Positions 1-56,084 of a stretch of 56,084 nucleotides of DNA are shown here, piece by piece; the first letter of the stretch is position 1, and the number at the start of each line of letters is the position of its first letter. The stretch is from Terriglobia bacterium (GTDB taxonomy: Bacteria; Acidobacteriota; Terriglobia; Terriglobales; Acidobacteriaceae). The notes under the pieces are model-generated. The model was not told the DNA's origin and searched no databases. It was given only the letters and a program-made list of their open reading frames with translations. The stretch is from positions 1 to 56,084 of the forward strand of contig JAIQFP010000027.1 in the NCBI GenBank assembly GCA_020073165.1. Direction: 5' to 3'. The position numbers and the translations under genes were made by a program.

Positions 1-115
1 GCCGTGCCTCCCCGCCGGCATGCACCACCTTCTGTTCTCCGGTTTCCCCGGTCTCGCTGTCCAACCACGCCACTTGTTGCCAGCTGGGATGGAAATCACA
101 CCCTATAATCATCAT
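1..115 (-). CDS. IS110-family transposase, N-terminal fragment (runs off the left edge)
   Basis: The first 38 codons of a minus-strand gene are visible and continue past base 1. The protein begins MMIIGCDFHPSWQQVAWLD, the N-terminal RuvC-like DEDD signature of IS110-type transposases (G-x-D-x-H with a catalytic Asp, followed by VAWLD). An AGGAG ribosome-binding site lies 9 bases upstream of the first of two tandem ATG codons. The enzyme would catalyse RNA-guided insertion and excision of its own element. The Tnp_20 half with the catalytic serine is outside the window, so intactness cannot be judged. Confidence 0.85.
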   Translation of the reverse strand, partial: MMIIGCDFHPSWQQVAWLDSETGETGEQKVVHAGGEAR

Positions 116-319
116 CTGCGAAGGCTCCTTTCTTCCCAGCGTCCTTAGGTCCTCAACCCAAGACTACCGGGTTTAATCGAGCCTTCGCTCTTATCCAATC
201 AAGGTCTCGCGGGTTTCGAGACCTGGGGCTTTTGGCTTGCGCCACCAGCGAACTCTGTTCGTCACGTCCAGAACTGTTTCGAATGACGGATGCGTGGCCC
301 AGCCGCGCGTCCCACACTC
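116..319 (-). ncRNA. Noncoding end of the IS110 element; possible bridge RNA region
   Basis: About 200 bases without a credible gene lie upstream of the transposase, on its coding strand. They can fold into several hairpins: an 8-bp perfect stem (202-209 with 217-224, AGGTCTCG/CGAGACCT), a GAGC/GCTC hairpin near 179-191 and an AACCC/GGGTT stem near 156-174. In the IS110 group, the noncoding end before the transposase encodes the bridge RNA, so position and structure fit. The element boundary and the guide loops were not determined; this is an inference from location. Confidence 0.35.
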
Positions 320-1006
320 TCATTTCCGAATCATGGCTTCTTCATAGTGAATCTTTTCCACGCTGCCATTGTTCGAATGCAGTTCCGAATCCACAACCAG
401 TTTCACCGGGCACCCCTGCGCTGTGACCCACGCAGTGCCCTTTTCAAAGCCGCCTGCGCCCAAAACACTCCGGTAGAGCCCCTGTTCGGTGGAGTCGCCG
501 CGTGCGGTGTCGATCGAATATCTGGTGGCGTCGTAACCATTCATTTTTTCCGCGCCTTCGCGCACCGTGGCGGAGCCATTTCTGACGAGTGCGACCGCAC
601 TGGACATTCCGGAGATCCCGCTCAGCCCCGCCCACGCCGTATGCCAGCTATCCGCGTCCGAACGCACGCCATGGACCGGATGCGAGCCGCTATTGTTGGC
701 AAACGAGCCATCGATGGTCTGCGGCGTGATGTCCGCTTCCTCGTTGACGGGATTCGACGAATCCTTCTTGTAGGAGTAGTGGAATGCTTCTGTCGGATTC
801 TGGATGTGGTCGATCACGCAGTTGAGGTCAATACCGACGCTTCCGCCCGCCGCTGCCGCAGGCTTTTGCTCTGCCCCGGAATTCTCCTCCGCGTTCTTGG
901 ATCGCTTGCTGGAATTGCACCCGGACATCGCCAGCAGCGCCAACCCCGCAGTCACCACCAGAGCACGCTTCAGAAATGCCGCCTTACAATCCCCACAAAA
1001 TGTCAT
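320..1006 (-). CDS. Predicted lipoprotein, function unknown
   Basis: The 228-residue protein starts with a basic stretch, a hydrophobic segment (about 15-28) and a lipobox ending in LLAMSGC, so it should be lipidated on Cys and anchored in an envelope membrane. A Ser/Lys/Glu/Ala-rich linker follows, then a soluble domain containing DLNCVIDHIQNPTEAFHYSYK. I do not recognise a catalytic motif. An AGGAG sits 6 bases upstream of the ATG, which supports this start. The gene ends immediately beside the IS110 flank, so its last codons might have been altered by the insertion, although the frame closes normally. Confidence 0.7.
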   Translation of the reverse strand: MTFCGDCKAAFLKRALVVTAGLALLAMSGCNSSKRSKNAEENSGAEQKPAAAAGGSVGIDLNCVIDHIQNPTEAFHYSYKKDSSNPVNEEADITPQTIDGSFANNSGSHPVHGVRSDADSWHTAWAGLSGISGMSSAVALVRNGSATVREGAEKMNGYDATRYSIDTARGDSTEQGLYRSVLGAGGFEKGTAWVTAQGCPVKLVVDSELHSNNGSVEKIHYEEAMIRK

Positions 1007-1076
1007 CTCGATCTCCTTGCTGTCGCCTCCCGAAACAAGCGGGGTGACCGACCCCTGCTCTGCCGGAATTGTAACC

Positions 1077-1117
1077 CCCTCGCCCCGCTGGGAGAAAACG
1101 CGGGGCTTCGGGATGAC
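1077..1117. repeat. Palindromic repeat R2, copy A
   Basis: A roughly 41-bp element with a CGCCCCGCTGGGAG...CGCGGGGCTTCGGGATGAC core. Its reverse complement recurs at 55811-55853 with only a few differences. The GC-rich arms can form a hairpin. It lies between the lipoprotein gene and the ftsH terminator. Confidence 0.7.
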
Positions 1118-1130
1118 ACCGGAACCCAGC

Positions 1131-1230
1131 TATCAGCCTTCAGCCGTCAGCCCTCAGCCAACCCCAAAATCAAAAGGCGCCCTTTTGGGGCGCCTTAACC
1201 TGACGGCTGATGGCTGATTGCTGACGGCGG
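1131..1230. repeat. Inverted CTGACGGCTG-type repeat (R1) around the ftsH terminator
   Basis: Two arms made of degenerate heptamers (CAGCCGTCAGCCCTCAGCC at 1140-1158 and CTGACGGCTGATGGCTGA at 1200-1217) are inverted relative to each other and enclose the hairpin at 1174-1196. The same heptamer style appears at 55773-55804, and a related simple repeat is translated within tilS. Confidence 0.6.
1166..1196 (-). terminator. Rho-independent terminator downstream of ftsH
   Basis: Read on the minus strand, a 9-bp perfect stem (AAGGCGCCC paired with GGGCGCCTT, 5-base loop) is followed by TTTTGATTTT. It lies about 40 bases past the ftsH stop codon. Confidence 0.8.
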
Positions 1231-1233
1231 CGT

Positions 1234-3144
1234 TTACGCCCTCGCCGGGCTCTCTCCGCCCTTGGCAATCCCCGGGCGTCCCGGTTCGGGTTTCAGCACT
1301 TGCTGCACCCCGCCGTCGTCGGGTTTGGAAGTAGGCGTCATCTTGGGCAGTTCCTTGCCCTCGATGAGCAGCTTGATCTCGTTGGCGTCCAGCACCTCGC
1401 GCTCCAGCAGCGCGGCGGCGATCCGCTCCAGGGTGTCGTGATTGCCCCCGAGGATGCTCTTTGCGGTCTCGTAGCCCTGCTGGATGAGGCGCCGCACTTC
1501 TTCGTCAATCTTGATCGCCGTGGCTTCGCTGTAGTCGCGGTGCTGTGCGATCTCGCGGCCCAGGAAGATCTGCTCTTCCTTCTTGCCGAAGGTCAGCGGC
1601 CCCAGGTCGCTCATGCCGAACTCGCAGACCATCTTGCGCGCCAGTTCGGTGGCCCGTTCGATGTCGTTGCCGGCGCCGGTGGACATCTGGTTCAGGAACA
1701 TCTCCTCGGCGATGCGGCCGCCCATCATGATGGAGATCTCGGTCTCCAGATAGTCCTTGGTGTAGTTGTGCTTGTCGTCAATGGGCAGCTGCATGGTGAC
1801 GCCCAGCGCCATCCCGCGCGGGATGATGGTCACCTTGTGCAGCGGATCGGAGTTGGGCAGCTTGGCCGCCACCAGCGCGTGGCCGGCCTCATGATACGCG
1901 GTCACCTTCTTCTCCGCGTCGGAGAGCAGCAGCGACTTGCGCTCCACGCCCATCAGGACTTTGTCCTTGGCCAGCTCGAAGTCGTACATGAGCACGGCTT
2001 TGCGGTTCTGCCGCGCCGCCGCCAACGCCGCTTCGTTCACCATGTTGGCCAGGTCGGCGCCCGAGAATCCAGGGGTTCCGCGGGCCAGTACCGAAAGTTC
2101 GACATCTTCAGCAAGGGGAATCTTGCGGGTGTGCACCCGGAGAATCTCCTCGCGCCCACGCACATCTGGCCGGCTCACTACCACGCGGCGGTCAAAGCGC
2201 CCCGGCCGCAGCAATGCCGGGTCCAGCACGTCAGGCCGGTTCGTCGCAGCCATCAGGATGACGCCGTCGTTGGACTCGAATCCATCCATCTCGACCAGCA
2301 ACTGGTTCAGGGTCTGCTCGCGCTCGTCGTGCCCGCCGCCCAAGCCGGCGCCGCGATGGCGTCCGACCGCGTCAATCTCGTCAATGAAGATGATGCAGGG
2401 AGCGTTCTTCTTGCCCTGCTCAAACAGATCACGCACCCGGCTGGCGCCTACGCCGACAAACATCTCCACGAAGTCCGAACCGGATATGGAGAAGAAAGGC
2501 ACGTTGGCTTCGCCCGCCACGGCCCGGGCCAGCAGGGTCTTGCCGGTTCCCGGAGGCCCCACCAGCAGCACGCCCTTGGGAATGCGTCCGCCGAGCTTCT
2601 GGAACTTCTGCGCTTCGCGCAGGAACTCGATAATCTCCTTCAGCTCTTCCTTGGCCTCATCCACGCCGGCCACGTCCTTGAACGTGACTTTCTTCTGCTG
2701 CATGGAGAGCAGCCGCGCCCGGCTCTTGCCGAACGACAGCGCCTTGTTGCCCCCGGTCTGCATCTGCCGGATCATGAAGAACCACAAGGCCGCCAGCAGG
2801 ATCAGCGGAGCCAGGTTCAGCAACCAGGTGGGCCAGCCTCCGCCGTTCATGTCGCGGAAGGTCATCGCCACGCCCTTGTCGCGCAGCCCCTTGATCATGT
2901 CCGGATAGTTTGCCGGAACGGTCGTGTGGAAACCGGAGTTGTCGTTGCGGTACTTGCCGTGCACCTCCATACCGCTGATGGTGACCTCTTTGACATTCCC
3001 TTGGTCCACATCCGACATGAACTGCGAGAAGTTAACGTCCTTCTCCTTCTGCCCAGCATTACTGTTCTTCACCACCTGCCAGAGCAGGAAGGCCGAAACC
3101 ACGATCACGAGCCAAAAAACTACGGTCTTGACGGTCGAATTCAC
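1234..3144 (-). CDS. ftsH: ATP-dependent zinc metalloprotease FtsH
   Basis: The 636-residue protein has the normal FtsH length and layout: membrane helix 1 (about 8-25), a periplasmic domain, membrane helix 2 (about 108-125), then an AAA+ module with Walker A GPPGTGKT (196-203), Walker B IIFIDEID (251-258) and a second region of homology around 300-320. The M41 protease domain carries HEAGH (418-422) and the third zinc ligand in AGNDIERAT (D494). It degrades damaged and regulatory membrane and cytosolic proteins as a hexamer in the inner membrane. The start is GTG with AGGAG 6 bases upstream. The gene lies 153 bp after hpt, so it may also have its own promoter, and it ends at a clear terminator. 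Confidence 0.98.
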
Positions 3145-3297
3145 TCAAAACTCCTGAGAAGGTGGAACCTTACTCCGAACCGAATTGGAGACAATCCTCC
3201 ACCCCATTAGATGCCCTTCGAAGGGTTTGGATAGACAAATCCCCAGACGCCATTTTAACCGTTCTCCCGAAAAAAAGTACGCCGTTCTTGAAGTGAC

Positions 3298-3852
3298 TTA
3301 AGTTATGGGCACGGCTTGGTTTGGCGCCGCCACGTAAGGCAGGTTGCGGTTGGTCTGTTCGGGCGACCCCAGCCCGTAGCCGAACAGGAAGCCCTCGTCC
3401 ACCAGGAACCCAAAGTAGTCCGGCTGCAACTGCACCCGGCGGGCCGATTGCCGGTCCAGCAGCGTGGCCAGCTTTACCGAGGCCGCCCCCCGCGCCCGCA
3501 GATCGCTCATCAGGAAATCGCTGGTCACACCGGAATGGACCAGGCCTTCCACCAGCAGCACATGCTGGCCGCGAATATCGGGCTCGTGGCTGAAGAAGAT
3601 TTCCACAAAATCGGCCTTGCCGCTCGCCTGCCGCCGGTACTTGGGCTTGATGAACTGGCAGATGACCGGAACCTCCAGCGCCCGCACCAGGTCCGCCATG
3701 AAGATGAACCCGTTCTCCAGCAGCGCCAGGGCATGGATGGTCTGTCCGCGGTAGTCATCGGAAATCTGACGGGCCATTTCGCGGACACGCTTCTGGATCT
3801 GCTCCGCGGAGATGACGACGCGGAGCTGATCTGCCTTTGAGACCTGATTCAT
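3298..3852 (-). CDS. hpt: Hypoxanthine phosphoribosyltransferase-like protein with altered PRPP loop
   Basis: The 184-residue protein matches the HPRT fold: the flexible-loop region, the PRPP motif at 98-110 and the purine-binding region DYFGFLVDEGFLFGYGLG. The family normally converts hypoxanthine or guanine plus PRPP to IMP or GMP. The PRPP motif here reads VLLVEGLVHSGVT, whereas functional enzymes have E-D-x-x-D-T-G; the two Asp positions are G103 and H106, and the usual Lys near LLDR is Arg. Its place 18 bp after tilS and before ftsH is the classic tilS-hpt-ftsH arrangement, which supports the family assignment. Whether it is still a purine salvage enzyme is uncertain. Confidence 0.85.
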   Translation of the reverse strand: MNQVSKADQLRVVISAEQIQKRVREMARQISDDYRGQTIHALALLENGFIFMADLVRALEVPVICQFIKPKYRRQASGKADFVEIFFSHEPDIRGQHVLLVEGLVHSGVTSDFLMSDLRARGAASVKLATLLDRQSARRVQLQPDYFGFLVDEGFLFGYGLGSPEQTNRNLPYVAAPNQAVPIT

Positions 3853-3870
3853 GTTGTGGCGCGCGCCTCC

Positions 3871-5394
3871 TTAGCGCCCAACCTCGCGGATCACCACTGC
3901 CTCCCCGGCCCGCGGACGCAACTTTGCCGGCACTGCGAACCCCCGCACCCACACGATCTCATCTCCGCTCACCACCACCGGCCAGAGCTTGCGTTCCGGG
4001 CCGGTGACCTGCCGCTCCTGCAGCAACTCCTTGATCTTTTTCGGAGTCTTGGTATGTGCCGGCCAGAAGCGGTCCCCGGCGCGCCAGTTGCGCACGCGTA
4101 ACTCTCTTGTCAGCAGCGCTGGTTCCAACAAATGCTCGGGATTATACCCCGCTCGTGCGCCCGCCGGTACCAACATAGCTTCGAAGCGCGCCGCCGCTTC
4201 CGGAACTTCGATCTGCCCTGGAATTGTGAGCAGGTATTCGTAGTCGGAGTTCCTCACCGCGGCAGCGCCTGCAAAGGTGAATCGCACTTCGTTCTTGTGC
4301 CGTGCCACCGTCCAGCCGTGGGGCAGAACCGCTGACTTTGTCGCACGCGCATGGCCCGAAGCTACTTCGAGAACCTCTTCCACGTGCCGGAACTCCAGTC
4401 GCAGCCCCAGGGACTCGCCCGCCGCGCGAACTACGCGCCGCTGCAGTGCCAAAGGCAGGCACGCCAACACCGCCATACTCAGCGTGCCACTCCCTGGCGC
4501 TGCGCCCGGCGTCCACGCCTGCAGCAGCACCTGCCCGATCTCCCGCTCCCAGTATTCTTCCTCCGCCCGAGCGATTTCTGCGGTCTCCGCCAAGGCCTCG
4601 CGTACCGCCGGATTCAAGTTGCGCTCCAGCCGCGGCAGGATTCCGTGCCGCACCCGGTTGCGCGCATGACGCAAGTCACGGTTACTGCGATCCTCCCGCC
4701 AGCCTTGTCCCAGCGCCGCGAGATAGGCTTCCAGATCCTTTCGCCGGGTGCCAAGCAGAGGACGAATGATCGAAGGTTGCGGACGACTGGCGACCGGGGG
4801 CTGACTGTTAACTGAGAACTGAGAACTGGCAACCGACAACTGAGGGTAAATTCCAGACAACCCGCGCGTCCCGGAGCCCCGTACGAGCCGCAAAAGCAGC
4901 GTCTCAGCCTGATCGTCAAGCGTGTGCGCGGTGGCAATTCGATTCACATTAGCGTTCAGCAGCAGCCGCCGGAAAAATGCGTAGCGCAGTTCGCGCGCTG
5001 CCGTCTCCACGCTGAGATGCCTCTTCGTCGCGTGACTTCCCACGTCACCGCTTTCAGAATTGAACTGCAGCTTGTGGCGACGGGCCAATTCCGCGACGAA
5101 TTGCTCATCCTCGTCGGACTCCGCCCCCCGCAGCTTGTGGTTGAAGTGGACTACCGAGAGGACCACCCCAAGTTCTTTGCGCAACTCGAGAAGCAAGCGC
5201 AGCAGCGCGACCGAATCTGCCCCACCCGAGACCGCCACTCCCACACGGTCTCCCGGCTTCAGCAGTTCCTGCCGTCGGATGGAATCAAGCACGCGCTGGG
5301 CCAGAGTTCGCACGGCTTCATAGTACATCCGGGGATGGACAGGCAAAGATGATCTGAGGGGGGGACGGCTACGCGAGTAACCTTCTCCACTCAT
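3871..5394 (-). CDS. tilS: tRNA(Ile)-lysidine synthase
   Basis: TilS attaches lysine to C34 of tRNA-Ile(CAU), switching it from Met to Ile decoding. The PP-loop SGGADS is at 56-61, followed by HFNHKLRG and ATAHTLDDQAETLLLR, with the C-terminal tRNA-binding domain up to residue 507. The annotated ATG overlaps the upstream gene by 26 bp and has only a weak ribosome-binding site. A second ATG at 5328 (protein starting MYYEAVRTL) matches the usual distance to the PP-loop and may be the true start. A 24-residue low-complexity insertion (encoded by 4771-4842) interrupts the conserved stretch between GTRGLSGIYP and IIRPLLGTRR. First gene of the tilS-hpt-ftsH cluster. Confidence 0.93.
   Translation of the reverse strand: MSGEGYSRSRPPLRSSLPVHPRMYYEAVRTLAQRVLDSIRRQELLKPGDRVGVAVSGGADSVALLRLLLELRKELGVVLSVVHFNHKLRGAESDEDEQFVAELARRHKLQFNSESGDVGSHATKRHLSVETAARELRYAFFRRLLLNANVNRIATAHTLDDQAETLLLRLVRGSGTRGLSGIYPQLSVASSQFSVNSQPPVASRPQPSIIRPLLGTRRKDLEAYLAALGQGWREDRSNRDLRHARNRVRHGILPRLERNLNPAVREALAETAEIARAEEEYWEREIGQVLLQAWTPGAAPGSGTLSMAVLACLPLALQRRVVRAAGESLGLRLEFRHVEEVLEVASGHARATKSAVLPHGWTVARHKNEVRFTFAGAAAVRNSDYEYLLTIPGQIEVPEAAARFEAMLVPAGARAGYNPEHLLEPALLTRELRVRNWRAGDRFWPAHTKTPKKIKELLQERQVTGPERKLWPVVVSGDEIVWVRGFAVPAKLRPRAGEAVVIREVGR
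4771..4842 (-). repeat. In-frame simple-repeat insertion inside tilS
   Basis: These 72 bp consist of degenerate tandem units such as AACTGAGAACTGAGAACTGG. They are translated as 24 residues rich in Q, S, V and P, lying between two conserved TilS blocks that normally are only a few residues apart. The length is a multiple of three and no stop codon is introduced, so the gene stays open. Confidence 0.7.
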
Positions 5395-5842
5395 CCGTTT
5401 CGGCGATCCGCTTGAGGTACTGGTTTCTGCGCGCCAGCAGGCTGCGCATGTGCCTTGCCAAAACTACGGATTCGATCAGCCTGCCGGCAAGCCCGAAAGG
5501 CGCCTCGAACTGCATCACATCCTTCATCACAGTTTGGCCGTCTTGCACCGTGAAGTAGTGATCATGGCAAAAGCGACGAAACATCCCGCGCACCATGGAA
5601 TCCTGAAAATAGCGCGGACGATCGTATGCGGTGATGCGGCTGGTGTGGGTGACATTGATCCCGAAATGCCGCCCTCTCCACGTCACCTCCTGGTCGGCGC
5701 CAATCAGGCCCGCTGTAACGCCGGCAATCGCCCGCTCTCCGATCCAGCCGGTGGAGGCCATGTGCGCATCGATGCTGCGTGAGAGATCGAAACACCGCCC
5801 AATCGGGGCGGCAATCACCGTCGTCACCTCAATCCGGACCAT
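5369..5842 (-). CDS. SRPBCC-family (polyketide cyclase/START-like) protein
   Basis: The 157-residue protein has the pattern of the SRPBCC ligand-binding fold: an N-terminal strand with VTTVIAAPIGRCFDLSRSIDAH, a central region of alternating strands, and a long C-terminal helix (LARHMRSLLARRNQYLKRIAET). Such proteins bind small hydrophobic ligands in a deep cavity; the ligand here cannot be told. The F-QDSMVRGMFRRFCHDHYF stretch is typical of a subgroup often annotated as cell division inhibitor or SRPBCC protein. It overlaps the annotated tilS start by 26 bp and lies 39 bp after the PEP mutase-family gene, suggesting one transcript. Confidence 0.75.
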   Translation of the reverse strand: MVRIEVTTVIAAPIGRCFDLSRSIDAHMASTGWIGERAIAGVTAGLIGADQEVTWRGRHFGINVTHTSRITAYDRPRYFQDSMVRGMFRRFCHDHYFTVQDGQTVMKDVMQFEAPFGLAGRLIESVVLARHMRSLLARRNQYLKRIAETDEWRRLLA

Positions 5843-5881
5843 CTCGGCGCCCTCAGCTTCTCGTTGCGGCCCTCCATCAGG

Positions 5882-6712
5882 CTAACTCAGCATCTTGTTA
5901 ACTTCCGCGTGCGACGGCGCACCTTCCAGCGCCTTGTAGGTTCCTGACGTCTTCAGTTCCTCTGCCATCCGGCGCACCAGCCCCAGCGTCGCCCGCATCG
6001 GGCCTGACCCCAGGCTCACCCGCGCCACGTCCAGTTTCTCCAGTTCGGGGACCGACGGAAACCCCGGCCCGGCCAGAATGTTGACCGGACATTTCACATC
6101 CTGTACCAGGCGCCGGATTGTCTCGGTGTCACGTAATCCCGGCGCGAACACGCACTCCGCCCCCGCATCTCGGAATGCCAGCAAGCGCCGCACCGCCTCG
6201 TCATAGCGTTTTGCCGGGTCCCCCACTTGCAGCAGATACACGTCGGTGCGCGCATTCAGGACCAGCAGGACGCCAGTCTTGAGTGCAGCTTCGCGGATGG
6301 CGCGAATCTTCTCAAGCTGCAACGAGAGATCCACGAGGGGATGAGCGGGATCTTCGGTGCCGTCCTCGAAGTTCATGCCGACGGCGCCCGCTTCGATCAC
6401 GCCCCGCGCGGTTTGGGCAGCGTCTTCAGGACGGTTCCCGTACCCCGCCTCGACGTCGGCGGTCACCGGCACCTTCACCGCTTTGGCGATGCGGGCGACG
6501 CGGGCCGACATCTCTTCGCGAGAGATTTTCTCTCCGTCGGGATAGCCCAGTGTGAACGCCACCCCGGCGCTGGTTGTGGCGATGGCGGAGTAACCGGCGT
6601 CTTCCACAATGCGGGCGGTGGCTACGTCCCAGACGTTAGGGAGGAGGAGGGCGTGCGCCCCATGGTGCAGGGCGCGGAATGCGGTGGCTTTCTGTTTTTG
6701 AAGGTCTGACAT
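5882..6712 (-). CDS. Isocitrate lyase/PEP mutase family protein
   Basis: The 276-residue protein is a single TIM-barrel of the ICL/PEPM superfamily. Visible family signatures are LLPNVWDVATARIVEDAGY near the N-terminus, VPVTADVEAGYGN (metal-binding Asp/Glu region), GMNFEDGT and NARTDVYLL. It lacks the KKCGH lyase motif of true isocitrate lyase; the substrate may be a 2-oxo acid such as oxaloacetate or a methylisocitrate-like compound, but this cannot be read from sequence. ATG start with no strong ribosome-binding site. Confidence 0.85.
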   Translation of the reverse strand: MSDLQKQKATAFRALHHGAHALLLPNVWDVATARIVEDAGYSAIATTSAGVAFTLGYPDGEKISREEMSARVARIAKAVKVPVTADVEAGYGNRPEDAAQTARGVIEAGAVGMNFEDGTEDPAHPLVDLSLQLEKIRAIREAALKTGVLLVLNARTDVYLLQVGDPAKRYDEAVRRLLAFRDAGAECVFAPGLRDTETIRRLVQDVKCPVNILAGPGFPSVPELEKLDVARVSLGSGPMRATLGLVRRMAEELKTSGTYKALEGAPSHAEVNKMLS

Positions 6713-6722
6713 GTTCGTTTCT

Positions 6723-6805
6723 GCCGTCCCTAAAGGGACTCGCTCGGTTGCCGGCCGTTACCCAGCGCTTACGCGCTGGGCTAACATCTGCCGCCCTCCG
6801 GGCTG
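6723..6805. repeat. Array of three short palindromes
   Basis: Three hairpins follow one another: GTCCCTAAAGGGAC (6726-6739), CCCAGCGC-TTAC-GCGCTGGG (6761-6780, 8-bp perfect stem) and GCCCTCCGGGC (6793-6803). They lie in the 213-bp gap between the PEP mutase-family and thioesterase genes. The style resembles REP-type intergenic elements mobilised by REP-associated transposases, none of which is present here. Confidence 0.65.
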
Positions 6806-6925
6806 TGACTGCGGGTGATCCACCCGGTTCTGCAAGCCCACAAATTGATCAGTTACCGATGCTTATGCCCTGCCTGATTGATGCCGAGAGTGGGATGGCG
6901 GGTGCGATCTTCTACTCTGTTTTTT

Positions 6926-7303
6926 TCATTTCGCCAGGAATTTCCCCAGGCTCACCACCGCTCGGCTCACCGTGCCCCGGCCGATCTCCTGGGTGTCGTC
7001 GCGGGCGGTTACGCGAAGCGTGTAGAACCGTCCGTCGAACGACTCCAGCACGGCCTCAGCGCGAATGCGGGCCCCAATCCCGCTCGCCGCACGGTGCTCA
7101 ATGTTAATCGCAGTCCCCACCGTGATCTCGTCGCCCTCGCAGCAGGGCTGCAGGGCGCGAAAAGCCGCAATTTCCATCAGGCGAATCATGTCGGGCGTGG
7201 AATACACGGGTGGGAGTTCCGGACGGTGGTAAGTCAGCGTGTGCTTGAACTCCACGGTTTCTTCAGCCGTACCCTGCGCGCCGATGGGAATCGCCTTTGC
7301 CAT
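6926..7303 (-). CDS. Hotdog-fold thioesterase (fluoroacetyl-CoA thioesterase-like)
   Basis: The 125-residue protein has the sequence pattern of the FlK-like hotdog subgroup: VYSTPDMIRLMEIAAFRAL (active-site helix), then ITVGTAINIEHRAASGIGARIRAEAVL and VTARDDTQEIGRG. Members hydrolyse acyl-CoA thioesters in the cytoplasm as dimers. The physiological acyl group is unknown; the name fluoroacetyl-CoA refers only to the best-known relative. It stands alone, with repeats downstream. Confidence 0.8.
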   Translation of the reverse strand: MAKAIPIGAQGTAEETVEFKHTLTYHRPELPPVYSTPDMIRLMEIAAFRALQPCCEGDEITVGTAINIEHRAASGIGARIRAEAVLESFDGRFYTLRVTARDDTQEIGRGTVSRAVVSLGKFLAK

Positions 7304-7377
7304 AAAAGAGTCTTCTCCAAACGAAAAGAGCCACTGATTCTATCGAATCACTGGCCCAGCGTTCCTTGCTGCGGAGC

Positions 7378-8487
7378 TCAGTTCGGAGGGCCGGGTGCTT
7401 CGCGCAACCCAGGCAGAATGTGTTGCCCTCGCCACACCATCGCGTTCTTCTGGGCGCGCTTCAATTGCCGACTGTCAAGTTCCTTTTGCAGCAGTTCCAA
7501 ATCTTCCTTTGCTTTGGGGACACCAGCCTCTGCGGCTACCAGAATCCAGGTATACGCCTTCTCCTTGTTAACGCTTAGGCCTTCACCCTTCCAGTACATC
7601 TCACCCAGATAGAGTGTCGAAGTGACGTGTCCCTGATCGACGGCGCGGGTGAACCACTTTGCGGCTTCGGTCAAGTTCTTCACCACCCCCAATCCCTGGA
7701 GATAGATCAAACCCAAACAGAAAGAACCGGGCGAATACTTCTCCTTCGCCGCGTCCTCGCACCACTGCCGGGCCTGGACAAAATCCTGTGGCACGCCACG
7801 ACCCAAAACCATCATGCTGGCGAGTTGTACGCGCGCGGCAAGGTTGCCAGCCGCCGCTGCTGCGCGATACCACTTGGCAGCTGCGGAGAGATCCGGCCTG
7901 AGTTCGACCCCTTTCTCATACATGTCCGCGAGTTTGAGATACGCGTCAATCTTTTGGTAATCCTTCAACTCAGACGCACTCCGCGCGGCTGCATCATGGC
8001 CATTGGTGCTCCCTGCATCCTCGGCCGCCAGAAACCACGCAAAGGCGATGCCGTCATTGATTGCCACGCCGTCACCGTTGTAGTAGGCGGCGCCAAGATT
8101 GAACATGGCGGCAGCATTCGTCTGCTTCGCTGCCTTGCGGTACCAGTTCACCGCTTCTTCTTTGCTCTTTTCTACACCCCGCCCCTCGCGGTACATAACC
8201 CCGAGTTCGTTTTCCGCGTCTGCGTTGCCCTGTTCCGCCGCTTTCCGATACCACTTCACCGCCAGGTCATCGTTCTGCGAAACTCCGTTCCCGTCGTCGC
8301 AAGCCCGGCCCAGCTTCAACTGTGCCGCCGAGTCGCCCACCTCCGCCTTGGTCTTGAGTTGAGAAATGTCAGACGCGCTGAGCGGGGTTGGAGTGTTCGC
8401 CTGTTGCTGAGGAGGCTGCGACGGAGGAGGGCTGGCTACCTGGGCCACAGCCAAGAGAGCTGCCCATGCGAGATGCCAGAGAAACAT
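7378..8487 (-). CDS. Secreted Sel1-repeat protein
   Basis: The 369-residue protein starts MFLWHLAWAALLAVAQVAS, a signal peptide, followed by a Pro/Gln-rich linker. The rest is a solenoid of about seven Sel1-like repeats with the pattern A-x2-x-L-G-x-x-Y-x2-G-x-G-V-x2-x4-A-x-x-W-Y-R-K-A-A-x-Q-G. Sel1 proteins are scaffolds for protein-protein contacts, here probably in the periplasm. I prefer the ATG at 8487 because the longer frame would need a TTG at 8550 and would bury the signal peptide. Confidence 0.82.
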   Translation of the reverse strand: MFLWHLAWAALLAVAQVASPPPSQPPQQQANTPTPLSASDISQLKTKAEVGDSAAQLKLGRACDDGNGVSQNDDLAVKWYRKAAEQGNADAENELGVMYREGRGVEKSKEEAVNWYRKAAKQTNAAAMFNLGAAYYNGDGVAINDGIAFAWFLAAEDAGSTNGHDAAARSASELKDYQKIDAYLKLADMYEKGVELRPDLSAAAKWYRAAAAAGNLAARVQLASMMVLGRGVPQDFVQARQWCEDAAKEKYSPGSFCLGLIYLQGLGVVKNLTEAAKWFTRAVDQGHVTSTLYLGEMYWKGEGLSVNKEKAYTWILVAAEAGVPKAKEDLELLQKELDSRQLKRAQKNAMVWRGQHILPGLREAPGPPN

Positions 8488-8605
8488 GGTGTGCTGAGTA
8501 TATCGCCGATCCGCAGAGAATCCAGTGCTGCGATCTCCCAAAAAGGACAAGCCGCCGACGGGAACCGCCAGCGGCCATTTCGCTTACAAGAATCTGGTTT
8601 TCGTT

Positions 8606-9307
8606 CTACGCCACCTTGCTCATGCGCCGCGCTTCAATTCCGTCCAGCGCCCGCCACAAGGCCTTGGCCGCACGTTCTCCGGCAGCCAGCGCTTTTTCCG
8701 CTGCCTGCGGATTCGCCTCTAACCGCTTGCCCAACTGCTGCCGCCACACCTGCGAGTGATACACATCAGCCGTGGTATGCAAGGTGAAATAGCCGCAGGT
8801 CTTTTCATCCGCGCCATACAGTTCCTGCAGCCCGCGCGCTTTCTCTTTGGCGACTTGCGGTACCTGCGACTCATAGGCATAAAAAGCAGCCAGCGCTTCC
8901 TCCGGCGTTCCGGTTTCCGCCACTCTATGGAAGAACTTCATCAGCTCTTTGATCTCGTCCAGCGGTTGATGCGCGCGCAGGTCGCGGCTGGCTCCCATGC
9001 CTTCGACAAAATCCAGCCATAGTTCCGAATGTGGCGTGGCAGGCTCGCCAAACAAATCTTCCACGCCCTTTTCATCGCTCATATTGGCCAGCACGGCCCG
9101 CCGCAACTCGCCATCCTCCAGGCGAATGCCCAGCTCGGCCAGGTAGGTGGGGAAGGCTTCCACGTGATGGTAGTAGTCCTGCGCGTATTCCCGCAGATCG
9201 TCGCGCGTGAGTTCGCCCGCCGCCCAGGCCTTATAAAAGGGATGACAAAGTAGGTCATGTTTCGCGATGCGCGCATCCAGTTCCCGGAGAAATTCTTTGG
9301 TGGTCAT
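8606..9307 (-). CDS. CADD/PqqC-like iron-dependent protein, putative pABA/folate synthesis
   Basis: The 233-residue protein belongs to the haem-oxygenase-like diiron family that includes Chlamydia CADD. The C-terminal metal pattern H-x3-D-x2-H is present in HTTADVYH (H177, D181, H184), with an upstream Glu in FYAYESQVP (E146). The N-terminal CHPFYKAW contains a Tyr (Y25) near the position of the tyrosine that CADD sacrifices to make p-aminobenzoate. The family is known to replace PabABC in folate synthesis in some bacteria; applying that here is inference. A strong AGGAG lies 5 bases before the ATG. Confidence 0.8.
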   Translation of the reverse strand: MTTKEFLRELDARIAKHDLLCHPFYKAWAAGELTRDDLREYAQDYYHHVEAFPTYLAELGIRLEDGELRRAVLANMSDEKGVEDLFGEPATPHSELWLDFVEGMGASRDLRAHQPLDEIKELMKFFHRVAETGTPEEALAAFYAYESQVPQVAKEKARGLQELYGADEKTCGYFTLHTTADVYHSQVWRQQLGKRLEANPQAAEKALAAGERAAKALWRALDGIEARRMSKVA

Positions 9308-9368
9308 GCCAACTCCTGATAAGGGAATGAAGTAACCACTATAAGTGCAGCGGGGCGGTTCAGTAAAT

Positions 9369-9377
9369 TGCTAAAAT
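9369..9377 (+). promoter_or_regulatory. Putative extended -10 promoter of mnmG
   Basis: TGCTAAAAT fits an extended -10 element (TGn plus a 5/6 match to TATAAT). No good -35 box is seen. The predicted transcript start would leave a leader of about 50 bases before mnmG. Confidence 0.4.
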
Positions 9378-9433
9378 AGATCACTACGCAGGGCGCGGAT
9401 TCTTCCTCCGATTCCTTGGGTCTTCCGGAACAA

Positions 9434-11545
9434 ATGCAGCAGTTCAACGAACAATTCGACGTCGTCGTGGTCGGCGCGGGTCATGCCGGATGCGAGGCCG
9501 CCATGGCCGCAGCCCGCATGGGGCTGCGGACCGCGCTCTACACGCTCAATGTCGATCTTATCGCGCAGATGTCTTGCAACCCCGCAGTGGGCGGCATCGC
9601 TAAAGGACACCTGGTGCGCGAAGTGGACGCGCTCGGCGGCATCATGGGCGAAGTCACCGACGCAGTCGGCATCCAGTTCCGCCTTCTCAATACCTCTCGA
9701 GGCCCCGCCGTCTGGTCTCCCCGCGCCCAGTGTGACAAGCAGGCCTATCGCCTCAAGATGCGCGATGTGCTGGAGTCGCAGCCGAACCTCAAGATCAAGC
9801 AGGCGGAAGTGGCGGAGTTGATCGTCGAAGAGTCGTTTGCCGTTGGTCGTTCGTCGTTGGCGAACACTGCCGATGCAGCCGCTCTTGCTAACGACCATCG
9901 ACCAACGACCAACCACCGCCTCTGCCGTGGCATTCGCCTGCGCGACGGCCGCACCGTAGGGGCCGCCGCCGTCATCATCACCACCGGAACCTTCCTCAAC
10001 GGACTGATTCACTGCGGCGAGCAGCAATATCCCGCCGGACGCAGCGGCGAGCCGCCCGCCGTCCTTCTCGGCGAAGCCCTGAAGAAACTCGGACTCCGTG
10101 GCTGCCGTCTCAAGACCGGCACGCCCCCGCGCCTAGATGGACGGACCATTGACTGGTCGCGCTTCCAGGTGCAGCCCGGAGACGCCGATCCTACGCCCTT
10201 CAGCTTCCGCACCCACCGCGTTGCGCACCATGACCGGCAGGTCCCCTGCTACATTGCCTGGACCACACCCGAGACCCACCGCATCATTCGCGAGAATGTG
10301 CATCGTTCCCCCATGTACAGCGGCCAGATCAAGTCCATCGGCCCGCGCTACTGCCCGTCGATTGAAGACAAGATCGTCAAGTTCCCCGACAAGACCACGC
10401 ACCAGCTATTCCTCGAGCCCGAGGGCCTGAACACCCACGAGATCTATGTCAACGGGATGAGCACGTCGCTTCCGATCGATGTTCAGATGGCAATTCTCAA
10501 GTCCATCCCCGGGCTCGACACCGCCGAGATGATGCGCCCCGGCTACGCCATTGAATACGACTCCGTCGATCCCACGGAACTCGAGCGCACGCTGGAAACC
10601 AAGAAGATCGCAGGCCTCTTCCTCGCCGGACAGATCAACGGCACCAGCGGCTACGAGGAAGCCGCGTGCCAGGGCATCATGGCGGGAATCAATGCCGCGC
10701 TGAAGGTGAAGAACGAGCCACCGCTCATTCTCGACCGCACCGAGGCCTACACCGCGATCCTCATCGACGACCTCATCTCCAAAGGCACCAACGAGCCTTA
10801 CCGCATGTTCACCTCGCGCGCCGAATTCCGCCTGCACCTGCGGATTGACAACGCCGACCGCCGCCTCACCCCCCACGGCCGCCGCGTCGGCTTGATCTCC
10901 GACGCCGCCTGGGACGGGCACCTCGCCAAGCAGCAGCGACTGGAAGCGGTGAGGCAGCTGCTGGAAAAGACGAAGCTGACGTCTGAAATGATCGCGAGGA
11001 TTCAAGAGGCGACCGCATCCCTCCCTCCCTGTCATCCTGAGCGGAGTGAGGCGCAGCCGAACGTAGTCGAAGGACCTTGTGTTCCGCAGGCTGATTGGAC
11101 TTCCGTCCTCGGCCAGACCTGTGCTCAGCTGCTCAAGCGTCCGGAAGTTGCTATCGAGCAACTCGTGCCTCTGGTGCGTGAGCTGACTCCGAGCTTCTTT
11201 GAAGGAAGGGATTCCTCGGCGGCCCCGGCAGTTTTCCTTTCCAGCGAAATCCGCAATGAACTCAAGTCAGTCGAAACCGAGATCAAGTACGAAGGCTACC
11301 TGCAACAGCAGCAGCGCGCCATTGATCGCCTGAAGAAGGCCGAGCAGCGCACTATTCCGGAGTGGTTCGATTATCGCAATGTCAGCGGGCTCTCCCGCGA
11401 GATGCAGGAAACGCTGGTCAAGGTCCGTCCCCGCACCTTGGGCCACGCCTCGCGCATCCCCGGCGTTACGCCGGCGGCGGTGTCGCTGGTGCACGTCTAC
11501 ATTGAAATCCAGGCCAAACGCCGCGAACAGGCCGCCGCCCTCTAA
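9434..11545 (+). CDS. mnmG: tRNA uridine 5-carboxymethylaminomethyl modification enzyme MnmG (GidA)
   Basis: MnmG with MnmE installs the cmnm5 group on wobble uridine using FAD and methylene-THF. The FAD Rossmann motif [21 protein letters not shown] is at the start, followed by [31 protein letters not shown], the catalytic-Cys regions, [21 protein letters not shown] and [18 protein letters not shown] start at the ATG at 9434; the frame also opens at a TTG 18 bp upstream. At 703 residues it is about 70 longer than the E. coli protein. Two repeat-derived insertions, around 9838-9915 and 11031-11076, explain much of the excess. A mnmE gene is not in the window. Confidence 0.96.
9838..9915. repeat. 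In-frame inverted-repeat insertion inside mnmG (first)
   Basis: Two imperfect inverted arms (CGTTGGTCGTTCGTCGTTGG at 9841-9860 and TAACGACCATCGACCAACGA at 9889-9908) flank a short centre. They encode about 26 residues ([20 protein letters not shown] and on) placed just before [23 protein letters not shown], where other MnmG proteins have a short turn. The frame is preserved. Confidence 0.65.
11031..11076 (+). repeat. In-frame insertion of repeat R3 inside mnmG (second)
   Basis: The sequence GTCATCCTGAGCGGAGTGAG...GTAGTCGAAGGACC is translated as [16 protein letters not shown]. The same CCTGAGCGnAGTnGAAGG-type element occurs as intergenic DNA at 55854-55878. It sits in the C-terminal helical part of MnmG between conserved blocks. 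Confidence 0.75.
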
Positions 11546-11642
11546 TCGTTCTCATCACAGAGTCACTCTCAGAATACGCCGGAGGACTTGTTTGGCTGAG
11601 TGCTGAGTGCAGAAGGATGCTCTGTGGTAAAAAAGGGTCGCC

Positions 11643-12833
11643 ATGCTCAACGCTCGCCAGCACTTCCCCGGTCTCCTGGGCAAGGTTTTTCTCGACGCCG
11701 CCTGCATCTCCCTCGCTCCCCGCCCTGCGGTCGAGGCCATCCAGAAGTTTCTCGACCTCTCCATGATTTGCCCACATGAGTCCGCCACCGCCCAGCACAT
11801 CGTCATGGACGAAATGCGCGCCGCGGCTCGTCCCGCCGCCGCTCGCCTCATCAACGCCCACCAAGATGAGATAGCCTTGGTCGAGAGCACGACCCACGGC
11901 CTGTCCCTGGCCGCCGACGCCATCCCGCTCGATCCCGGCGACCGTGTGCTGCTCTGCGATCTGGAATTCATGGAAGTCGCCATTCCATGGGTACAGAAGA
12001 AGAAAGACGGCATTGAAATCGACGTGGTTCCCAACCGTAACGGGGAAATCCATATCGATGATCTTGCCGACCGCCTCACGCCTCGCACGAAAGTAGTCGC
12101 CGTGAGCTCCGTACAATGGACGAACGGCTACCGCCTCGACCTCGCCGCGCTCAGCCGCCTCTGCCGCGATCGCAAGATCTGGCTGCTGGTGGACGCCATC
12201 CAGCAACTCGGCGCCATTCCGCTCGACGTGCAGCAGACGCCGGTGGATATCCTTGCCTGCGGCGGGCATAAGTGGCTCAATGCGCCTTTCGGCTGCGGGT
12301 TTCTCTATATCCGGCGTGACATGCTGGCCAAGCTTCGGCCACCCCTCACCGGCTATCTCTCCGTCCAGGATCCGCCGGGCGGGTGGGGTGAATACTTCCA
12401 GACGCCCACCACCACCCCGGTTCAGGATTACGCCTTCGTACCCGCGGCTCGCCGCCTCGAAACCGGCGGGACGGCGAATTATCCCGGCGCAGTTGGCCTG
12501 GCGGCCTCCCTTAACCTCATCCACAGTCTCGGGCAGCAACCGATCGCCGAACATATCTTCTCGCTCACCGAACAACTCCTCGCCGGACTCGACCGGCTGC
12601 CAGTCACCGTGGTGACACCCCGAGAACGCAAGAATCGTTCCGGCATCGTTACCTTCTCCGCTGGTTCCGCGGACGAAAACGTCAGACTCATGAACCGGCT
12701 GCTGGAGAAGAGAATTCTGGTCTCGGTGCGTTACACCTCGAACGTCGGCGGTGTCCGCGTTTCTTGTCACTTCTACAATTCCGCGGAAGACATCGAAACC
12801 CTGCTTGCCGAGTTGAGACGCATACTAAGTTAA
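11643..12833 (+). CDS. Class V aminotransferase (cysteine desulfurase-like PLP enzyme)
   Basis: The 396-residue protein has the fold-type I PLP signatures of class V: VFLDAACISLAPRPAVEAI at the N-terminus, TTHGLSLAADAI, VSSVQWTNGYRLDL, LLVDAIQQLGAIPLDV (PLP-binding Asp) and GGHKWLNAPFGCGFLYI with the Schiff-base lysine at K210. The C-terminal domain ends in GVRVSCHFYNSAEDIETLL. There is no clear cysteine-desulfurase active-site Cys loop, and no iron-sulphur genes are adjacent, so an isopenicillin-N-epimerase/kynureninase-like or other desulfurase-like role is possible. Substrate not assigned. About 100 bp after mnmG. Confidence 0.88.
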   Translation: MLNARQHFPGLLGKVFLDAACISLAPRPAVEAIQKFLDLSMICPHESATAQHIVMDEMRAAARPAAARLINAHQDEIALVESTTHGLSLAADAIPLDPGDRVLLCDLEFMEVAIPWVQKKKDGIEIDVVPNRNGEIHIDDLADRLTPRTKVVAVSSVQWTNGYRLDLAALSRLCRDRKIWLLVDAIQQLGAIPLDVQQTPVDILACGGHKWLNAPFGCGFLYIRRDMLAKLRPPLTGYLSVQDPPGGWGEYFQTPTTTPVQDYAFVPAARRLETGGTANYPGAVGLAASLNLIHSLGQQPIAEHIFSLTEQLLAGLDRLPVTVVTPRERKNRSGIVTFSAGSADENVRLMNRLLEKRILVSVRYTSNVGGVRVSCHFYNSAEDIETLLAELRRILS

Positions 12834-12971
12834 GCTCTGGCCCAACCCGGCTGACCCTAACAAGACACTAGGAATCTGTCTTCAACCGTGGCAACGATTT
12901 TTCTGCCCGCGAGCGATTCCCCAACCGCGCGCCACCCGCTACAATAGCTGCGCCTTTCCCGTCTACTCGCC

Positions 12972-15050
12972 ATGAAAACGACACGACTACTCGTCCTCTT
13001 CTTCGCCGGATGTTTCCTGCTCGCAGCCCGGGCGCAGAATGCGTCCGAAGGTCCCAAGCTGCAGCACTTCGATCCCAACCAAGCCGACCGTTCGCTGGAT
13101 CCATGCCAGGACTTCTACAAGTTCGCCTGCGGCAAATGGTTTGCGGCCAACCCGATCCCGGCGGACCAGGTTTACTGGGACACCTCCGGCGATCTCGAGA
13201 AGTGGAACGAAACCGTCTTGCGCGAAACCATGGAGAAGGCCTCCGCCAACGCCCCGGACCGCACGCCGGTGCAGCAGAAGGTGGGCGACTTCTGGGCGGC
13301 CTGTATCGACGAGAAGGCAGTGAACCAGGCTGGCAATCGCGATCTTGCGCCCGAACTGCGCCGCATTGACGCCTTACATAGCAAGAGCGAACTGGCTGAC
13401 GAACTCGCACACCTGCACATGACCGTCCCCGCGGCCTGGGAGTTCGGCAACAACGCCGCCCGAGCGCCGTTTTTCGGCTTCGGTTCCGGACAGGACCTCG
13501 ACAATGCTTCGCTCGTTGTGCTGTTCGTGGATCAAGGCGGCATGGGCCTGCCGGGCCGGGATTTCTACCTGAAGGACGATGCGAAATCCAGCGAGATTCG
13601 CTCCCAATACGTGAGCCACGTCAGCAAGATGCTGGCGCTCTCCGGCGAGGGCATAGGCCAGGCGGACAATGACGCGGCGATGATTCTCACTATGGAAACG
13701 GCCATGGCGAAGGTGGCCATGGACAATGTGAGCCGCCGCGATCCCAAGAACCTGAACAACAAGATGTCGCTCGCACAGTTGCAGGCCCTGACGCCGTCCT
13801 TCGCCTGGAAGCGCTACCTTGACCTGGTGGGAGCGCCCGCGCCCGACCACTACCTGGTGACCTCTCCCGAGTTCTTCAAAGGCCTGGAGCAAATCCTCCA
13901 GCAACATCCGCTGGAGCACTGGCAAGCCTATCTACGCTGGCACCTGGTACACGGCTCCGCCCCCTACCTGGCCAAGCCGTTCGTGGACGAAAATTTTGAT
14001 TTCTATGCGCACACGCTCGTCGGCGCTCCCGAACAGTTGCCCCGCTGGCGCCGCTGCGTGCGCGCCGCCGACAACTACCTGGGCGAAGCCCTGGGCCAGG
14101 CGTATGTGGAGCGCGCCTTCCCGCCGGAGAGTAAACGGCAAGCCGTGCAACTGGTGCACGATGTTGAAGCGGCCCTCGACCGTGACATCGACAGTCTCGA
14201 CTGGATGACACCCGACACTAGGAAACAGGCGCAGGGAAAGCTGCATTCCATCGAGGACAAGATCGGCTATCCCGATCACTGGCGGGATTACTCTTCGGTC
14301 GCCATCACGCGTGACAGTTATCTGAATAATGTCCATGCCGCCACCGCTTTCGAGTTCCATCGCCAACTCGCCAAGGTGGGCAAACCGGTCGACCGCAGCG
14401 AATGGGGGATGACGCCTCCCACCATCAACGCCTACTACGATGCCCAGCTCAACACCATCAATTTTCCCGCCGGCATCCTGCAGCCGCCTTCCTTCGAGCC
14501 CCAGGCCGACGCGGCCGTCAACTACGGTGGGATTGGCGCCGCTATCGGTCACGAGATCACCCACGGCTTCGATGACGAGGGCCGCAAGTTTGACGCCAAC
14601 GGCAATCTCCACGACTGGTGGACGTCACAGGATGCCAAGGCTTATGAAGAGCGCGGCAAATGCATTGCCGACCAGTACACGCAGGATGTTCCCGAAGCCG
14701 GTGTAAAGCAGGACGGCCGGCTTACCCAGGGAGAAGATACCGCTGACAACGGCGGCACCCGCATTGCCTTCATGGCTCTCCAGGCCCGGTTGCAGAAAGA
14801 CGGGATTGCGCTCGATGCCAAGGGCGCCGATGGCTGGACCGCGCGCCAGCGCTTCTTCCTCTCCTACGCCAACTCCTGGTGTACCGAGGCGCGCCCCGAA
14901 GCCATCCGGACCCAGGTCCTCACCAATCCGCATTCGTTCCCCCGCTACCGGGTGAACAACGTGGTTTCCGACATGCCAGAGTTCCAGCAGGCCTTCGGCT
15001 GCAAGAAAGGGACTCCCATGGTCCGCGAGAATGCCTGCCGGGTGTGGTGA
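12972..15050 (+). CDS. Secreted M13-family zinc metallopeptidase (PepO/neprilysin-like)
   Basis: The 692-residue protein has a signal peptide (MKTTRLLVLFFAGCFLLAAR-A) and the two M13 domains. The zinc site is IGHEITHGFDDEG (HEITH at 527-531), with the third ligand in GEDTADNGG (E588; the family commonly has GENIADNGG). Substrate-binding NAYYD and the C-terminal CRVW motif are present. It should cleave oligopeptides in the periplasm or outside the cell. A TACAAT at 12940-12945 could be the -10 of its promoter, with a poor -35. Confidence 0.95.
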   Translation: MKTTRLLVLFFAGCFLLAARAQNASEGPKLQHFDPNQADRSLDPCQDFYKFACGKWFAANPIPADQVYWDTSGDLEKWNETVLRETMEKASANAPDRTPVQQKVGDFWAACIDEKAVNQAGNRDLAPELRRIDALHSKSELADELAHLHMTVPAAWEFGNNAARAPFFGFGSGQDLDNASLVVLFVDQGGMGLPGRDFYLKDDAKSSEIRSQYVSHVSKMLALSGEGIGQADNDAAMILTMETAMAKVAMDNVSRRDPKNLNNKMSLAQLQALTPSFAWKRYLDLVGAPAPDHYLVTSPEFFKGLEQILQQHPLEHWQAYLRWHLVHGSAPYLAKPFVDENFDFYAHTLVGAPEQLPRWRRCVRAADNYLGEALGQAYVERAFPPESKRQAVQLVHDVEAALDRDIDSLDWMTPDTRKQAQGKLHSIEDKIGYPDHWRDYSSVAITRDSYLNNVHAATAFEFHRQLAKVGKPVDRSEWGMTPPTINAYYDAQLNTINFPAGILQPPSFEPQADAAVNYGGIGAAIGHEITHGFDDEGRKFDANGNLHDWWTSQDAKAYEERGKCIADQYTQDVPEAGVKQDGRLTQGEDTADNGGTRIAFMALQARLQKDGIALDAKGADGWTARQRFFLSYANSWCTEARPEAIRTQVLTNPHSFPRYRVNNVVSDMPEFQQAFGCKKGTPMVRENACRVW

Positions 15051-15055
15051 ATGCG

Positions 15056-15559
15056 ATGCATGCTCACGCCAAGCCGTACAGCCTGTGCTACACGCAGATC
15101 GACAGCCCAGTCGGACCCTTAATGCTGGTGGGTGACGACGCCGGTTTGCGGCGGCTCGAGTTTGTAAAAGGAAGGCCGCGGCCGGATCCGGCGTGGCGTG
15201 AGGATGCTGCTCCCTTGCAGGACGCCATCCGCCAGCTCAGGGCCTATTTCGCCGGTAAGCTGGAAAGGTTCGATATCCCGCTTGCCCCCGAGGGAACCCC
15301 GTTCCAGCGCCAGGTGTGGAAACGTCTCTGCGAGATACCTTATGGTGAGACCATCTCTTACGGTGAACTGGCTCGGCGCATCGGGAATCCCAAGGCGTCG
15401 CGCGCGGTAGGACTGGCCAACGGCTCCAACCCCATTGCCATCGTGATCCCTTGCCACCGCGTCATCGGTAGCAATGGCAAACTGACGGGGTACGGCGGCG
15501 GCCTCCCCCTCAAAGAAAAGCTGCTCGCCCTCGAGCGCCGTCAATTGACGCTATTGTGA
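15056..15559 (+). CDS. ogt: Methylated-DNA--[protein]-cysteine S-methyltransferase
   Basis: The 167-residue protein is an MGMT/Ogt DNA repair enzyme that transfers the O6-methyl group from guanine to its own Cys in a suicide reaction. The active site IPCHRVIGSNGKLTGYGGG is intact (Cys133), preceded by the HTH region PYGETISYGELARRIGNPKASRAVG. It starts 5 bp after the M13 peptidase stop, so the two are probably cotranscribed. No Ada regulatory domain is fused. Confidence 0.95.
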   Translation: MHAHAKPYSLCYTQIDSPVGPLMLVGDDAGLRRLEFVKGRPRPDPAWREDAAPLQDAIRQLRAYFAGKLERFDIPLAPEGTPFQRQVWKRLCEIPYGETISYGELARRIGNPKASRAVGLANGSNPIAIVIPCHRVIGSNGKLTGYGGGLPLKEKLLALERRQLTLL

Positions 15560-15737
15560 AGCATGTCGGCCGTCTTCACCCCAAGAGATCGGCATTTCTC
15601 CGCGTCCTTTGCGGCGTTGCTTTGCGATCTTCGCGGTTTAGGATTTTTTCTGCGCCGGAATTAACACTCGGAACCCGCTTCGGTTACCATAGATACACAG
15701 ATTGAGTACCAGAAACCTCGACTCCCCGCATCTAATT

Positions 15738-16334
15738 ATGGCAATGAAAAGGAACCTCACTTTAGCAGTTCTGGCAGTCGTCCTGCTCGCGTCCCTGGCT
15801 TCGGCCCAGGATGCCAGCACCGCGCTCAAGCCGCCCAAGGGCGCGCAGGTGGCCATCGTGGTCTTCGAAGACTTGCAGTGCCCCGATTGCCGCCGCGCGG
15901 CTCCCCTGGTCGCGCAAGCTGGCAAGACCTACAAGATTCCGGTCATCCGCCACGACTTCCCGCTGCCCTTTCACAACTGGTCGTTCGAGGCCGCCGTGAT
16001 CGCCCGTTATTTCGACACCCATTCCAAGCAATTGGGCATTGACTTCCGCGACTACATGTTTGAGCACCAACCGGAGGTCACACCCCAGAACCTGCGCGGC
16101 TTCGCCGAGAAGTTTGCCGCCGAGCACAAGGTGGACTTGCCCTTCGTGGTTGATCCCCAGGGCAAACTCGCGGCAGCCGTGATCGCCGACCGCGACCTCG
16201 GCCAGCGGGTGGGCATCGAGCACACCCCGACCATCTACGTAGTCAGCAACAAGACCCAGGGCAAGCCTTTCGTGGAAGTCGTGGACCGCAGCCAGTTGTT
16301 CCAGCTGATCGACGCCATGAAGCGCGGTGAGTAG
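15738..16334 (+). CDS. Periplasmic thioredoxin-fold (DsbA-like) protein
   Basis: The 198-residue protein has a signal peptide (MAMKRNLTLAVLAVVLLASL-ASAQ), a strand followed by VVFEDLQCPDCRRAAPLV with redox motif CPDC (48-51), an inserted helical part and the cis-Pro loop HTPTIYVV. This is the Thioredoxin_4/DsbA-like layout, so it is likely a thiol-disulphide oxidoreductase outside the cytoplasm. The ATG at 15738 is preferred over an upstream TTG. It converges with the WG-repeat gene, 31 bp away. Confidence 0.87.
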   Translation: MAMKRNLTLAVLAVVLLASLASAQDASTALKPPKGAQVAIVVFEDLQCPDCRRAAPLVAQAGKTYKIPVIRHDFPLPFHNWSFEAAVIARYFDTHSKQLGIDFRDYMFEHQPEVTPQNLRGFAEKFAAEHKVDLPFVVDPQGKLAAAVIADRDLGQRVGIEHTPTIYVVSNKTQGKPFVEVVDRSQLFQLIDAMKRGE

Positions 16335-16365
16335 CTGGGCTGGGCATTTGCTTTCGGAAGTTAAG

Positions 16366-17541
16366 CTACGGAGTGTATGCGAATACGGTCTTTCCGTCGC
16401 GGTCAATATATTCGAACCGTTCCGTATGGTCAGCCCGTCCTCGCGGTAGCAGTTTCACGTGCGCCAGGCCTTTGAAGAAGCTGCTTCCGACAGCAAACTC
16501 CCGCGAAAACACCTGATTCCCTTGGTGGTCGATGTACCAAACGGGGCCATGCGTGGCATCGGAGCCCACCACGGCAACCCCATCTACGAAGCTCTCGGCC
16601 CACTTGAAGCGCGGGGCGATTACGTACGAGCCGTGGCCATCAATGAATCCGTACAGCTTGTTCTCCTTGACCAATCCCACGCCATCAGAAAAGGGCGCGG
16701 CTGTGTCGAATTGAGGACTGATCACCAACTCGCCGGCTTTATCAATGTATCCCCAGCGCTCATGCACAAGCACCGGAGCGAGGCCTTCCGAGAAATTGAG
16801 CGCGTAATCGTATCGCTTGTCCGAAATGGCACGTCCGGTCTTGTCGATGAATCCGAATTTGCAGCCGGGCAGTTCCCCACCATCCTTTAGAGACGCCTTG
16901 GATGGCACACCCCGTATCATGAGGTTTGAACACGGGTCATCTCGTCGCACGTAGACACAAGGTCCGTCGACAACAACACGGGCGTACCCTTCGTGAAAGG
17001 AGTCGCCATCGAAAAGCTTGGGAGGAATCACAAAGCTACCGGAATGATCAATGTAACCATAACGCCCACTCACCTCGATCGCCGCAACCCCGCCGGAAAA
17101 AGAGTCCAAATGATCCTCCGGCCCCCATGCGAAATGCGGGGATATCGCGAATTCGCCGCTGGTATCGATGTAACCCCACGGCCCGTCGTCTGTTCTTGCG
17201 GCGACCGCAAGTCCCTCAGAGAAGTCCCAACCACGATAAAAACCCTTATCAATGACTTTCTTGCCGGTTGCGTCAACATAGACGCCATCCGAGGCGCTGA
17301 TTTCTAGACGGCCATCATGAAACTCGTCACCGCCGTTGCCACTGTATGCCCGGATTGACGGTGGCATGACCATTTTACCGGTCTGGTCGATGTAGCCGAT
17401 ATTGTCGCCTTTGCGAAACTGAAACAGTGGATCGGCATCGGGCTCATGAGGGATCCAGATTAGGTAGTCCCATGAGCACGCGGGAGCGAAAGCGACGAAG
17501 GCCATTACGAGGAGCGCGATTCTCATCGTGCGGCTGATCAT
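16366..17541 (-). CDS. WG-repeat protein with signal sequence
   Basis: The 391-residue protein has a hydrophobic N-terminus (MRIALLVMAFVAFAPACS; possible lipoprotein or signal peptide) and about nine WG-type repeats recognised by the recurring W/G-Y-I-D-x-x-G-x-x-V/A unit (for example WGYIDTSGEFAISPHF and YGFIDGHGSYVIAPRF). WG repeats form a propeller or solenoid of unknown function. Both M1 (17541) and M6 (17526) are possible starts; neither has a strong ribosome-binding site. Confidence 0.85.
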   Translation of the reverse strand: MISRTMRIALLVMAFVAFAPACSWDYLIWIPHEPDADPLFQFRKGDNIGYIDQTGKMVMPPSIRAYSGNGGDEFHDGRLEISASDGVYVDATGKKVIDKGFYRGWDFSEGLAVAARTDDGPWGYIDTSGEFAISPHFAWGPEDHLDSFSGGVAAIEVSGRYGYIDHSGSFVIPPKLFDGDSFHEGYARVVVDGPCVYVRRDDPCSNLMIRGVPSKASLKDGGELPGCKFGFIDKTGRAISDKRYDYALNFSEGLAPVLVHERWGYIDKAGELVISPQFDTAAPFSDGVGLVKENKLYGFIDGHGSYVIAPRFKWAESFVDGVAVVGSDATHGPVWYIDHQGNQVFSREFAVGSSFFKGLAHVKLLPRGRADHTERFEYIDRDGKTVFAYTP

Positions 17542-17653
17542 AAATCCACACTTATTGGGCCGTACTACGAGGCAGGAGGGTCATTTTAGCCCTAATTGTC
17601 GTCGAATCGTGATTTTATCCGTCTCGCTTAGTGACTTGTCTATCACCAAACTT

Positions 17654-19231
17654 CTAGCCCACTCGCACCTGTCCCATCCGCGCTTCCACAAACTTCTCGA
17701 CTCTCTCCCGCACGCTCAGCACGTGCTGCGGTAAGGTCAGATGGCTGCCTTCCTCAAGGATGGGAATCAGCTTGTCGAACTCCGGGCCGGAGTGTGAACC
17801 GGTCACCACGATGCGGATGGGATGAAACAACTCTTTGCCCTTGGCGCCGGTCTCTGCCTTCACTTCGTTCGCAATCTGTTTGAACCGTTCGGAAGTAAGT
17901 TTTCCCGCCCGCGCCAGCTCGTCTTCCAGGATCTTCGACGTAAACCGGGTGAACACGGCATCGGCATGGGGCCAGCCCAGCACTTCCGCATTCTCAGGCG
18001 CGGCCAGCGCGGCCTTGGCGTCGTAGCGGAAGATCAGAGAAGCTCGCTCCGGCAGCTGATCCAGGCGATCCACCGACGGCGCCAGCAACTGCGTGACTTT
18101 CGCCAGCCATTCCGCCACCGGCTGCGGAGGCTGCCATACCTGCACCTGGACCGACTCGATCCCATGGTGCTTCGTCATCTCGAGGACCATGGCCCGGGCG
18201 TAGTACGCCAGTGCCAGTCGGTTGATCCGCTCCGGCGAGCTTTCCTTAATGTAGTGCCGGTTCAGCCAGTACAGCTTCTCCACGTCGAACACCGCCGGTG
18301 AAGGCGTCACGCGCTCCAGGGAGAATTCTTTGACCAGTTCTGCGGGAGCAAATATCTCACGCGTGCCTCCGCTCGGGGCCCATCCCAGCAACGCCAGGTA
18401 GTTCACCAGCGCCTCGGGCAGCACGCCCATCTCGCGGAAGTTCGCGATCGAGGTCGCCCCGTGCCGCTTGGAAAGCCTTTCGCGGTCGCTGCCCAGGATG
18501 GTGGAAAGATGAGCAAACTCCGGGACCGGCCAGCCCAGCGCCTCGTAGAGTGCGACCTGCTTGGGTGTGTTCGAAAGATGATCATCGCCCCTGATCACGT
18601 GGGTGATCTTCATCAGTGCGTCATCAATCACCACCACGTAGTTGTAAACCGGCATGCCGCTCGAACGCAGCACAATCGGATCGCTGACGACCTCGTTCGA
18701 GAACTCGACATCCCCGTGCACGATGTCGTGAAAGCGAATGGGATGCTCCGGAATCTTCAGCCGGATCGCCGCCGCTTCGCCCGCTACCCTTCGCCGCTTG
18801 GCTTCCGCCGGGTCAAGCGCCCGGCACTTGCCCGAATAGATCGGCTGCCGGTGTTCCGCCAGCGCCCGGTCGCGTTCCTTCTGCAACTCTTCTTCGCTGC
18901 AGAAGCACAGGTAGGCTTTGCCTTCGCTGAGCAGGCGTTCCGCATGTTCGCGATAGATTTCTAGCCGGTCGGACTGGCGATAGGGCAGGTACGGCCCGCC
19001 TGCGTCCGGTCCCTCATCCCAGTCCAACCCCAGCCACTTCAGGTCGGCGATGAGCTGGTCTTCGAAGCGGGCCTGGCTGCGCTCGACGTCGGTGTCTTCG
19101 ATGCGCAGCACCATGGTGCCGCCCTTTTGCCGTGCGAACAGCCAGTTAAACAGGGCCGTGCGCGCGTTACCGACATGCAGATGGCCGGTCGGGGAGGGGG
19201 CAAACCGCACTCGAACAGGAAATGGGCTCAC
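17654..19231 (-). CDS. gltX: Glutamyl-tRNA synthetase
   Basis: The 525-residue class Ic aminoacyl-tRNA synthetase carries the HIGH-type motif in [15 protein letters not shown] (H19-x-G-N) and the KMSKS-type motif in [13 protein letters not shown]. The [10 protein letters not shown] region and the C-terminal anticodon-binding domain are present. It charges tRNA-Glu, and in bacteria lacking GlnRS also tRNA-Gln; the discrimination cannot be read here. Start is GTG. It sits alone between the WG and APC permease genes. Confidence 0.97.
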
Positions 19232-19314
19232 GCGATTGATGTTATCAGGGTGTCTTTCATGAAATTGGCAATCGGCAATCGAAAATCTTTGGCGCTCCGT
19301 TCGTGCTCGGCGGT

Positions 19315-21558
19315 CTAGCTATCTTCCCCGTCCTTAGGGTGCAGTTCATCCACCAGCTTGGCCAGCAGTTCGGCTCGCTTGTCGCTGTTCAATTCGCGCT
19401 GTAACTCTTCCAGGGCCAGGGCGACCACGTGGTAGTGGTGGGCCCCGGCATACTTGGGATCGGAGGTGATATCGAGCCAGACCTTGTGCATGAGCTCCAG
19501 GTCGGTGGAACGCAGCCGTGGGGTGTGTGGTCCCAACGGATACTCGCGGACGGTTCCATCCGGCGCATGCACTTCCAGGGTCAGCCGCGGTCTTGGCTCC
19601 GGCAGCCGCTCCCACGCGTCTCCGGTAAGTTTTCCCTGTTCGTCGGAGATGAGCTTGTTGGAGCGCCCGCAGACAATGCGGCTGGAGTCCAGGCGTTGGG
19701 CGGTCACCACGATGGCTTCAAACACATCCGTGCCGGGCACCACCAACAGCGAAACTGGCTTGCCTTCTTTCTCTGCAACCGCGACCACCGCGGTGAAAAG
19801 CTCCTGCTCATAATGATCGAAGATCTGGCTGGCTTCGAACACGCTGCTGCCACTGAAGCTGTGTTCGCGGTGGTACAGCCGCGCGCTCATGACCACAACA
19901 TCCTGCCGGTTGGTATCCGTGTGCGCCAGAATATCGCGCAGGTAAAACAGGTTACGCGGGTCGCGCACTGCTACCAAGACGTTCCCCGGACGCACGCCCA
20001 TCGCGCCGCTCCCCAGTTCCTGGTTGCCGTACACCCGGAACTGGTCCAGCATCTCGGGTTTTCCATGTCGCTCGCGGGCTGTGCGCCGTTCGGAATAACT
20101 GAAGATGGTGAAGAAAACCGCGCTGAAGATCATGCCCGCTACGGTTGCCTCATGCTTGGTAAACAGATTGACGACCGCCGTGATGAGCAGCACTCCGGAG
20201 ATCAGGATCAACCCTACTGGCACTTCACGCCCGCCAATGTGCAGGTTGCCCGGCACCTTCCATTCCCGATGTCCCGGCTCCTTGTACCGCAGCACCAGCA
20301 CGGCGAGCGATTTCATCGCAAAACTCCAGATCACGCCGAAGGCGTACAGCGCTGCCAGCACGTACACATTGCCCCTGCTGAGGATGATGGTGGAAAGCTG
20401 CAGGATGACGATCAGGTTAATGATCCGGTAGCTGGTGCCATACCGGTGTTGCGGCTTCTGGAACCAGGAGGTAAGGACACCGTCTTCGGCCACTCGGTTC
20501 AGCACGCCGTTGGCGCCCACGATCGACGTGTTCTGCGCCCCTGCCAGAATCAGCACGCCCACCAACACCACGAAACCGTGGAAGAGCAGCTTCAGTACGG
20601 TCGGCCCCACCAGGTACATGGCGATGCCGCCGATCAGGTTCGCGAAGAAGTTGGGCCGGATATTGTCGGGGATGATCATTACTGCAAAAAACGAAACCAG
20701 CGAGGTGAACAGCAGGCTATAGATAAAGATCACCAGCCCGGTTTTTTCCAGGTTCTTCAGCTTGGGATGCTCGATCTCACGGTTGACCTGGGCCAGCGTC
20801 TCCTCCCCGCTCATCGCCAGCACCGAGTGGCCAAAACCGACAAACAGAATGATCCAGGTCAGGTGGCTGAACCAGGTGCCGTTCAGCCAGCCCATCGACT
20901 CTTTGCTCAGTGGAATCACCCCAGGCTGCAGTGGATTCGGGGGAATCTGGATGGGCCCCTTGAAAACCGTAATCGTGCACCACGCGATCAGAATCACCAC
21001 CATGACCGTGGTGATGGCCATGATCTGCAGCGCCTTCTGGCTGGATTCGTGGATCCCCTGGATGTTCTTCCACCAGAAATAGAGCACCACCAGGACAGCA
21101 ACCCCGGCGGCAAAATGGTCTTCGGAAAAGGTCAGAGGATGATGGGCGTATCTGCCGAGATCTTCCACAAATCCTGCCAGGTACTGGCCCGCAGATACCG
21201 CGCTGATGGGTCCGGTCAAAACGTAGTCGAACAAAAGCGCCGATACCGAGAACTTGGCCAGCGTTCCGCCCATGGCCTCCTTCACCACGCGGTACACGCC
21301 CCCGCGCACAAACATGCTGCTGGACTCGATATACAGCGCTCGCACCGCGTAGCTGAACAGCATCACCGCCAGGATGAACCACGGGGCGCTCTTGCCAATG
21401 ACTTTCTCCGCGTCACCGCCGGCGTAGTAAGCGGAAGAAGCCAGGTCGGAAAGTACGATCGCCGCCGCCCGCCAGAAGGAGATGAAGGTGAGCATCACCG
21501 TGGTGGCGACGAACACCTTGACGGCGGGGCGCTTCAGGTCCTGGCTTGGCGTGGACAT
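19315..21558 (-). CDS. APC-superfamily amino acid permease with C-terminal USP-like domain
   Basis: Residues about 15-510 form a 12-helix APC transporter: the unwound first helix region ...[42 protein letters not shown], and [25 protein letters not shown]. After the last helix ([14 protein letters not shown]) about 220 soluble residues follow, including [15 protein letters not shown] and [13 protein letters not shown], and later [27 protein letters not shown], which is the alpha/beta pattern of a universal stress protein domain. This tail probably regulates transport from the cytoplasm. The substrate is not determined. Confidence 0.9.
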
Positions 21559-21642
21559 ACGCTTTGCGTCCCGGCGGACGCAAGCTTAGAAATCTAACAC
21601 ATCGCAACTTCTGGTGTTGCTTCGCAGGGAAAGCGCCGGCCG

Positions 21643-22869
21643 CTATTGCCTGGCACTCGGCGCCATGTAGGTGCGGGTAATCCGGTCGTGCCAACACAAT
21701 CCATCTTCATCCAGAAAGCACCAGGCGTATCCCAACCCGAGGGAGACTCCCGACAGCACCGACGCCAACACCCGCCAGCGCCGCAAAGATCGAGCGGCGG
21801 AACTGCCGTCAAAGCGGCTCAGCCGCAGCCTATTTGCCATTAACCCCGGAGTCGTACCCGTATACACCAGCATCAGGTACTGGTACGCCGCCCAGAAGAA
21901 TCCCGCGAGAAGAGCCGATGCCGCCACGGCTTGCTGCAGCACCGGCACGACCGCCGTTATCCTGAAAAAGACGTATGCAAAGCCCGCGAATGCCGCCAGA
22001 ACCAGCATGGCATCGATGGCGCCCGCAAGCACGCGCCGTAACATGGGAGCCGATTGCAGCGGGATCTCGAACCCCGGCCGTTTCTCGTGGACCGCTTGCT
22101 CTGCCGGCTCGATCAGAATGCCCCCGAGCGCCGGCGGCGGCGGCGCCACCTCGGGAACCTCCAGGATGCGAGGCCGGTCGAGCACCGGATCTGCGAGTTC
22201 TTCCAGCGGCTGCGGAGGAGTACCCGCCGCACGCGGAAACTCAATGATCTTGGCCGTCTCCGGCGCCACGAGTTCGGCATCCACGGTTGGTTCCGCTACC
22301 ACCTCCACGCGGACCGGTTCCGTCTGAGTGCTTTTGACGGCCAAAGCTTGCCGCGTCGCCCGCGCAGGTGGGAATGTTTCGTCTGCACCGACGCTCGCCC
22401 ACGCTGGCTCACTCGGCCCAAAGTTCAACCGCAGGGAGGGATAGCGCGGCCCCCGTGGGCGCCGGCGCGCCCGATAATGGTTCACCCGGGCCGACACCTC
22501 CTGCTTCCACGACACCTCCTGCTCCTGTAGCAGATCGGCTTGTGCTGGGGTCGTTTGCCGATCGTCGCGTTCGGTCGTTTCGGCAGCGCCTTCGTCGGGC
22601 TGGCATGCCGGCGCTAGCCCCGGCGCCTCGCCCACTTCACCTTCAGCTTTCGCAGGTGTGTCGCCGTTCCAGTCCAGTTCCCGCTCCACCACAAACCGGG
22701 CGCGCGAGCCGGGCTCTGCCTGCCGCTCCAGATCGGCAACAAGCGGCGAACTCACGCTCGGCTCGGCTTCCACGTCGGGTTCAAATCGAGATCGCATCCT
22801 GGGACGAAACTGGGCCGGCTGGTTTTCCGGAGCGCAGCGGCAGACGTCGCCGCAAAGCGGGCAGGGCAT
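21643..22869 (-). CDS. RDD-family membrane protein with long disordered N-terminus
   Basis: The 408-residue protein begins MPCPLCGDVCRCAPE, a Cys-rich patch (C-x2-C-x3-C-x-C) that could bind zinc. About 230 Pro/Glu/Ala-rich residues of low complexity follow, then a C-terminal RDD domain: MLRRVLAGAIDAMLVLAAFAG with the characteristic R and D, three hydrophobic helices, GTTPGLMANRLRLS and CWHDRITRTYM. RDD proteins are inner-membrane proteins of unclear transport role. I choose the ATG at 22869 over an upstream GTG. It is divergent from lptD, 141 bp away. Confidence 0.82.
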   Translation of the reverse strand: MPCPLCGDVCRCAPENQPAQFRPRMRSRFEPDVEAEPSVSSPLVADLERQAEPGSRARFVVERELDWNGDTPAKAEGEVGEAPGLAPACQPDEGAAETTERDDRQTTPAQADLLQEQEVSWKQEVSARVNHYRARRRPRGPRYPSLRLNFGPSEPAWASVGADETFPPARATRQALAVKSTQTEPVRVEVVAEPTVDAELVAPETAKIIEFPRAAGTPPQPLEELADPVLDRPRILEVPEVAPPPPALGGILIEPAEQAVHEKRPGFEIPLQSAPMLRRVLAGAIDAMLVLAAFAGFAYVFFRITAVVPVLQQAVAASALLAGFFWAAYQYLMLVYTGTTPGLMANRLRLSRFDGSSAARSLRRWRVLASVLSGVSLGLGYAWCFLDEDGLCWHDRITRTYMAPSARQ

Positions 22870-23010
22870 GGGCCGGTCTGTCGAGGAAGAAGCCAGAGCG
22901 AAAAATATGGGCGTCACCGGAAACCCCGGCACTTTGCCTCTCAGGCCAGCGCCGTGCTAACGTCACTTTACCCCGGCGGGGACTCCCACCCGGGACGTGC
23001 GTCGCTTCCG

Positions 23011-25536
23011 ATGAATTCCCGCACTCGATTCCTTATCACGGCGGCGTTCGTTTGTCATCTTCTACTCGCGCCCGCATTAGTTACCAGCCAGTTGCTTTCT
23101 TCCTCCAATCAACCCGGCGCGCTACCCATTGCCCCCTCCGCAGTCCAAGGCGAAGAGGTCACCATACGGGCGCAAGAGCAGGAAAAAGACGGCCCGGTGT
23201 TTAAGCTGCGGGGCCAGGCTGAGATCCACTACCGCACCTACATCCTGTACGCGGATGAAGTCACTTATAACTCCCAGACCGGCGACGCCACCGCCGACGG
23301 CCACGCCGTTCTCGACGGCGGCCCCAACGATGAGCACATCGAGGCCTCCCACGCCCTCTACAACATCCGCACCGAGACCGGAACCTTCGAGAATGTGGTC
23401 GGCACCATCGGCATGCGCGTCCGCGGGAAGAGCCTCATCCTAACCTCCTCCAATCCCTTTGCCTTTACCGGCAAGAAGGTGGTCAAGACCGGCCCCGACC
23501 ACTACGTGGTTTACGACGGTACGGTCACCAGTTGCGAACTCCCGCATCCCAAGTGGGAGTTCAAGGCCCACAAGGTCCTCGTGGACGTCGGCGGCAACGC
23601 CACCATCTACCGCAGCACCTTCCGCATCAAGGGCATCCCCATTGTGTATTTCCCCTTCGCCACTCATCCGGTCGAGCGCTTGGCGCGGCAATCCGGCTTC
23701 CTGATGCCAAGTTTCGGACAATCCTCCCGCAAGGGCACCATCCTCGGCGAATCTGTGTACTGGGCCATCAGTCCCAGCATGGATGCCCGCGTCGGCGCCG
23801 AGTATTACTCCAGTCGCGGCTGGTCGCAACAAGGCGAGTTCCGTGCCGAACCAAGTGAGCATTCGTTTGTGGACCTCAACTACTTCGGCGTGCTGGATCG
23901 CGGCATCGAGCAATCTCAATTAGACCCGACGACCGGGAAGGCAGCTCCCGTACACGTGGACCAGGGCGGCCAGGATGTGCGCCTCGATGCCCAGAGCACG
24001 TTTGCCCATAACTTCCGCGGAGTGACGAACATTGACTATCTCAGTTCGTTCGTGTTCCGCCTCGCCTTCAACGAGATTTTCAGTCAGGCCGTGCACTCCG
24101 AAGTGCAGTCGCAGGCTTTCTTGTCCAACACCACCCGCGGCTTTTCTTTCAACGCCTCGGCACAGCGCTATCAGAACTTTGAGAGCACCACTCCCGGTGA
24201 CGTGATCACGATCGTGCATGCGCCCGGCTTCGAATCATCCAGCGTAGATCGTCAGATCGGGCACTCCCCCTTCTATTGGTCGTATGACGCCGCCGGCGAG
24301 GGGGTATCGCGAAAGGACTGCGAGCAGTTAAACCTGGCCGCCACCGCCTGCCGGCAGGTCTTTTCCACTCCTCTGGTCGGGCGCTTCGACCTCAATCCGA
24401 CTTTGTCCATGCCGCTCTTGCTGCATGGATGGTCGCTCCGTCCGGAAATCTCGCTGCGCGATACCTACTACACCCGGGAATTGTCCACTTCGTTTGGCAC
24501 GGACGTGGCGGCGAATGATCCGGTGAATCGCAAGTCCGTGGAAGGTTCGGTCGAACTCCGCCCTCCTGCCTTGGACCGCGTTTTCAGTCGCGAATTCATG
24601 GGAAGGAAATGGAAGCACGTGATCGAGCCGCGGGTAACGTATCGCTACCTGACCGGCATCGACAATTTCGCCAGCATTCTCCGCTTCGATGCCCGCGACA
24701 TTCTGACCGATACCAATGAAGTCGAGTATGCCATCGTGAATCGCCTCTATGCGAAGCGCACCTCGCAGCAGCCGGAGGATTGCGGTCCCGCTGGCATGCC
24801 TTCCCTCATCATTGGACGAGAAGTGCCGCAACCCCGCGTCCCCTGGGAACGGCAAACTACGCCCCAGGAGGTTCCTTGCAAAGCAGGCCCCCAGGTGCGC
24901 GAGGTGGTGACCTGGGAACTGGCGCAGAAATATTTTCTCGATCCCACGTTCGGAGGCGCCCTCATCCCCGGCCGACGCAACGTGCTTACCACCACTGCCG
25001 ATCTCACCGGCATCGCGTTTCTGACCGACGCCCGCCGTCTGTCTCCGCTCATCTCCCGCCTTCGCATCCAGGCCACCTCCCGCACTGACGCCGAATGGGA
25101 CCTCGACTACGACTTCAAGAAAGGCCTGATTAACGCCAGCACGGCGCTCGTGAACTATCGGGTCGGCCAATTCACCTTTGGCGCCGGCGATGCCTACCTG
25201 CGTGCCCAGGGCGAGAGCATGATTTCTAATTCCATTCCGAGTACGTCAAGCCCCAGTACGCCGCGCTTCAACCAGTTCCGCCTGCTCCTCGGCTACGGCC
25301 ATCCCAACAAGCGTGGTCTTAGTGCCGCCGCCAATGTCGGCTTCGACGCCAATCTCGGGTTCCTGCAGTACTCCGCAGTGCAGGCGGCCTACAACTGGGA
25401 TTGCTGCGGCGTCAGCCTGGAATACCGCCGCTTCGCCTTGGGCTCTGTGCGTAACGAGAACCAGTTCCGCTTCACCTTCGCCCTGTCCAATATCGGGGCG
25501 TTCGGGAATCTGAAGCGCGAAGAGAAGCTGTTCTAA
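23011..25536 (+). CDS. lptD: LPS-assembly protein LptD (outer membrane barrel)
   Basis: The 841-residue protein has a signal peptide (MNSRTRFLITAAFVCHLLLA), an OstA/LptA-like beta-jellyroll (about 40-150; YADEVTYNSQTGDATADGHAVL) and the LptD C-terminal barrel beginning with IPIVYFPFATHPVERLARQSGFLMPSFGQSSRKG. It inserts LPS into the outer leaflet with LptE, so the organism is diderm with LPS. The ATG at 23011 is chosen because the longer GTG frame puts 19 residues before the signal peptide. Confidence 0.93.
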   Translation: MNSRTRFLITAAFVCHLLLAPALVTSQLLSSSNQPGALPIAPSAVQGEEVTIRAQEQEKDGPVFKLRGQAEIHYRTYILYADEVTYNSQTGDATADGHAVLDGGPNDEHIEASHALYNIRTETGTFENVVGTIGMRVRGKSLILTSSNPFAFTGKKVVKTGPDHYVVYDGTVTSCELPHPKWEFKAHKVLVDVGGNATIYRSTFRIKGIPIVYFPFATHPVERLARQSGFLMPSFGQSSRKGTILGESVYWAISPSMDARVGAEYYSSRGWSQQGEFRAEPSEHSFVDLNYFGVLDRGIEQSQLDPTTGKAAPVHVDQGGQDVRLDAQSTFAHNFRGVTNIDYLSSFVFRLAFNEIFSQAVHSEVQSQAFLSNTTRGFSFNASAQRYQNFESTTPGDVITIVHAPGFESSSVDRQIGHSPFYWSYDAAGEGVSRKDCEQLNLAATACRQVFSTPLVGRFDLNPTLSMPLLLHGWSLRPEISLRDTYYTRELSTSFGTDVAANDPVNRKSVEGSVELRPPALDRVFSREFMGRKWKHVIEPRVTYRYLTGIDNFASILRFDARDILTDTNEVEYAIVNRLYAKRTSQQPEDCGPAGMPSLIIGREVPQPRVPWERQTTPQEVPCKAGPQVREVVTWELAQKYFLDPTFGGALIPGRRNVLTTTADLTGIAFLTDARRLSPLISRLRIQATSRTDAEWDLDYDFKKGLINASTALVNYRVGQFTFGAGDAYLRAQGESMISNSIPSTSSPSTPRFNQFRLLLGYGHPNKRGLSAAANVGFDANLGFLQYSAVQAAYNWDCCGVSLEYRRFALGSVRNENQFRFTFALSNIGAFGNLKREEKLF

Positions 25537-25585
25537 GCGGCAGATCCCTCTGCAGGTTTCGTGCCGTGCGTATTAAGATACGTCC

Positions 25586-26431
25586 GTGCCCGACACCGCC
25601 ACTCTTGCTGTAAAGCGCACCACGCTCGACGCCCGCCTGCGCGCCTTGCGACCGACCCTCATCGCCTACTCCGGTGGCGTGGACTCCGCCTTCCTCGCCT
25701 GGGCTGCCCACCAGGCCTTGGGCTCCGATATGCTGGCCGTCATCGCCGACTCTCCCAGCCTGGCTCGCGCTCACCTGGTGGATGCCATTGCCTTTGCACG
25801 CGAGGTGGACTTTCCTCTGGAGGTCATCTCCACCAGCGAGCTTGACCGTCCGGAGTACGCCCGCAACGACGCCAGCCGCTGCTTCCATTGCAAGGACGAA
25901 TTGTTCACGGTGATGGAGGAGTTTCGCCGCACCCGTGGCTTCCACTCCATCGCCTACGGCGTCAATGTGGATGACCAGGGCGACTTCCGCCCCGGCCAAA
26001 GTGCGGCACAACAGCACCATGTCGCCGCTCCTCTGCTGGAAGCCGGTCTGACTAAGCAGGAGATTCGAGAACTCGCCCGCACGGCTGGCCTGCGCATCTG
26101 GGACAAGCCGGCTTCCGCATGCCTCTCCTCACGCATCGAGTACGGACGCCCCGTTACCCGCGAGGCTCTCAGCGTAGTCGAGCAAGGCGAAGATGCCCTC
26201 CGCGCTCTCGGCTTCCGCCAGTTCCGCGTTCGCCATCACGGCGAGATTGTCCGCATCGAAATCGCCCGCGAAGAATTGCCTCGGGCCCTCACCCCCGGCA
26301 TGGCCGCTGAATTTACCCGCACTTTCAAGGCCCTCGGCTTCAAGTTCGTGACCCTCGATCTGGAGGGCTTTCGCTCCGGCTCTTTGAACGCGCTGCTGCC
26401 CGCCGAACAAATCGCTCGCAGACCTGAGTGA
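25586..26431 (+). CDS. larE: ATP-dependent sacrificial sulfur transferase LarE
   Basis: The 281-residue PP-loop protein has SGGVDS (29-34), RCFHCKDELF (99-102 CFHC) and IWDKPASACLSSRIEYG. In LarE the Cys in this last motif (C179 here) is the sulphur donor that is converted to dehydroalanine while thiolating the pyridinium precursor of the nickel-pincer cofactor. Start is GTG, 49 bp after lptD. Neither larB, larC nor larA is in the window, so the cofactor route depends on genes elsewhere. Confidence 0.9.
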   Translation: MPDTATLAVKRTTLDARLRALRPTLIAYSGGVDSAFLAWAAHQALGSDMLAVIADSPSLARAHLVDAIAFAREVDFPLEVISTSELDRPEYARNDASRCFHCKDELFTVMEEFRRTRGFHSIAYGVNVDDQGDFRPGQSAAQQHHVAAPLLEAGLTKQEIRELARTAGLRIWDKPASACLSSRIEYGRPVTREALSVVEQGEDALRALGFRQFRVRHHGEIVRIEIAREELPRALTPGMAAEFTRTFKALGFKFVTLDLEGFRSGSLNALLPAEQIARRPE

Positions 26432-26469
26432 TTCCTGCGTTTGCATTATCGAAGATCGGCAACCCTTCT

Positions 26470-27903
26470 CTAATGGAAGATGGCGGCGAAGAAGCCCCTG
26501 ATCTTCCCTAAGAACCCGCGGCGTGGCGGCTTGGCCTGGTTCTGCGTCGGCGGTGGCGGCGTGGGAGGGGGCAAAACCGTGGTCTGCAACCGCTCCGGAG
26601 GTGAAGGATTGCTGAGCGGCAAGCGCTGTGCTTCCTGGATCGGAGCCGGCGGCGGTGGGGTCGGATCGCTGGCGCGAAAAACGAACGGCGCATCCACCTG
26701 CACGTGTACGTCGTTGGGTTTGGAAGCGGGCAAGGGAGCGCTCTCCGGCCCGGTGATTGAGACGCTAACCTGGCTGGGAGACGAACCGCTCGCCCGCAAG
26801 CCGGAGGTCGCCACCGGTGGCGGCACCGGGCCGGCCTGTTCGGTGGGGGGCGCCAGGCGCATGGACTGCGCCAGGTTCGCATCCGGGATGGGAGGCGCCG
26901 ACGGAGCCGATGCACGCATCACCGGCACAGGTGGCTCCGGACAGCCGCAACTGCCGGGCACGGCCGTGTCCACCGCGGTCAGCCGCCCCGAGTGAAAAAC
27001 GATCTGGTCCGAAGGCTTCACCTGGTACGTCCCATCGCCCATCAGTTCCGACACGATGACGGAGGAGGTATTGCCGGGCAAAGCGCGCACGCAGGTGTTG
27101 CCGCGAGCGTCGGCACTGATGGCGTAATGGAACTCGCCAGGACCCGCCAGCAGGATGCGGAAGTCCGGTGTCACCACCGAGTCGGCGGAAGCTTCCAACT
27201 TGTAGTGCGCCTCCAAGGCTCCAGTGCTCATACCCAGCATCAGGTCGCGGCCAGTTTTCGACGACGTGACGGACACGCTGGTTCCCGGACAGACCCGCAC
27301 TTCCCCGCCGCGCCCGAGGTGCAAGACCGCAGTCTCAGCGCCGGCGGTGACTGAAGAGCCGCTGGCCAAACGACTGCCTGCCAGCACCACGGCGCCGGAA
27401 GTCCCCGGGCTGACGGGAACCACGACAGGCTGCACCCCCCGGGTGAAGGCGGGCACGGTGGGCGGCTCCACCGGCTTCCGGGCCACGACCACTCCCGCCG
27501 GGCGCAGGTGGATGGTCAGGAGGTTCCCCGTTGCATCCGAGGTGTAGTCAGACGGCTTGAGCAAATCAATCACCACGCGGACAATCGGCGGCACCTTCTG
27601 ATACTGGTTGAGGCGAACCGCACTGATCTGGTCACTGTGCACCTCAATGCGCTTCTGGGGCACTGACATGAGGGCGTTCGGGAGGTCAATCACCAGGCGC
27701 GGCGGGTTGTCCAGCCTCTTGATCTCGGGGCGAAGTGGATGGCTGCTGATAATTTCCAAGGCGGGCGGCGTCTGGTTCAGGAGGACCCTGACACGCGCGA
27801 TGGTCGCGGGCGGCTGGGGTTTGGACTGAGCCTTGGCCGAACTCGGAACAAGAACTCCCGCCAACAGGGAGATCAGCATCAGTTGAGGGCTAATACGGGG
27901 CAA
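26470..27903 (-). CDS. Secreted AMIN-domain protein with proline-rich tail
   Basis: The 477-residue protein has a signal peptide (MPRISPQLMLISLLAGVLVP-SSAKAQ), an N-terminal AMIN-like domain (about 35-135; PRLVIDLPNALMSVPQKRIE and VRVVIDLLKPSDYTS), a middle FecR-like beta-rich region (GGEVRVCPGTSVSVTSSKT) and about 150 Pro/Ala-rich residues ending in basic RRGFLGKIRGFFAAIFH. AMIN domains target periplasmic proteins to envelope structures. Start is TTG at 27903, supported by an AGGA 5 bases upstream; the next ATG (27879) would cut into the signal peptide. Confidence 0.8.
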   Translation of the reverse strand: MPRISPQLMLISLLAGVLVPSSAKAQSKPQPPATIARVRVLLNQTPPALEIISSHPLRPEIKRLDNPPRLVIDLPNALMSVPQKRIEVHSDQISAVRLNQYQKVPPIVRVVIDLLKPSDYTSDATGNLLTIHLRPAGVVVARKPVEPPTVPAFTRGVQPVVVPVSPGTSGAVVLAGSRLASGSSVTAGAETAVLHLGRGGEVRVCPGTSVSVTSSKTGRDLMLGMSTGALEAHYKLEASADSVVTPDFRILLAGPGEFHYAISADARGNTCVRALPGNTSSVIVSELMGDGTYQVKPSDQIVFHSGRLTAVDTAVPGSCGCPEPPVPVMRASAPSAPPIPDANLAQSMRLAPPTEQAGPVPPPVATSGLRASGSSPSQVSVSITGPESAPLPASKPNDVHVQVDAPFVFRASDPTPPPPAPIQEAQRLPLSNPSPPERLQTTVLPPPTPPPPTQNQAKPPRRGFLGKIRGFFAAIFH

Positions 27904-28024
27904 AGACTTCCTACCTGGACTACAAACTTGCCAGAGCCAACGATACCACCGGTGGGAGATGGAGAGAAGTGGCGGAACGCGGCCGGGACGGCAGCTTCGG
28001 GCCTTCTTGAGTCGCTACATCAGC

Positions 28025-28354
28025 TCAGGATTCGGAGAGAAACTCGTATTCGTCGATGACCGCGGCCACCGCCACTTTGCCGTCCACCGCACCGCCATCC
28101 ACCCGAACAACTTTACCCTTGCAGCGCACCCGGATGCTTTCTGTGAGCGTGATCTCAGGCGGCAGCGTCAAAGTGAATTCGATGGCCGATCCGGCGGCGA
28201 TCGCCGAGTCCACATAGAAGCAGATACCGCGGGCGCTCACGTCCCGCGTCTGGGCAGCTTTTTCCTGCGCTCCCTCCGCCTCGTAGGTGACGGAAACCGG
28301 CAGTCGCAGGGCAAACCGGCGGGTTGCCCGCTTTTCCTCCTGGGACTCGGCCAT
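28025..28354 (-). CDS. PilZ-domain protein
   Basis: The 109-residue protein is a stand-alone PilZ domain with the c-di-GMP-binding pattern: RATRRFALRLPVSV (RxxxR region) near the N-terminus and D-x-S-A-x-G in TRDVSARGICFYV. It may act as a cyclic-di-GMP receptor. I start at the ATG at 28354; the frame is open further upstream but nothing there is conserved. Confidence 0.85.
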   Translation of the reverse strand: MAESQEEKRATRRFALRLPVSVTYEAEGAQEKAAQTRDVSARGICFYVDSAIAAGSAIEFTLTLPPEITLTESIRVRCKGKVVRVDGGAVDGKVAVAAVIDEYEFLSES

Positions 28355-28475
28355 GGCCCCTCCGATGAAGTGGTAAGCATGATGTTTTGCGTGCACAGTG
28401 TCAAGCCGTAGTTTGAATCGGTGCCGATTCGGGACGGCCGGCCCGTTGATGTAAGCTGAGGGCAAGACGTGCCCC

Positions 28476-29081
28476 ATGGTCTTCGTCCTCGATAACTACG
28501 ACTCCTTCACCTATAACTTGGTCCAGTACCTGGGCGAACTGGGCGCAGAGGTCGTGGTGCGCCGCAACGACCAGGTAACCGTAGCCGAGGTGGAGGCGAT
28601 GCACCCGGAACGAATTGTCGTGTCGCCGGGACCGTGCACCCCGCAAGAAGCGGGGATCAGCGTGCAGTTGATCCGTCATTTTGCCGGCCAGGTGCCCGTG
28701 CTGGGAGTATGCCTGGGACATCAGGCCATTGGCGCGGCCTTCGGCGGCAAGGTGGTTCGGGCGAAAAGCCTGATGCACGGCAAGACCAGTCAGGTCGAGC
28801 ATGACGGGAAAACGATTTTCCAGGGCCTGCCTTCACCCATCACGGCGACGCGCTATCACTCTCTGGTTATCGAGGAAAAAAGCTTGCCCCGGGATCTGGA
28901 AGTGAGCGCGTTTGCCACCGACTGTGACGGGTCGCGAGTGATTATGGGGTTGCGGCATCGGAAGTGGCCGGTCGAGGGCGTGCAATTCCATCCTGAGAGC
29001 GTACTCACCACAGAAGGGAAGAAGTTGGTGCAGAACTTTCTGGGCTTGTGCCCGGGCGGTCCCGCGGATTTTAGCCAGTGA
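28476..29081 (+). CDS. trpG: Glutamine amidotransferase subunit (anthranilate/aminodeoxychorismate synthase component II)
   Basis: The 201-residue class I GATase has the oxyanion loop [12 protein letters not shown], the nucleophile in [12 protein letters not shown] (C79) and the His-Glu pair in VQFHPESV (H172, E174). It gives ammonia from glutamine to TrpE (or PabB). In many bacteria one protein serves both tryptophan and folate pathways. TrpE is encoded 11 kb away on the other strand, not adjacent. A strong hairpin (29093-29132) follows the stop codon. Confidence 0.92.
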
Positions 29082-29092
29082 GCGGACGAATC

Positions 29093-29132
29093 TCCCGCCA
29101 CCGCGCTGTCGAGAAGCCCGGCGGTGGCGGGA
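29093..29132. terminator. Strong hairpin after trpG
   Basis: A 12-bp perfect inverted repeat (TCCCGCCACCGC with GCGGTGGCGGGA, 16-base loop) starts 11 bases after the trpG stop. There is no T-run on either strand, so it may act as a transcript-stabilising or Rho-assisted end and not as an intrinsic terminator. Confidence 0.45.
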
Positions 29133-29211
29133 TAGCTGTGACATCTACGGCCGCGCACACCTGGCCGCAGGGTTTTTCTGGGTCTGAAGTTCCTGCCGGA
29201 TGAGTTTGCCT

Positions 29212-29499
29212 CTAGTACTTCTTCTCCCGCGGGGAGGTGTGCGTATTGTCGTACCGGATACCCTCCTCAACCTGGGCGATGGCCTGGTTGATCAGGGACA
29301 GCGCCTTGGCGCGATGGCCACCCTTGTCGTGAGAAGCCGATTCCAGCGCCCGCTTGGCTTCGCGGAGATGTTCGAGCGCAGAAGTCATCTCCGGCTGGGC
29401 CTCGGGCGGTGCCGGTGGCGGCGCTGCGAAGGTAGCGAACGATGCGCTCAACACCAGGCTGAGGACTGCCGCGGTAAACACTGCCATCATGCGTTTCAT
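29212..29499 (-). CDS. Small secreted helical protein, function unknown
   Basis: The 95-residue protein has a signal peptide (MMAVFTAAVLSLVLSASFATF-A) and a short helical domain: EMTSALEHLREAKRALESAS and HRAKALSLINQAIAQVEEGI, ending in YDNTHTSPREKKY. The paired helices recall a histidine/lysine-rich two-helix hairpin. No known domain assigned. It lies downstream of the kinase gene on the same strand, 91 bp away. Confidence 0.7.
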   Translation of the reverse strand: MKRMMAVFTAAVLSLVLSASFATFAAPPPAPPEAQPEMTSALEHLREAKRALESASHDKGGHRAKALSLINQAIAQVEEGIRYDNTHTSPREKKY

Positions 29500-29590
29500 T
29501 TTCTCTGCCTCAAGTTGGATTTCGACCCCGGTTGCGCAACATCATAATTCAAGTCAGTCCGTCTTGTGGGCGGCCAGTATCGATTCACGC

Positions 29591-32500
29591 TCACCCTGCC
29601 GGGCTCCACTCCGGAAGACCCAACTGGCCGACTATCTGGAGGAATCGGGGATCGGTGCGGAGTTGGTGATAGCCCGGCCACGTCCGCGCCAGCATGACAA
29701 ACATTGGATCCTTGTCGTCGAGCGCCCGCTGCGCGAACGCGATCGCCCCTTCCATGTCTCCCACCGCGGCGGCTGCGGGCGCGAGCAGCGAGGGCTGAAC
29801 GTACTCACGTGCGCTCCGCACCTCCACTTCGCGGTACACGGCGCGCGCACTGTCGGGTTTGCCCCATGCGGCGTAGATGGAAACCAGCGTTGTAAGCGCC
29901 CAGCTATGACGCCCTGACATCGCCAATGCCCGCTCGCATATTGCGGCCGCCTCTTCCCATTGAGCGTTGCACAGCAGCGCCTGCGTCAGGCTCCAGTGGG
30001 CCAAGTACGAGTTGGGATCGAGTTCCAGGCCACGCCGCCCGTGATCAACGGCTTCCGACAGCCGCCCGCTGCTCACGCCGGAGAAACACAGGATGACATT
30101 CGCGTACCCGGACAACGGGTCCACCTGCAAGAGGCGCAGTAACTCATCACGGGCTTCCTGCTCGCGTCCCGCCACCCACTGCAGGAAGAAAAGTCCGTAC
30201 CAGGCCCGGCCCTGGGGATAGTTAGGGTTCAGTTCGAGCGCTCGCCGAAATTCCCGCTCGGCGAGGGGAAAATCGAGCTCATACAGGAGTGCCGCGCAGG
30301 CCAGCGCGCTGTGCGCCTCGGCCAGGTCGGGGTCCAATTGCAGCGCTCGGCGTGCTGCCTCCAGGGCGCGGGGCATCACTTCTCCGGGCGGTTTGTAGCC
30401 CGAGTACCCGGAGGTGGTGTATCCATCCGCCAAACCGGCCCATGCCTGCGCGTACGCGGGATCGAGTGCAACGGCCTGGGTGAAACAGTCAATCGCCTTG
30501 GGAATGCTGAGTCCTCGCTGGTACAGCAAGGCTCGCCCCTTCAAGTACAGTTCGTACGCGCCCATGTGGCGGGTCGGTGGTTGCAGAGGCTGGCCTTCGG
30601 CGCTTGCGGCGAGCGATAACCGGAGTCGTCCGGCGATCGTCCTGGCGATTTCATCCTGGACCGCAAAGACATCTTCCAGGACGCGGTCGTAGCGTTCCGA
30701 CCAGAGCTGATAGCCGCTGGCGGCATCAATGAGCTGTGCGGTGATCCGAAGACGATCTCCCGATCGCCGCAGCGTGCCCTCGAGAATCGTAGCCACGCCG
30801 AGCTTGGTGCCCACCGAGCGCAGATCCTCGTTGCGCCCCTTGAAGGAAAACACCGAGCTGCGGCCCGCGACTCGAAGACCGGGAATGTGGGCCAAGGCGT
30901 TGATGATTTCCTCAGTGATGCCGTCGGCGAAGTACTCCTGCTCGGAATCGCCGGAGAGATTCTGGAAGGGCAGGACGGCGATGGCGGGCCGAGTGAGAGA
31001 GCCGGAGATGCTGCCCAGGTTGGCCGGTGCGGCCGCAGGAGCAGGAGCCGCGCTGTCCTCCTTGTCAGCAATCTCCAGCCCGGCCTTGCGCAAGCCGTCA
31101 ATCAGCTGCTTCCCGTACTCGGGACTAAACCACTTCTCGATATCCTTGGGTAGCGTGGCAGTAACATCCGGCCGCAGTCTGAGCAGGTCCCGCAGGGCTT
31201 TACCGGCCGCATCACGTTCCCCGAGCTGCCCGTAGACGGCTGCCATGTTCGCGTGCGCACCCCAGTGGCCCGGCAGATTGGTTTTGAGCGCGAAACTGAG
31301 TGCGCCGTGGTAATCGCCTTGGCGGTAGGCGTTGTAGAAGTTGGCATACCAGTACCATCCAGGATGATGGGGATTGAGCTGCTTGGCGCGCTCCGCCAGC
31401 GCGAGGCCGCGCTCCCAGTCGCCCGCATAGGTCAGCAACTCACCGAGGAAAGCGATCGAGTTGCCGTCCATGGGGTTGAGCGCGACGGCCCGCTCCGCCG
31501 CATTCCGGAAGCTCTGGAATTCCTTTTGGAAGAAAAGCGCCTGGGCCAGACTGCAATAGGCCAGGTGATTGGATGGCGCTGCCTCGACGGCACGCTGCGC
31601 GGCGGTTAAGCCGCTCGTCAGGGAATCAGCCTGCAGGTTGAAGCCTTGCCCGTATTCCTGGACGCACAATAACGCCAGCATAGCCCAGGCATCGGCGTAA
31701 GCCGGCGCCTTCCGCACCGCCAACTCCAGTCCATAGCGCGCATCGGCAAGATCTTCGGCGGTGACGCGCTCGAAGTAGCCGAAGCTGCGCAGCACTGCTT
31801 CGTAGGGGCTCAGCTGCTCGGGAGTGCGGCTGCGCACCGCCTCACTCATGCTCCGGGGCAGGACGCCGTGCATATCAGCAACCGTCGAAACAATCCGCGG
31901 AACCAAGTCATCCTGCAACTCGAAAACCGCCTCCGCTTGGAATGGGCGCTCGTAGGTTTCGGCCCAGAGATGGGCGCCCGAATTCGCGTCCACGAGTTGC
32001 ACCGCGAGGCGCAGCTTCGTCCCCGCCTGCCGCAGATTGCCTTCCATCACGTAGCGCGCGCCCAGTTCCTTGCCGCCAGTCCGCAGATCGGTTGCCTGGT
32101 TTGTGTAGCGGAGTGTCGCGCCGCGTGCGATCACCCTGAGGTAGGAGAATCGCGACAGGCCGGTGACGATGTCTTCGGTGAGCCCCTCGGCCAGAGCCGT
32201 GAGCTCGGCGCTGGCGCCGCCATACTTGAACGGCAGTACCGCGACCCAGAATCCTTCATCGGCGCGAACCGCTCCCGAGTCGGGCGCGGATGAACTCACC
32301 GGCGCGAGGATTGTTCCCCCCTCGGGGGCAATCTCGATCCCAGCCTTGCGCAGACCGTCGATCAGGCTCTTGACCAGTTCCGGGTCCCACCACTTCGCGC
32401 ACTCTTCGCGCGCCACCACGGCGAAATCCGGCCGCACGGCCAAAAGCTCTCGCGCTGCGTTGCGCGCCAGATGCAGCTCTCCCAGTTGTCCGTAGGTCGC

Positions 32501-35500
32501 GGCCAGCGCGAGTTCGTTGCGCCAGAAACCCGGCATGTTGACCTTCAGAGCGAATTCCAGAGCGCCGGGATAGTCGCCTTTTCTATATGCCCTGAAAAAT
32601 GGTGGGAACCAATACCATCCCGGATGATTCGGGTTGAGGTTTCTGGCCCTTTCCACCAGCTCGCACCCTCGATCCCAGTCGCCGGAGTAGGCAAGGAGAA
32701 ACCCCATGTATGCCATGGTGAAGCCGTCCAGGGGATTGAGCGCGATGGCCCGCTCGGCCGAGCTTCGGAAAGCTTGATTTTCCTTGCGAAAAAACAGGAC
32801 CGAGGCGAGGGCATGATGCGCCAGGTGGTTGGAGGGAGCGAGATCCACCGCCTTTCGCGCGGCGGCGAGGGCGCGTCCAACGGGATCCGGCCGCAGGTTG
32901 AAGCCATGGTTGTTTTCCTCCCGGTACAGCATGGCCAGCAGAGCCCAGCAGTCGGCATTCCCCGGGGCCTGTTGCACCGCACGTTCCAGGCCCGCCCTCA
33001 CGCTGGCGTGCTCCTCTTCATTGACATGCTTGAAATACGAGAATCCGCGCAGGAACGCTTCGTAGGGGGTGAGTTGATCGGGATCCTTCCCGCGGAGCGT
33101 TTGGCTCATGCTGTAGGGAAGAACGCCGTGAGTGTCGGCGACAGTGGAAACGATTCGAGGAACCAGGTCGTCTTGCAACTCGAAAACTGTTTCCGATTGG
33201 AAGGAGCGGTCGTAGGTCTCGGCCCAAAGATGCGCGCCGGAGTGAGTGTCGACGAGTTGCACCGAGAGGCGTAGCTTGGTTCCCGCCTGACGCAGGCTGC
33301 CTTCCATCACATAACGCGCGCCCAGTTCCTTGCCAGCCAATCGGACGTCGCCGGATTCGTGGGCGTAGCGCAATGTGGAACCGCGAGCGATGACCCTGAG
33401 ATAGGAGAACCGCGACAGGCCGGTGACAACGTCCTCGGTGAGTCCCTCGGCCAATGCGGTAAGTTCGGCGTTTGCACCGCCATACTTGAACGGCAGTACC
33501 GCGACCCAGAATCCTTCATCGGCACGAGTCGCTCCCGAGCCGGTGGTGACACGCGCCGCTCCTGAAGTTGCACTGGCGGGCGCCGGAGCCCGCTTCTCCG
33601 AATCTTCCGCTATTTCCAGTCCCGCCTTGCGCAGCCCGTCAATAAAGTGTTCGACCAGTTCGGGCTCCCACCACTTGACGAATTCCTCGCGCACCGCAGT
33701 GGCAGTGGCGAAGTCGGGTCGAAGGACAAGCAGATCCCGAACCGCTTTTTGCCCCGCTTCGCGCCGGCCGAGCTGCCCGAGCGATGCCGCCAGCGCACAG
33801 TGTGTGGCCCAATAGCCGGGCATGTTGATGCGGAGGGCAGCGTCAAGGGCCTCGGCGTATTGACCCTTGTTATAGGCATTGGCGAATAGCGCATTGTGGT
33901 ACCAGCCAGGATGGTTGGGATTCAGTTGCATGGCGGATTCCACCAACTTGCATCCGCGGTCCCAGTCGCCCGCATAAGCGATCAGCAGGCCCATAAAGGC
34001 AATGGTGGATCCATCCATGCGATTCAGCGCCATGGCCCGCTCCGCCGCCGCGCTAAAACCGAGCTTGTCCTTATGGAAGAAGAGACTTGTAGCCAGGGCC
34101 CAGTAGCCGAGGGCATTGGAGGGTGCCGCTGCCACGGCGCGCTGCGCCGCCGCGGTTGCCCGGCCAAGGGGATCCGGTCCGGGGTTGAACCCTTGCGCAT
34201 ACTCGCCGCGGTAAATCATCGATAGCATCGCCCAGCAGTCGCTCTGGTCGGGCGCGTTCTTTACGGCGCGCTCCAGGATCCGCCGCACGGTTGCATGTTC
34301 GTCTGGCGTGATTCGCTCAAAGTAGCTGAAGGTACGAAGTACGGCCTCATGCGGGGTCAACTGATCCTCGCTCTTGCTGCGGAGCGCTTCGCTCATCGTG
34401 CGCGGCAAGATACCGTACTGGTCGGCGACGGTGGACACGATCCGCGGGACGAGGTCGTCCTGAAGTTCAAGCACCGACTCTGGCTTGAAAGGATGATCAT
34501 AAGTCTCGGCCCACAGATGAGCCCCGGAGATTGTGTCCACGAGCTGCACGGCGAGCCGTAGCGTGGCTCCTACCAGGCGGAGACTGCCTTCCATAGCGTA
34601 ACGGGCGCCCAGTTCCTTGCCCACGGTCCGCAGATCGGAGGCCTGATTCGCGTAGCGCAGCGTCGAACTGCGTGCGATGACGCGCAAATACGAGAATCGT
34701 GAAAGGCCGGTCACGATATCTTCCGTCAGCCCCTCGGCTAGGACTGCCAGATCAGCGTTGGCTCCGCTGTACTTGAAGGGAAGCACTGCAACCCAGAACC
34801 CCTGCTCGGCGCGGGCAGCGCCCGAATCGGCCTTCGCGGCAGAACGGGAAATGTCAGCTGTTGGGGCTGCCGTTTCTGTATCCGGAATCTCCAACCCGGC
34901 CTTCCGCAAGCCGTCGATGAAGCGCTCGCCGTACTCGGGGTCCCAGACTTTCGCGACCTGCTTGCGCATGATGGCCGGGAGATCGGGCCGCACTTTCAGC
35001 AAATCCCGCACGGCCTTCGCGGCGGTGTCCGCTTCCCCGAGCTGACCGGAGGCGGCTGCTATGAACATGGGCGCGAGTGGGTGACCTTGCAGCTTCACTT
35101 TGAGCGCAAAGCTGAGCGCGCCGCGGTCGTCGCCCTGGCGATAAGCGTTGTAGAAATCGGCGAACCAGTACCATCCGGGATGATTAGGATTGAGCTGCTT
35201 GGCGCGCCCCGCCAGTTCCATGCCGCGCTCCCGCTCGCCTGCGTAGGTCATCAACTCGCCGAGAAGAGCAACCGAGTTGCCGTCCATGGGGTTGAGCGCG
35301 ATGGCTCGCTCCGCCGCATCCCGGAACGTATGGAATTCTTTTTGGTACGCGAGTACCTGGGCCAGACTGAAATAGGCCAGATGATTGGAGGGCCCTGCCT
35401 CGACGGCCCGGCGGGCGGCGGCGGCTCCGATCGCCAGGGCATCGGCCTGAAGGTTAAATGCATGCACGTAATCCTGGCCGCACAGGAACGCGAGCATAGC

Positions 35501-36976
35501 CCAGGTGTCGGCGTAATTCGGAGCCTTGCGCACCGCCGTTTCCAGTCCGGACCGCGCAGCAGTCAATTCTTCGGGGGTGCCCCGCTCGCAGTAGCCGAAG
35601 CTCCGCAGCACGGCCTCGTAGGGGCTCAACTGCTCGGGAGGGCGGCTGCGCAAAGCCTCACTCATGCTCCGGGGCAGAACTCCGTTCATATCAGCAATCG
35701 TCGAAACAATTCGTGGGACCAGGTCGTCCTGCAACTCGAAAACTGTTTCCGGGCTGAAAGTACGCTCGTAGTTCTCCGCCCAGAGGTGAGCGCCGGTCGT
35801 GGCATCCACCAGTTGTACCGCGAGCCGCAGCTTCGCCCCGGCCTGCCGCAGGCTGCCCTCCATCACGTATCGCGCGCCCAGTTCCTTGCCGATTGCCCGA
35901 ACATCTCCTGACTCGCTGGAGTATTTAGCCGTCGAACCGCGGGCAATCACCCGCAGGTAAGAGAATCGCGACAGTCCAGTGACGATGTCTGCCGTCAGCC
36001 CTTCGGCCAAAACCGTGAGGTCAGGGTTAGCGCCGCTGTATTTGAAGGCAAGCACCGCTACCCAGAACCCCTGCTCGGCACGCGCTGCGCCCGAGTCGGC
36101 GACGCGTGATGTTGAAACCGAAATCTTCTGGGACGTTTGCCGCGCCAGATCGCGAAATTCATTGGCGACATCGCGCGCCGTCTGCACGCGGTGGCTGGGA
36201 TCCTTCTCCAAACAACGCCGGATGACGCGCCCTAAGTCGGAAGGTAAATCCGGGCGAACTTCCGTCACAGGCGGCGGAGTGTCGCGCAGGATCGCGGAGA
36301 TCAGCTCGGCGGAAGAATTTCCGCAGAATGGCTGCTTTCCGGTCGCCATCTGGTGCAGCACCACGCCAAGCGAGAAGATGTCGGTCCGCGGATCCAGCGT
36401 GCGGCCCGAGACCTGCTCGGGTGACATGTAAGCGGGGGTGCCCATGACGACGCCAACCTCGGTTTGCCCGGCGGAGGTCATCGTCGCGCCCGTGTGCTTG
36501 TCGGCGCTGACGTCCTTCGCCAATCCGAAATCGAGGATCTTCACGCGGCCGTCGTTCGTGACCATGATGTTGGCGGGCTTCAGGTCGCGATGCACGATGC
36601 CTTTTTCATGCGCTGCGGCCAGCGCTCCCGCCAGCGCCCCGGCAATCTCGACGATTCGCTCGACCGGCAGCCCGCCCTCAGGAATGAGGCGGTCGAGCGA
36701 CTGCCCGTCGACCAGTTCCATGGTGAGAAAGTGGACGCCCTCGGCTTCTTCCACAGAAAAGATGGTGACGATGTGCGGATGGTTGAGGGCTGCCACCGCG
36801 CGAGCTTCGCGCTGGAAGCGTGCCAGCCGCTCGGGATCGCGGGCCATCTCTGCGGGCAGCACCTTGAGCGCCACGTCACGCCCGAGCTTGGAGTCGGTAG
36901 CTCGGTACACTTCGCCCATGCCGCCGGCACCGATGGCGGCGGTGATCTGGTAATGGGCGAGTGCGCGTCCGATCAG
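29591..36976 (-). CDS. Giant serine/threonine protein kinase with four tandem TolB/TPR modules and a fifth divergent one
   Basis: The frame is read from a CTG at 36976 (2461 residues). The kinase domain (about 1-277) has the glycine loop GAGGMGEV, the VALK lysine (K38), HRDLKPAN (H129) and DFG (D149), then APE-like MSPEQV. Four modules of 420-429 residues follow from about residue 294, each with a TolB/FlgO-like part (VAVLPFKYSGANADL, GLTEDIVTGLSRFSYLRVIAR, GARYVMEGSLR) and a TPR part ending in a YGERFIDGLRKAGLEI-type block. A fifth, more divergent module (from about 1985) has IAVLPFQNLSGDSEQEYFADG and TPRs to the C-terminus. No transmembrane helix is seen. The first ATG (36919) would lose the P-loop. 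The modules suggest a ligand- or partner-sensing role. Confidence 0.9.
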   Translation of the reverse strand: MIGRALAHYQITAAIGAGGMGEVYRATDSKLGRDVALKVLPAEMARDPERLARFQREARAVAALNHPHIVTIFSVEEAEGVHFLTMELVDGQSLDRLIPEGGLPVERIVEIAGALAGALAAAHEKGIVHRDLKPANIMVTNDGRVKILDFGLAKDVSADKHTGATMTSAGQTEVGVVMGTPAYMSPEQVSGRTLDPRTDIFSLGVVLHQMATGKQPFCGNSSAELISAILRDTPPPVTEVRPDLPSDLGRVIRRCLEKDPSHRVQTARDVANEFRDLARQTSQKISVSTSRVADSGAARAEQGFWVAVLAFKYSGANPDLTVLAEGLTADIVTGLSRFSYLRVIARGSTAKYSSESGDVRAIGKELGARYVMEGSLRQAGAKLRLAVQLVDATTGAHLWAENYERTFSPETVFELQDDLVPRIVSTIADMNGVLPRSMSEALRSRPPEQLSPYEAVLRSFGYCERGTPEELTAARSGLETAVRKAPNYADTWAMLAFLCGQDYVHAFNLQADALAIGAAAARRAVEAGPSNHLAYFSLAQVLAYQKEFHTFRDAAERAIALNPMDGNSVALLGELMTYAGERERGMELAGRAKQLNPNHPGWYWFADFYNAYRQGDDRGALSFALKVKLQGHPLAPMFIAAASGQLGEADTAAKAVRDLLKVRPDLPAIMRKQVAKVWDPEYGERFIDGLRKAGLEIPDTETAAPTADISRSAAKADSGAARAEQGFWVAVLPFKYSGANADLAVLAEGLTEDIVTGLSRFSYLRVIARSSTLRYANQASDLRTVGKELGARYAMEGSLRLVGATLRLAVQLVDTISGAHLWAETYDHPFKPESVLELQDDLVPRIVSTVADQYGILPRTMSEALRSKSEDQLTPHEAVLRTFSYFERITPDEHATVRRILERAVKNAPDQSDCWAMLSMIYRGEYAQGFNPGPDPLGRATAAAQRAVAAAPSNALGYWALATSLFFHKDKLGFSAAAERAMALNRMDGSTIAFMGLLIAYAGDWDRGCKLVESAMQLNPNHPGWYHNALFANAYNKGQYAEALDAALRINMPGYWATHCALAASLGQLGRREAGQKAVRDLLVLRPDFATATAVREEFVKWWEPELVEHFIDGLRKAGLEIAEDSEKRAPAPASATSGAARVTTGSGATRADEGFWVAVLPFKYGGANAELTALAEGLTEDVVTGLSRFSYLRVIARGSTLRYAHESGDVRLAGKELGARYVMEGSLRQAGTKLRLSVQLVDTHSGAHLWAETYDRSFQSETVFELQDDLVPRIVSTVADTHGVLPYSMSQTLRGKDPDQLTPYEAFLRGFSYFKHVNEEEHASVRAGLERAVQQAPGNADCWALLAMLYREENNHGFNLRPDPVGRALAAARKAVDLAPSNHLAHHALASVLFFRKENQAFRSSAERAIALNPLDGFTMAYMGFLLAYSGDWDRGCELVERARNLNPNHPGWYWFPPFFRAYRKGDYPGALEFALKVNMPGFWRNELALAATYGQLGELHLARNAARELLAVRPDFAVVAREECAKWWDPELVKSLIDGLRKAGIEIAPEGGTILAPVSSSAPDSGAVRADEGFWVAVLPFKYGGASAELTALAEGLTEDIVTGLSRFSYLRVIARGATLRYTNQATDLRTGGKELGARYVMEGNLRQAGTKLRLAVQLVDANSGAHLWAETYERPFQAEAVFELQDDLVPRIVSTVADMHGVLPRSMSEAVRSRTPEQLSPYEAVLRSFGYFERVTAEDLADARYGLELAVRKAPAYADAWAMLALLCVQEYGQGFNLQADSLTSGLTAAQRAVEAAPSNHLAYCSLAQALFFQKEFQSFRNAAERAVALNPMDGNSIAFLGELLTYAGDWERGLALAERAKQLNPHHPGWYWYANFYNAYRQGDYHGALSFALKTNLPGHWGAHANMAAVYGQLGERDAAGKALRDLLRLRPDVTATLPKDIEKWFSPEYGKQLIDGLRKAGLEIADKEDSAAPAPAAAPANLGSISGSLTRPAIAVLPFQNLSGDSEQEYFADGITEEIINALAHIPGLRVAGRSSVFSFKGRNEDLRSVGTKLGVATILEGTLRRSGDRLRITAQLIDAASGYQLWSERYDRVLEDVFAVQDEIARTIAGRLRLSLAASAEGQPLQPPTRHMGAYELYLKGRALLYQRGLSIPKAIDCFTQAVALDPAYAQAWAGLADGYTTSGYSGYKPPGEVMPRALEAARRALQLDPDLAEAHSALACAALLYELDFPLAEREFRRALELNPNYPQGRAWYGLFFLQWVAGREQEARDELLRLLQVDPLSGYANVILCFSGVSSGRLSEAVDHGRRGLELDPNSYLAHWSLTQALLCNAQWEEAAAICERALAMSGRHSWALTTLVSIYAAWGKPDSARAVYREVEVRSAREYVQPSLLAPAAAAVGDMEGAIAFAQRALDDKDPMFVMLARTWPGYHQLRTDPRFLQIVGQLGLPEWSPAG
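31010..36097 (-). repeat. Four tandem 1.26-1.29 kb coding repeats within the kinase gene
   Basis: Equivalent positions (the S-G-A-x-R-A-[ED]-[QE]-G-F-W block) fall at 36097, 34828, 33541 and 32281, giving units of 1269, 1287 and 1260 bp; the fourth unit ends near 31010, where the divergent fifth begins. The copies are similar but clearly distinct at the protein level, so the duplication is not an assembly stutter. Confidence 0.85.
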
Positions 36977-37228
36977 ATTGAGCCTCCCGGGAGCCGGCGG
37001 GGGTCAGCGGCGGCTTTGTTGCAGTCCAAACGCCGCGCCGATTCTACACCCCGGCGCGGGCACTGGAAACCGCAGTCGATCAATGCAAAACGGCAATTTT
37101 TCAATCGGAATCGGACGAATCCGGGCCCCTCCAGATGAGGTATCTCCGCAACTCAGACGAAACAAACGATCTGGGGTGTACACTTGGGCCGCTTCAATCC
37201 AAGAGAAAATCAACAAAAGGGGGGAGCA

Positions 37229-38086
37229 ATGAGAAAACTGATAGTGGTTCTGTGCGTCCTGGGCGCGGTAGGCTTCGTCCAAGCCCAGGAAGCGATGATA
37301 TCCCCACCCAAAATCCTGACGATGACGCGGGAGGTTTTGAAGACCGGCAAGGCTGCGGCGCACGAAAAATGGGAGGCGGGATGGCCGCGGATGTTTGCCA
37401 AGGCCAGCTGGCCGACCCACTATATTGCGATGTCTGCCATCACCGGTGAACCTCGCGTGTTGTTCTTTTCCGCCTACGATTCGATGGAGGACTGGGCCAA
37501 GGACACCCATGCCCAGGAGCAGAATGCCGCGATGGCAGCTGAGCAAGCCACCCTGGCGGACAAGGACGCGGACTACCTGACCGGGCTCACCAATGCCGTG
37601 TTCAGCTATATGCCCGAACTCAGCTACCACCCCGACGTGCCGGTGGCGGGTACGCGTTATTTTGCGACGGTTGTCTTCCACGTCAAGCCGGGCCACGACG
37701 ACCATTTTGTCGAGGCGCGCAAGGTGGCGCTCGCCGCGCACGAAAAGGCGGCACTGGGTGACCACTACTCGGTCTACCACCTCGTTGCCGGCAACACCGG
37801 AGGCACCTACGTGATTTTTCTGCCCATGAAATCACTGGCAGAGCTGGATGCTTTCCCGACCGTCCACGGACAGGCCTACAAGGACGCGCTCGGCGAAGAC
37901 GGTCGGAAGAAGTTGGCCGACTTCGACAGCCAGGGAGTGGAAGGCACCGAAACGCAAATATTCGCCCTCAGCCCCAGCATGAGTTATCCGGCAAAGGAAT
38001 GGGTACAGGCTGATCCTGATTTTTGGGGAAAGAAGGCAGCCGCTCCCGCCAAGGCTGCGACCAAGAAAGAACCGGCCAAGCAGTAG
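37229..38086 (+). CDS. Secreted protein of unknown function with two alpha/beta halves
   Basis: The 285-residue protein has a signal peptide (MRKLIVVLCVLGAVGFVQAQ). The two halves (PPKILTMTREVLKTGKAAAHEKW... and RYFATVVFHVKPGHDDHFVEARK...) each look like a ferredoxin-like/dimeric alpha-beta barrel unit, as in NIPSNAP or ABM proteins. It ends in a Lys/Ala-rich tail. The ATG at 37229 has GGGGGAG just upstream. It is divergent from the kinase gene. No enzyme is assigned. Confidence 0.72.
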   Translation: MRKLIVVLCVLGAVGFVQAQEAMISPPKILTMTREVLKTGKAAAHEKWEAGWPRMFAKASWPTHYIAMSAITGEPRVLFFSAYDSMEDWAKDTHAQEQNAAMAAEQATLADKDADYLTGLTNAVFSYMPELSYHPDVPVAGTRYFATVVFHVKPGHDDHFVEARKVALAAHEKAALGDHYSVYHLVAGNTGGTYVIFLPMKSLAELDAFPTVHGQAYKDALGEDGRKKLADFDSQGVEGTETQIFALSPSMSYPAKEWVQADPDFWGKKAAAPAKAATKKEPAKQ

Positions 38087-38147
38087 AGCGATCCCAGCTG
38101 TGAGATTGGACGTGAACCGGGCCCCGCCGCGCTGGGGGCCCGACCCG

Positions 38148-38879
38148 TTACCAGCCCCAGAGGTACTTGAAGTAGCCGGACACCATGTCGCTCCATCCAT
38201 GGGAAAGCATTGTCGAGCGCAGGTTGCGGCGCCAGTATGCCAGGAGGCCATACTCCAGTCCCAGAACCGTGATCACGATGACCGGTCTGTAGCCCTGATA
38301 GACGTGTCCTATTCCAAACAACAGCGCCTGCGCCAGCAGGGCAAAGACCGCGCTGCCGGTGAGCCTGTGAAATTGCTTTTGCAAGTATCCGCGATAGACG
38401 ACCTCCTCGCAGAAGCCGGCGGTCGCGGCGAGCGCAAGCCACGAGGTCACCGCGAGGGTCCCGACCGGAGGGAAGTGGTAGCCGCCGGCGCCTCCCGTGC
38501 GCGGTCTCCCAATCAGCCACCAGAGCAGCTCCGCGCTGCCGCTCCAAAGCGACCAGAAGACGAAGGCAATCAGCAAGTCCCCAGCGATCTGCTTCCAGTT
38601 CTTCCAGCGCTGGCCGGTGAGGTCGCTCATGCGGCCTCCTTGCCATCGAACGCCAGCCCAAACACAGAACAGCACTAGCCACTCGATGACTAGGCCCTTC
38701 GCGCAGGCACGAACCATACCCTGCGGGTCGCCATTGGCTCTAAACATGGGCGAGGACGTGATCTGCAGTCGGTACCAGCCATACGCTGTCTGGCCGAGCA
38801 AGATCAGCAAGACGGTGATCAGGTGCCACACCGGTGCGAGCAGCTTGCGCTCAGCCGCGGGTCGGGCGACGGTAGCCAT
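38148..38879 (-). CDS. CPBP-family intramembrane metalloprotease (CAAX protease-like)
   Basis: The 243-residue membrane protein carries the three ABI/CPBP motifs: GFCEEVVYRGYLQKQF (E-E-x3-R), LLFGIGHVYQG (FxxxH) and SHGWSD (H). It has about six hydrophobic helices. Family members process prenylated or other membrane peptides; the target here is unknown. Downstream it converges with the gene at 37229, leaving 61 bp. Confidence 0.85.
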   Translation of the reverse strand: MATVARPAAERKLLAPVWHLITVLLILLGQTAYGWYRLQITSSPMFRANGDPQGMVRACAKGLVIEWLVLFCVWAGVRWQGGRMSDLTGQRWKNWKQIAGDLLIAFVFWSLWSGSAELLWWLIGRPRTGGAGGYHFPPVGTLAVTSWLALAATAGFCEEVVYRGYLQKQFHRLTGSAVFALLAQALLFGIGHVYQGYRPVIVITVLGLEYGLLAYWRRNLRSTMLSHGWSDMVSGYFKYLWGW

Positions 38880-39276
38880 CGTCCAGGGATACGCAAGCAG
38901 GGGTGCTTTGGTTCACTCGCAGGCCAAAGCGCTCACTTGCACGCGCCTGGGGCTCCATCGGGAGCGGTCCTCGGTTACGTGATTCCCCGCAGTTCCCTCA
39001 GAAGCTACCAAAAGAGCGCTAGGGGACTTTGAGTGGTTGTTGGTGTAATGGCGATATTACGCCAATTGGTTTCCGCGAGATGCCGTGCACGAGTCAGCCC
39101 ACTACCGAGTGGGTGCTCCGGGGCTAAAGGTTGCCAATGCAGACTCCCGGTTCTTCGACGTACCTCGCGATGTTCGCACGAATCTCAGAGGCACTTTGAA
39201 TCATCAGTTATTAGCGTGACTCGCCTCTCCGTGAAATGCAAAACTCTTACAGGCTGGGCGAAGAAAGGAACGCATC
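38880..39276. other. Gap of about 400 bp without a gene
   Basis: I see no convincing reading frame. The only standout element is the 26-bp dyad at 39039-39064. Two short frames exist (one with a 69-residue product) but have low coding appearance. Confidence 0.5.
39039..39064 (+). repeat. 26-bp dyad, site A
   Basis: GTTGGTGTAAT-N6-ATTACGCCA with spacer GGCGAT. The inner arms pair (GGTGTAAT with ATTACGCC) as a hairpin with one G-T pair. Site B at 39943-39968, on the opposite strand, is identical outside the spacer. Confidence 0.75.
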
Positions 39277-39795
39277 ATGCCTATCCCTCTGATCTGGGGC
39301 ATAACTGTGGCCTTCGGTTTTCTTGCATGGGGCGTTTTCGCTGCGCAATACATTTGGCCGGCGATAAGCAAACGGGAACGCGCAGAAGCATTCAGGCCGA
39401 TCCTCGTGCTGCACGGGTTCAGGTACATCGGTCTCGCAGTCTTGATCCCCGGCGTCGTTTCTCCGCAATTGTCCGCCACTGTATTCGCTCGCGGACTCGC
39501 CTATGGCGATCTGGCAGCCGCAACCTTGGCCCTCATCGCGCTCGCCGCTCTCAGGACCAGATTGGCCGAACCTCTGGTCTGGATCTTCAACATTTTTGGG
39601 ACTGCCGACCTGCTGAATGCGTTTTACCAGGGTAGCCACCTTTCGCTTCCGGACACGCCGGGATTGCTGGGCGCGGGTTATTTCATCCCAATCTTTGGGG
39701 TCCCTCTCCTCCTGGTCACCCATGCTCTTGCGTTCAGGTTGCTCATGCGGAAGGAGGCCGCCGCGCCCTCGCGTGTTGTGCGCGATGCAGCTTGA
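39277..39795 (+). CDS. Small integral membrane protein, unknown
   Basis: The 172-residue protein has about five hydrophobic helices (around 5-27, 45-66, 72-93, 98-118 and 130-158) with short polar loops. It has no cofactor- or metal-binding motif that I recognise. It lies between the two inverted 26-bp sites, 213 bp from site A and 148 bp from site B. No strong ribosome-binding site is visible; the codon before ATG is C-rich. Confidence 0.65.
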   Translation: MPIPLIWGITVAFGFLAWGVFAAQYIWPAISKRERAEAFRPILVLHGFRYIGLAVLIPGVVSPQLSATVFARGLAYGDLAAATLALIALAALRTRLAEPLVWIFNIFGTADLLNAFYQGSHLSLPDTPGLLGAGYFIPIFGVPLLLVTHALAFRLLMRKEAAAPSRVVRDAA

Positions 39796-39839
39796 GTCGG
39801 GCCGCGCCTTGGTTTCGCGACGCTCAAAGGAGGAGTCAG

Positions 39840-39893
39840 ATGCTCTTCTCGTCGAACTTGATCACGTCAAGTCAGAAACTCCCCTCACAATGA
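39840..39893 (+). CDS. Possible 17-residue peptide or gene remnant
   Basis: AAAGGAGG at 39826-39833 stands 6 bases before an ATG and is one of the best ribosome-binding sites in the window, yet the frame stops after 17 codons (MLFSSNLITSSQKLPSQ). It may be a leader peptide or the start of a gene truncated by rearrangement close to site B. Confidence 0.3.
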   Translation: MLFSSNLITSSQKLPSQ

Positions 39894-39942
39894 ACCTGAC
39901 ACCATAGCAGCAAGTTCCTTTTGCCCAGAATGTTGCCCTTGC

Positions 39943-39968
39943 TGGCGTAATCAGGCGATTACACCAAC
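39943..39968 (-). repeat. 26-bp dyad, site B
   Basis: On the minus strand this is GTTGGTGTAAT-N6-ATTACGCCA with spacer CGCCTG, matching site A at all 20 non-spacer bases and in inverted orientation about 900 bp away. It lies between the 3' end of the membrane-protein gene and the 3' end of trpE, an unlikely place for a promoter operator. Confidence 0.75.
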
Positions 39969-40068
39969 TATCCCGAACGGCCAATCATGAGCTAGGTCGC
40001 AGCCCATCAGACCTTAGGTGGCACACCTGGAGCCGTGCCCTCGCACGAGACCAGTGACGAGCACAGTT

Positions 40069-41550
40069 CTAGCTCCCGCTCCTCGCCACTTCCACCGCCC
40101 TCAGCACTGCCTGCGCCTTGTTCATGCACTCGTCGTACTCGCGCGCGGGGTCGGAGTCCGCGACAATCCCTGCCCCCGCCTGCAGGTAGGCGCGCTTGCC
40201 CCGAACCACCATGGTGCGAATCGCGATGCAGGAGTCGAGGTTGCCGGCGAAGTCGGCGTACAGCACTGAGCCGCCGTACACTCCACGCCGCACCGGCTCC
40301 AGCTCTTCGATGATCTGCATGGCTCGAACTTTAGGCGCGCCGCTCAGCGTGCCCGCAGGAAAACACGCGGCAAAGGCATCGAGCGCGTCAAGTTCTGCTC
40401 GCAACTTCCCTTCCAGCGCGGAAACGATGTGCATCACGTGTGAGTAGCGCTCCACGTACATCAAGTCGCGGACTTTCACCGACCCGTATTCGCTCACCCG
40501 GCCGAGATCGTTGCGCCCAAGGTCCACCAGCATCACGTGCTCCGCTCGCTCTTTCTCGTCGGCCAGCATTTCTTTTTCCAGGCGCTGGTCTTCAGCTTCG
40601 TCGCGGCCACGGGGATGCGTCCCGGCGATGGGGCGGTATTCCAGCTTGCGTCCGGTCACACGCACCAGCATCTCCGGCGACGAGCCCAGCACATGGGTAT
40701 CACCCAGGTGCAGGAAATACATGTAGGGCGAAGGGTTCACGGTCCGCAGGGCGCGATACACATCAAAGGGCTGGACTCCGGGCGCGAAGTCGAGGCGTTG
40801 CGAGAGCACGATCTGGAAGATGTCTCCGGCGGCAATGTATTCTTTGGCGCGCGCGACCGATTGCAGGAAACGCTGCCGGCTGGTACCGGCGTGAATCTTC
40901 AGGTTGGAATTCCGCCTGGCTTCAGCTTTAACGTAGAAGCCGCCAGACAGGCCCCGAGCCAGCTTCTTCTCGATCGCGCTAATGTCCGCCACGGCACGGT
41001 CGTAGGCCCGGCGTGGAGGTTCTCGCGAAACATCCGCGGTCGCGATGATATGGATCTGGTGGCGCAGGTGGTCGAAAGCTAACAGGCGATCGAAGAACAT
41101 CAGCACGCAATCGGGCAGCGCGAGGTCATCCTTGGCCTGTTCGCGAATGTTCTCCAGTTGGCGAACCATGTCGTAGGCAAAATAGCCCACGGCGCCGGCG
41201 GTGAGTGGCGGCAATCCGGACACGCTGGCCGGCCGATGCTGACGGAGAAGCTCTCTTGCGATTTGGAAAACGCTGCCCTTGCGCTGCTCGCGGCTTCTCC
41301 CTCGTTGCACAGTTATCTCTTGCCCCCGGGCTTGGACTCGCATATAAGGACGGGCACCGAGAAAGGTGTAGCGGCCGATCTGCTCGCCACGCTCCACCGA
41401 TTCCAGCAGGAAGGCATAAGGCTCGTTCGCGGCAACAGAGAGGAAGGCAGAGACCGGGGTCAACAGGTCAGCCGTAACCGACTTGACCACGGGTACTAGC
41501 GTGGCTTGGCGAGCCAGGCGCGCGAATTCGCTGTAATCCGGGCCGAGCAT
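40069..41550 (-). CDS. trpE: Anthranilate synthase component I
   Basis: The 493-residue chorismate-utilising enzyme makes anthranilate from chorismate with TrpG. The N-terminal LLES motif (YAFLLESVE) is the tryptophan-binding feedback site and favours TrpE over PabB. The C-terminal catalytic domain has PYMYFLHLGD, RPIAGTHPRGRD (chorismate/Mg binding), and FPAGTLSGAPKVRAMQIIEELEP. ATG start at 41550 with AAGAG upstream. It is not in a trp operon here, and no attenuator is obvious in the 237 bp upstream. Confidence 0.94.
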   Translation of the reverse strand: MLGPDYSEFARLARQATLVPVVKSVTADLLTPVSAFLSVAANEPYAFLLESVERGEQIGRYTFLGARPYMRVQARGQEITVQRGRSREQRKGSVFQIARELLRQHRPASVSGLPPLTAGAVGYFAYDMVRQLENIREQAKDDLALPDCVLMFFDRLLAFDHLRHQIHIIATADVSREPPRRAYDRAVADISAIEKKLARGLSGGFYVKAEARRNSNLKIHAGTSRQRFLQSVARAKEYIAAGDIFQIVLSQRLDFAPGVQPFDVYRALRTVNPSPYMYFLHLGDTHVLGSSPEMLVRVTGRKLEYRPIAGTHPRGRDEAEDQRLEKEMLADEKERAEHVMLVDLGRNDLGRVSEYGSVKVRDLMYVERYSHVMHIVSALEGKLRAELDALDAFAACFPAGTLSGAPKVRAMQIIEELEPVRRGVYGGSVLYADFAGNLDSCIAIRTMVVRGKRAYLQAGAGIVADSDPAREYDECMNKAQAVLRAVEVARSGS

Positions 41551-41787
41551 GTGTACTCTTGAGTGCGTTTCGAGGGCGCAGTGGGTTCATTATAGGGGGA
41601 GCGCGTCCGCTGCGCGCTGAGCCCACTCTGCGTCTTGCTGAAGGCGAGGTGTGGCAGGGCGGGATCCTTCGCCTTTGCTCAGCGCAGCAGTCCCGACGCT
41701 AGGGCGGCATTACCCTCGTAACCAGCAAATGAATTGACGGATCCCGTCAATGCGTTGGAAGATGAGGGTTTATCGCAGTGGGGGCGT

Positions 41788-42606
41788 ATGCGAGTAAAGT
41801 TCTGGGGAGTGCGGGGGTCAACCCCGACTCCCCACCCGGAAAACCTGCGCTATGGAGGCAATACCTCCTGCGTCGAAGTGCGCATCGGCGACAGCCTGTA
41901 CATTTTCGACTGCGGCACCGGTTTCCGCGCCCTGGGGCAGCAACTGCGCTCCGAGTTCAACAGCCGCAACATCTGCGCCCACGTCTTCGTCTCCCATTTC
42001 CATTGGGACCACATCCAGGGCATCCCGTTTTTCGGACCGCTCTATGACAAGCCCGAGAACCGGTTCCTGTTCCATTCTTCCAGCCGCACCCGCAGCCTGA
42101 AGCGGGTGATGGAAGAGCAGATGACCTCGCCCTACTTCCCGGTGGACATGACCGAGATGAAAGCGCACCGCGCCTTTTACGATTTTGAAGAAGGGAGCAT
42201 GCCGCTCGACGACGTAGTCGTGCAGGGCAGCTGGCTGAACCATCCCCAGGGCTGCATGGGGTTCCGCATCGAAACCAAGACGGGTGTGCTGGTGTACGCC
42301 ACCGATAACGAGCCCGGCGATCCGGAGTTCGACAAGAACGTCCGCAAGCTGGCGGCCGGGGCGGACGTGCTGATCTACGACTCGCAATATCTGCCCGACG
42401 AATACATCGCCCGCAAGCGCGGCTGGGGGCACAGCCACTGGCGCGAAGCCATCAACATCGTGATGGAAAGCGGGGCCAAGGAACTGGTCCTGTTCCACCA
42501 CGATCCTGACCACGACGATGCCTGCATTGATAACGTGGTGAAAGAAGCACGCAATTACTACCCCAAGGTACGGGCCGCGGCTGAGGGGATGGAGCTGATC
42601 CTGTAA
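41788..42606 (+). CDS. MBL-fold metallo-hydrolase
   Basis: The 272-residue protein begins MRVKFWGVRGSTPTP, the typical start of a PhnP/HAD-linked MBL subgroup. The metal site SHFHWDHIQG gives H70, H72, D74 and H75; further ligands lie in YATDNEPGDPEF and GWGHSHWREA/LFHHDPDHDD. It is a di-metal hydrolase, plausibly a phosphodiesterase. The ATG at 41788 is preferred to the upstream TTG because conservation starts there. Confidence 0.88.
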   Translation: MRVKFWGVRGSTPTPHPENLRYGGNTSCVEVRIGDSLYIFDCGTGFRALGQQLRSEFNSRNICAHVFVSHFHWDHIQGIPFFGPLYDKPENRFLFHSSSRTRSLKRVMEEQMTSPYFPVDMTEMKAHRAFYDFEEGSMPLDDVVVQGSWLNHPQGCMGFRIETKTGVLVYATDNEPGDPEFDKNVRKLAAGADVLIYDSQYLPDEYIARKRGWGHSHWREAINIVMESGAKELVLFHHDPDHDDACIDNVVKEARNYYPKVRAAAEGMELIL

Positions 42607-42619
42607 CCAGCGGTCAAAC

Positions 42620-42648
42620 TTGCCTCTCTGCCGCCACCTGCATACAAT
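42620..42648 (+). promoter_or_regulatory. Predicted sigma-70-type promoter of the glutamate dehydrogenase gene
   Basis: TTGCCT (42620-42625) and TACAAT (42643-42648) are separated by 17 bp, about 85 bp before the start codon. Confidence 0.55.
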
Positions 42649-42732
42649 GCTGGGGTTTGCCTGCCTACCCGGGTATCTGCCCGGCGCCGGCCAGCATCTG
42701 ACCACCTAATTGCCATCATCGGAGCACACGCC

Positions 42733-43998
<1,266 letters not shown>

Positions 43999-44062
43999 CG
44001 CCGCATCAGCTGTTGCCCCGGCAGCCCGCCGGCCACCACAGGCGAGGGCGCGAGGAGGTTCC

Positions 44063-44392
44063 GTGACTGCAACACGTCTCAAGCCAATTGCCTGGGCAGC
44101 AAGCCTATCTATCCTGTGTGTGCTGTGGTCAACCATCGCCGCCGCCACGCCGCAAACCAGCGCTCCAGACTCCCAGGCCGCTGCCGACAAATCCAAGAGC
44201 GCTAAATCCGAATCCGCCGCGCCCTCCGCCCAGGAGATCGCAGCCGCTAAGGCCAGTCACAAAGTCTGGGTCAACCTCAACACCGGCATCTACCACAAGC
44301 GTGGACGCTGGTACGGTAAGACCAAGAGCGGCAAGTTCATGACCGAGGACGAGGCCAAAAAGGCCGGCTACAAGGCCGCGAAGCGGGAATGA
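44063..44392 (+). CDS. Small secreted protein with a conserved C-terminal WVNLNTGIYHKRGRWYG motif
   Basis: The 109-residue protein has a signal peptide (hydrophobic about 8-26), an Ala/Ser/Lys-rich linker and a 45-residue C-terminal domain VWVNLNTGIYHKRGRWYGKT...EDEAKKAGYKAAK. That motif recurs in small secreted proteins of this kind and recalls the Ada-type/YIGNKNSKVFH metal-free fold, but the function is unknown. Start is GTG, supported by an AGGAGG 5 bases upstream. It lies 64 bp after the glutamate dehydrogenase gene and may be cotranscribed. Confidence 0.75.
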   Translation: MTATRLKPIAWAASLSILCVLWSTIAAATPQTSAPDSQAAADKSKSAKSESAAPSAQEIAAAKASHKVWVNLNTGIYHKRGRWYGKTKSGKFMTEDEAKKAGYKAAKRE

Positions 44393-44399
44393 CAGTGTG

Positions 44400-44421
44400 G
44401 GGCGGACACTCCTGTCCGCCC
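44400..44421. repeat. GC-rich palindrome
   Basis: GGGCGGACA-CTCC-TGTCCGCCC, a 9-bp perfect stem, immediately after the small secreted protein gene. It may act as a terminator-like or REP-type element; no T-run follows. Confidence 0.55.
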
Positions 44422-44539
44422 TGTCGGAGGAGAGCAATCATCCTCTGGGATCGCGTTGTAGTTATTGAATTGAGAAATCTTGGCAGCGTTCGTGCGCAGC
44501 CGGCGTTTGACGGACAAGAGTTTCTCCCCACACCATTTC

Positions 44540-44571
44540 GGTAGTGTCCAACGCACTCTTAGGACACTACC
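44540..44571. repeat. 10-bp inverted repeat, possible mobile-element end
   Basis: GGTAGTGTCC and GGACACTACC are perfect inverted arms around a 12-base loop. The AT-containing GTGTCC termini resemble inverted repeats of small transposons, but there is no transposase nearby. With 44400-44421 it fills the 230-bp gap before pgsA. Confidence 0.45.
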
Positions 44572-44623
44572 CACCATTCTACTTAATTGCTTTCCCCATT
44601 CGCGGTGGAGGATAATTTAGCCG

Positions 44624-45319
44624 TTGCCGGTGATTCGGCCTTTCTGGCCGGCAGCGGTCCTGGTCCGCTTGAATCTGCCCAACTCCATAACGCTTACCCG
44701 CATCTTCAGCATCCCGCTGCTGATCTGGATTTTGTCGACCAACCGCTTTGCTTCCACTTCGGGGGAAAAAGAGCTGCTGGCTTCGGCCTTGTTCATCGCT
44801 GCCTCCATCACCGACGGCATCGACGGATACCTGGCGCGGCGGCGTGGCCAGATCACCACCATGGGCATGCTGCTCGATCCCCTGGCCGACAAGCTCCTGA
44901 TTGCCGCCGCGTTCGTCACCCTGGTGCAGTTCAATCCCAGCCTGGTGCCGGCGTGGATGGCGGTCGTGATCATCGGGCGCGAGTTCCTGGTGAGCGGCCT
45001 GCGTTCCATCGCGGCTTCCGAGGGCTTCACCATCGAAGCCAGCGAACTGGGCAAGTTCAAGATGTTGGTGCAAATTGTCTCGGTGGTGGCGGCCATCCTC
45101 GACCACCGCTGGAAAGAGTGGCCGGTGTACGGCAACTATGTTTTCCCGGTGCATTGGATCGCACGCATCGCCATCTGGTTCATGGTGTTTCTGTCGCTGG
45201 TCTCGGCCATCGACTACTTCGCCGCCTTCTGGTCGAAAATCGACCGCCAGGTAGTGAAGCGTCGCCGCCGAGCCTTCGTCCTGAGCCGACGGAGGAAGCG
45301 CGATGTCCCCGTCACCTGA
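44624..45319 (+). CDS. pgsA: CDP-diacylglycerol--glycerol-3-phosphate 3-phosphatidyltransferase
   Basis: The 231-residue inner-membrane protein has the CDP-alcohol phosphatidyltransferase signature D-G-x2-D-G-x-L-A-R-R...G-x3-D-x3-D (SITDGIDGYLARRRGQITTMGMLLDPLADKLL, positions about 63-95), plus four to six helices. It makes phosphatidylglycerol phosphate. The true start is uncertain: TTG at 44624 has a distant GGAGG; a TTG at 44669 gives the usual LNLPNSITL start. The gene overlaps amrA by 17 bp. Confidence 0.92.
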   Translation: MPVIRPFWPAAVLVRLNLPNSITLTRIFSIPLLIWILSTNRFASTSGEKELLASALFIAASITDGIDGYLARRRGQITTMGMLLDPLADKLLIAAAFVTLVQFNPSLVPAWMAVVIIGREFLVSGLRSIAASEGFTIEASELGKFKMLVQIVSVVAAILDHRWKEWPVYGNYVFPVHWIARIAIWFMVFLSLVSAIDYFAAFWSKIDRQVVKRRRRAFVLSRRRKRDVPVT

Positions 45320-45932
45320 AGATTCATCCACCAAGTCCCGCTCGGCCTGCAGCCCCCAGCCCGAAAAACCGGACGCGGGCACGGCGCTGCAGGAGTTCTC
45401 CCCGGAAGAACGCATGCTACTGGTGCAGCTGGCCCACGAGGCCGTCGCCTCTGCGCTGCAGGGGCGGCAACCCTCTCTGACTCCACCCTCGCCGCATCTG
45501 GCCGAGCCGCGCGGCGCTTTCACAACTCTCTATGTTCGAGGTGACTTGCGCGGCTGTGTGGGTTACGTGCTGCCTGTCTATCCCCTCTACCAGACGGTGG
45601 CCGAAACCGCGCGGTCCGCCGCCTCGGAAGATACCCGCTTCTGGCCCGTGACCCGCGAAGAGCTCTCCGAGCTTGAGGTCTCGCTTAGTATCCTGTCTCC
45701 GCTCAAGCCCATTCAGCCGGAAGAAATTGAGGTAGGACGCCACGGATTGCTGGTAAGCCTGGGACCGCATCGCGGCCTGCTTCTGCCCCAGGTGCCGCTC
45801 GAGCACGGTTGGGATCGCATCGCCTTCCTTGAACAGACCTGCCGCAAAGCCGGATTGCCCACCAATGCCTGGCAGAAGGGCGCAAAGATCGAGGCGTTCA
45901 CGGCGGAAGTGTTCGGGGATCGCGATGTCTGA
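45303..45932 (+). CDS. amrA: AmmeMemoRadiSam-system protein A (AMMECR1 family)
   Basis: The 209-residue protein has a disordered N-terminus and an AMMECR1 domain with the conserved LRGCVGYVLP motif and RFWPVTREELSELEVSLSIL. Proteins of this family occur with the Memo-like and radical-SAM partners AmrB and AmrS, neither of which is in the window. Function unresolved. It overlaps the end of pgsA, so translation is probably coupled. Confidence 0.88.
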   Translation: MSPSPEDSSTKSRSACSPQPEKPDAGTALQEFSPEERMLLVQLAHEAVASALQGRQPSLTPPSPHLAEPRGAFTTLYVRGDLRGCVGYVLPVYPLYQTVAETARSAASEDTRFWPVTREELSELEVSLSILSPLKPIQPEEIEVGRHGLLVSLGPHRGLLLPQVPLEHGWDRIAFLEQTCRKAGLPTNAWQKGAKIEAFTAEVFGDRDV

Positions 45933-46145
45933 AGAGTGACCTGCCTGTTCACTCCGCAAGAAAGTCAGCGAGATCCCGCCAGCCCACACCCTGAATCTGC
46001 CTGCCGGACAGGCGGCAATCCTTAGTTTATGACCGAGCGCATCTCACCCTTTGGATTACACAACGGAGGGTGTCGCGCAGAAGTAATGTTGGTGTCGCAC
46101 AAGATCTGCTGTATGGTTACGAGAAATCGAGCCGAAGGGGGCGTC

Positions 46146-46226
46146 ATGGAGCTCGCAGTGCTGATTGTCGGTTTGCTGGTACTGGGTTCGCAGATTCCGG
46201 GAAATCCTCACATTCTCCTGCGGTAG
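46146..46226 (+). CDS. Possible 26-residue membrane peptide
   Basis: MELAVLIVGLLVLGSQIPGN... is a single hydrophobic helix with a short tail. GAAGGGGG lies 5 bases upstream of the ATG. The same frame extends upstream to 46029, without coding character. This could be a real small membrane protein or chance. It lies in the 443-bp gap between amrA and the gene ending at 46376, which also holds a 15-bp palindrome near 46253-46270 and a terminator. Confidence 0.3.
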   Translation: MELAVLIVGLLVLGSQIPGNPHILLR

Positions 46227-46312
46227 GTAGACGGTAAATGCCGAATCGGCCGGTTGCACAGAATCTGTGCGGCAAGGCCGGTTGTAATCCGGTTCACCTG
46301 AGAGATCCCCAG

Positions 46313-46348
46313 CAAAAAAGATCGGGGAGAAGTTCTCACTCCTCCCCG
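46313..46348 (-). terminator. Rho-independent terminator of the gene at 46376-47350
   Basis: On the minus strand: CGGGGAG stem (46342-46348) pairing with CTCCCCG (46323-46329), then ATC and a TTTTTT run (46314-46319). Confidence 0.8.
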
Positions 46349-46375
46349 GGTAGCACTGCTGCCTTGTGACGGAAC

Positions 46376-47350
46376 CTATTGCTGTTCGTCGAGCTCCACG
46401 CCATCCCCCACATGCACATCCTCCAGGGCGAAGACAACCATGCCCGTAGCGGTGGTCGGGGTCGTGCTGAGAACGACGATTTCGCCCACGGCGCGGCGCG
46501 GCAGATCAGCCACGTGGATCTTCGGGCCCTTGCTCGTGGTCAGCATGGTGGGCTCGATGGTGGGCGGATTCTTCTGCGTGTCCTCGGTCGTGGAAGCCTT
46601 GAAGGAGAGCGAATCGACCGGATCTTTGAGGTCGGCCGAGTACGAGCGGAAGGCGCGCACATAGTCGCCTGCCTTCACCCCCTGGTTGGCGCCCACGTTC
46701 ATGTACACCTTCATGCCCGTGCCCAACTCTGAGTCGAAGTCCTTCGCCATCACGATGCGGCCGCTGGTCTTGCCATTGGCCGGCGCGAAACGATCAAAAC
46801 GCAACGGCAGGTGAAAGGAGATAGCGGGTTTCTCGGCAAACGGGATGGCGATGTCGCCAGGGTTCACCGGGTCACAACTGAATTCGACGTTCGCAATCGC
46901 CATTTTGCTGCGCGTATCCACTATGCGCACCCGCGCCAGTTCGGCATAAGGCTGGCCCGTCGCCTTCAACAGCATGCGTTGGCCGGGGAACAGCTCGTAT
47001 TGGTTGGGGTCGCGCAGTTCGCGCACAATCGTGTACTCCTGTCCGGTCTGATAACCCCCGCCCGCCAAATACACCATGTCACCGTTGACGAACTTCGTGG
47101 TGTTCGGCGTCTGTAAACCGCCTGCCACAAAATTCGCGTTCGGAAGCTCCTTCCCAATGAAGCCGGCGCAGTACAGATCGGCATTGGTTGGGGTCTGCAC
47201 CCGCTCGGTGGGAAAGCCCACGGTGGTGAACGCAGTGCCCGAGGGGGTGGGGGCCTGGTCTGCTGAGTTGGCCGCGGCCATGGCATCTTTGTCCTGGGCA
47301 GACGCGGCGACTGCCAGCAACAACAGCAGAAACAGTCCTGTTTTCTTCAT
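46376..47350 (-). CDS. Secreted protein with FlgT-like C-terminal beta domain
   Basis: The 324-residue protein has a signal peptide (MKKTGLFLLLLLAVAASAQ) and a beta-rich body. The C-terminal stretch SGRIVMAKDFDSELGTGMKVYM followed by VGANQGVKAGDYVRAFRSYS resembles the C-terminal domain of FlgT-like proteins (a small beta-barrel), but no flagellar genes are near. GGAGG lies 6-7 bases before the ATG, and a promoter is predicted upstream. Function unknown. Confidence 0.78.
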   Translation of the reverse strand: MKKTGLFLLLLLAVAASAQDKDAMAAANSADQAPTPSGTAFTTVGFPTERVQTPTNADLYCAGFIGKELPNANFVAGGLQTPNTTKFVNGDMVYLAGGGYQTGQEYTIVRELRDPNQYELFPGQRMLLKATGQPYAELARVRIVDTRSKMAIANVEFSCDPVNPGDIAIPFAEKPAISFHLPLRFDRFAPANGKTSGRIVMAKDFDSELGTGMKVYMNVGANQGVKAGDYVRAFRSYSADLKDPVDSLSFKASTTEDTQKNPPTIEPTMLTTSKGPKIHVADLPRRAVGEIVVLSTTPTTATGMVVFALEDVHVGDGVELDEQQ

Positions 47351-47402
47351 GTTACCTCCGAGATAGGCCGGAACCCGGCCGACTCCCCGCTAAGTGCAGC
47401 AA

Positions 47403-47431
47403 ATAAAAGGCTTTCAGCCGGACAGTAACAA
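47403..47431 (-). promoter_or_regulatory. Predicted promoter of the secreted-protein gene
   Basis: On the minus strand: TTGTTA (-35, 47426-47431), 17 bp, TTTTAT (-10, 47403-47408). It precedes the ATG at 47350 by about 50 bp. Confidence 0.45.
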
Positions 47432-47515
47432 GAGGGTAAGGGTGGGTCAAGGTTACGCTGGTGCCATGCGGGATACGTTAAAAAGTTTCTTCCCCCCTAA
47501 ATTCATAATCCGTTG

Positions 47516-47544
47516 TTGCATCTGCAATTACGCGCCTGTAATAT
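47516..47544 (+). promoter_or_regulatory. Predicted promoter of the aroDE fusion
   Basis: TTGCAT (47516-47521), 17 bp, TAATAT (47539-47544). A start site near 47551 would leave only about 9 bases before the ATG at 47560, which explains the absence of a ribosome-binding site. Confidence 0.5.
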
Positions 47545-47559
47545 CGCGCCGACTCCGTC

Positions 47560-49140
47560 ATGGCTATCAACAGCGCAGTGAACAGCTACGTCTCCCGCTT
47601 GCTGCCCTTGCGGCTGCCCCGGGTGTGTGTGGCGGTCACCGGCGCCGATGCCGCCGAGATGGTGGACAAGGCGGAGGTCCTGGTTCGGGATAACACCTTT
47701 CTGGAGTTCAGGTTGGACTACCTCTCGCGGCCGGGCCTGGCGCTGCCCCGGATCAAGAAGTTCACCGACTATCATCCCCACGTGGTGGCCATTGCCACCT
47801 GCCGGCGCGCCGCCAATGGAGGCAAGTTTCGCGGATCGCTGGCCTCCCAACTCGATCTGCTGGCCAAGGCTGCGGCGGCGGGATGTCAGCTGGTTGACCT
47901 GGAGTTGCAGAGCGCCCAGCGCTCCAAGCCGGAACAACTGCAACGCCTGCGCACCCGCGCGGCGTTGATTCTCTCCTATCACGACTTCCGCGCTACGCGG
48001 AAACTGGAAGAAACGCTGGAGAAGATGGGTGCCTTCCCGGCCGACTTCTACAAGATCGTCTCCACCGCCACGACGGTCTATGACAACGTCGTCATGATGA
48101 AGTTCCTGGAGAAACGCAGCGACCGGCATTCTCTGATCGGCGTGTGCATGGGTGAACAGGGCATCATCAGCCGTCTGCTGGGCGTGCGCGCCGGCAGCGT
48201 GTTCACGTTTGCGGCGGTCACCGCGGACCAGAAGACCGCGCCCGGCCAGGTCACCGCGCAAGAGTTGCGCAGCACTTATCGCATCGAGCAGGTGGATGCA
48301 GCCACGCGGGTCTACGGCGTGGCCGGCGATCCAGTGGCTCACTCCCTCTCCCCCGCCATCATGAATGCCGCGCTGCGCCGGGAGAACGTCAACGGAGTCT
48401 ATCTCGCGCTCCACACCAAGTCGCTCAAGGACCTGCTGGGCTGCGTGCGCGAGATTCCCATTCATGGCCTCTCCATCACCATGCCGTACAAGGAGGCCAT
48501 TCTCAAACACCTCGATAACACCGACTCGCACACCACCAAGATTGGCGCCTGCAACACCGTGGTGCGCGCCCAGGACGGCAAGCTGTACGGCTTCAACACC
48601 GACGCCGCGGGCGTGGTACGCCCGCTGGAGCAGCGCATCACCATCGAGCAGGCGAAAATTCTGGTGCTGGGCGCGGGGGGCGCGGCCCGGGCTGCGGTGT
48701 ATGGACTCAAGGAGCGCGGTGCCGAAGTTTACATCTTGAATCGCAGTCTGGGGCCGGCACAGAAACTGGCGCGCTCCGCCCGGGCCCGCCTGATGAAGCG
48801 CGCGGATTTGAAGAAGATGCGGTTCGACGTGATCATCAACGCCACCCCAGTGGGCATGGGCAACACGCGCGAGACGCCGTTGAAAGAAAACGAAATCAAC
48901 ACCCGCTACCTGTTCGATATGGTCTACGATCCGCCGGAGACGCGGCTCATGAAGCTGGCGCGCGCGCGCGGCACGGAAATCATTCCCGGCATCGAAATGT
49001 TCGTCCACCAGGCCGCCCGCCAATTCGAGATCTGGACCGGCAAGCCCGCCCCCTGGGACGACATGCTGCGCGTGGTCAGCGTGGCCATGCAGGAGCGGGG
49101 GGCAGTCAAGAACGCGGCGAAGGAAAACGGCCGGAAGTAG
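47560..49140 (+). CDS. aroDE: Bifunctional 3-dehydroquinate dehydratase (type I) / shikimate dehydrogenase
   Basis: The 526-residue protein joins two shikimate-pathway enzymes. The N-terminal half (1-245) is type I AroD: EFRLD (E49-R51), SYHDF with catalytic H141 and YKIVSTA with Schiff-base K165. The C-terminal half (251-515) is AroE: YGVAGDPVAHSLSPAIMN, TMPYKEAI (K311), FNTDAAG (D347) and the NADPH Rossmann motif LGAGGAARAAVYGL. It turns dehydroquinate to shikimate in two steps, upstream of chorismate used by TrpE/TrpG. Such fusions are known in several bacterial phyla and plants. Confidence 0.95.
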   Translation: MAINSAVNSYVSRLLPLRLPRVCVAVTGADAAEMVDKAEVLVRDNTFLEFRLDYLSRPGLALPRIKKFTDYHPHVVAIATCRRAANGGKFRGSLASQLDLLAKAAAAGCQLVDLELQSAQRSKPEQLQRLRTRAALILSYHDFRATRKLEETLEKMGAFPADFYKIVSTATTVYDNVVMMKFLEKRSDRHSLIGVCMGEQGIISRLLGVRAGSVFTFAAVTADQKTAPGQVTAQELRSTYRIEQVDAATRVYGVAGDPVAHSLSPAIMNAALRRENVNGVYLALHTKSLKDLLGCVREIPIHGLSITMPYKEAILKHLDNTDSHTTKIGACNTVVRAQDGKLYGFNTDAAGVVRPLEQRITIEQAKILVLGAGGAARAAVYGLKERGAEVYILNRSLGPAQKLARSARARLMKRADLKKMRFDVIINATPVGMGNTRETPLKENEINTRYLFDMVYDPPETRLMKLARARGTEIIPGIEMFVHQAARQFEIWTGKPAPWDDMLRVVSVAMQERGAVKNAAKENGRK

Positions 49141-49309
49141 GCGGTCCTGCACGCGGCTGCGACTTCGTGGGCATCGCTCCAACGTGTAAAGCCTTCCCTG
49201 TCGGGCCCCGTCCGGCCCGATACTTCCGTGACCATGCGAAGGTAAGCGTCTGAAAAGTAAGCTAGCTCTGCTCGGCATTCCACTTGCACCGGTAAACACG
49301 GAGGTTTCC

Positions 49310-49705
49310 ATGCACAAACGTCTGCTGGCAATACTCGCGCTGACCGCCGCACTGGGTTTGGTCCCGCCCGCGCTGCTGGCGGAGCACGACAAGGGCGACA
49401 AGGACAAGGGGAAAGGACACAACCACGCCGGCAAGAACTTCGACGACGACGACAAGAGATGGGAGCACCGCGACGGATACGAGTACCGCACCTACGACCG
49501 TGACGATCGCCCGCCGGGGTGGAGCCACGGCAAGAAAACGGGATGGGGCAATTGTGGGCTGCCTCCCGGCCAGGCCAAGAAGTACGGCTGCCGGACTTAC
49601 GTCTATCAGGGCCGTCCACACTACTATTATCAGGACGAGCAAGGGCGGATCATCGTCCGGCGTCCGACCATTTCCGTGCACGGCGGCGTTGACGTTCATC
49701 CCTAA
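49310..49705 (+). CDS. Small secreted basic/acidic protein, unknown
   Basis: The 131-residue protein has a signal peptide (MHKRLLAILALTAALGLVPPALLA), a Asp/Lys/His-rich middle (about 27-60), then PPGWSHGKKTGWGNCGLPPGQAKK and a tyrosine-rich YYYQDEQGRIIVRRP end. The GW-rich block is like that in small envelope proteins of the RcnB/YXWGXW style. GGAGG sits 6 bases before the ATG. Function unknown; metal or polyanion binding is only a guess from composition. Confidence 0.72.
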   Translation: MHKRLLAILALTAALGLVPPALLAEHDKGDKDKGKGHNHAGKNFDDDDKRWEHRDGYEYRTYDRDDRPPGWSHGKKTGWGNCGLPPGQAKKYGCRTYVYQGRPHYYYQDEQGRIIVRRPTISVHGGVDVHP

Positions 49706-49830
49706 GGCTGCGTCGAGAGGTATCGCAACCCGGCCGGGGCCAGTCCCCGGCCCTATTTCCTGGTCCGCCTAGCCCCAACTTGCATCTGGGGCTGACGTCT
49801 GGCTGAGGATGCACCCACCACCTGCCCGCC

Positions 49831-49839
49831 TGCTATATT
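49831..49839 (+). promoter_or_regulatory. Extended -10 promoter before the DUF1330 gene
   Basis: TGCTATATT fits TGn-TATAAT (5/6), 31 bp before the ATG. No -35 is apparent. Confidence 0.35.
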
Positions 49840-49869
49840 CTCCCTTCGCTTTTCGGAAAGGACTCGGCG

Positions 49870-50160
49870 ATGGCAGCTTACTTTCTCATCGACATTCTCG
49901 AGATCACCGACGCCGCCAAGATGGAGGAATACAGGAAGCATGTGGGCGCAGTCGTCGAAAAATTCAATGGGCGGTATCTGGTGGTGGGCGGACCGGCCGA
50001 CGTGGTTGAGGGCACCTGGCGGCCCACTTTTCCTGTAGTCATTCAGTTCCCCAGCCGGGAGCAGGCTCGCCTCTGGTATGACTCGGACGACTATCGCCAA
50101 TTGAAGGCGCTGCGTTTGACGGCATCGAAGGGGAATGCGGTGTTTCTGGAAGGCCTCTGA
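49870..50160 (+). CDS. DUF1330 family protein
   Basis: The 96-residue protein has the DUF1330 pattern of a dimeric alpha/beta barrel: AYFLIDILEITDAAKMEEYRKHV, YLVVGGPADVVEG, VVIQFPSREQARLWYDSDDY. Its function is unknown; the fold is related to monooxygenases and EthD-like proteins. Confidence 0.85.
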   Translation: MAAYFLIDILEITDAAKMEEYRKHVGAVVEKFNGRYLVVGGPADVVEGTWRPTFPVVIQFPSREQARLWYDSDDYRQLKALRLTASKGNAVFLEGL

Positions 50161-50455
50161 GATTCTGGCCTGGCGTCGATTGCGCATACATCAGAATGTC
50201 CGCCCCTGTGCGGAACTGGTGGATTCATACTATGACCTTTGTCACAACGATATCCAGCGCCTCCGGACGATGCCCTATGCCACGAAATGGTTGCATTTTT
50301 GTAGTGTTTCGGGGTAAGATCAAACGTGGACGCGACAGTTAGCGTCCGATCTCAAGGCTGTACCGCCCTTTCTTCCACAGGTTCAAGAGCAGTAGCCAAC
50401 TGTCACGACTACCGGGGCTAGTTTTTGCCCTGCGCTGGTTCGGAGAGAGACCGAT
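50161..50455. promoter_or_regulatory. Gap with predicted promoter of the GvpL/F gene
   Basis: TTGCAT (50291-50296) and TAAGAT (50315-50320) are 18 bp apart, about 135 bp before the GvpL/F start. I see no other structure or gene in these 295 bp. Confidence 0.4.
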
Positions 50456-51208
50456 ATGGCGTGGTACGCGTACTGCCTCACTGAGCAACAATCCCTCACC
50501 AATGGAACCCGCACCCGGCGCCCCTTCCTCCTCGATGGGATTCAAGGCGTCAACGGGGCCCCCGTGTTCAGCTATCCCAGCGGCGAGTTTGCCGTGGTAG
50601 TCAGCGAATACGACCGCAATGGCGGGGGCCGGATGGAAGAGAAAAACGTCTTGGAGCACGCCCGCGTGGTGACCGTGTGCTTCCGCAATGGGACAGTGCT
50701 GCCGTTCCGTTTTGGCACGATCTTTGACAGCGATGATGCCCTGCGCCAGGCGGTGCGGGCCAACCGGCGGGCCTTCGGACAGAGCGTCGCCCGGCTGCGC
50801 GGCAAGGCCGAAATGCACCTGAAAGTGCTGGTGCGCGGCGATGGCACCCTGCGCAGTATGGTCCCAGACATCACCCTGCCGGACACTGTGGGCGGCGAAT
50901 ATCTCTCCAAGCTGCGGGAAAAGGCCTCCAAGGACCGCGAGCGCCAAACCAAGGCACGGGCCCTGTCCGTCCAGGTGCACAAGCTGTTTAACCCGCTCGA
51001 GGAAGAGATCAGTTGCAAGCGGGTAGATGCCAACGGCATGTTGATTGACATCGCCCACCTGATTGACTCCAAGCATGTGGAGAAGTATCAGAACCGCTAC
51101 AGCAGCGCCGCCAAGCAGTTGAAGAACTGTGAGCTGCTGATCAGCGGGCCGTGGCCGCCGTATCACTTCCTTCCCGGGAAGCTGCGAACGGTGGCGGGCA
51201 ACTCGTAA
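50456..51208 (+). CDS. GvpL/GvpF family protein
   Basis: The 250-residue protein has family signatures: MAWYAYCLTEQQ, VLPFRFGTIFDSDDALRQAV, RLRGKAEMHLKVLV and a C-terminal ELLISGPWPPYHF. GvpL/F proteins are minor gas-vesicle components with two ferredoxin-like domains. No gvpA or other gas-vesicle genes are in the window, and a stand-alone function is likely but unknown. ATG at 50456 with a GAGAGA upstream. Confidence 0.85.
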   Translation: MAWYAYCLTEQQSLTNGTRTRRPFLLDGIQGVNGAPVFSYPSGEFAVVVSEYDRNGGGRMEEKNVLEHARVVTVCFRNGTVLPFRFGTIFDSDDALRQAVRANRRAFGQSVARLRGKAEMHLKVLVRGDGTLRSMVPDITLPDTVGGEYLSKLREKASKDRERQTKARALSVQVHKLFNPLEEEISCKRVDANGMLIDIAHLIDSKHVEKYQNRYSSAAKQLKNCELLISGPWPPYHFLPGKLRTVAGNS

Positions 51209-51397
51209 CCCAGCCCTCGCACCTCAAGCCGCCCCGGACCTCGGCTCCACATCCTAGGTTCCGCGCTCTGCATTCAATGTGCAGGATTGTGCATTTCGTG
51301 AGCACCCCGGCCTTGGCGCGGCTGTGCGGAGTGGTGGCGCTGGCCTTAGTAACTCCTTAAACCCCAACTAGTTAGATGCTGCATATCACATCCAGCT

Positions 51398-51589
51398 GTG
51401 ACTAAGTCCTTTGGCTGCGGAAATGCTCCCTTCATCGGCAAGAAAAGAGGCCGCCGCAGAAGGACGCATCATGACCTTCACGCTCTTCCAATGTTCTCGA
51501 CATCTCCCGTTACGTCGTTCCGGCTGGCGGAACGGCGCCTTGCATCGCCTTCCCTGACTTTCCCTTCCAAAAACCCTCGCCTCTTTTGA
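51398..51589 (+). ncRNA. Candidate small RNA or 63-residue peptide upstream of an orphan terminator
   Basis: A frame from a GTG at 51398 (63 residues, basic, no homologous domain seen) ends 5 bases before a good terminator hairpin at 51595. No annotated gene lies between 51209 and the terminator, so some transcript must end there. I cannot tell whether it is the tail of the GvpL/F mRNA, a small RNA or a small protein. Confidence 0.35.
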
Positions 51590-51594
51590 ATAGT

Positions 51595-51621
51595 GGCCCC
51601 AGAAATGGGGCCGCTCTTTTT
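51595..51621 (+). terminator. Rho-independent terminator
   Basis: GGCCCC-AGAAAT-GGGGCC (51595-51612) followed by GCTC and TTTTT (51617-51621). Confidence 0.75.
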
Positions 51622-51639
51622 GGCTCAGTTCCCAGGGGT

Positions 51640-51711
51640 CAGGTCTCGGGCCAGGAGCCATCGGGCCCATGAAGCCCTGGCTGAGGGATGAGACCTGCGA
51701 CCCGAGACCTG
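51640..51711. repeat. Inverted repeat before the M28 peptidase gene
   Basis: CAGGTCTCGGGCC (51640-51652) and GACCCGAGACCTG (51699-51711) are inverted arms with one mismatch. With CCTGCGACCC and similar units they form another degenerate simple repeat of the kind seen elsewhere in the window. The longer frame of the M28 gene would translate through it, and the ATG at 51744 avoids it. Confidence 0.55.
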
Positions 51712-51743
51712 GAACCCGCGTCATGATATGTTCGAGTTCACCC

Positions 51744-53189
51744 ATGCGCTCGTCCCTTGCCGCGGTTCTCGTCTTTCTGTTCGCAACCACTCTGGCCATT
51801 TCTCAAAACCAGCCGCAGAATACGCAAGCCGCGGCCGCTGCCATTGAGAAGGCGTATTCGCCGCAATTGCTGCGGGAGTTGGCGTCGCTGCGTGATGCGG
51901 CGCTCGCGGACGACTACGCCTATCGGCAGGTAGCGCACTTGACTGAGAACATCGGGCCACGCCCGCCGGGGTCTCCGCAGGCGGAGGTGGCAGTGAACTA
52001 TGTGGCCGACGAACTGCGCAAGCTGGGACTGGAGGTGCGGCTGGAAGAGGTGAAAGTCCGGCGCTGGGAGCGTGGCTTGGAGACGGCTGAACTGGTGGAG
52101 TATCCCGGGCAAGCGCCCGGAACCACCCAGAAGATCGTGCTCACGGCGTTGGGACGCAACACGCCGACTTCAGCCGCGGGACTCACCGCAGAGGTCGTCG
52201 TGGTCAATAGTTTCGATGAGTTGAAGGCGCTGGGCCGCCAGAAAGTGGCGGGAAGAATCGTGCTGTTCAATGTCCCGTTCGACAAGCAGAAAGCGGCCGC
52301 TGGTTCTTGGGGAGAGGCCTACGGAGAAGCCGTGGCGTATCGCGGGGACGGGGCGAAAGCAGCTGCGGGTCTGGGCGCAATCGCTTCCCTGGTGCGTTCC
52401 GTGGGCGGTGCAGATTATCGCATCCCGCATACCGGCTGGAACGACGACGCCGACATTCCGGCAGGAGCTGTGACCAGCGAGGACGCGGAGTTGATTGCCC
52501 ATCTCGCCGCCCAGGGCCGAGTGCGCATGCACCTGGTGCTGACCTCGCAGAATGGGCCGGAGGTGACCAGCTACAACGTGGTGGGAGACCTGAAAGGCTC
52601 GGAGCATCCCGAGCAGGTCGTCGTGGTCTCCGGACACCTCGATTCCTGGGACCTGGGAACGGGCGCTATCGATGACGCGGCAGGCGTGGCCGTCGCCATG
52701 GAAACGGCGCAACTGCTGAAGCAGTTGCATCTGCATCCGAAACGCACCATCCGGGTGATTGCCTGGATGGACGAGGAAAACGGCGGGCGCGGACACGACG
52801 CCTATGCCAAGGCCCACGAAGCCGACATCGTCAACCACGTGGCCGCACTCGAGAGTGACCTGGGCGCGGGGCACCCCCTGGGATTCTGGGCCAAGATCAC
52901 TCCCGATGCTCTGCCTCTGCTGCAGCCGGTGCAGGACATCCTGCGGACGCAGGGAGCCAATCTGATCAAACTGGTGAACGAGAGCCCGGGCGCTGACATT
53001 GCGCCGCTGGCGAAAGCGGGCGTGCCCGCCTTCGGCGTCCTGCAGGATGGGCGCACATACTTTAACTACCACCACACCGCTGCCGACACGCTGGATAAGA
53101 TCGTACCGCAGGAGCTGCGCGAAAACGGAGCGGCGCTGGCGGTGATGGGATATGTCTTGGCAAGTATGACGGACCCTCTGCCGCGCTAG
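51744..53189 (+). CDS. Secreted M28-family zinc aminopeptidase
   Basis: The 481-residue protein has a signal peptide (MRSSLAAVLVFLFATTLAIS), a PA-like inserted region and the M28 catalytic domain with the co-catalytic zinc ligands: VVSGHLDSWDLGTGAIDDAAG (H, D), AWMDEENGGRGHDAY (E) and HHTAADT (H). It should remove N-terminal residues from peptides outside the cytoplasm. I choose the ATG at 51744; upstream ATGs at 51723 and 51669 would put repeat-coded residues before the signal peptide. Confidence 0.9.
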   Translation: MRSSLAAVLVFLFATTLAISQNQPQNTQAAAAAIEKAYSPQLLRELASLRDAALADDYAYRQVAHLTENIGPRPPGSPQAEVAVNYVADELRKLGLEVRLEEVKVRRWERGLETAELVEYPGQAPGTTQKIVLTALGRNTPTSAAGLTAEVVVVNSFDELKALGRQKVAGRIVLFNVPFDKQKAAAGSWGEAYGEAVAYRGDGAKAAAGLGAIASLVRSVGGADYRIPHTGWNDDADIPAGAVTSEDAELIAHLAAQGRVRMHLVLTSQNGPEVTSYNVVGDLKGSEHPEQVVVVSGHLDSWDLGTGAIDDAAGVAVAMETAQLLKQLHLHPKRTIRVIAWMDEENGGRGHDAYAKAHEADIVNHVAALESDLGAGHPLGFWAKITPDALPLLQPVQDILRTQGANLIKLVNESPGADIAPLAKAGVPAFGVLQDGRTYFNYHHTAADTLDKIVPQELRENGAALAVMGYVLASMTDPLPR

Positions 53190-53255
53190 GCAAATGCGGT
53201 TCCCTTTTTGGGCGAGCAACTGGGAATTTTGCAAGCCCTGAGCCGTTTGGAGCAG

Positions 53256-53285
53256 TTGACGCATCTCAATTTGAGCGCATATCAT
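53256..53285 (+). promoter_or_regulatory. Strong predicted promoter of the DksA-like gene
   Basis: TTGACG (53256-53261) and TATCAT (53280-53285) are 18 bp apart. The spacer contains the perfect palindrome CTCAATTTGAG (53265-53275), possibly an operator. Confidence 0.65.
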
Positions 53286-53320
53286 TCGTGTTTGACCCAC
53301 AACACGAGGAACCAAAGGGA

Positions 53321-53338
53321 CGCGGCCTTCGGGCCGCG
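53321..53338 (+). promoter_or_regulatory. UUCG-capped hairpin in the dksA-like 5' leader
   Basis: CGCGGCC-TTCG-GGCCGCG is a 7-bp perfect stem with the stable UUCG loop, 11 bases before the ATG and between the AAAGGGA ribosome-binding-site-like motif and the start codon. Confidence 0.6.
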
Positions 53339-53349
53339 AAGTTATTCGC

Positions 53350-53718
53350 ATGGAAAAGAAGAAGCTGGAACAATTCAAGAAAAGACTGGAGACGCGGCAG
53401 GTCGAACTGCGGCGCATGGTCTCACGGACCGAGCAGGACGGCCGCACCGCCGACGACGAAGCCACCCAGGACATCGCCGATCGCGCCGCCAGCTCCTACA
53501 ACAAGGAATTTCTCTTTCACCAGAGCAACACCGACCGCCAGCTCCTGAACATGGTGGAGACCGCGCTGGACCGCATCCGTGTTGGCACTTTTGGAGAATG
53601 CATTTCCTGCGGTAAAGAGATCAACCCCAAGCGCCTGGAGGCCGTGCCGTGGACCCGCCATTGCATCGAATGCCAGGAGAAGCTGGAGCAGGGCTTGCTG
53701 GAAGAGACCCAGAAGTAA
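53350..53718 (+). CDS. TraR/DksA-family transcription regulator
   Basis: The 122-residue protein has a coiled-coil with the tip motif DIADRA (D41, D44, A46), matching the DksA D-x2-D-x-A tip that reaches the RNA polymerase secondary channel, and a zinc finger C-I-S-C-x17-C-I-E-C. It is shorter than E. coli DksA but keeps both functional parts, so a (p)ppGpp-linked role at RNA polymerase is likely. It has its own promoter and terminator, so it is a single-gene unit. Confidence 0.9.
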   Translation: MEKKKLEQFKKRLETRQVELRRMVSRTEQDGRTADDEATQDIADRAASSYNKEFLFHQSNTDRQLLNMVETALDRIRVGTFGECISCGKEINPKRLEAVPWTRHCIECQEKLEQGLLEETQK

Positions 53719-53741
53719 GGGCATGGAAGTGTTGCGTACCA

Positions 53742-53772
53742 GCCGCCGGGGAAACCGGCGGCGTTTGTGTTT
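53742..53772 (+). terminator. Terminator after the DksA-like gene
   Basis: GCCGCCGG-GGAAA-CCGGCGGC (53742-53762), then GTTTGTGTTT, a weak T-tract. Confidence 0.6.
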
Positions 53773-53844
53773 CTGGAGCGACGAACAAACTGCGGCGCGC
53801 TGTTTTGTCTGCCTAAGACATCGAACGCTCGGAAGGAGGGGGGC

Positions 53845-55026
53845 ATGAGCAAGGTTCGGGTGCTGGTTGGTACTCGCAAAGGCGCATTCATTCTTACCTC
53901 AGACGGCAAGCGCGAAAAGTGGGACATTAGCGGCCCTCACTTCGCGGGCTGGGAGATGTATCACCTCAAGGGATCGCCCGCCGACCCCAATCGCATCTAT
54001 GCCTCACAAACGAGCGGCTGGTTCGGCCAAATCATCCAGCGCTCCGACGACGGTGGCAAAACCTGGGTCCAGCCGGGAACACCGCCCGGAGAGAAGCCTG
54101 CCCCGGGTCCTCCGAAGGCTGCAAGCAACAAGTTCGTCTACGACGTGTCCCCTGAAACCGGCAAGCCGCTCACCACACACCAGTTTTACGACGGTACCCA
54201 GCACCCCTGGGAGTTCAAGCGCGTCTGGCATCTGGAGCCGTCCCTCACCGATCCCAACACGGTGTACGCCGGCGTGGAAGACGCCGCCATCTTCCGCTCC
54301 ACGGACGGCGGCGAGAACTGGAAGGAACTCCCTGGCCTGCGCGGCCACGGCACCGGCCCCAAGTGGCAGCCGGGCGCCGGCGGCATGTGCCTGCACACCA
54401 TTATTCTCGATCCCAGCAATCCGCAGCGGATGTGGATCGCCATCTCCGCCGCGGGCGCCTTCCGCACCGACGACGGCGGCAAGTCCTGGAAGCCCATCAA
54501 CCGCGGTCTGCGCTCCCAATACATTCCCGACCCCAACGCCGAGATCGGCCACTGCGTGCACCACGTCGCTATGAACCCGAAGCGTCCTGGCGTGCTCTTC
54601 ATGCAAAAGCACTGGGACGTGATGCGCTCCGACGACGCCGGCGACAACTGGAAAGAAGTCAGCGGCAACCTGCCCACCGACTTCGGGTTCGTGATTGACG
54701 TGCACGCGCACGAGCCGGAGACGATTTACGTAGTCCCCATCAAGAGCGATTCCGAGCACTACGTGCACGAGGGCAAACTGCGCGTCTTCCGCAGCCGCAG
54801 CGGCGGCAACGAGTGGGAAGCGCTCACCAAAGGTCTCCCGCAAAAAGATTGCTACGTAAATGTCCTGCGCGACGCCATGGCCGTGGATTCTTTGGACAAG
54901 TGCGGAATTTATTTCGGGACGACCGGCGGCCAGGTGTACTGCTCGGCCGATGCGGGCGATAGCTGGAACCCGATTGTGCGGGATCTGCCGGCGGTGCTTT
55001 CAGTCGAGGTGCAGACGCTGGCATGA
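53845..55026 (+). CDS. BNR/Asp-box beta-propeller protein (exo-sialidase/VPS10-like)
   Basis: The 393-residue protein has repeated Asp-box units S-x-D-x-G-x-x-W: [36 protein letters not shown] and CSADAGDSW. It is a beta-propeller. No sialidase catalytic residues (Arg triad) are evident, and no signal peptide is seen, so it is probably cytoplasmic and non-hydrolytic. GGAAGGAGGGGGGC precedes the ATG at 53845. It overlaps the following MoaD-like gene by 4 bp (ATGA), so they are translationally coupled. Confidence 0.85.
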
Positions 55027-55319
55027 TTCGCGTCATACTTCCACAGCATCTGCGCAACCTGGCGCATGTCGACGCCGAGGTGACGCTCGACGTCGAGGCC
55101 CCGGTTACGCAGCGCTCGGTTTTGGACGCCCTCGAGGCCCGCTATCCCATGCTGCGCGGCGCCATCCGCGACCACGACACCCTCGAGCGCCGTCCCTTCC
55201 TGCGCTTCTTCGCCTGCGAGGAGGACCTCTCCCACGAGCCGCCCGACGCCCCCCTGCCCGATGCGGTCGCCTCCGGGAAGGAACCGTTTCTCGTCATCGG
55301 GGCCATCGCCGGCGGGTAG
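55023..55319 (+). CDS. MoaD/ThiS-family ubiquitin-like protein
   Basis: The 98-residue protein has the beta-grasp pattern ([27 protein letters not shown]) and ends in GAIAGG, the C-terminal Gly-Gly needed for adenylation and thiocarboxylation or conjugation. Typical partners (moeB, moaE, thiF) are not nearby. It is translationally coupled to the BNR-propeller gene, so the two probably act together. Confidence 0.85.
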
Positions 55320-55353
55320 TTGGCAACTCTTGCAGCAGACTAGGGAGATGGCT

Positions 55354-55740
55354 ATGAAGAAAAGCACTCCAGCCAGAGACATCGACGCCTACCTCGCCAC
55401 CGTCCCGGCCGTTCCCCGGGCCACGCTCGAAAAGCTGCGCCGAACCATCCAGGCCGCCGCCCCCAAAGCCACGGAGAAAATCAGCTACCAGATCCCAACC
55501 TTCGACTACCTGGGATCGCTGGTAGCCCTCGCCGCCTTCAAGAACCACTGCAGTCTCTTCCCCATGAGCATGGCCGTCATCGCCGCGCATCAGCGCGAGC
55601 TCGAACCCTACGAGACATCCAAGGGAACCATCCGCTTCCCGCTCGATAAGCCGCTCCCCGCTGGGCTGATAAAGAAGATGGTCAAGGCGCGGATCAAAGA
55701 GAACGAGGCCCGCGCCCGCCAACGCCAACTCAGGAAGTGA
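55354..55740 (+). CDS. DUF1801/YdhG-like protein
   Basis: The 128-residue protein has the DUF1801 core: TEKISYQIPTFDYLGSLVALAAFKNHCSLFP and KGTIRFPLDKPLPAGLIKKMVKARIKENEAR. Relatives include a putative iron chaperone fold, but the function is not settled. I use the ATG at 55354 (GGGAG 6 bases upstream); an ATG 6 bp earlier is also possible. Confidence 0.85.
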   Translation: MKKSTPARDIDAYLATVPAVPRATLEKLRRTIQAAAPKATEKISYQIPTFDYLGSLVALAAFKNHCSLFPMSMAVIAAHQRELEPYETSKGTIRFPLDKPLPAGLIKKMVKARIKENEARARQRQLRK

Positions 55741-55772
55741 CCGGCCGTGTGCGCCTTCCAGCTTTGAGCTAA

Positions 55773-55878
55773 CTGAGGGCTGACGGCTGAAGACTGACGA
55801 CTGGTTTCCCTGCGTCATCCCGAAGCCCCGCGCTTTCTCCAGCGGGGCGAGAGCCTGCCCTGAGCGAAGTCGAAGGGG
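55773..55878. repeat. Composite repeat: R1, inverted R2 and R3
   Basis: R1 heptamers at 55773-55804 (CTGAGGGCTGACGGCTGAAG...), R2 inverted at 55811-55853 (GTCATCCCGAAGCCCCGCGC...) and R3 at 55854-55878 (CCTGAGCGAAGTCGAAGGGG). All three also occur elsewhere in the window (R1 and R2 at 1077-1230, R3 inside mnmG). Confidence 0.7.
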
Positions 55879-55902
55879 ATCCGGCGTGCTGAACGGCCGG
55901 GG

Positions 55903-55943
55903 ACATCCCTGACATTTTAGACTGGGCACATCCCTGACATTTT
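55903..55943. repeat. Two direct repeats, possible insertion-element end
   Basis: ACATCCCTGACATTTT occurs at 55903-55918 and 55928-55943, 25 bp apart. Such repeats commonly lie at the ends of insertion elements, and an open frame follows, but the element cannot be identified from 140 bases. Confidence 0.45.
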
Positions 55944-56013
55944 TTCCTCCACTTCGGTAAGGGGATGGGGTGCAGGGGAAGGGGAGCTTTTTCCCCCTTC
56001 CCCTGCCTCATCC

Positions 56014-56084
56014 ATGGAAAAGCTGCCTTGTTTCGGCAAAGGCGTAATGCGCCGGTGCCAGCTGTCGAACTGGGCCAGAGGGAT
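56014..56084 (+). CDS. Possible partial gene at the right edge
   Basis: An open frame of 23 codons (MEKLPCFGKGVMRRCQLSNW...) continues beyond the window. Following the direct repeats, it could be the beginning of a transposase, but there is too little to identify it. Confidence 0.25.
   Translation, partial: MEKLPCFGKGVMRRCQLSNWARG

Follow-up and report, generated by a model that had tools for sequence, protein, structure and literature searches.

The window analysed here is a stretch of 56,084 nucleotides from a Terriglobia bacterium, a soil acidobacterium. On its minus strand it carries a gene for a protein of 2461 amino acids (29591-36976), an open frame without internal stops. The frame begins with CTG at 36976, 6 nt behind a ribosome-binding-like GGGAGG (36983-36988, minus strand). 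Both elements are kept in the corresponding locus of a sister species (L031), and the CTG aligned with the ATG of a more distant relative (L071). The first in-frame ATG/GTG/TTG (36919) was rejected as start codon, as it would yield 2442 residues and a kinase without its glycine loop. Gene callers limited to ATG, GTG and TTG would shorten the kinase here (CTG and GGGAGG, 36974-36988, minus strand). The neighbouring genes (trpG-like, PilZ, AMIN, CAAX protease and trpE) gave no functional clue. The trpG-like class-I glutamine amidotransferase (28476-29081, plus strand) and the trpE-like anthranilate synthase component I (40072-41586, minus strand) are separated by about 11 kb of DNA that includes the kinase gene.

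Residues 9-266 (36179-36952, minus strand) form a Ser/Thr kinase domain (PF00069, 3.1e-53) with the motifs GAGGMGEV, VALK, E57, HRDLKPAN, DFG and SPE; E57 was invariant across 47 sequences. Its predicted fold resembled PknB (5u94) in a structure search (Z 34.3, rmsd 1.6 over 256 residues). Because it carries the glycine loop, the VxK lysine, HRD and DFG, the domain was classified as a Hanks-type (PknB-like) Ser/Thr kinase. Assignment to the PASTA kinases was rejected: the PknB/Stk1 equivalog NF033483 scored 315 bits against a curated cut-off of 450, and residues 8-284 covered only profile positions 8-275 of 563. PADLOC anti-phage kinase profiles also matched, all within residues 2-300 (kinase and linker) for the 25 of 37 matching families listed. 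The whole protein had 80 matches in its own genome (4.6 Mb), several tens of which concern the kinase domain; the genome thus has a greatly expanded kinase family.

The kinase is followed by modules M1 (residues 303-725, 34802-36070), M2 (726-1154, 33515-34801), M3 (1155-1574, 32255-33514) and M4 (1575-1996, 30989-32254) and by a divergent TolB/TPR unit, M5 (1997-2461, 29594-30988), all on the minus strand. Each of M1-M4 spans 420-429 residues (about 422); M1 consists of an alpha/beta cap, a TPR solenoid and a linker. Pairwise identity was 57.4-70.7% among M1-M4 and 25.2-27.4% between each of these and M5, and the DNA of M1-M4 diverged by at least 22%. A DNA repeat finder returned four copies with spacings of 1260, 1287 and 1269. 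A long soluble kinase with four related units and one distant fifth is thereby confirmed, as the first-pass annotation had described it from the sequence; Pfam matches, motifs and identities agree. Its module starts had the correct spacing but lay 9 codons too early, in the conserved end of the preceding linker; the starts are at 36070, 34801, 33514 and 32254 (residues 303, 726, 1155 and 1575). Linkers tend to finish in a conserved sequence resembling SGAxRA(D/E)E, in which position -4 is R in 90% of the 58 linkers between modules and in 68% of the 88 stretches ahead of a first module. A DNA-conserved seam was not found at the module starts (silent identity 0.47, vs 0.45 further on).

The highest 19-residue hydropathy of the whole protein was 1.37, so that it has no membrane helix, as had been noted before. 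It had also been assumed that kinases of this type normally carry one unit and a membrane helix. The helix is indeed usual in the own genome, where 24 of 26 other kinases pulled out had a helix-like stretch (1.9 or more) after the kinase. The assumption is not supported in the subfamily, defined by a kinase, a linker without membrane helix and at least one M-type module, all of which the window protein has: none of its 61 kinase-to-module linkers reached 1.9 (highest 1.63), and solubility is therefore a subfamily trait and not peculiar to the window protein. Outside the linker, values of 1.9 or more occurred in three of the 61 frames (L052 2.44, L105 2.36, L043 1.9). Linker length was 20-66 residues in 60/61 and 252 in L064. 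M5 represents a unit type common in the own genome. Six kinases there share the order of kinase, then M5-type unit (three genes of L156; L158; L171; L172). They differ from the window protein in having a single such unit, a helix-like stretch in five of six (not L171) and no module of the M1-M4 type.

AlphaFold models were built for the kinase with M1 (710 residues; mean pLDDT 85.9, pTM 0.58) and for M3-M4 (843 residues; 87.0 and 0.67). The pTM of the former is low, so the placing of the kinase relative to M1 is not readable from the model. In both models an alpha/beta cap, about 130 residues long, leads into a helical solenoid, with high confidence inside the units. pLDDT fell below 50 at residues 283-301, between kinase and M1, and at residues 399-419 of the M3-M4 model, where the linker is predicted to be disordered or flexible. 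In structure searches, the solenoid matched TPR proteins, e.g. OGT and APC/C subunits; the match lists were taken up by TPR proteins and kinases. Assignment as a TPR protein was based on these solved matches, the helical solenoid and several Pfam TPR families above cut-off over the whole protein. When the cap sequence was compared with solved structures, three weak matches were obtained (best E 0.14).

Profile searches with the whole protein matched TolB (TIGR02800, 5.2e-22, four stretches) and CadC (NF007540, 5.3e-16, far under the NCBIfam cut-off), both with the best stretch in M5, and LpoB (PF13036, 4.7e-9), with the best stretch in M1. For LpoB, 36.7 bits summed over the protein exceed the gathering threshold of 22.3, which every single stretch alone fails to reach. 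A full TolB protein of the Tol-Pal system was rejected (78 bits vs a cut-off of 343; best stretch positions 8-148 of 418), as was a FlgO domain (PF17680, 19.8 bits, below the gathering threshold of 22.6). By its profile matches the protein resembles alpha/beta domains of the TolB-N, LpoB and FlgO type and CadC-type regulators, and differs from them in that its cap is joined to TPRs and a kinase. Mean entropy was 1.15 bits in the cap vs 1.76 bits in the TPR part, and identity among the window copies was 75-85% vs 51-71%.

Bacterial Hanks-type kinases with C-terminal TPR arrays occur in myxobacteria and Planctomycetota, e.g. Ca. Uabimicrobium amorphum (PMC11032199, accessible text). Like the window protein, these have a kinase and then many TPRs in one chain. 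As described in that text, however, their TPRs are plain tandem repeats, and most of these proteins span the membrane once and carry repeats predicted to be periplasmic, whereas the window protein is soluble and repeats a compound cap-plus-TPR unit of about 420 residues. The TPR domain of the soluble actinobacterial kinase PknG has been proposed to link the detection of signals with the phosphorylation of substrates (PMC8546545, accessible text). There PknG appears with one TPR domain and no array, so that the analogy is mechanistic only.

Searches with M4 detected modules in 30/398 genomes of a family sample (E <= 1e-60), 25/399 of a class sample (1e-40) and 15/396 of a phylum sample (1e-60); the samples overlap, the genome of the window is counted in each, and only four candidate places were scored per genome. 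In the own genome outside this gene, identity was at most 39% among the matches listed (29 of 77 candidates scored). Related loci were the best 80 of 96 candidates from similarity searches (78 loci) and yielded 48 non-redundant uncut kinase proteins, which are therefore no census. Kinase plus one module was found in 19 of these and two or more modules in 23, so the expectation of a single unit is not supported in the subfamily either. Four or five modules were present in three: L049 (kinase and four modules), L047 (kinase, four modules and M5-type unit, a 2457-residue frame with the layout of the window) and L032 (kinase, five modules and M5-type unit, 2914 residues). Modules without kinase were found in 21 uncut frames, partly fragments. 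Removal of near-duplicates and of the window itself reduced 115 module frames to 93; a few frames (e.g. L102, L105) represent parts of genes that are broken. The scores of L107 equal those of L123, which is from a genome of the window's class, and the label 'Betaproteobacteria' of L107 is doubtful. Genome G836 (one contig, 5.1 Mb, 85% complete) had one kinase with two modules and two kinases each with one module and an M5-type unit. Module matches crossing one or two in-frame stops were seen in G175 (e.g. C2:1877011-1878204), G218, G234, G301 and G323; some of these stops may be the gene's own end. The module-array kinase is a real, sizeable and recurrent architecture that is not unique to the window. 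The first-pass annotation had allowed for the layout being common and already described: it does recur in relatives, and no published description of kinase module arrays was found in titles and abstract openings of the open-licence literature.

Three loci show how such arrays differ between close relatives. L031, the sister-species locus, is syntenic with the window on both sides and is identical in the overlap to L002 of the same-genus genome G001. It has the layout kinase-M1-M2-M3 and is 94.75% identical to the window from the kinase to M3. The segment 29565-32320, comprising the end of the M3 linker, M4 and M5, has no counterpart in L031, and the L031 gene closes with its own stop after M3. 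The more distant L071 has the layout kinase-M2-M3-M5, with identities to the window of 91% (M2), 89% (M3) and 86% (M5, amino acids). On the downstream side of L071, the DNA match resumes about 5 kb past the gene, once a further kinase gene has been passed; on the upstream side, the sole match found was an inverted one of 165 bases. As L071 retains the M5 that L031 is without, sequence comparison indicates that M5 was probably present in the common ancestor and then lost in L031.

Between window and L031, dS was 0.16 for M1 and 0.37-0.40 for kinase, M2 and M3. In blocks of 150, identity was 95-99% throughout about 36.1-35.2 kb and 84-97% elsewhere in the gene. This block nearly coincides with M1 and may reflect a recent exchange between the two species. 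The dN/dS ratio was 0.03-0.09 against L031 for kinase, M1, M2 and M3, and 0.03-0.10 when L071 was included, indicating purifying selection throughout; this agrees with the earlier suggestion that the copies are retained. The best reading of the three loci is that whole modules come and go between close relatives, the array being edited in evolution.

The first-pass annotation had taken the four modules for a fourfold tandem duplication, and this was not borne out. A maximum-likelihood tree of 37 arrays was built from 97 of 147 modules, restricted to those that reach 340 residues and belong to proteins with more than one module. The nearest relative by path lay in the same protein for 0/97 modules; the two long-branched modules of L005 do pair in the tree. 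An AU test on the four window modules alone is trivial because L031 carries orthologues; in the meaningful test, a single clade of the nine modules of window, L031 and L071 was rejected (log-likelihood 424 lower, p-AU 4e-48). Fourfold duplication in place is rejected on these two results. The nearest relatives of M4 are in arrays of other organisms (L038, L039 and L040; 80% identity to L040) vs 63-71% to its neighbours. Silent divergence between M1 and M4 was fairly low (dS 0.67), and over its first 60 codons M4 is as near to M3 as to any other module, so that parts of M4 may be more closely tied to the neighbouring modules. Exchange among the four window copies was not detected in the longest runs of silent matches (all p >= 0.095); with two outside modules added, the lowest p was 0.057 (M2 with L040).

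For the order of modules, types were defined as supported clades, with a path cut-off of 1.0 in the main test. Absolute position was variable and relative order mostly constant. One of 11 recurring pairs was seen in both orders (random mean 6.0), compared with 1/9 at a cut-off of 0.8 (random 4.8) and 4/14 with the coarser types at 1.2 (random 8.6). All orders became compatible after one array (L035) of 29 was removed, which 0/60 random orders matched (58 draws needed more than three arrays dropped and two needed three). Without four near-orthologous arrays one of 25 had to go, as in 1/60 random draws; in this set P was 0.07 for pairs in both orders and, for types in cycles, 0.18 with L035 and 0.0012 without it, L035 having been chosen post hoc. 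Free shuffling of modules is disfavoured by the tests on clade-defined types, order conflicts having come from hand-made types. These tests are suggestive of, and do not prove, a module order that is mostly kept; equally suggestively, such an order would result from losses and exchange in register.

The modules are not confined to kinases. Among 21 proteins with a non-kinase N-terminal part, ten were scanned and seven had an adenylate/guanylate cyclase (L044, L062, L040), a TIR domain (L096, L103) or an OmpR/CadC-type DNA-binding domain (L126, L074) before the modules; one of the remainder gave a sub-threshold match and two gave none. Occurring behind kinase, cyclase, TIR and DNA-binding domains, the modules are portable regulatory parts and probably exchangeable input units. 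The TIR fusions to a cap-plus-TPR module are at L096:7290-8018 and L103:7275-8018. An AAA_16 ATPase with a TPR part, STAND-like, was seen behind the kinase-module array in L176 (5459-8203) and L054 (10692-13361); PknK is a kinase with an AAA-like and a TPR part. Beside 47 loci no widespread partner gene recurred (further kinases at 15, two other frame clusters at three each).

As the best explanation, to which we give about an even chance, the protein would be a cytosolic Hanks-type kinase whose string of cap-plus-TPR modules acts as several separate protein- or ligand-binding inputs that set its activity or targeting. Each module would bind something different, binding would control the kinase by analogy with the TPR domain of PknG, and module turnover would alter which inputs are read. 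The same module behind other output domains, the intact kinase motifs, purifying selection, a well-conserved cap with a more divergent TPR part, the linkers predicted to be flexible and the whole-module differences between close relatives are consistent with this. Against it, different groove ligands would predict a variable groove, and no hypervariability was seen at the TPR groove positions used, which we take to be the canonical ones (groove vs rest 0.06 bits, p 0.37); the lack of a widely recurring partner gene at the 47 loci also counts against it, as do the uninformative neighbouring genes and the low pTM of the kinase-M1 model.

It is unlikely that the array is instead an output scaffold, whose TPR modules bring various substrates to a single kinase without any sensing. 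TPR solenoids are protein-binding folds, with OGT and APC/C subunits among the solved matches, and the predicted flexibility of the M3-M4 linker would suit such a role. However, the same modules stand behind cyclase, TIR and DNA-binding domains, whose substrates (ATP/GTP, NAD+ and DNA, respectively) need no protein recruitment. An oligomerisation platform, in which the conserved caps would pair with one another and the number of copies would adjust clustering and trans-autophosphorylation, would account for the cap being the most conserved part and for a module number ranging from one to five. We consider it quite unlikely, as stickiness alone would not readily explain TPR parts that have diverged and are held under purifying selection.

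Copy number might also be neutral, with units gained and lost by recombination without functional effect. Both M4 and M5 are missing from this locus in the sister species, which can therefore do without them, yet modules are kept by purifying selection, no exchange signal was found among the four window copies, and the relative order of module types was more consistent than random in the main test; neutrality is accordingly rated very unlikely. Just as doubtful is a broader proposal, in which soil bacteria possess a general family of recombining receptors and the module supplies their receptor part; such an editable multi-input receptor would work like NLR-like immune receptors and possibly sense other microbes or phages. 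Here interchangeable N-terminal effectors (kinase, cyclase, TIR, DNA-binding) would be combined with a string of diverged cap-plus-TPR sensors, which genes would gain, lose and swap with one another while their order is mostly kept, and some members would end in the AAA_16-TPR part. An assembly or binning artefact is hardly credible even for a draft assembly of 35 contigs, since a DNA difference of at least 22% makes a repeat assembly error unlikely, syntenic orthologues of M1-M3 exist in L031 and of M5 in L071, four-module arrays are found in other drafts (L047 and L049; also L045 and L038, both with a frame truncated at the 5' end), and the one-contig G836 holds a two-module kinase.

The earlier interpretation is therefore partly supported; what is chiefly added to it is the turnover of modules at a single locus and an origin other than simple local copying. 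Three close relatives differ by whole modules on one kinase, and the family offers a natural graded series of one to five modules, in which the effect of each module can be asked directly. The multi-input reading would make these differences changes in what the kinase responds to. The array presents a case of a bacterial signalling protein evolving by gain and loss of units of about 420 residues whose closest relatives lie in other proteins.
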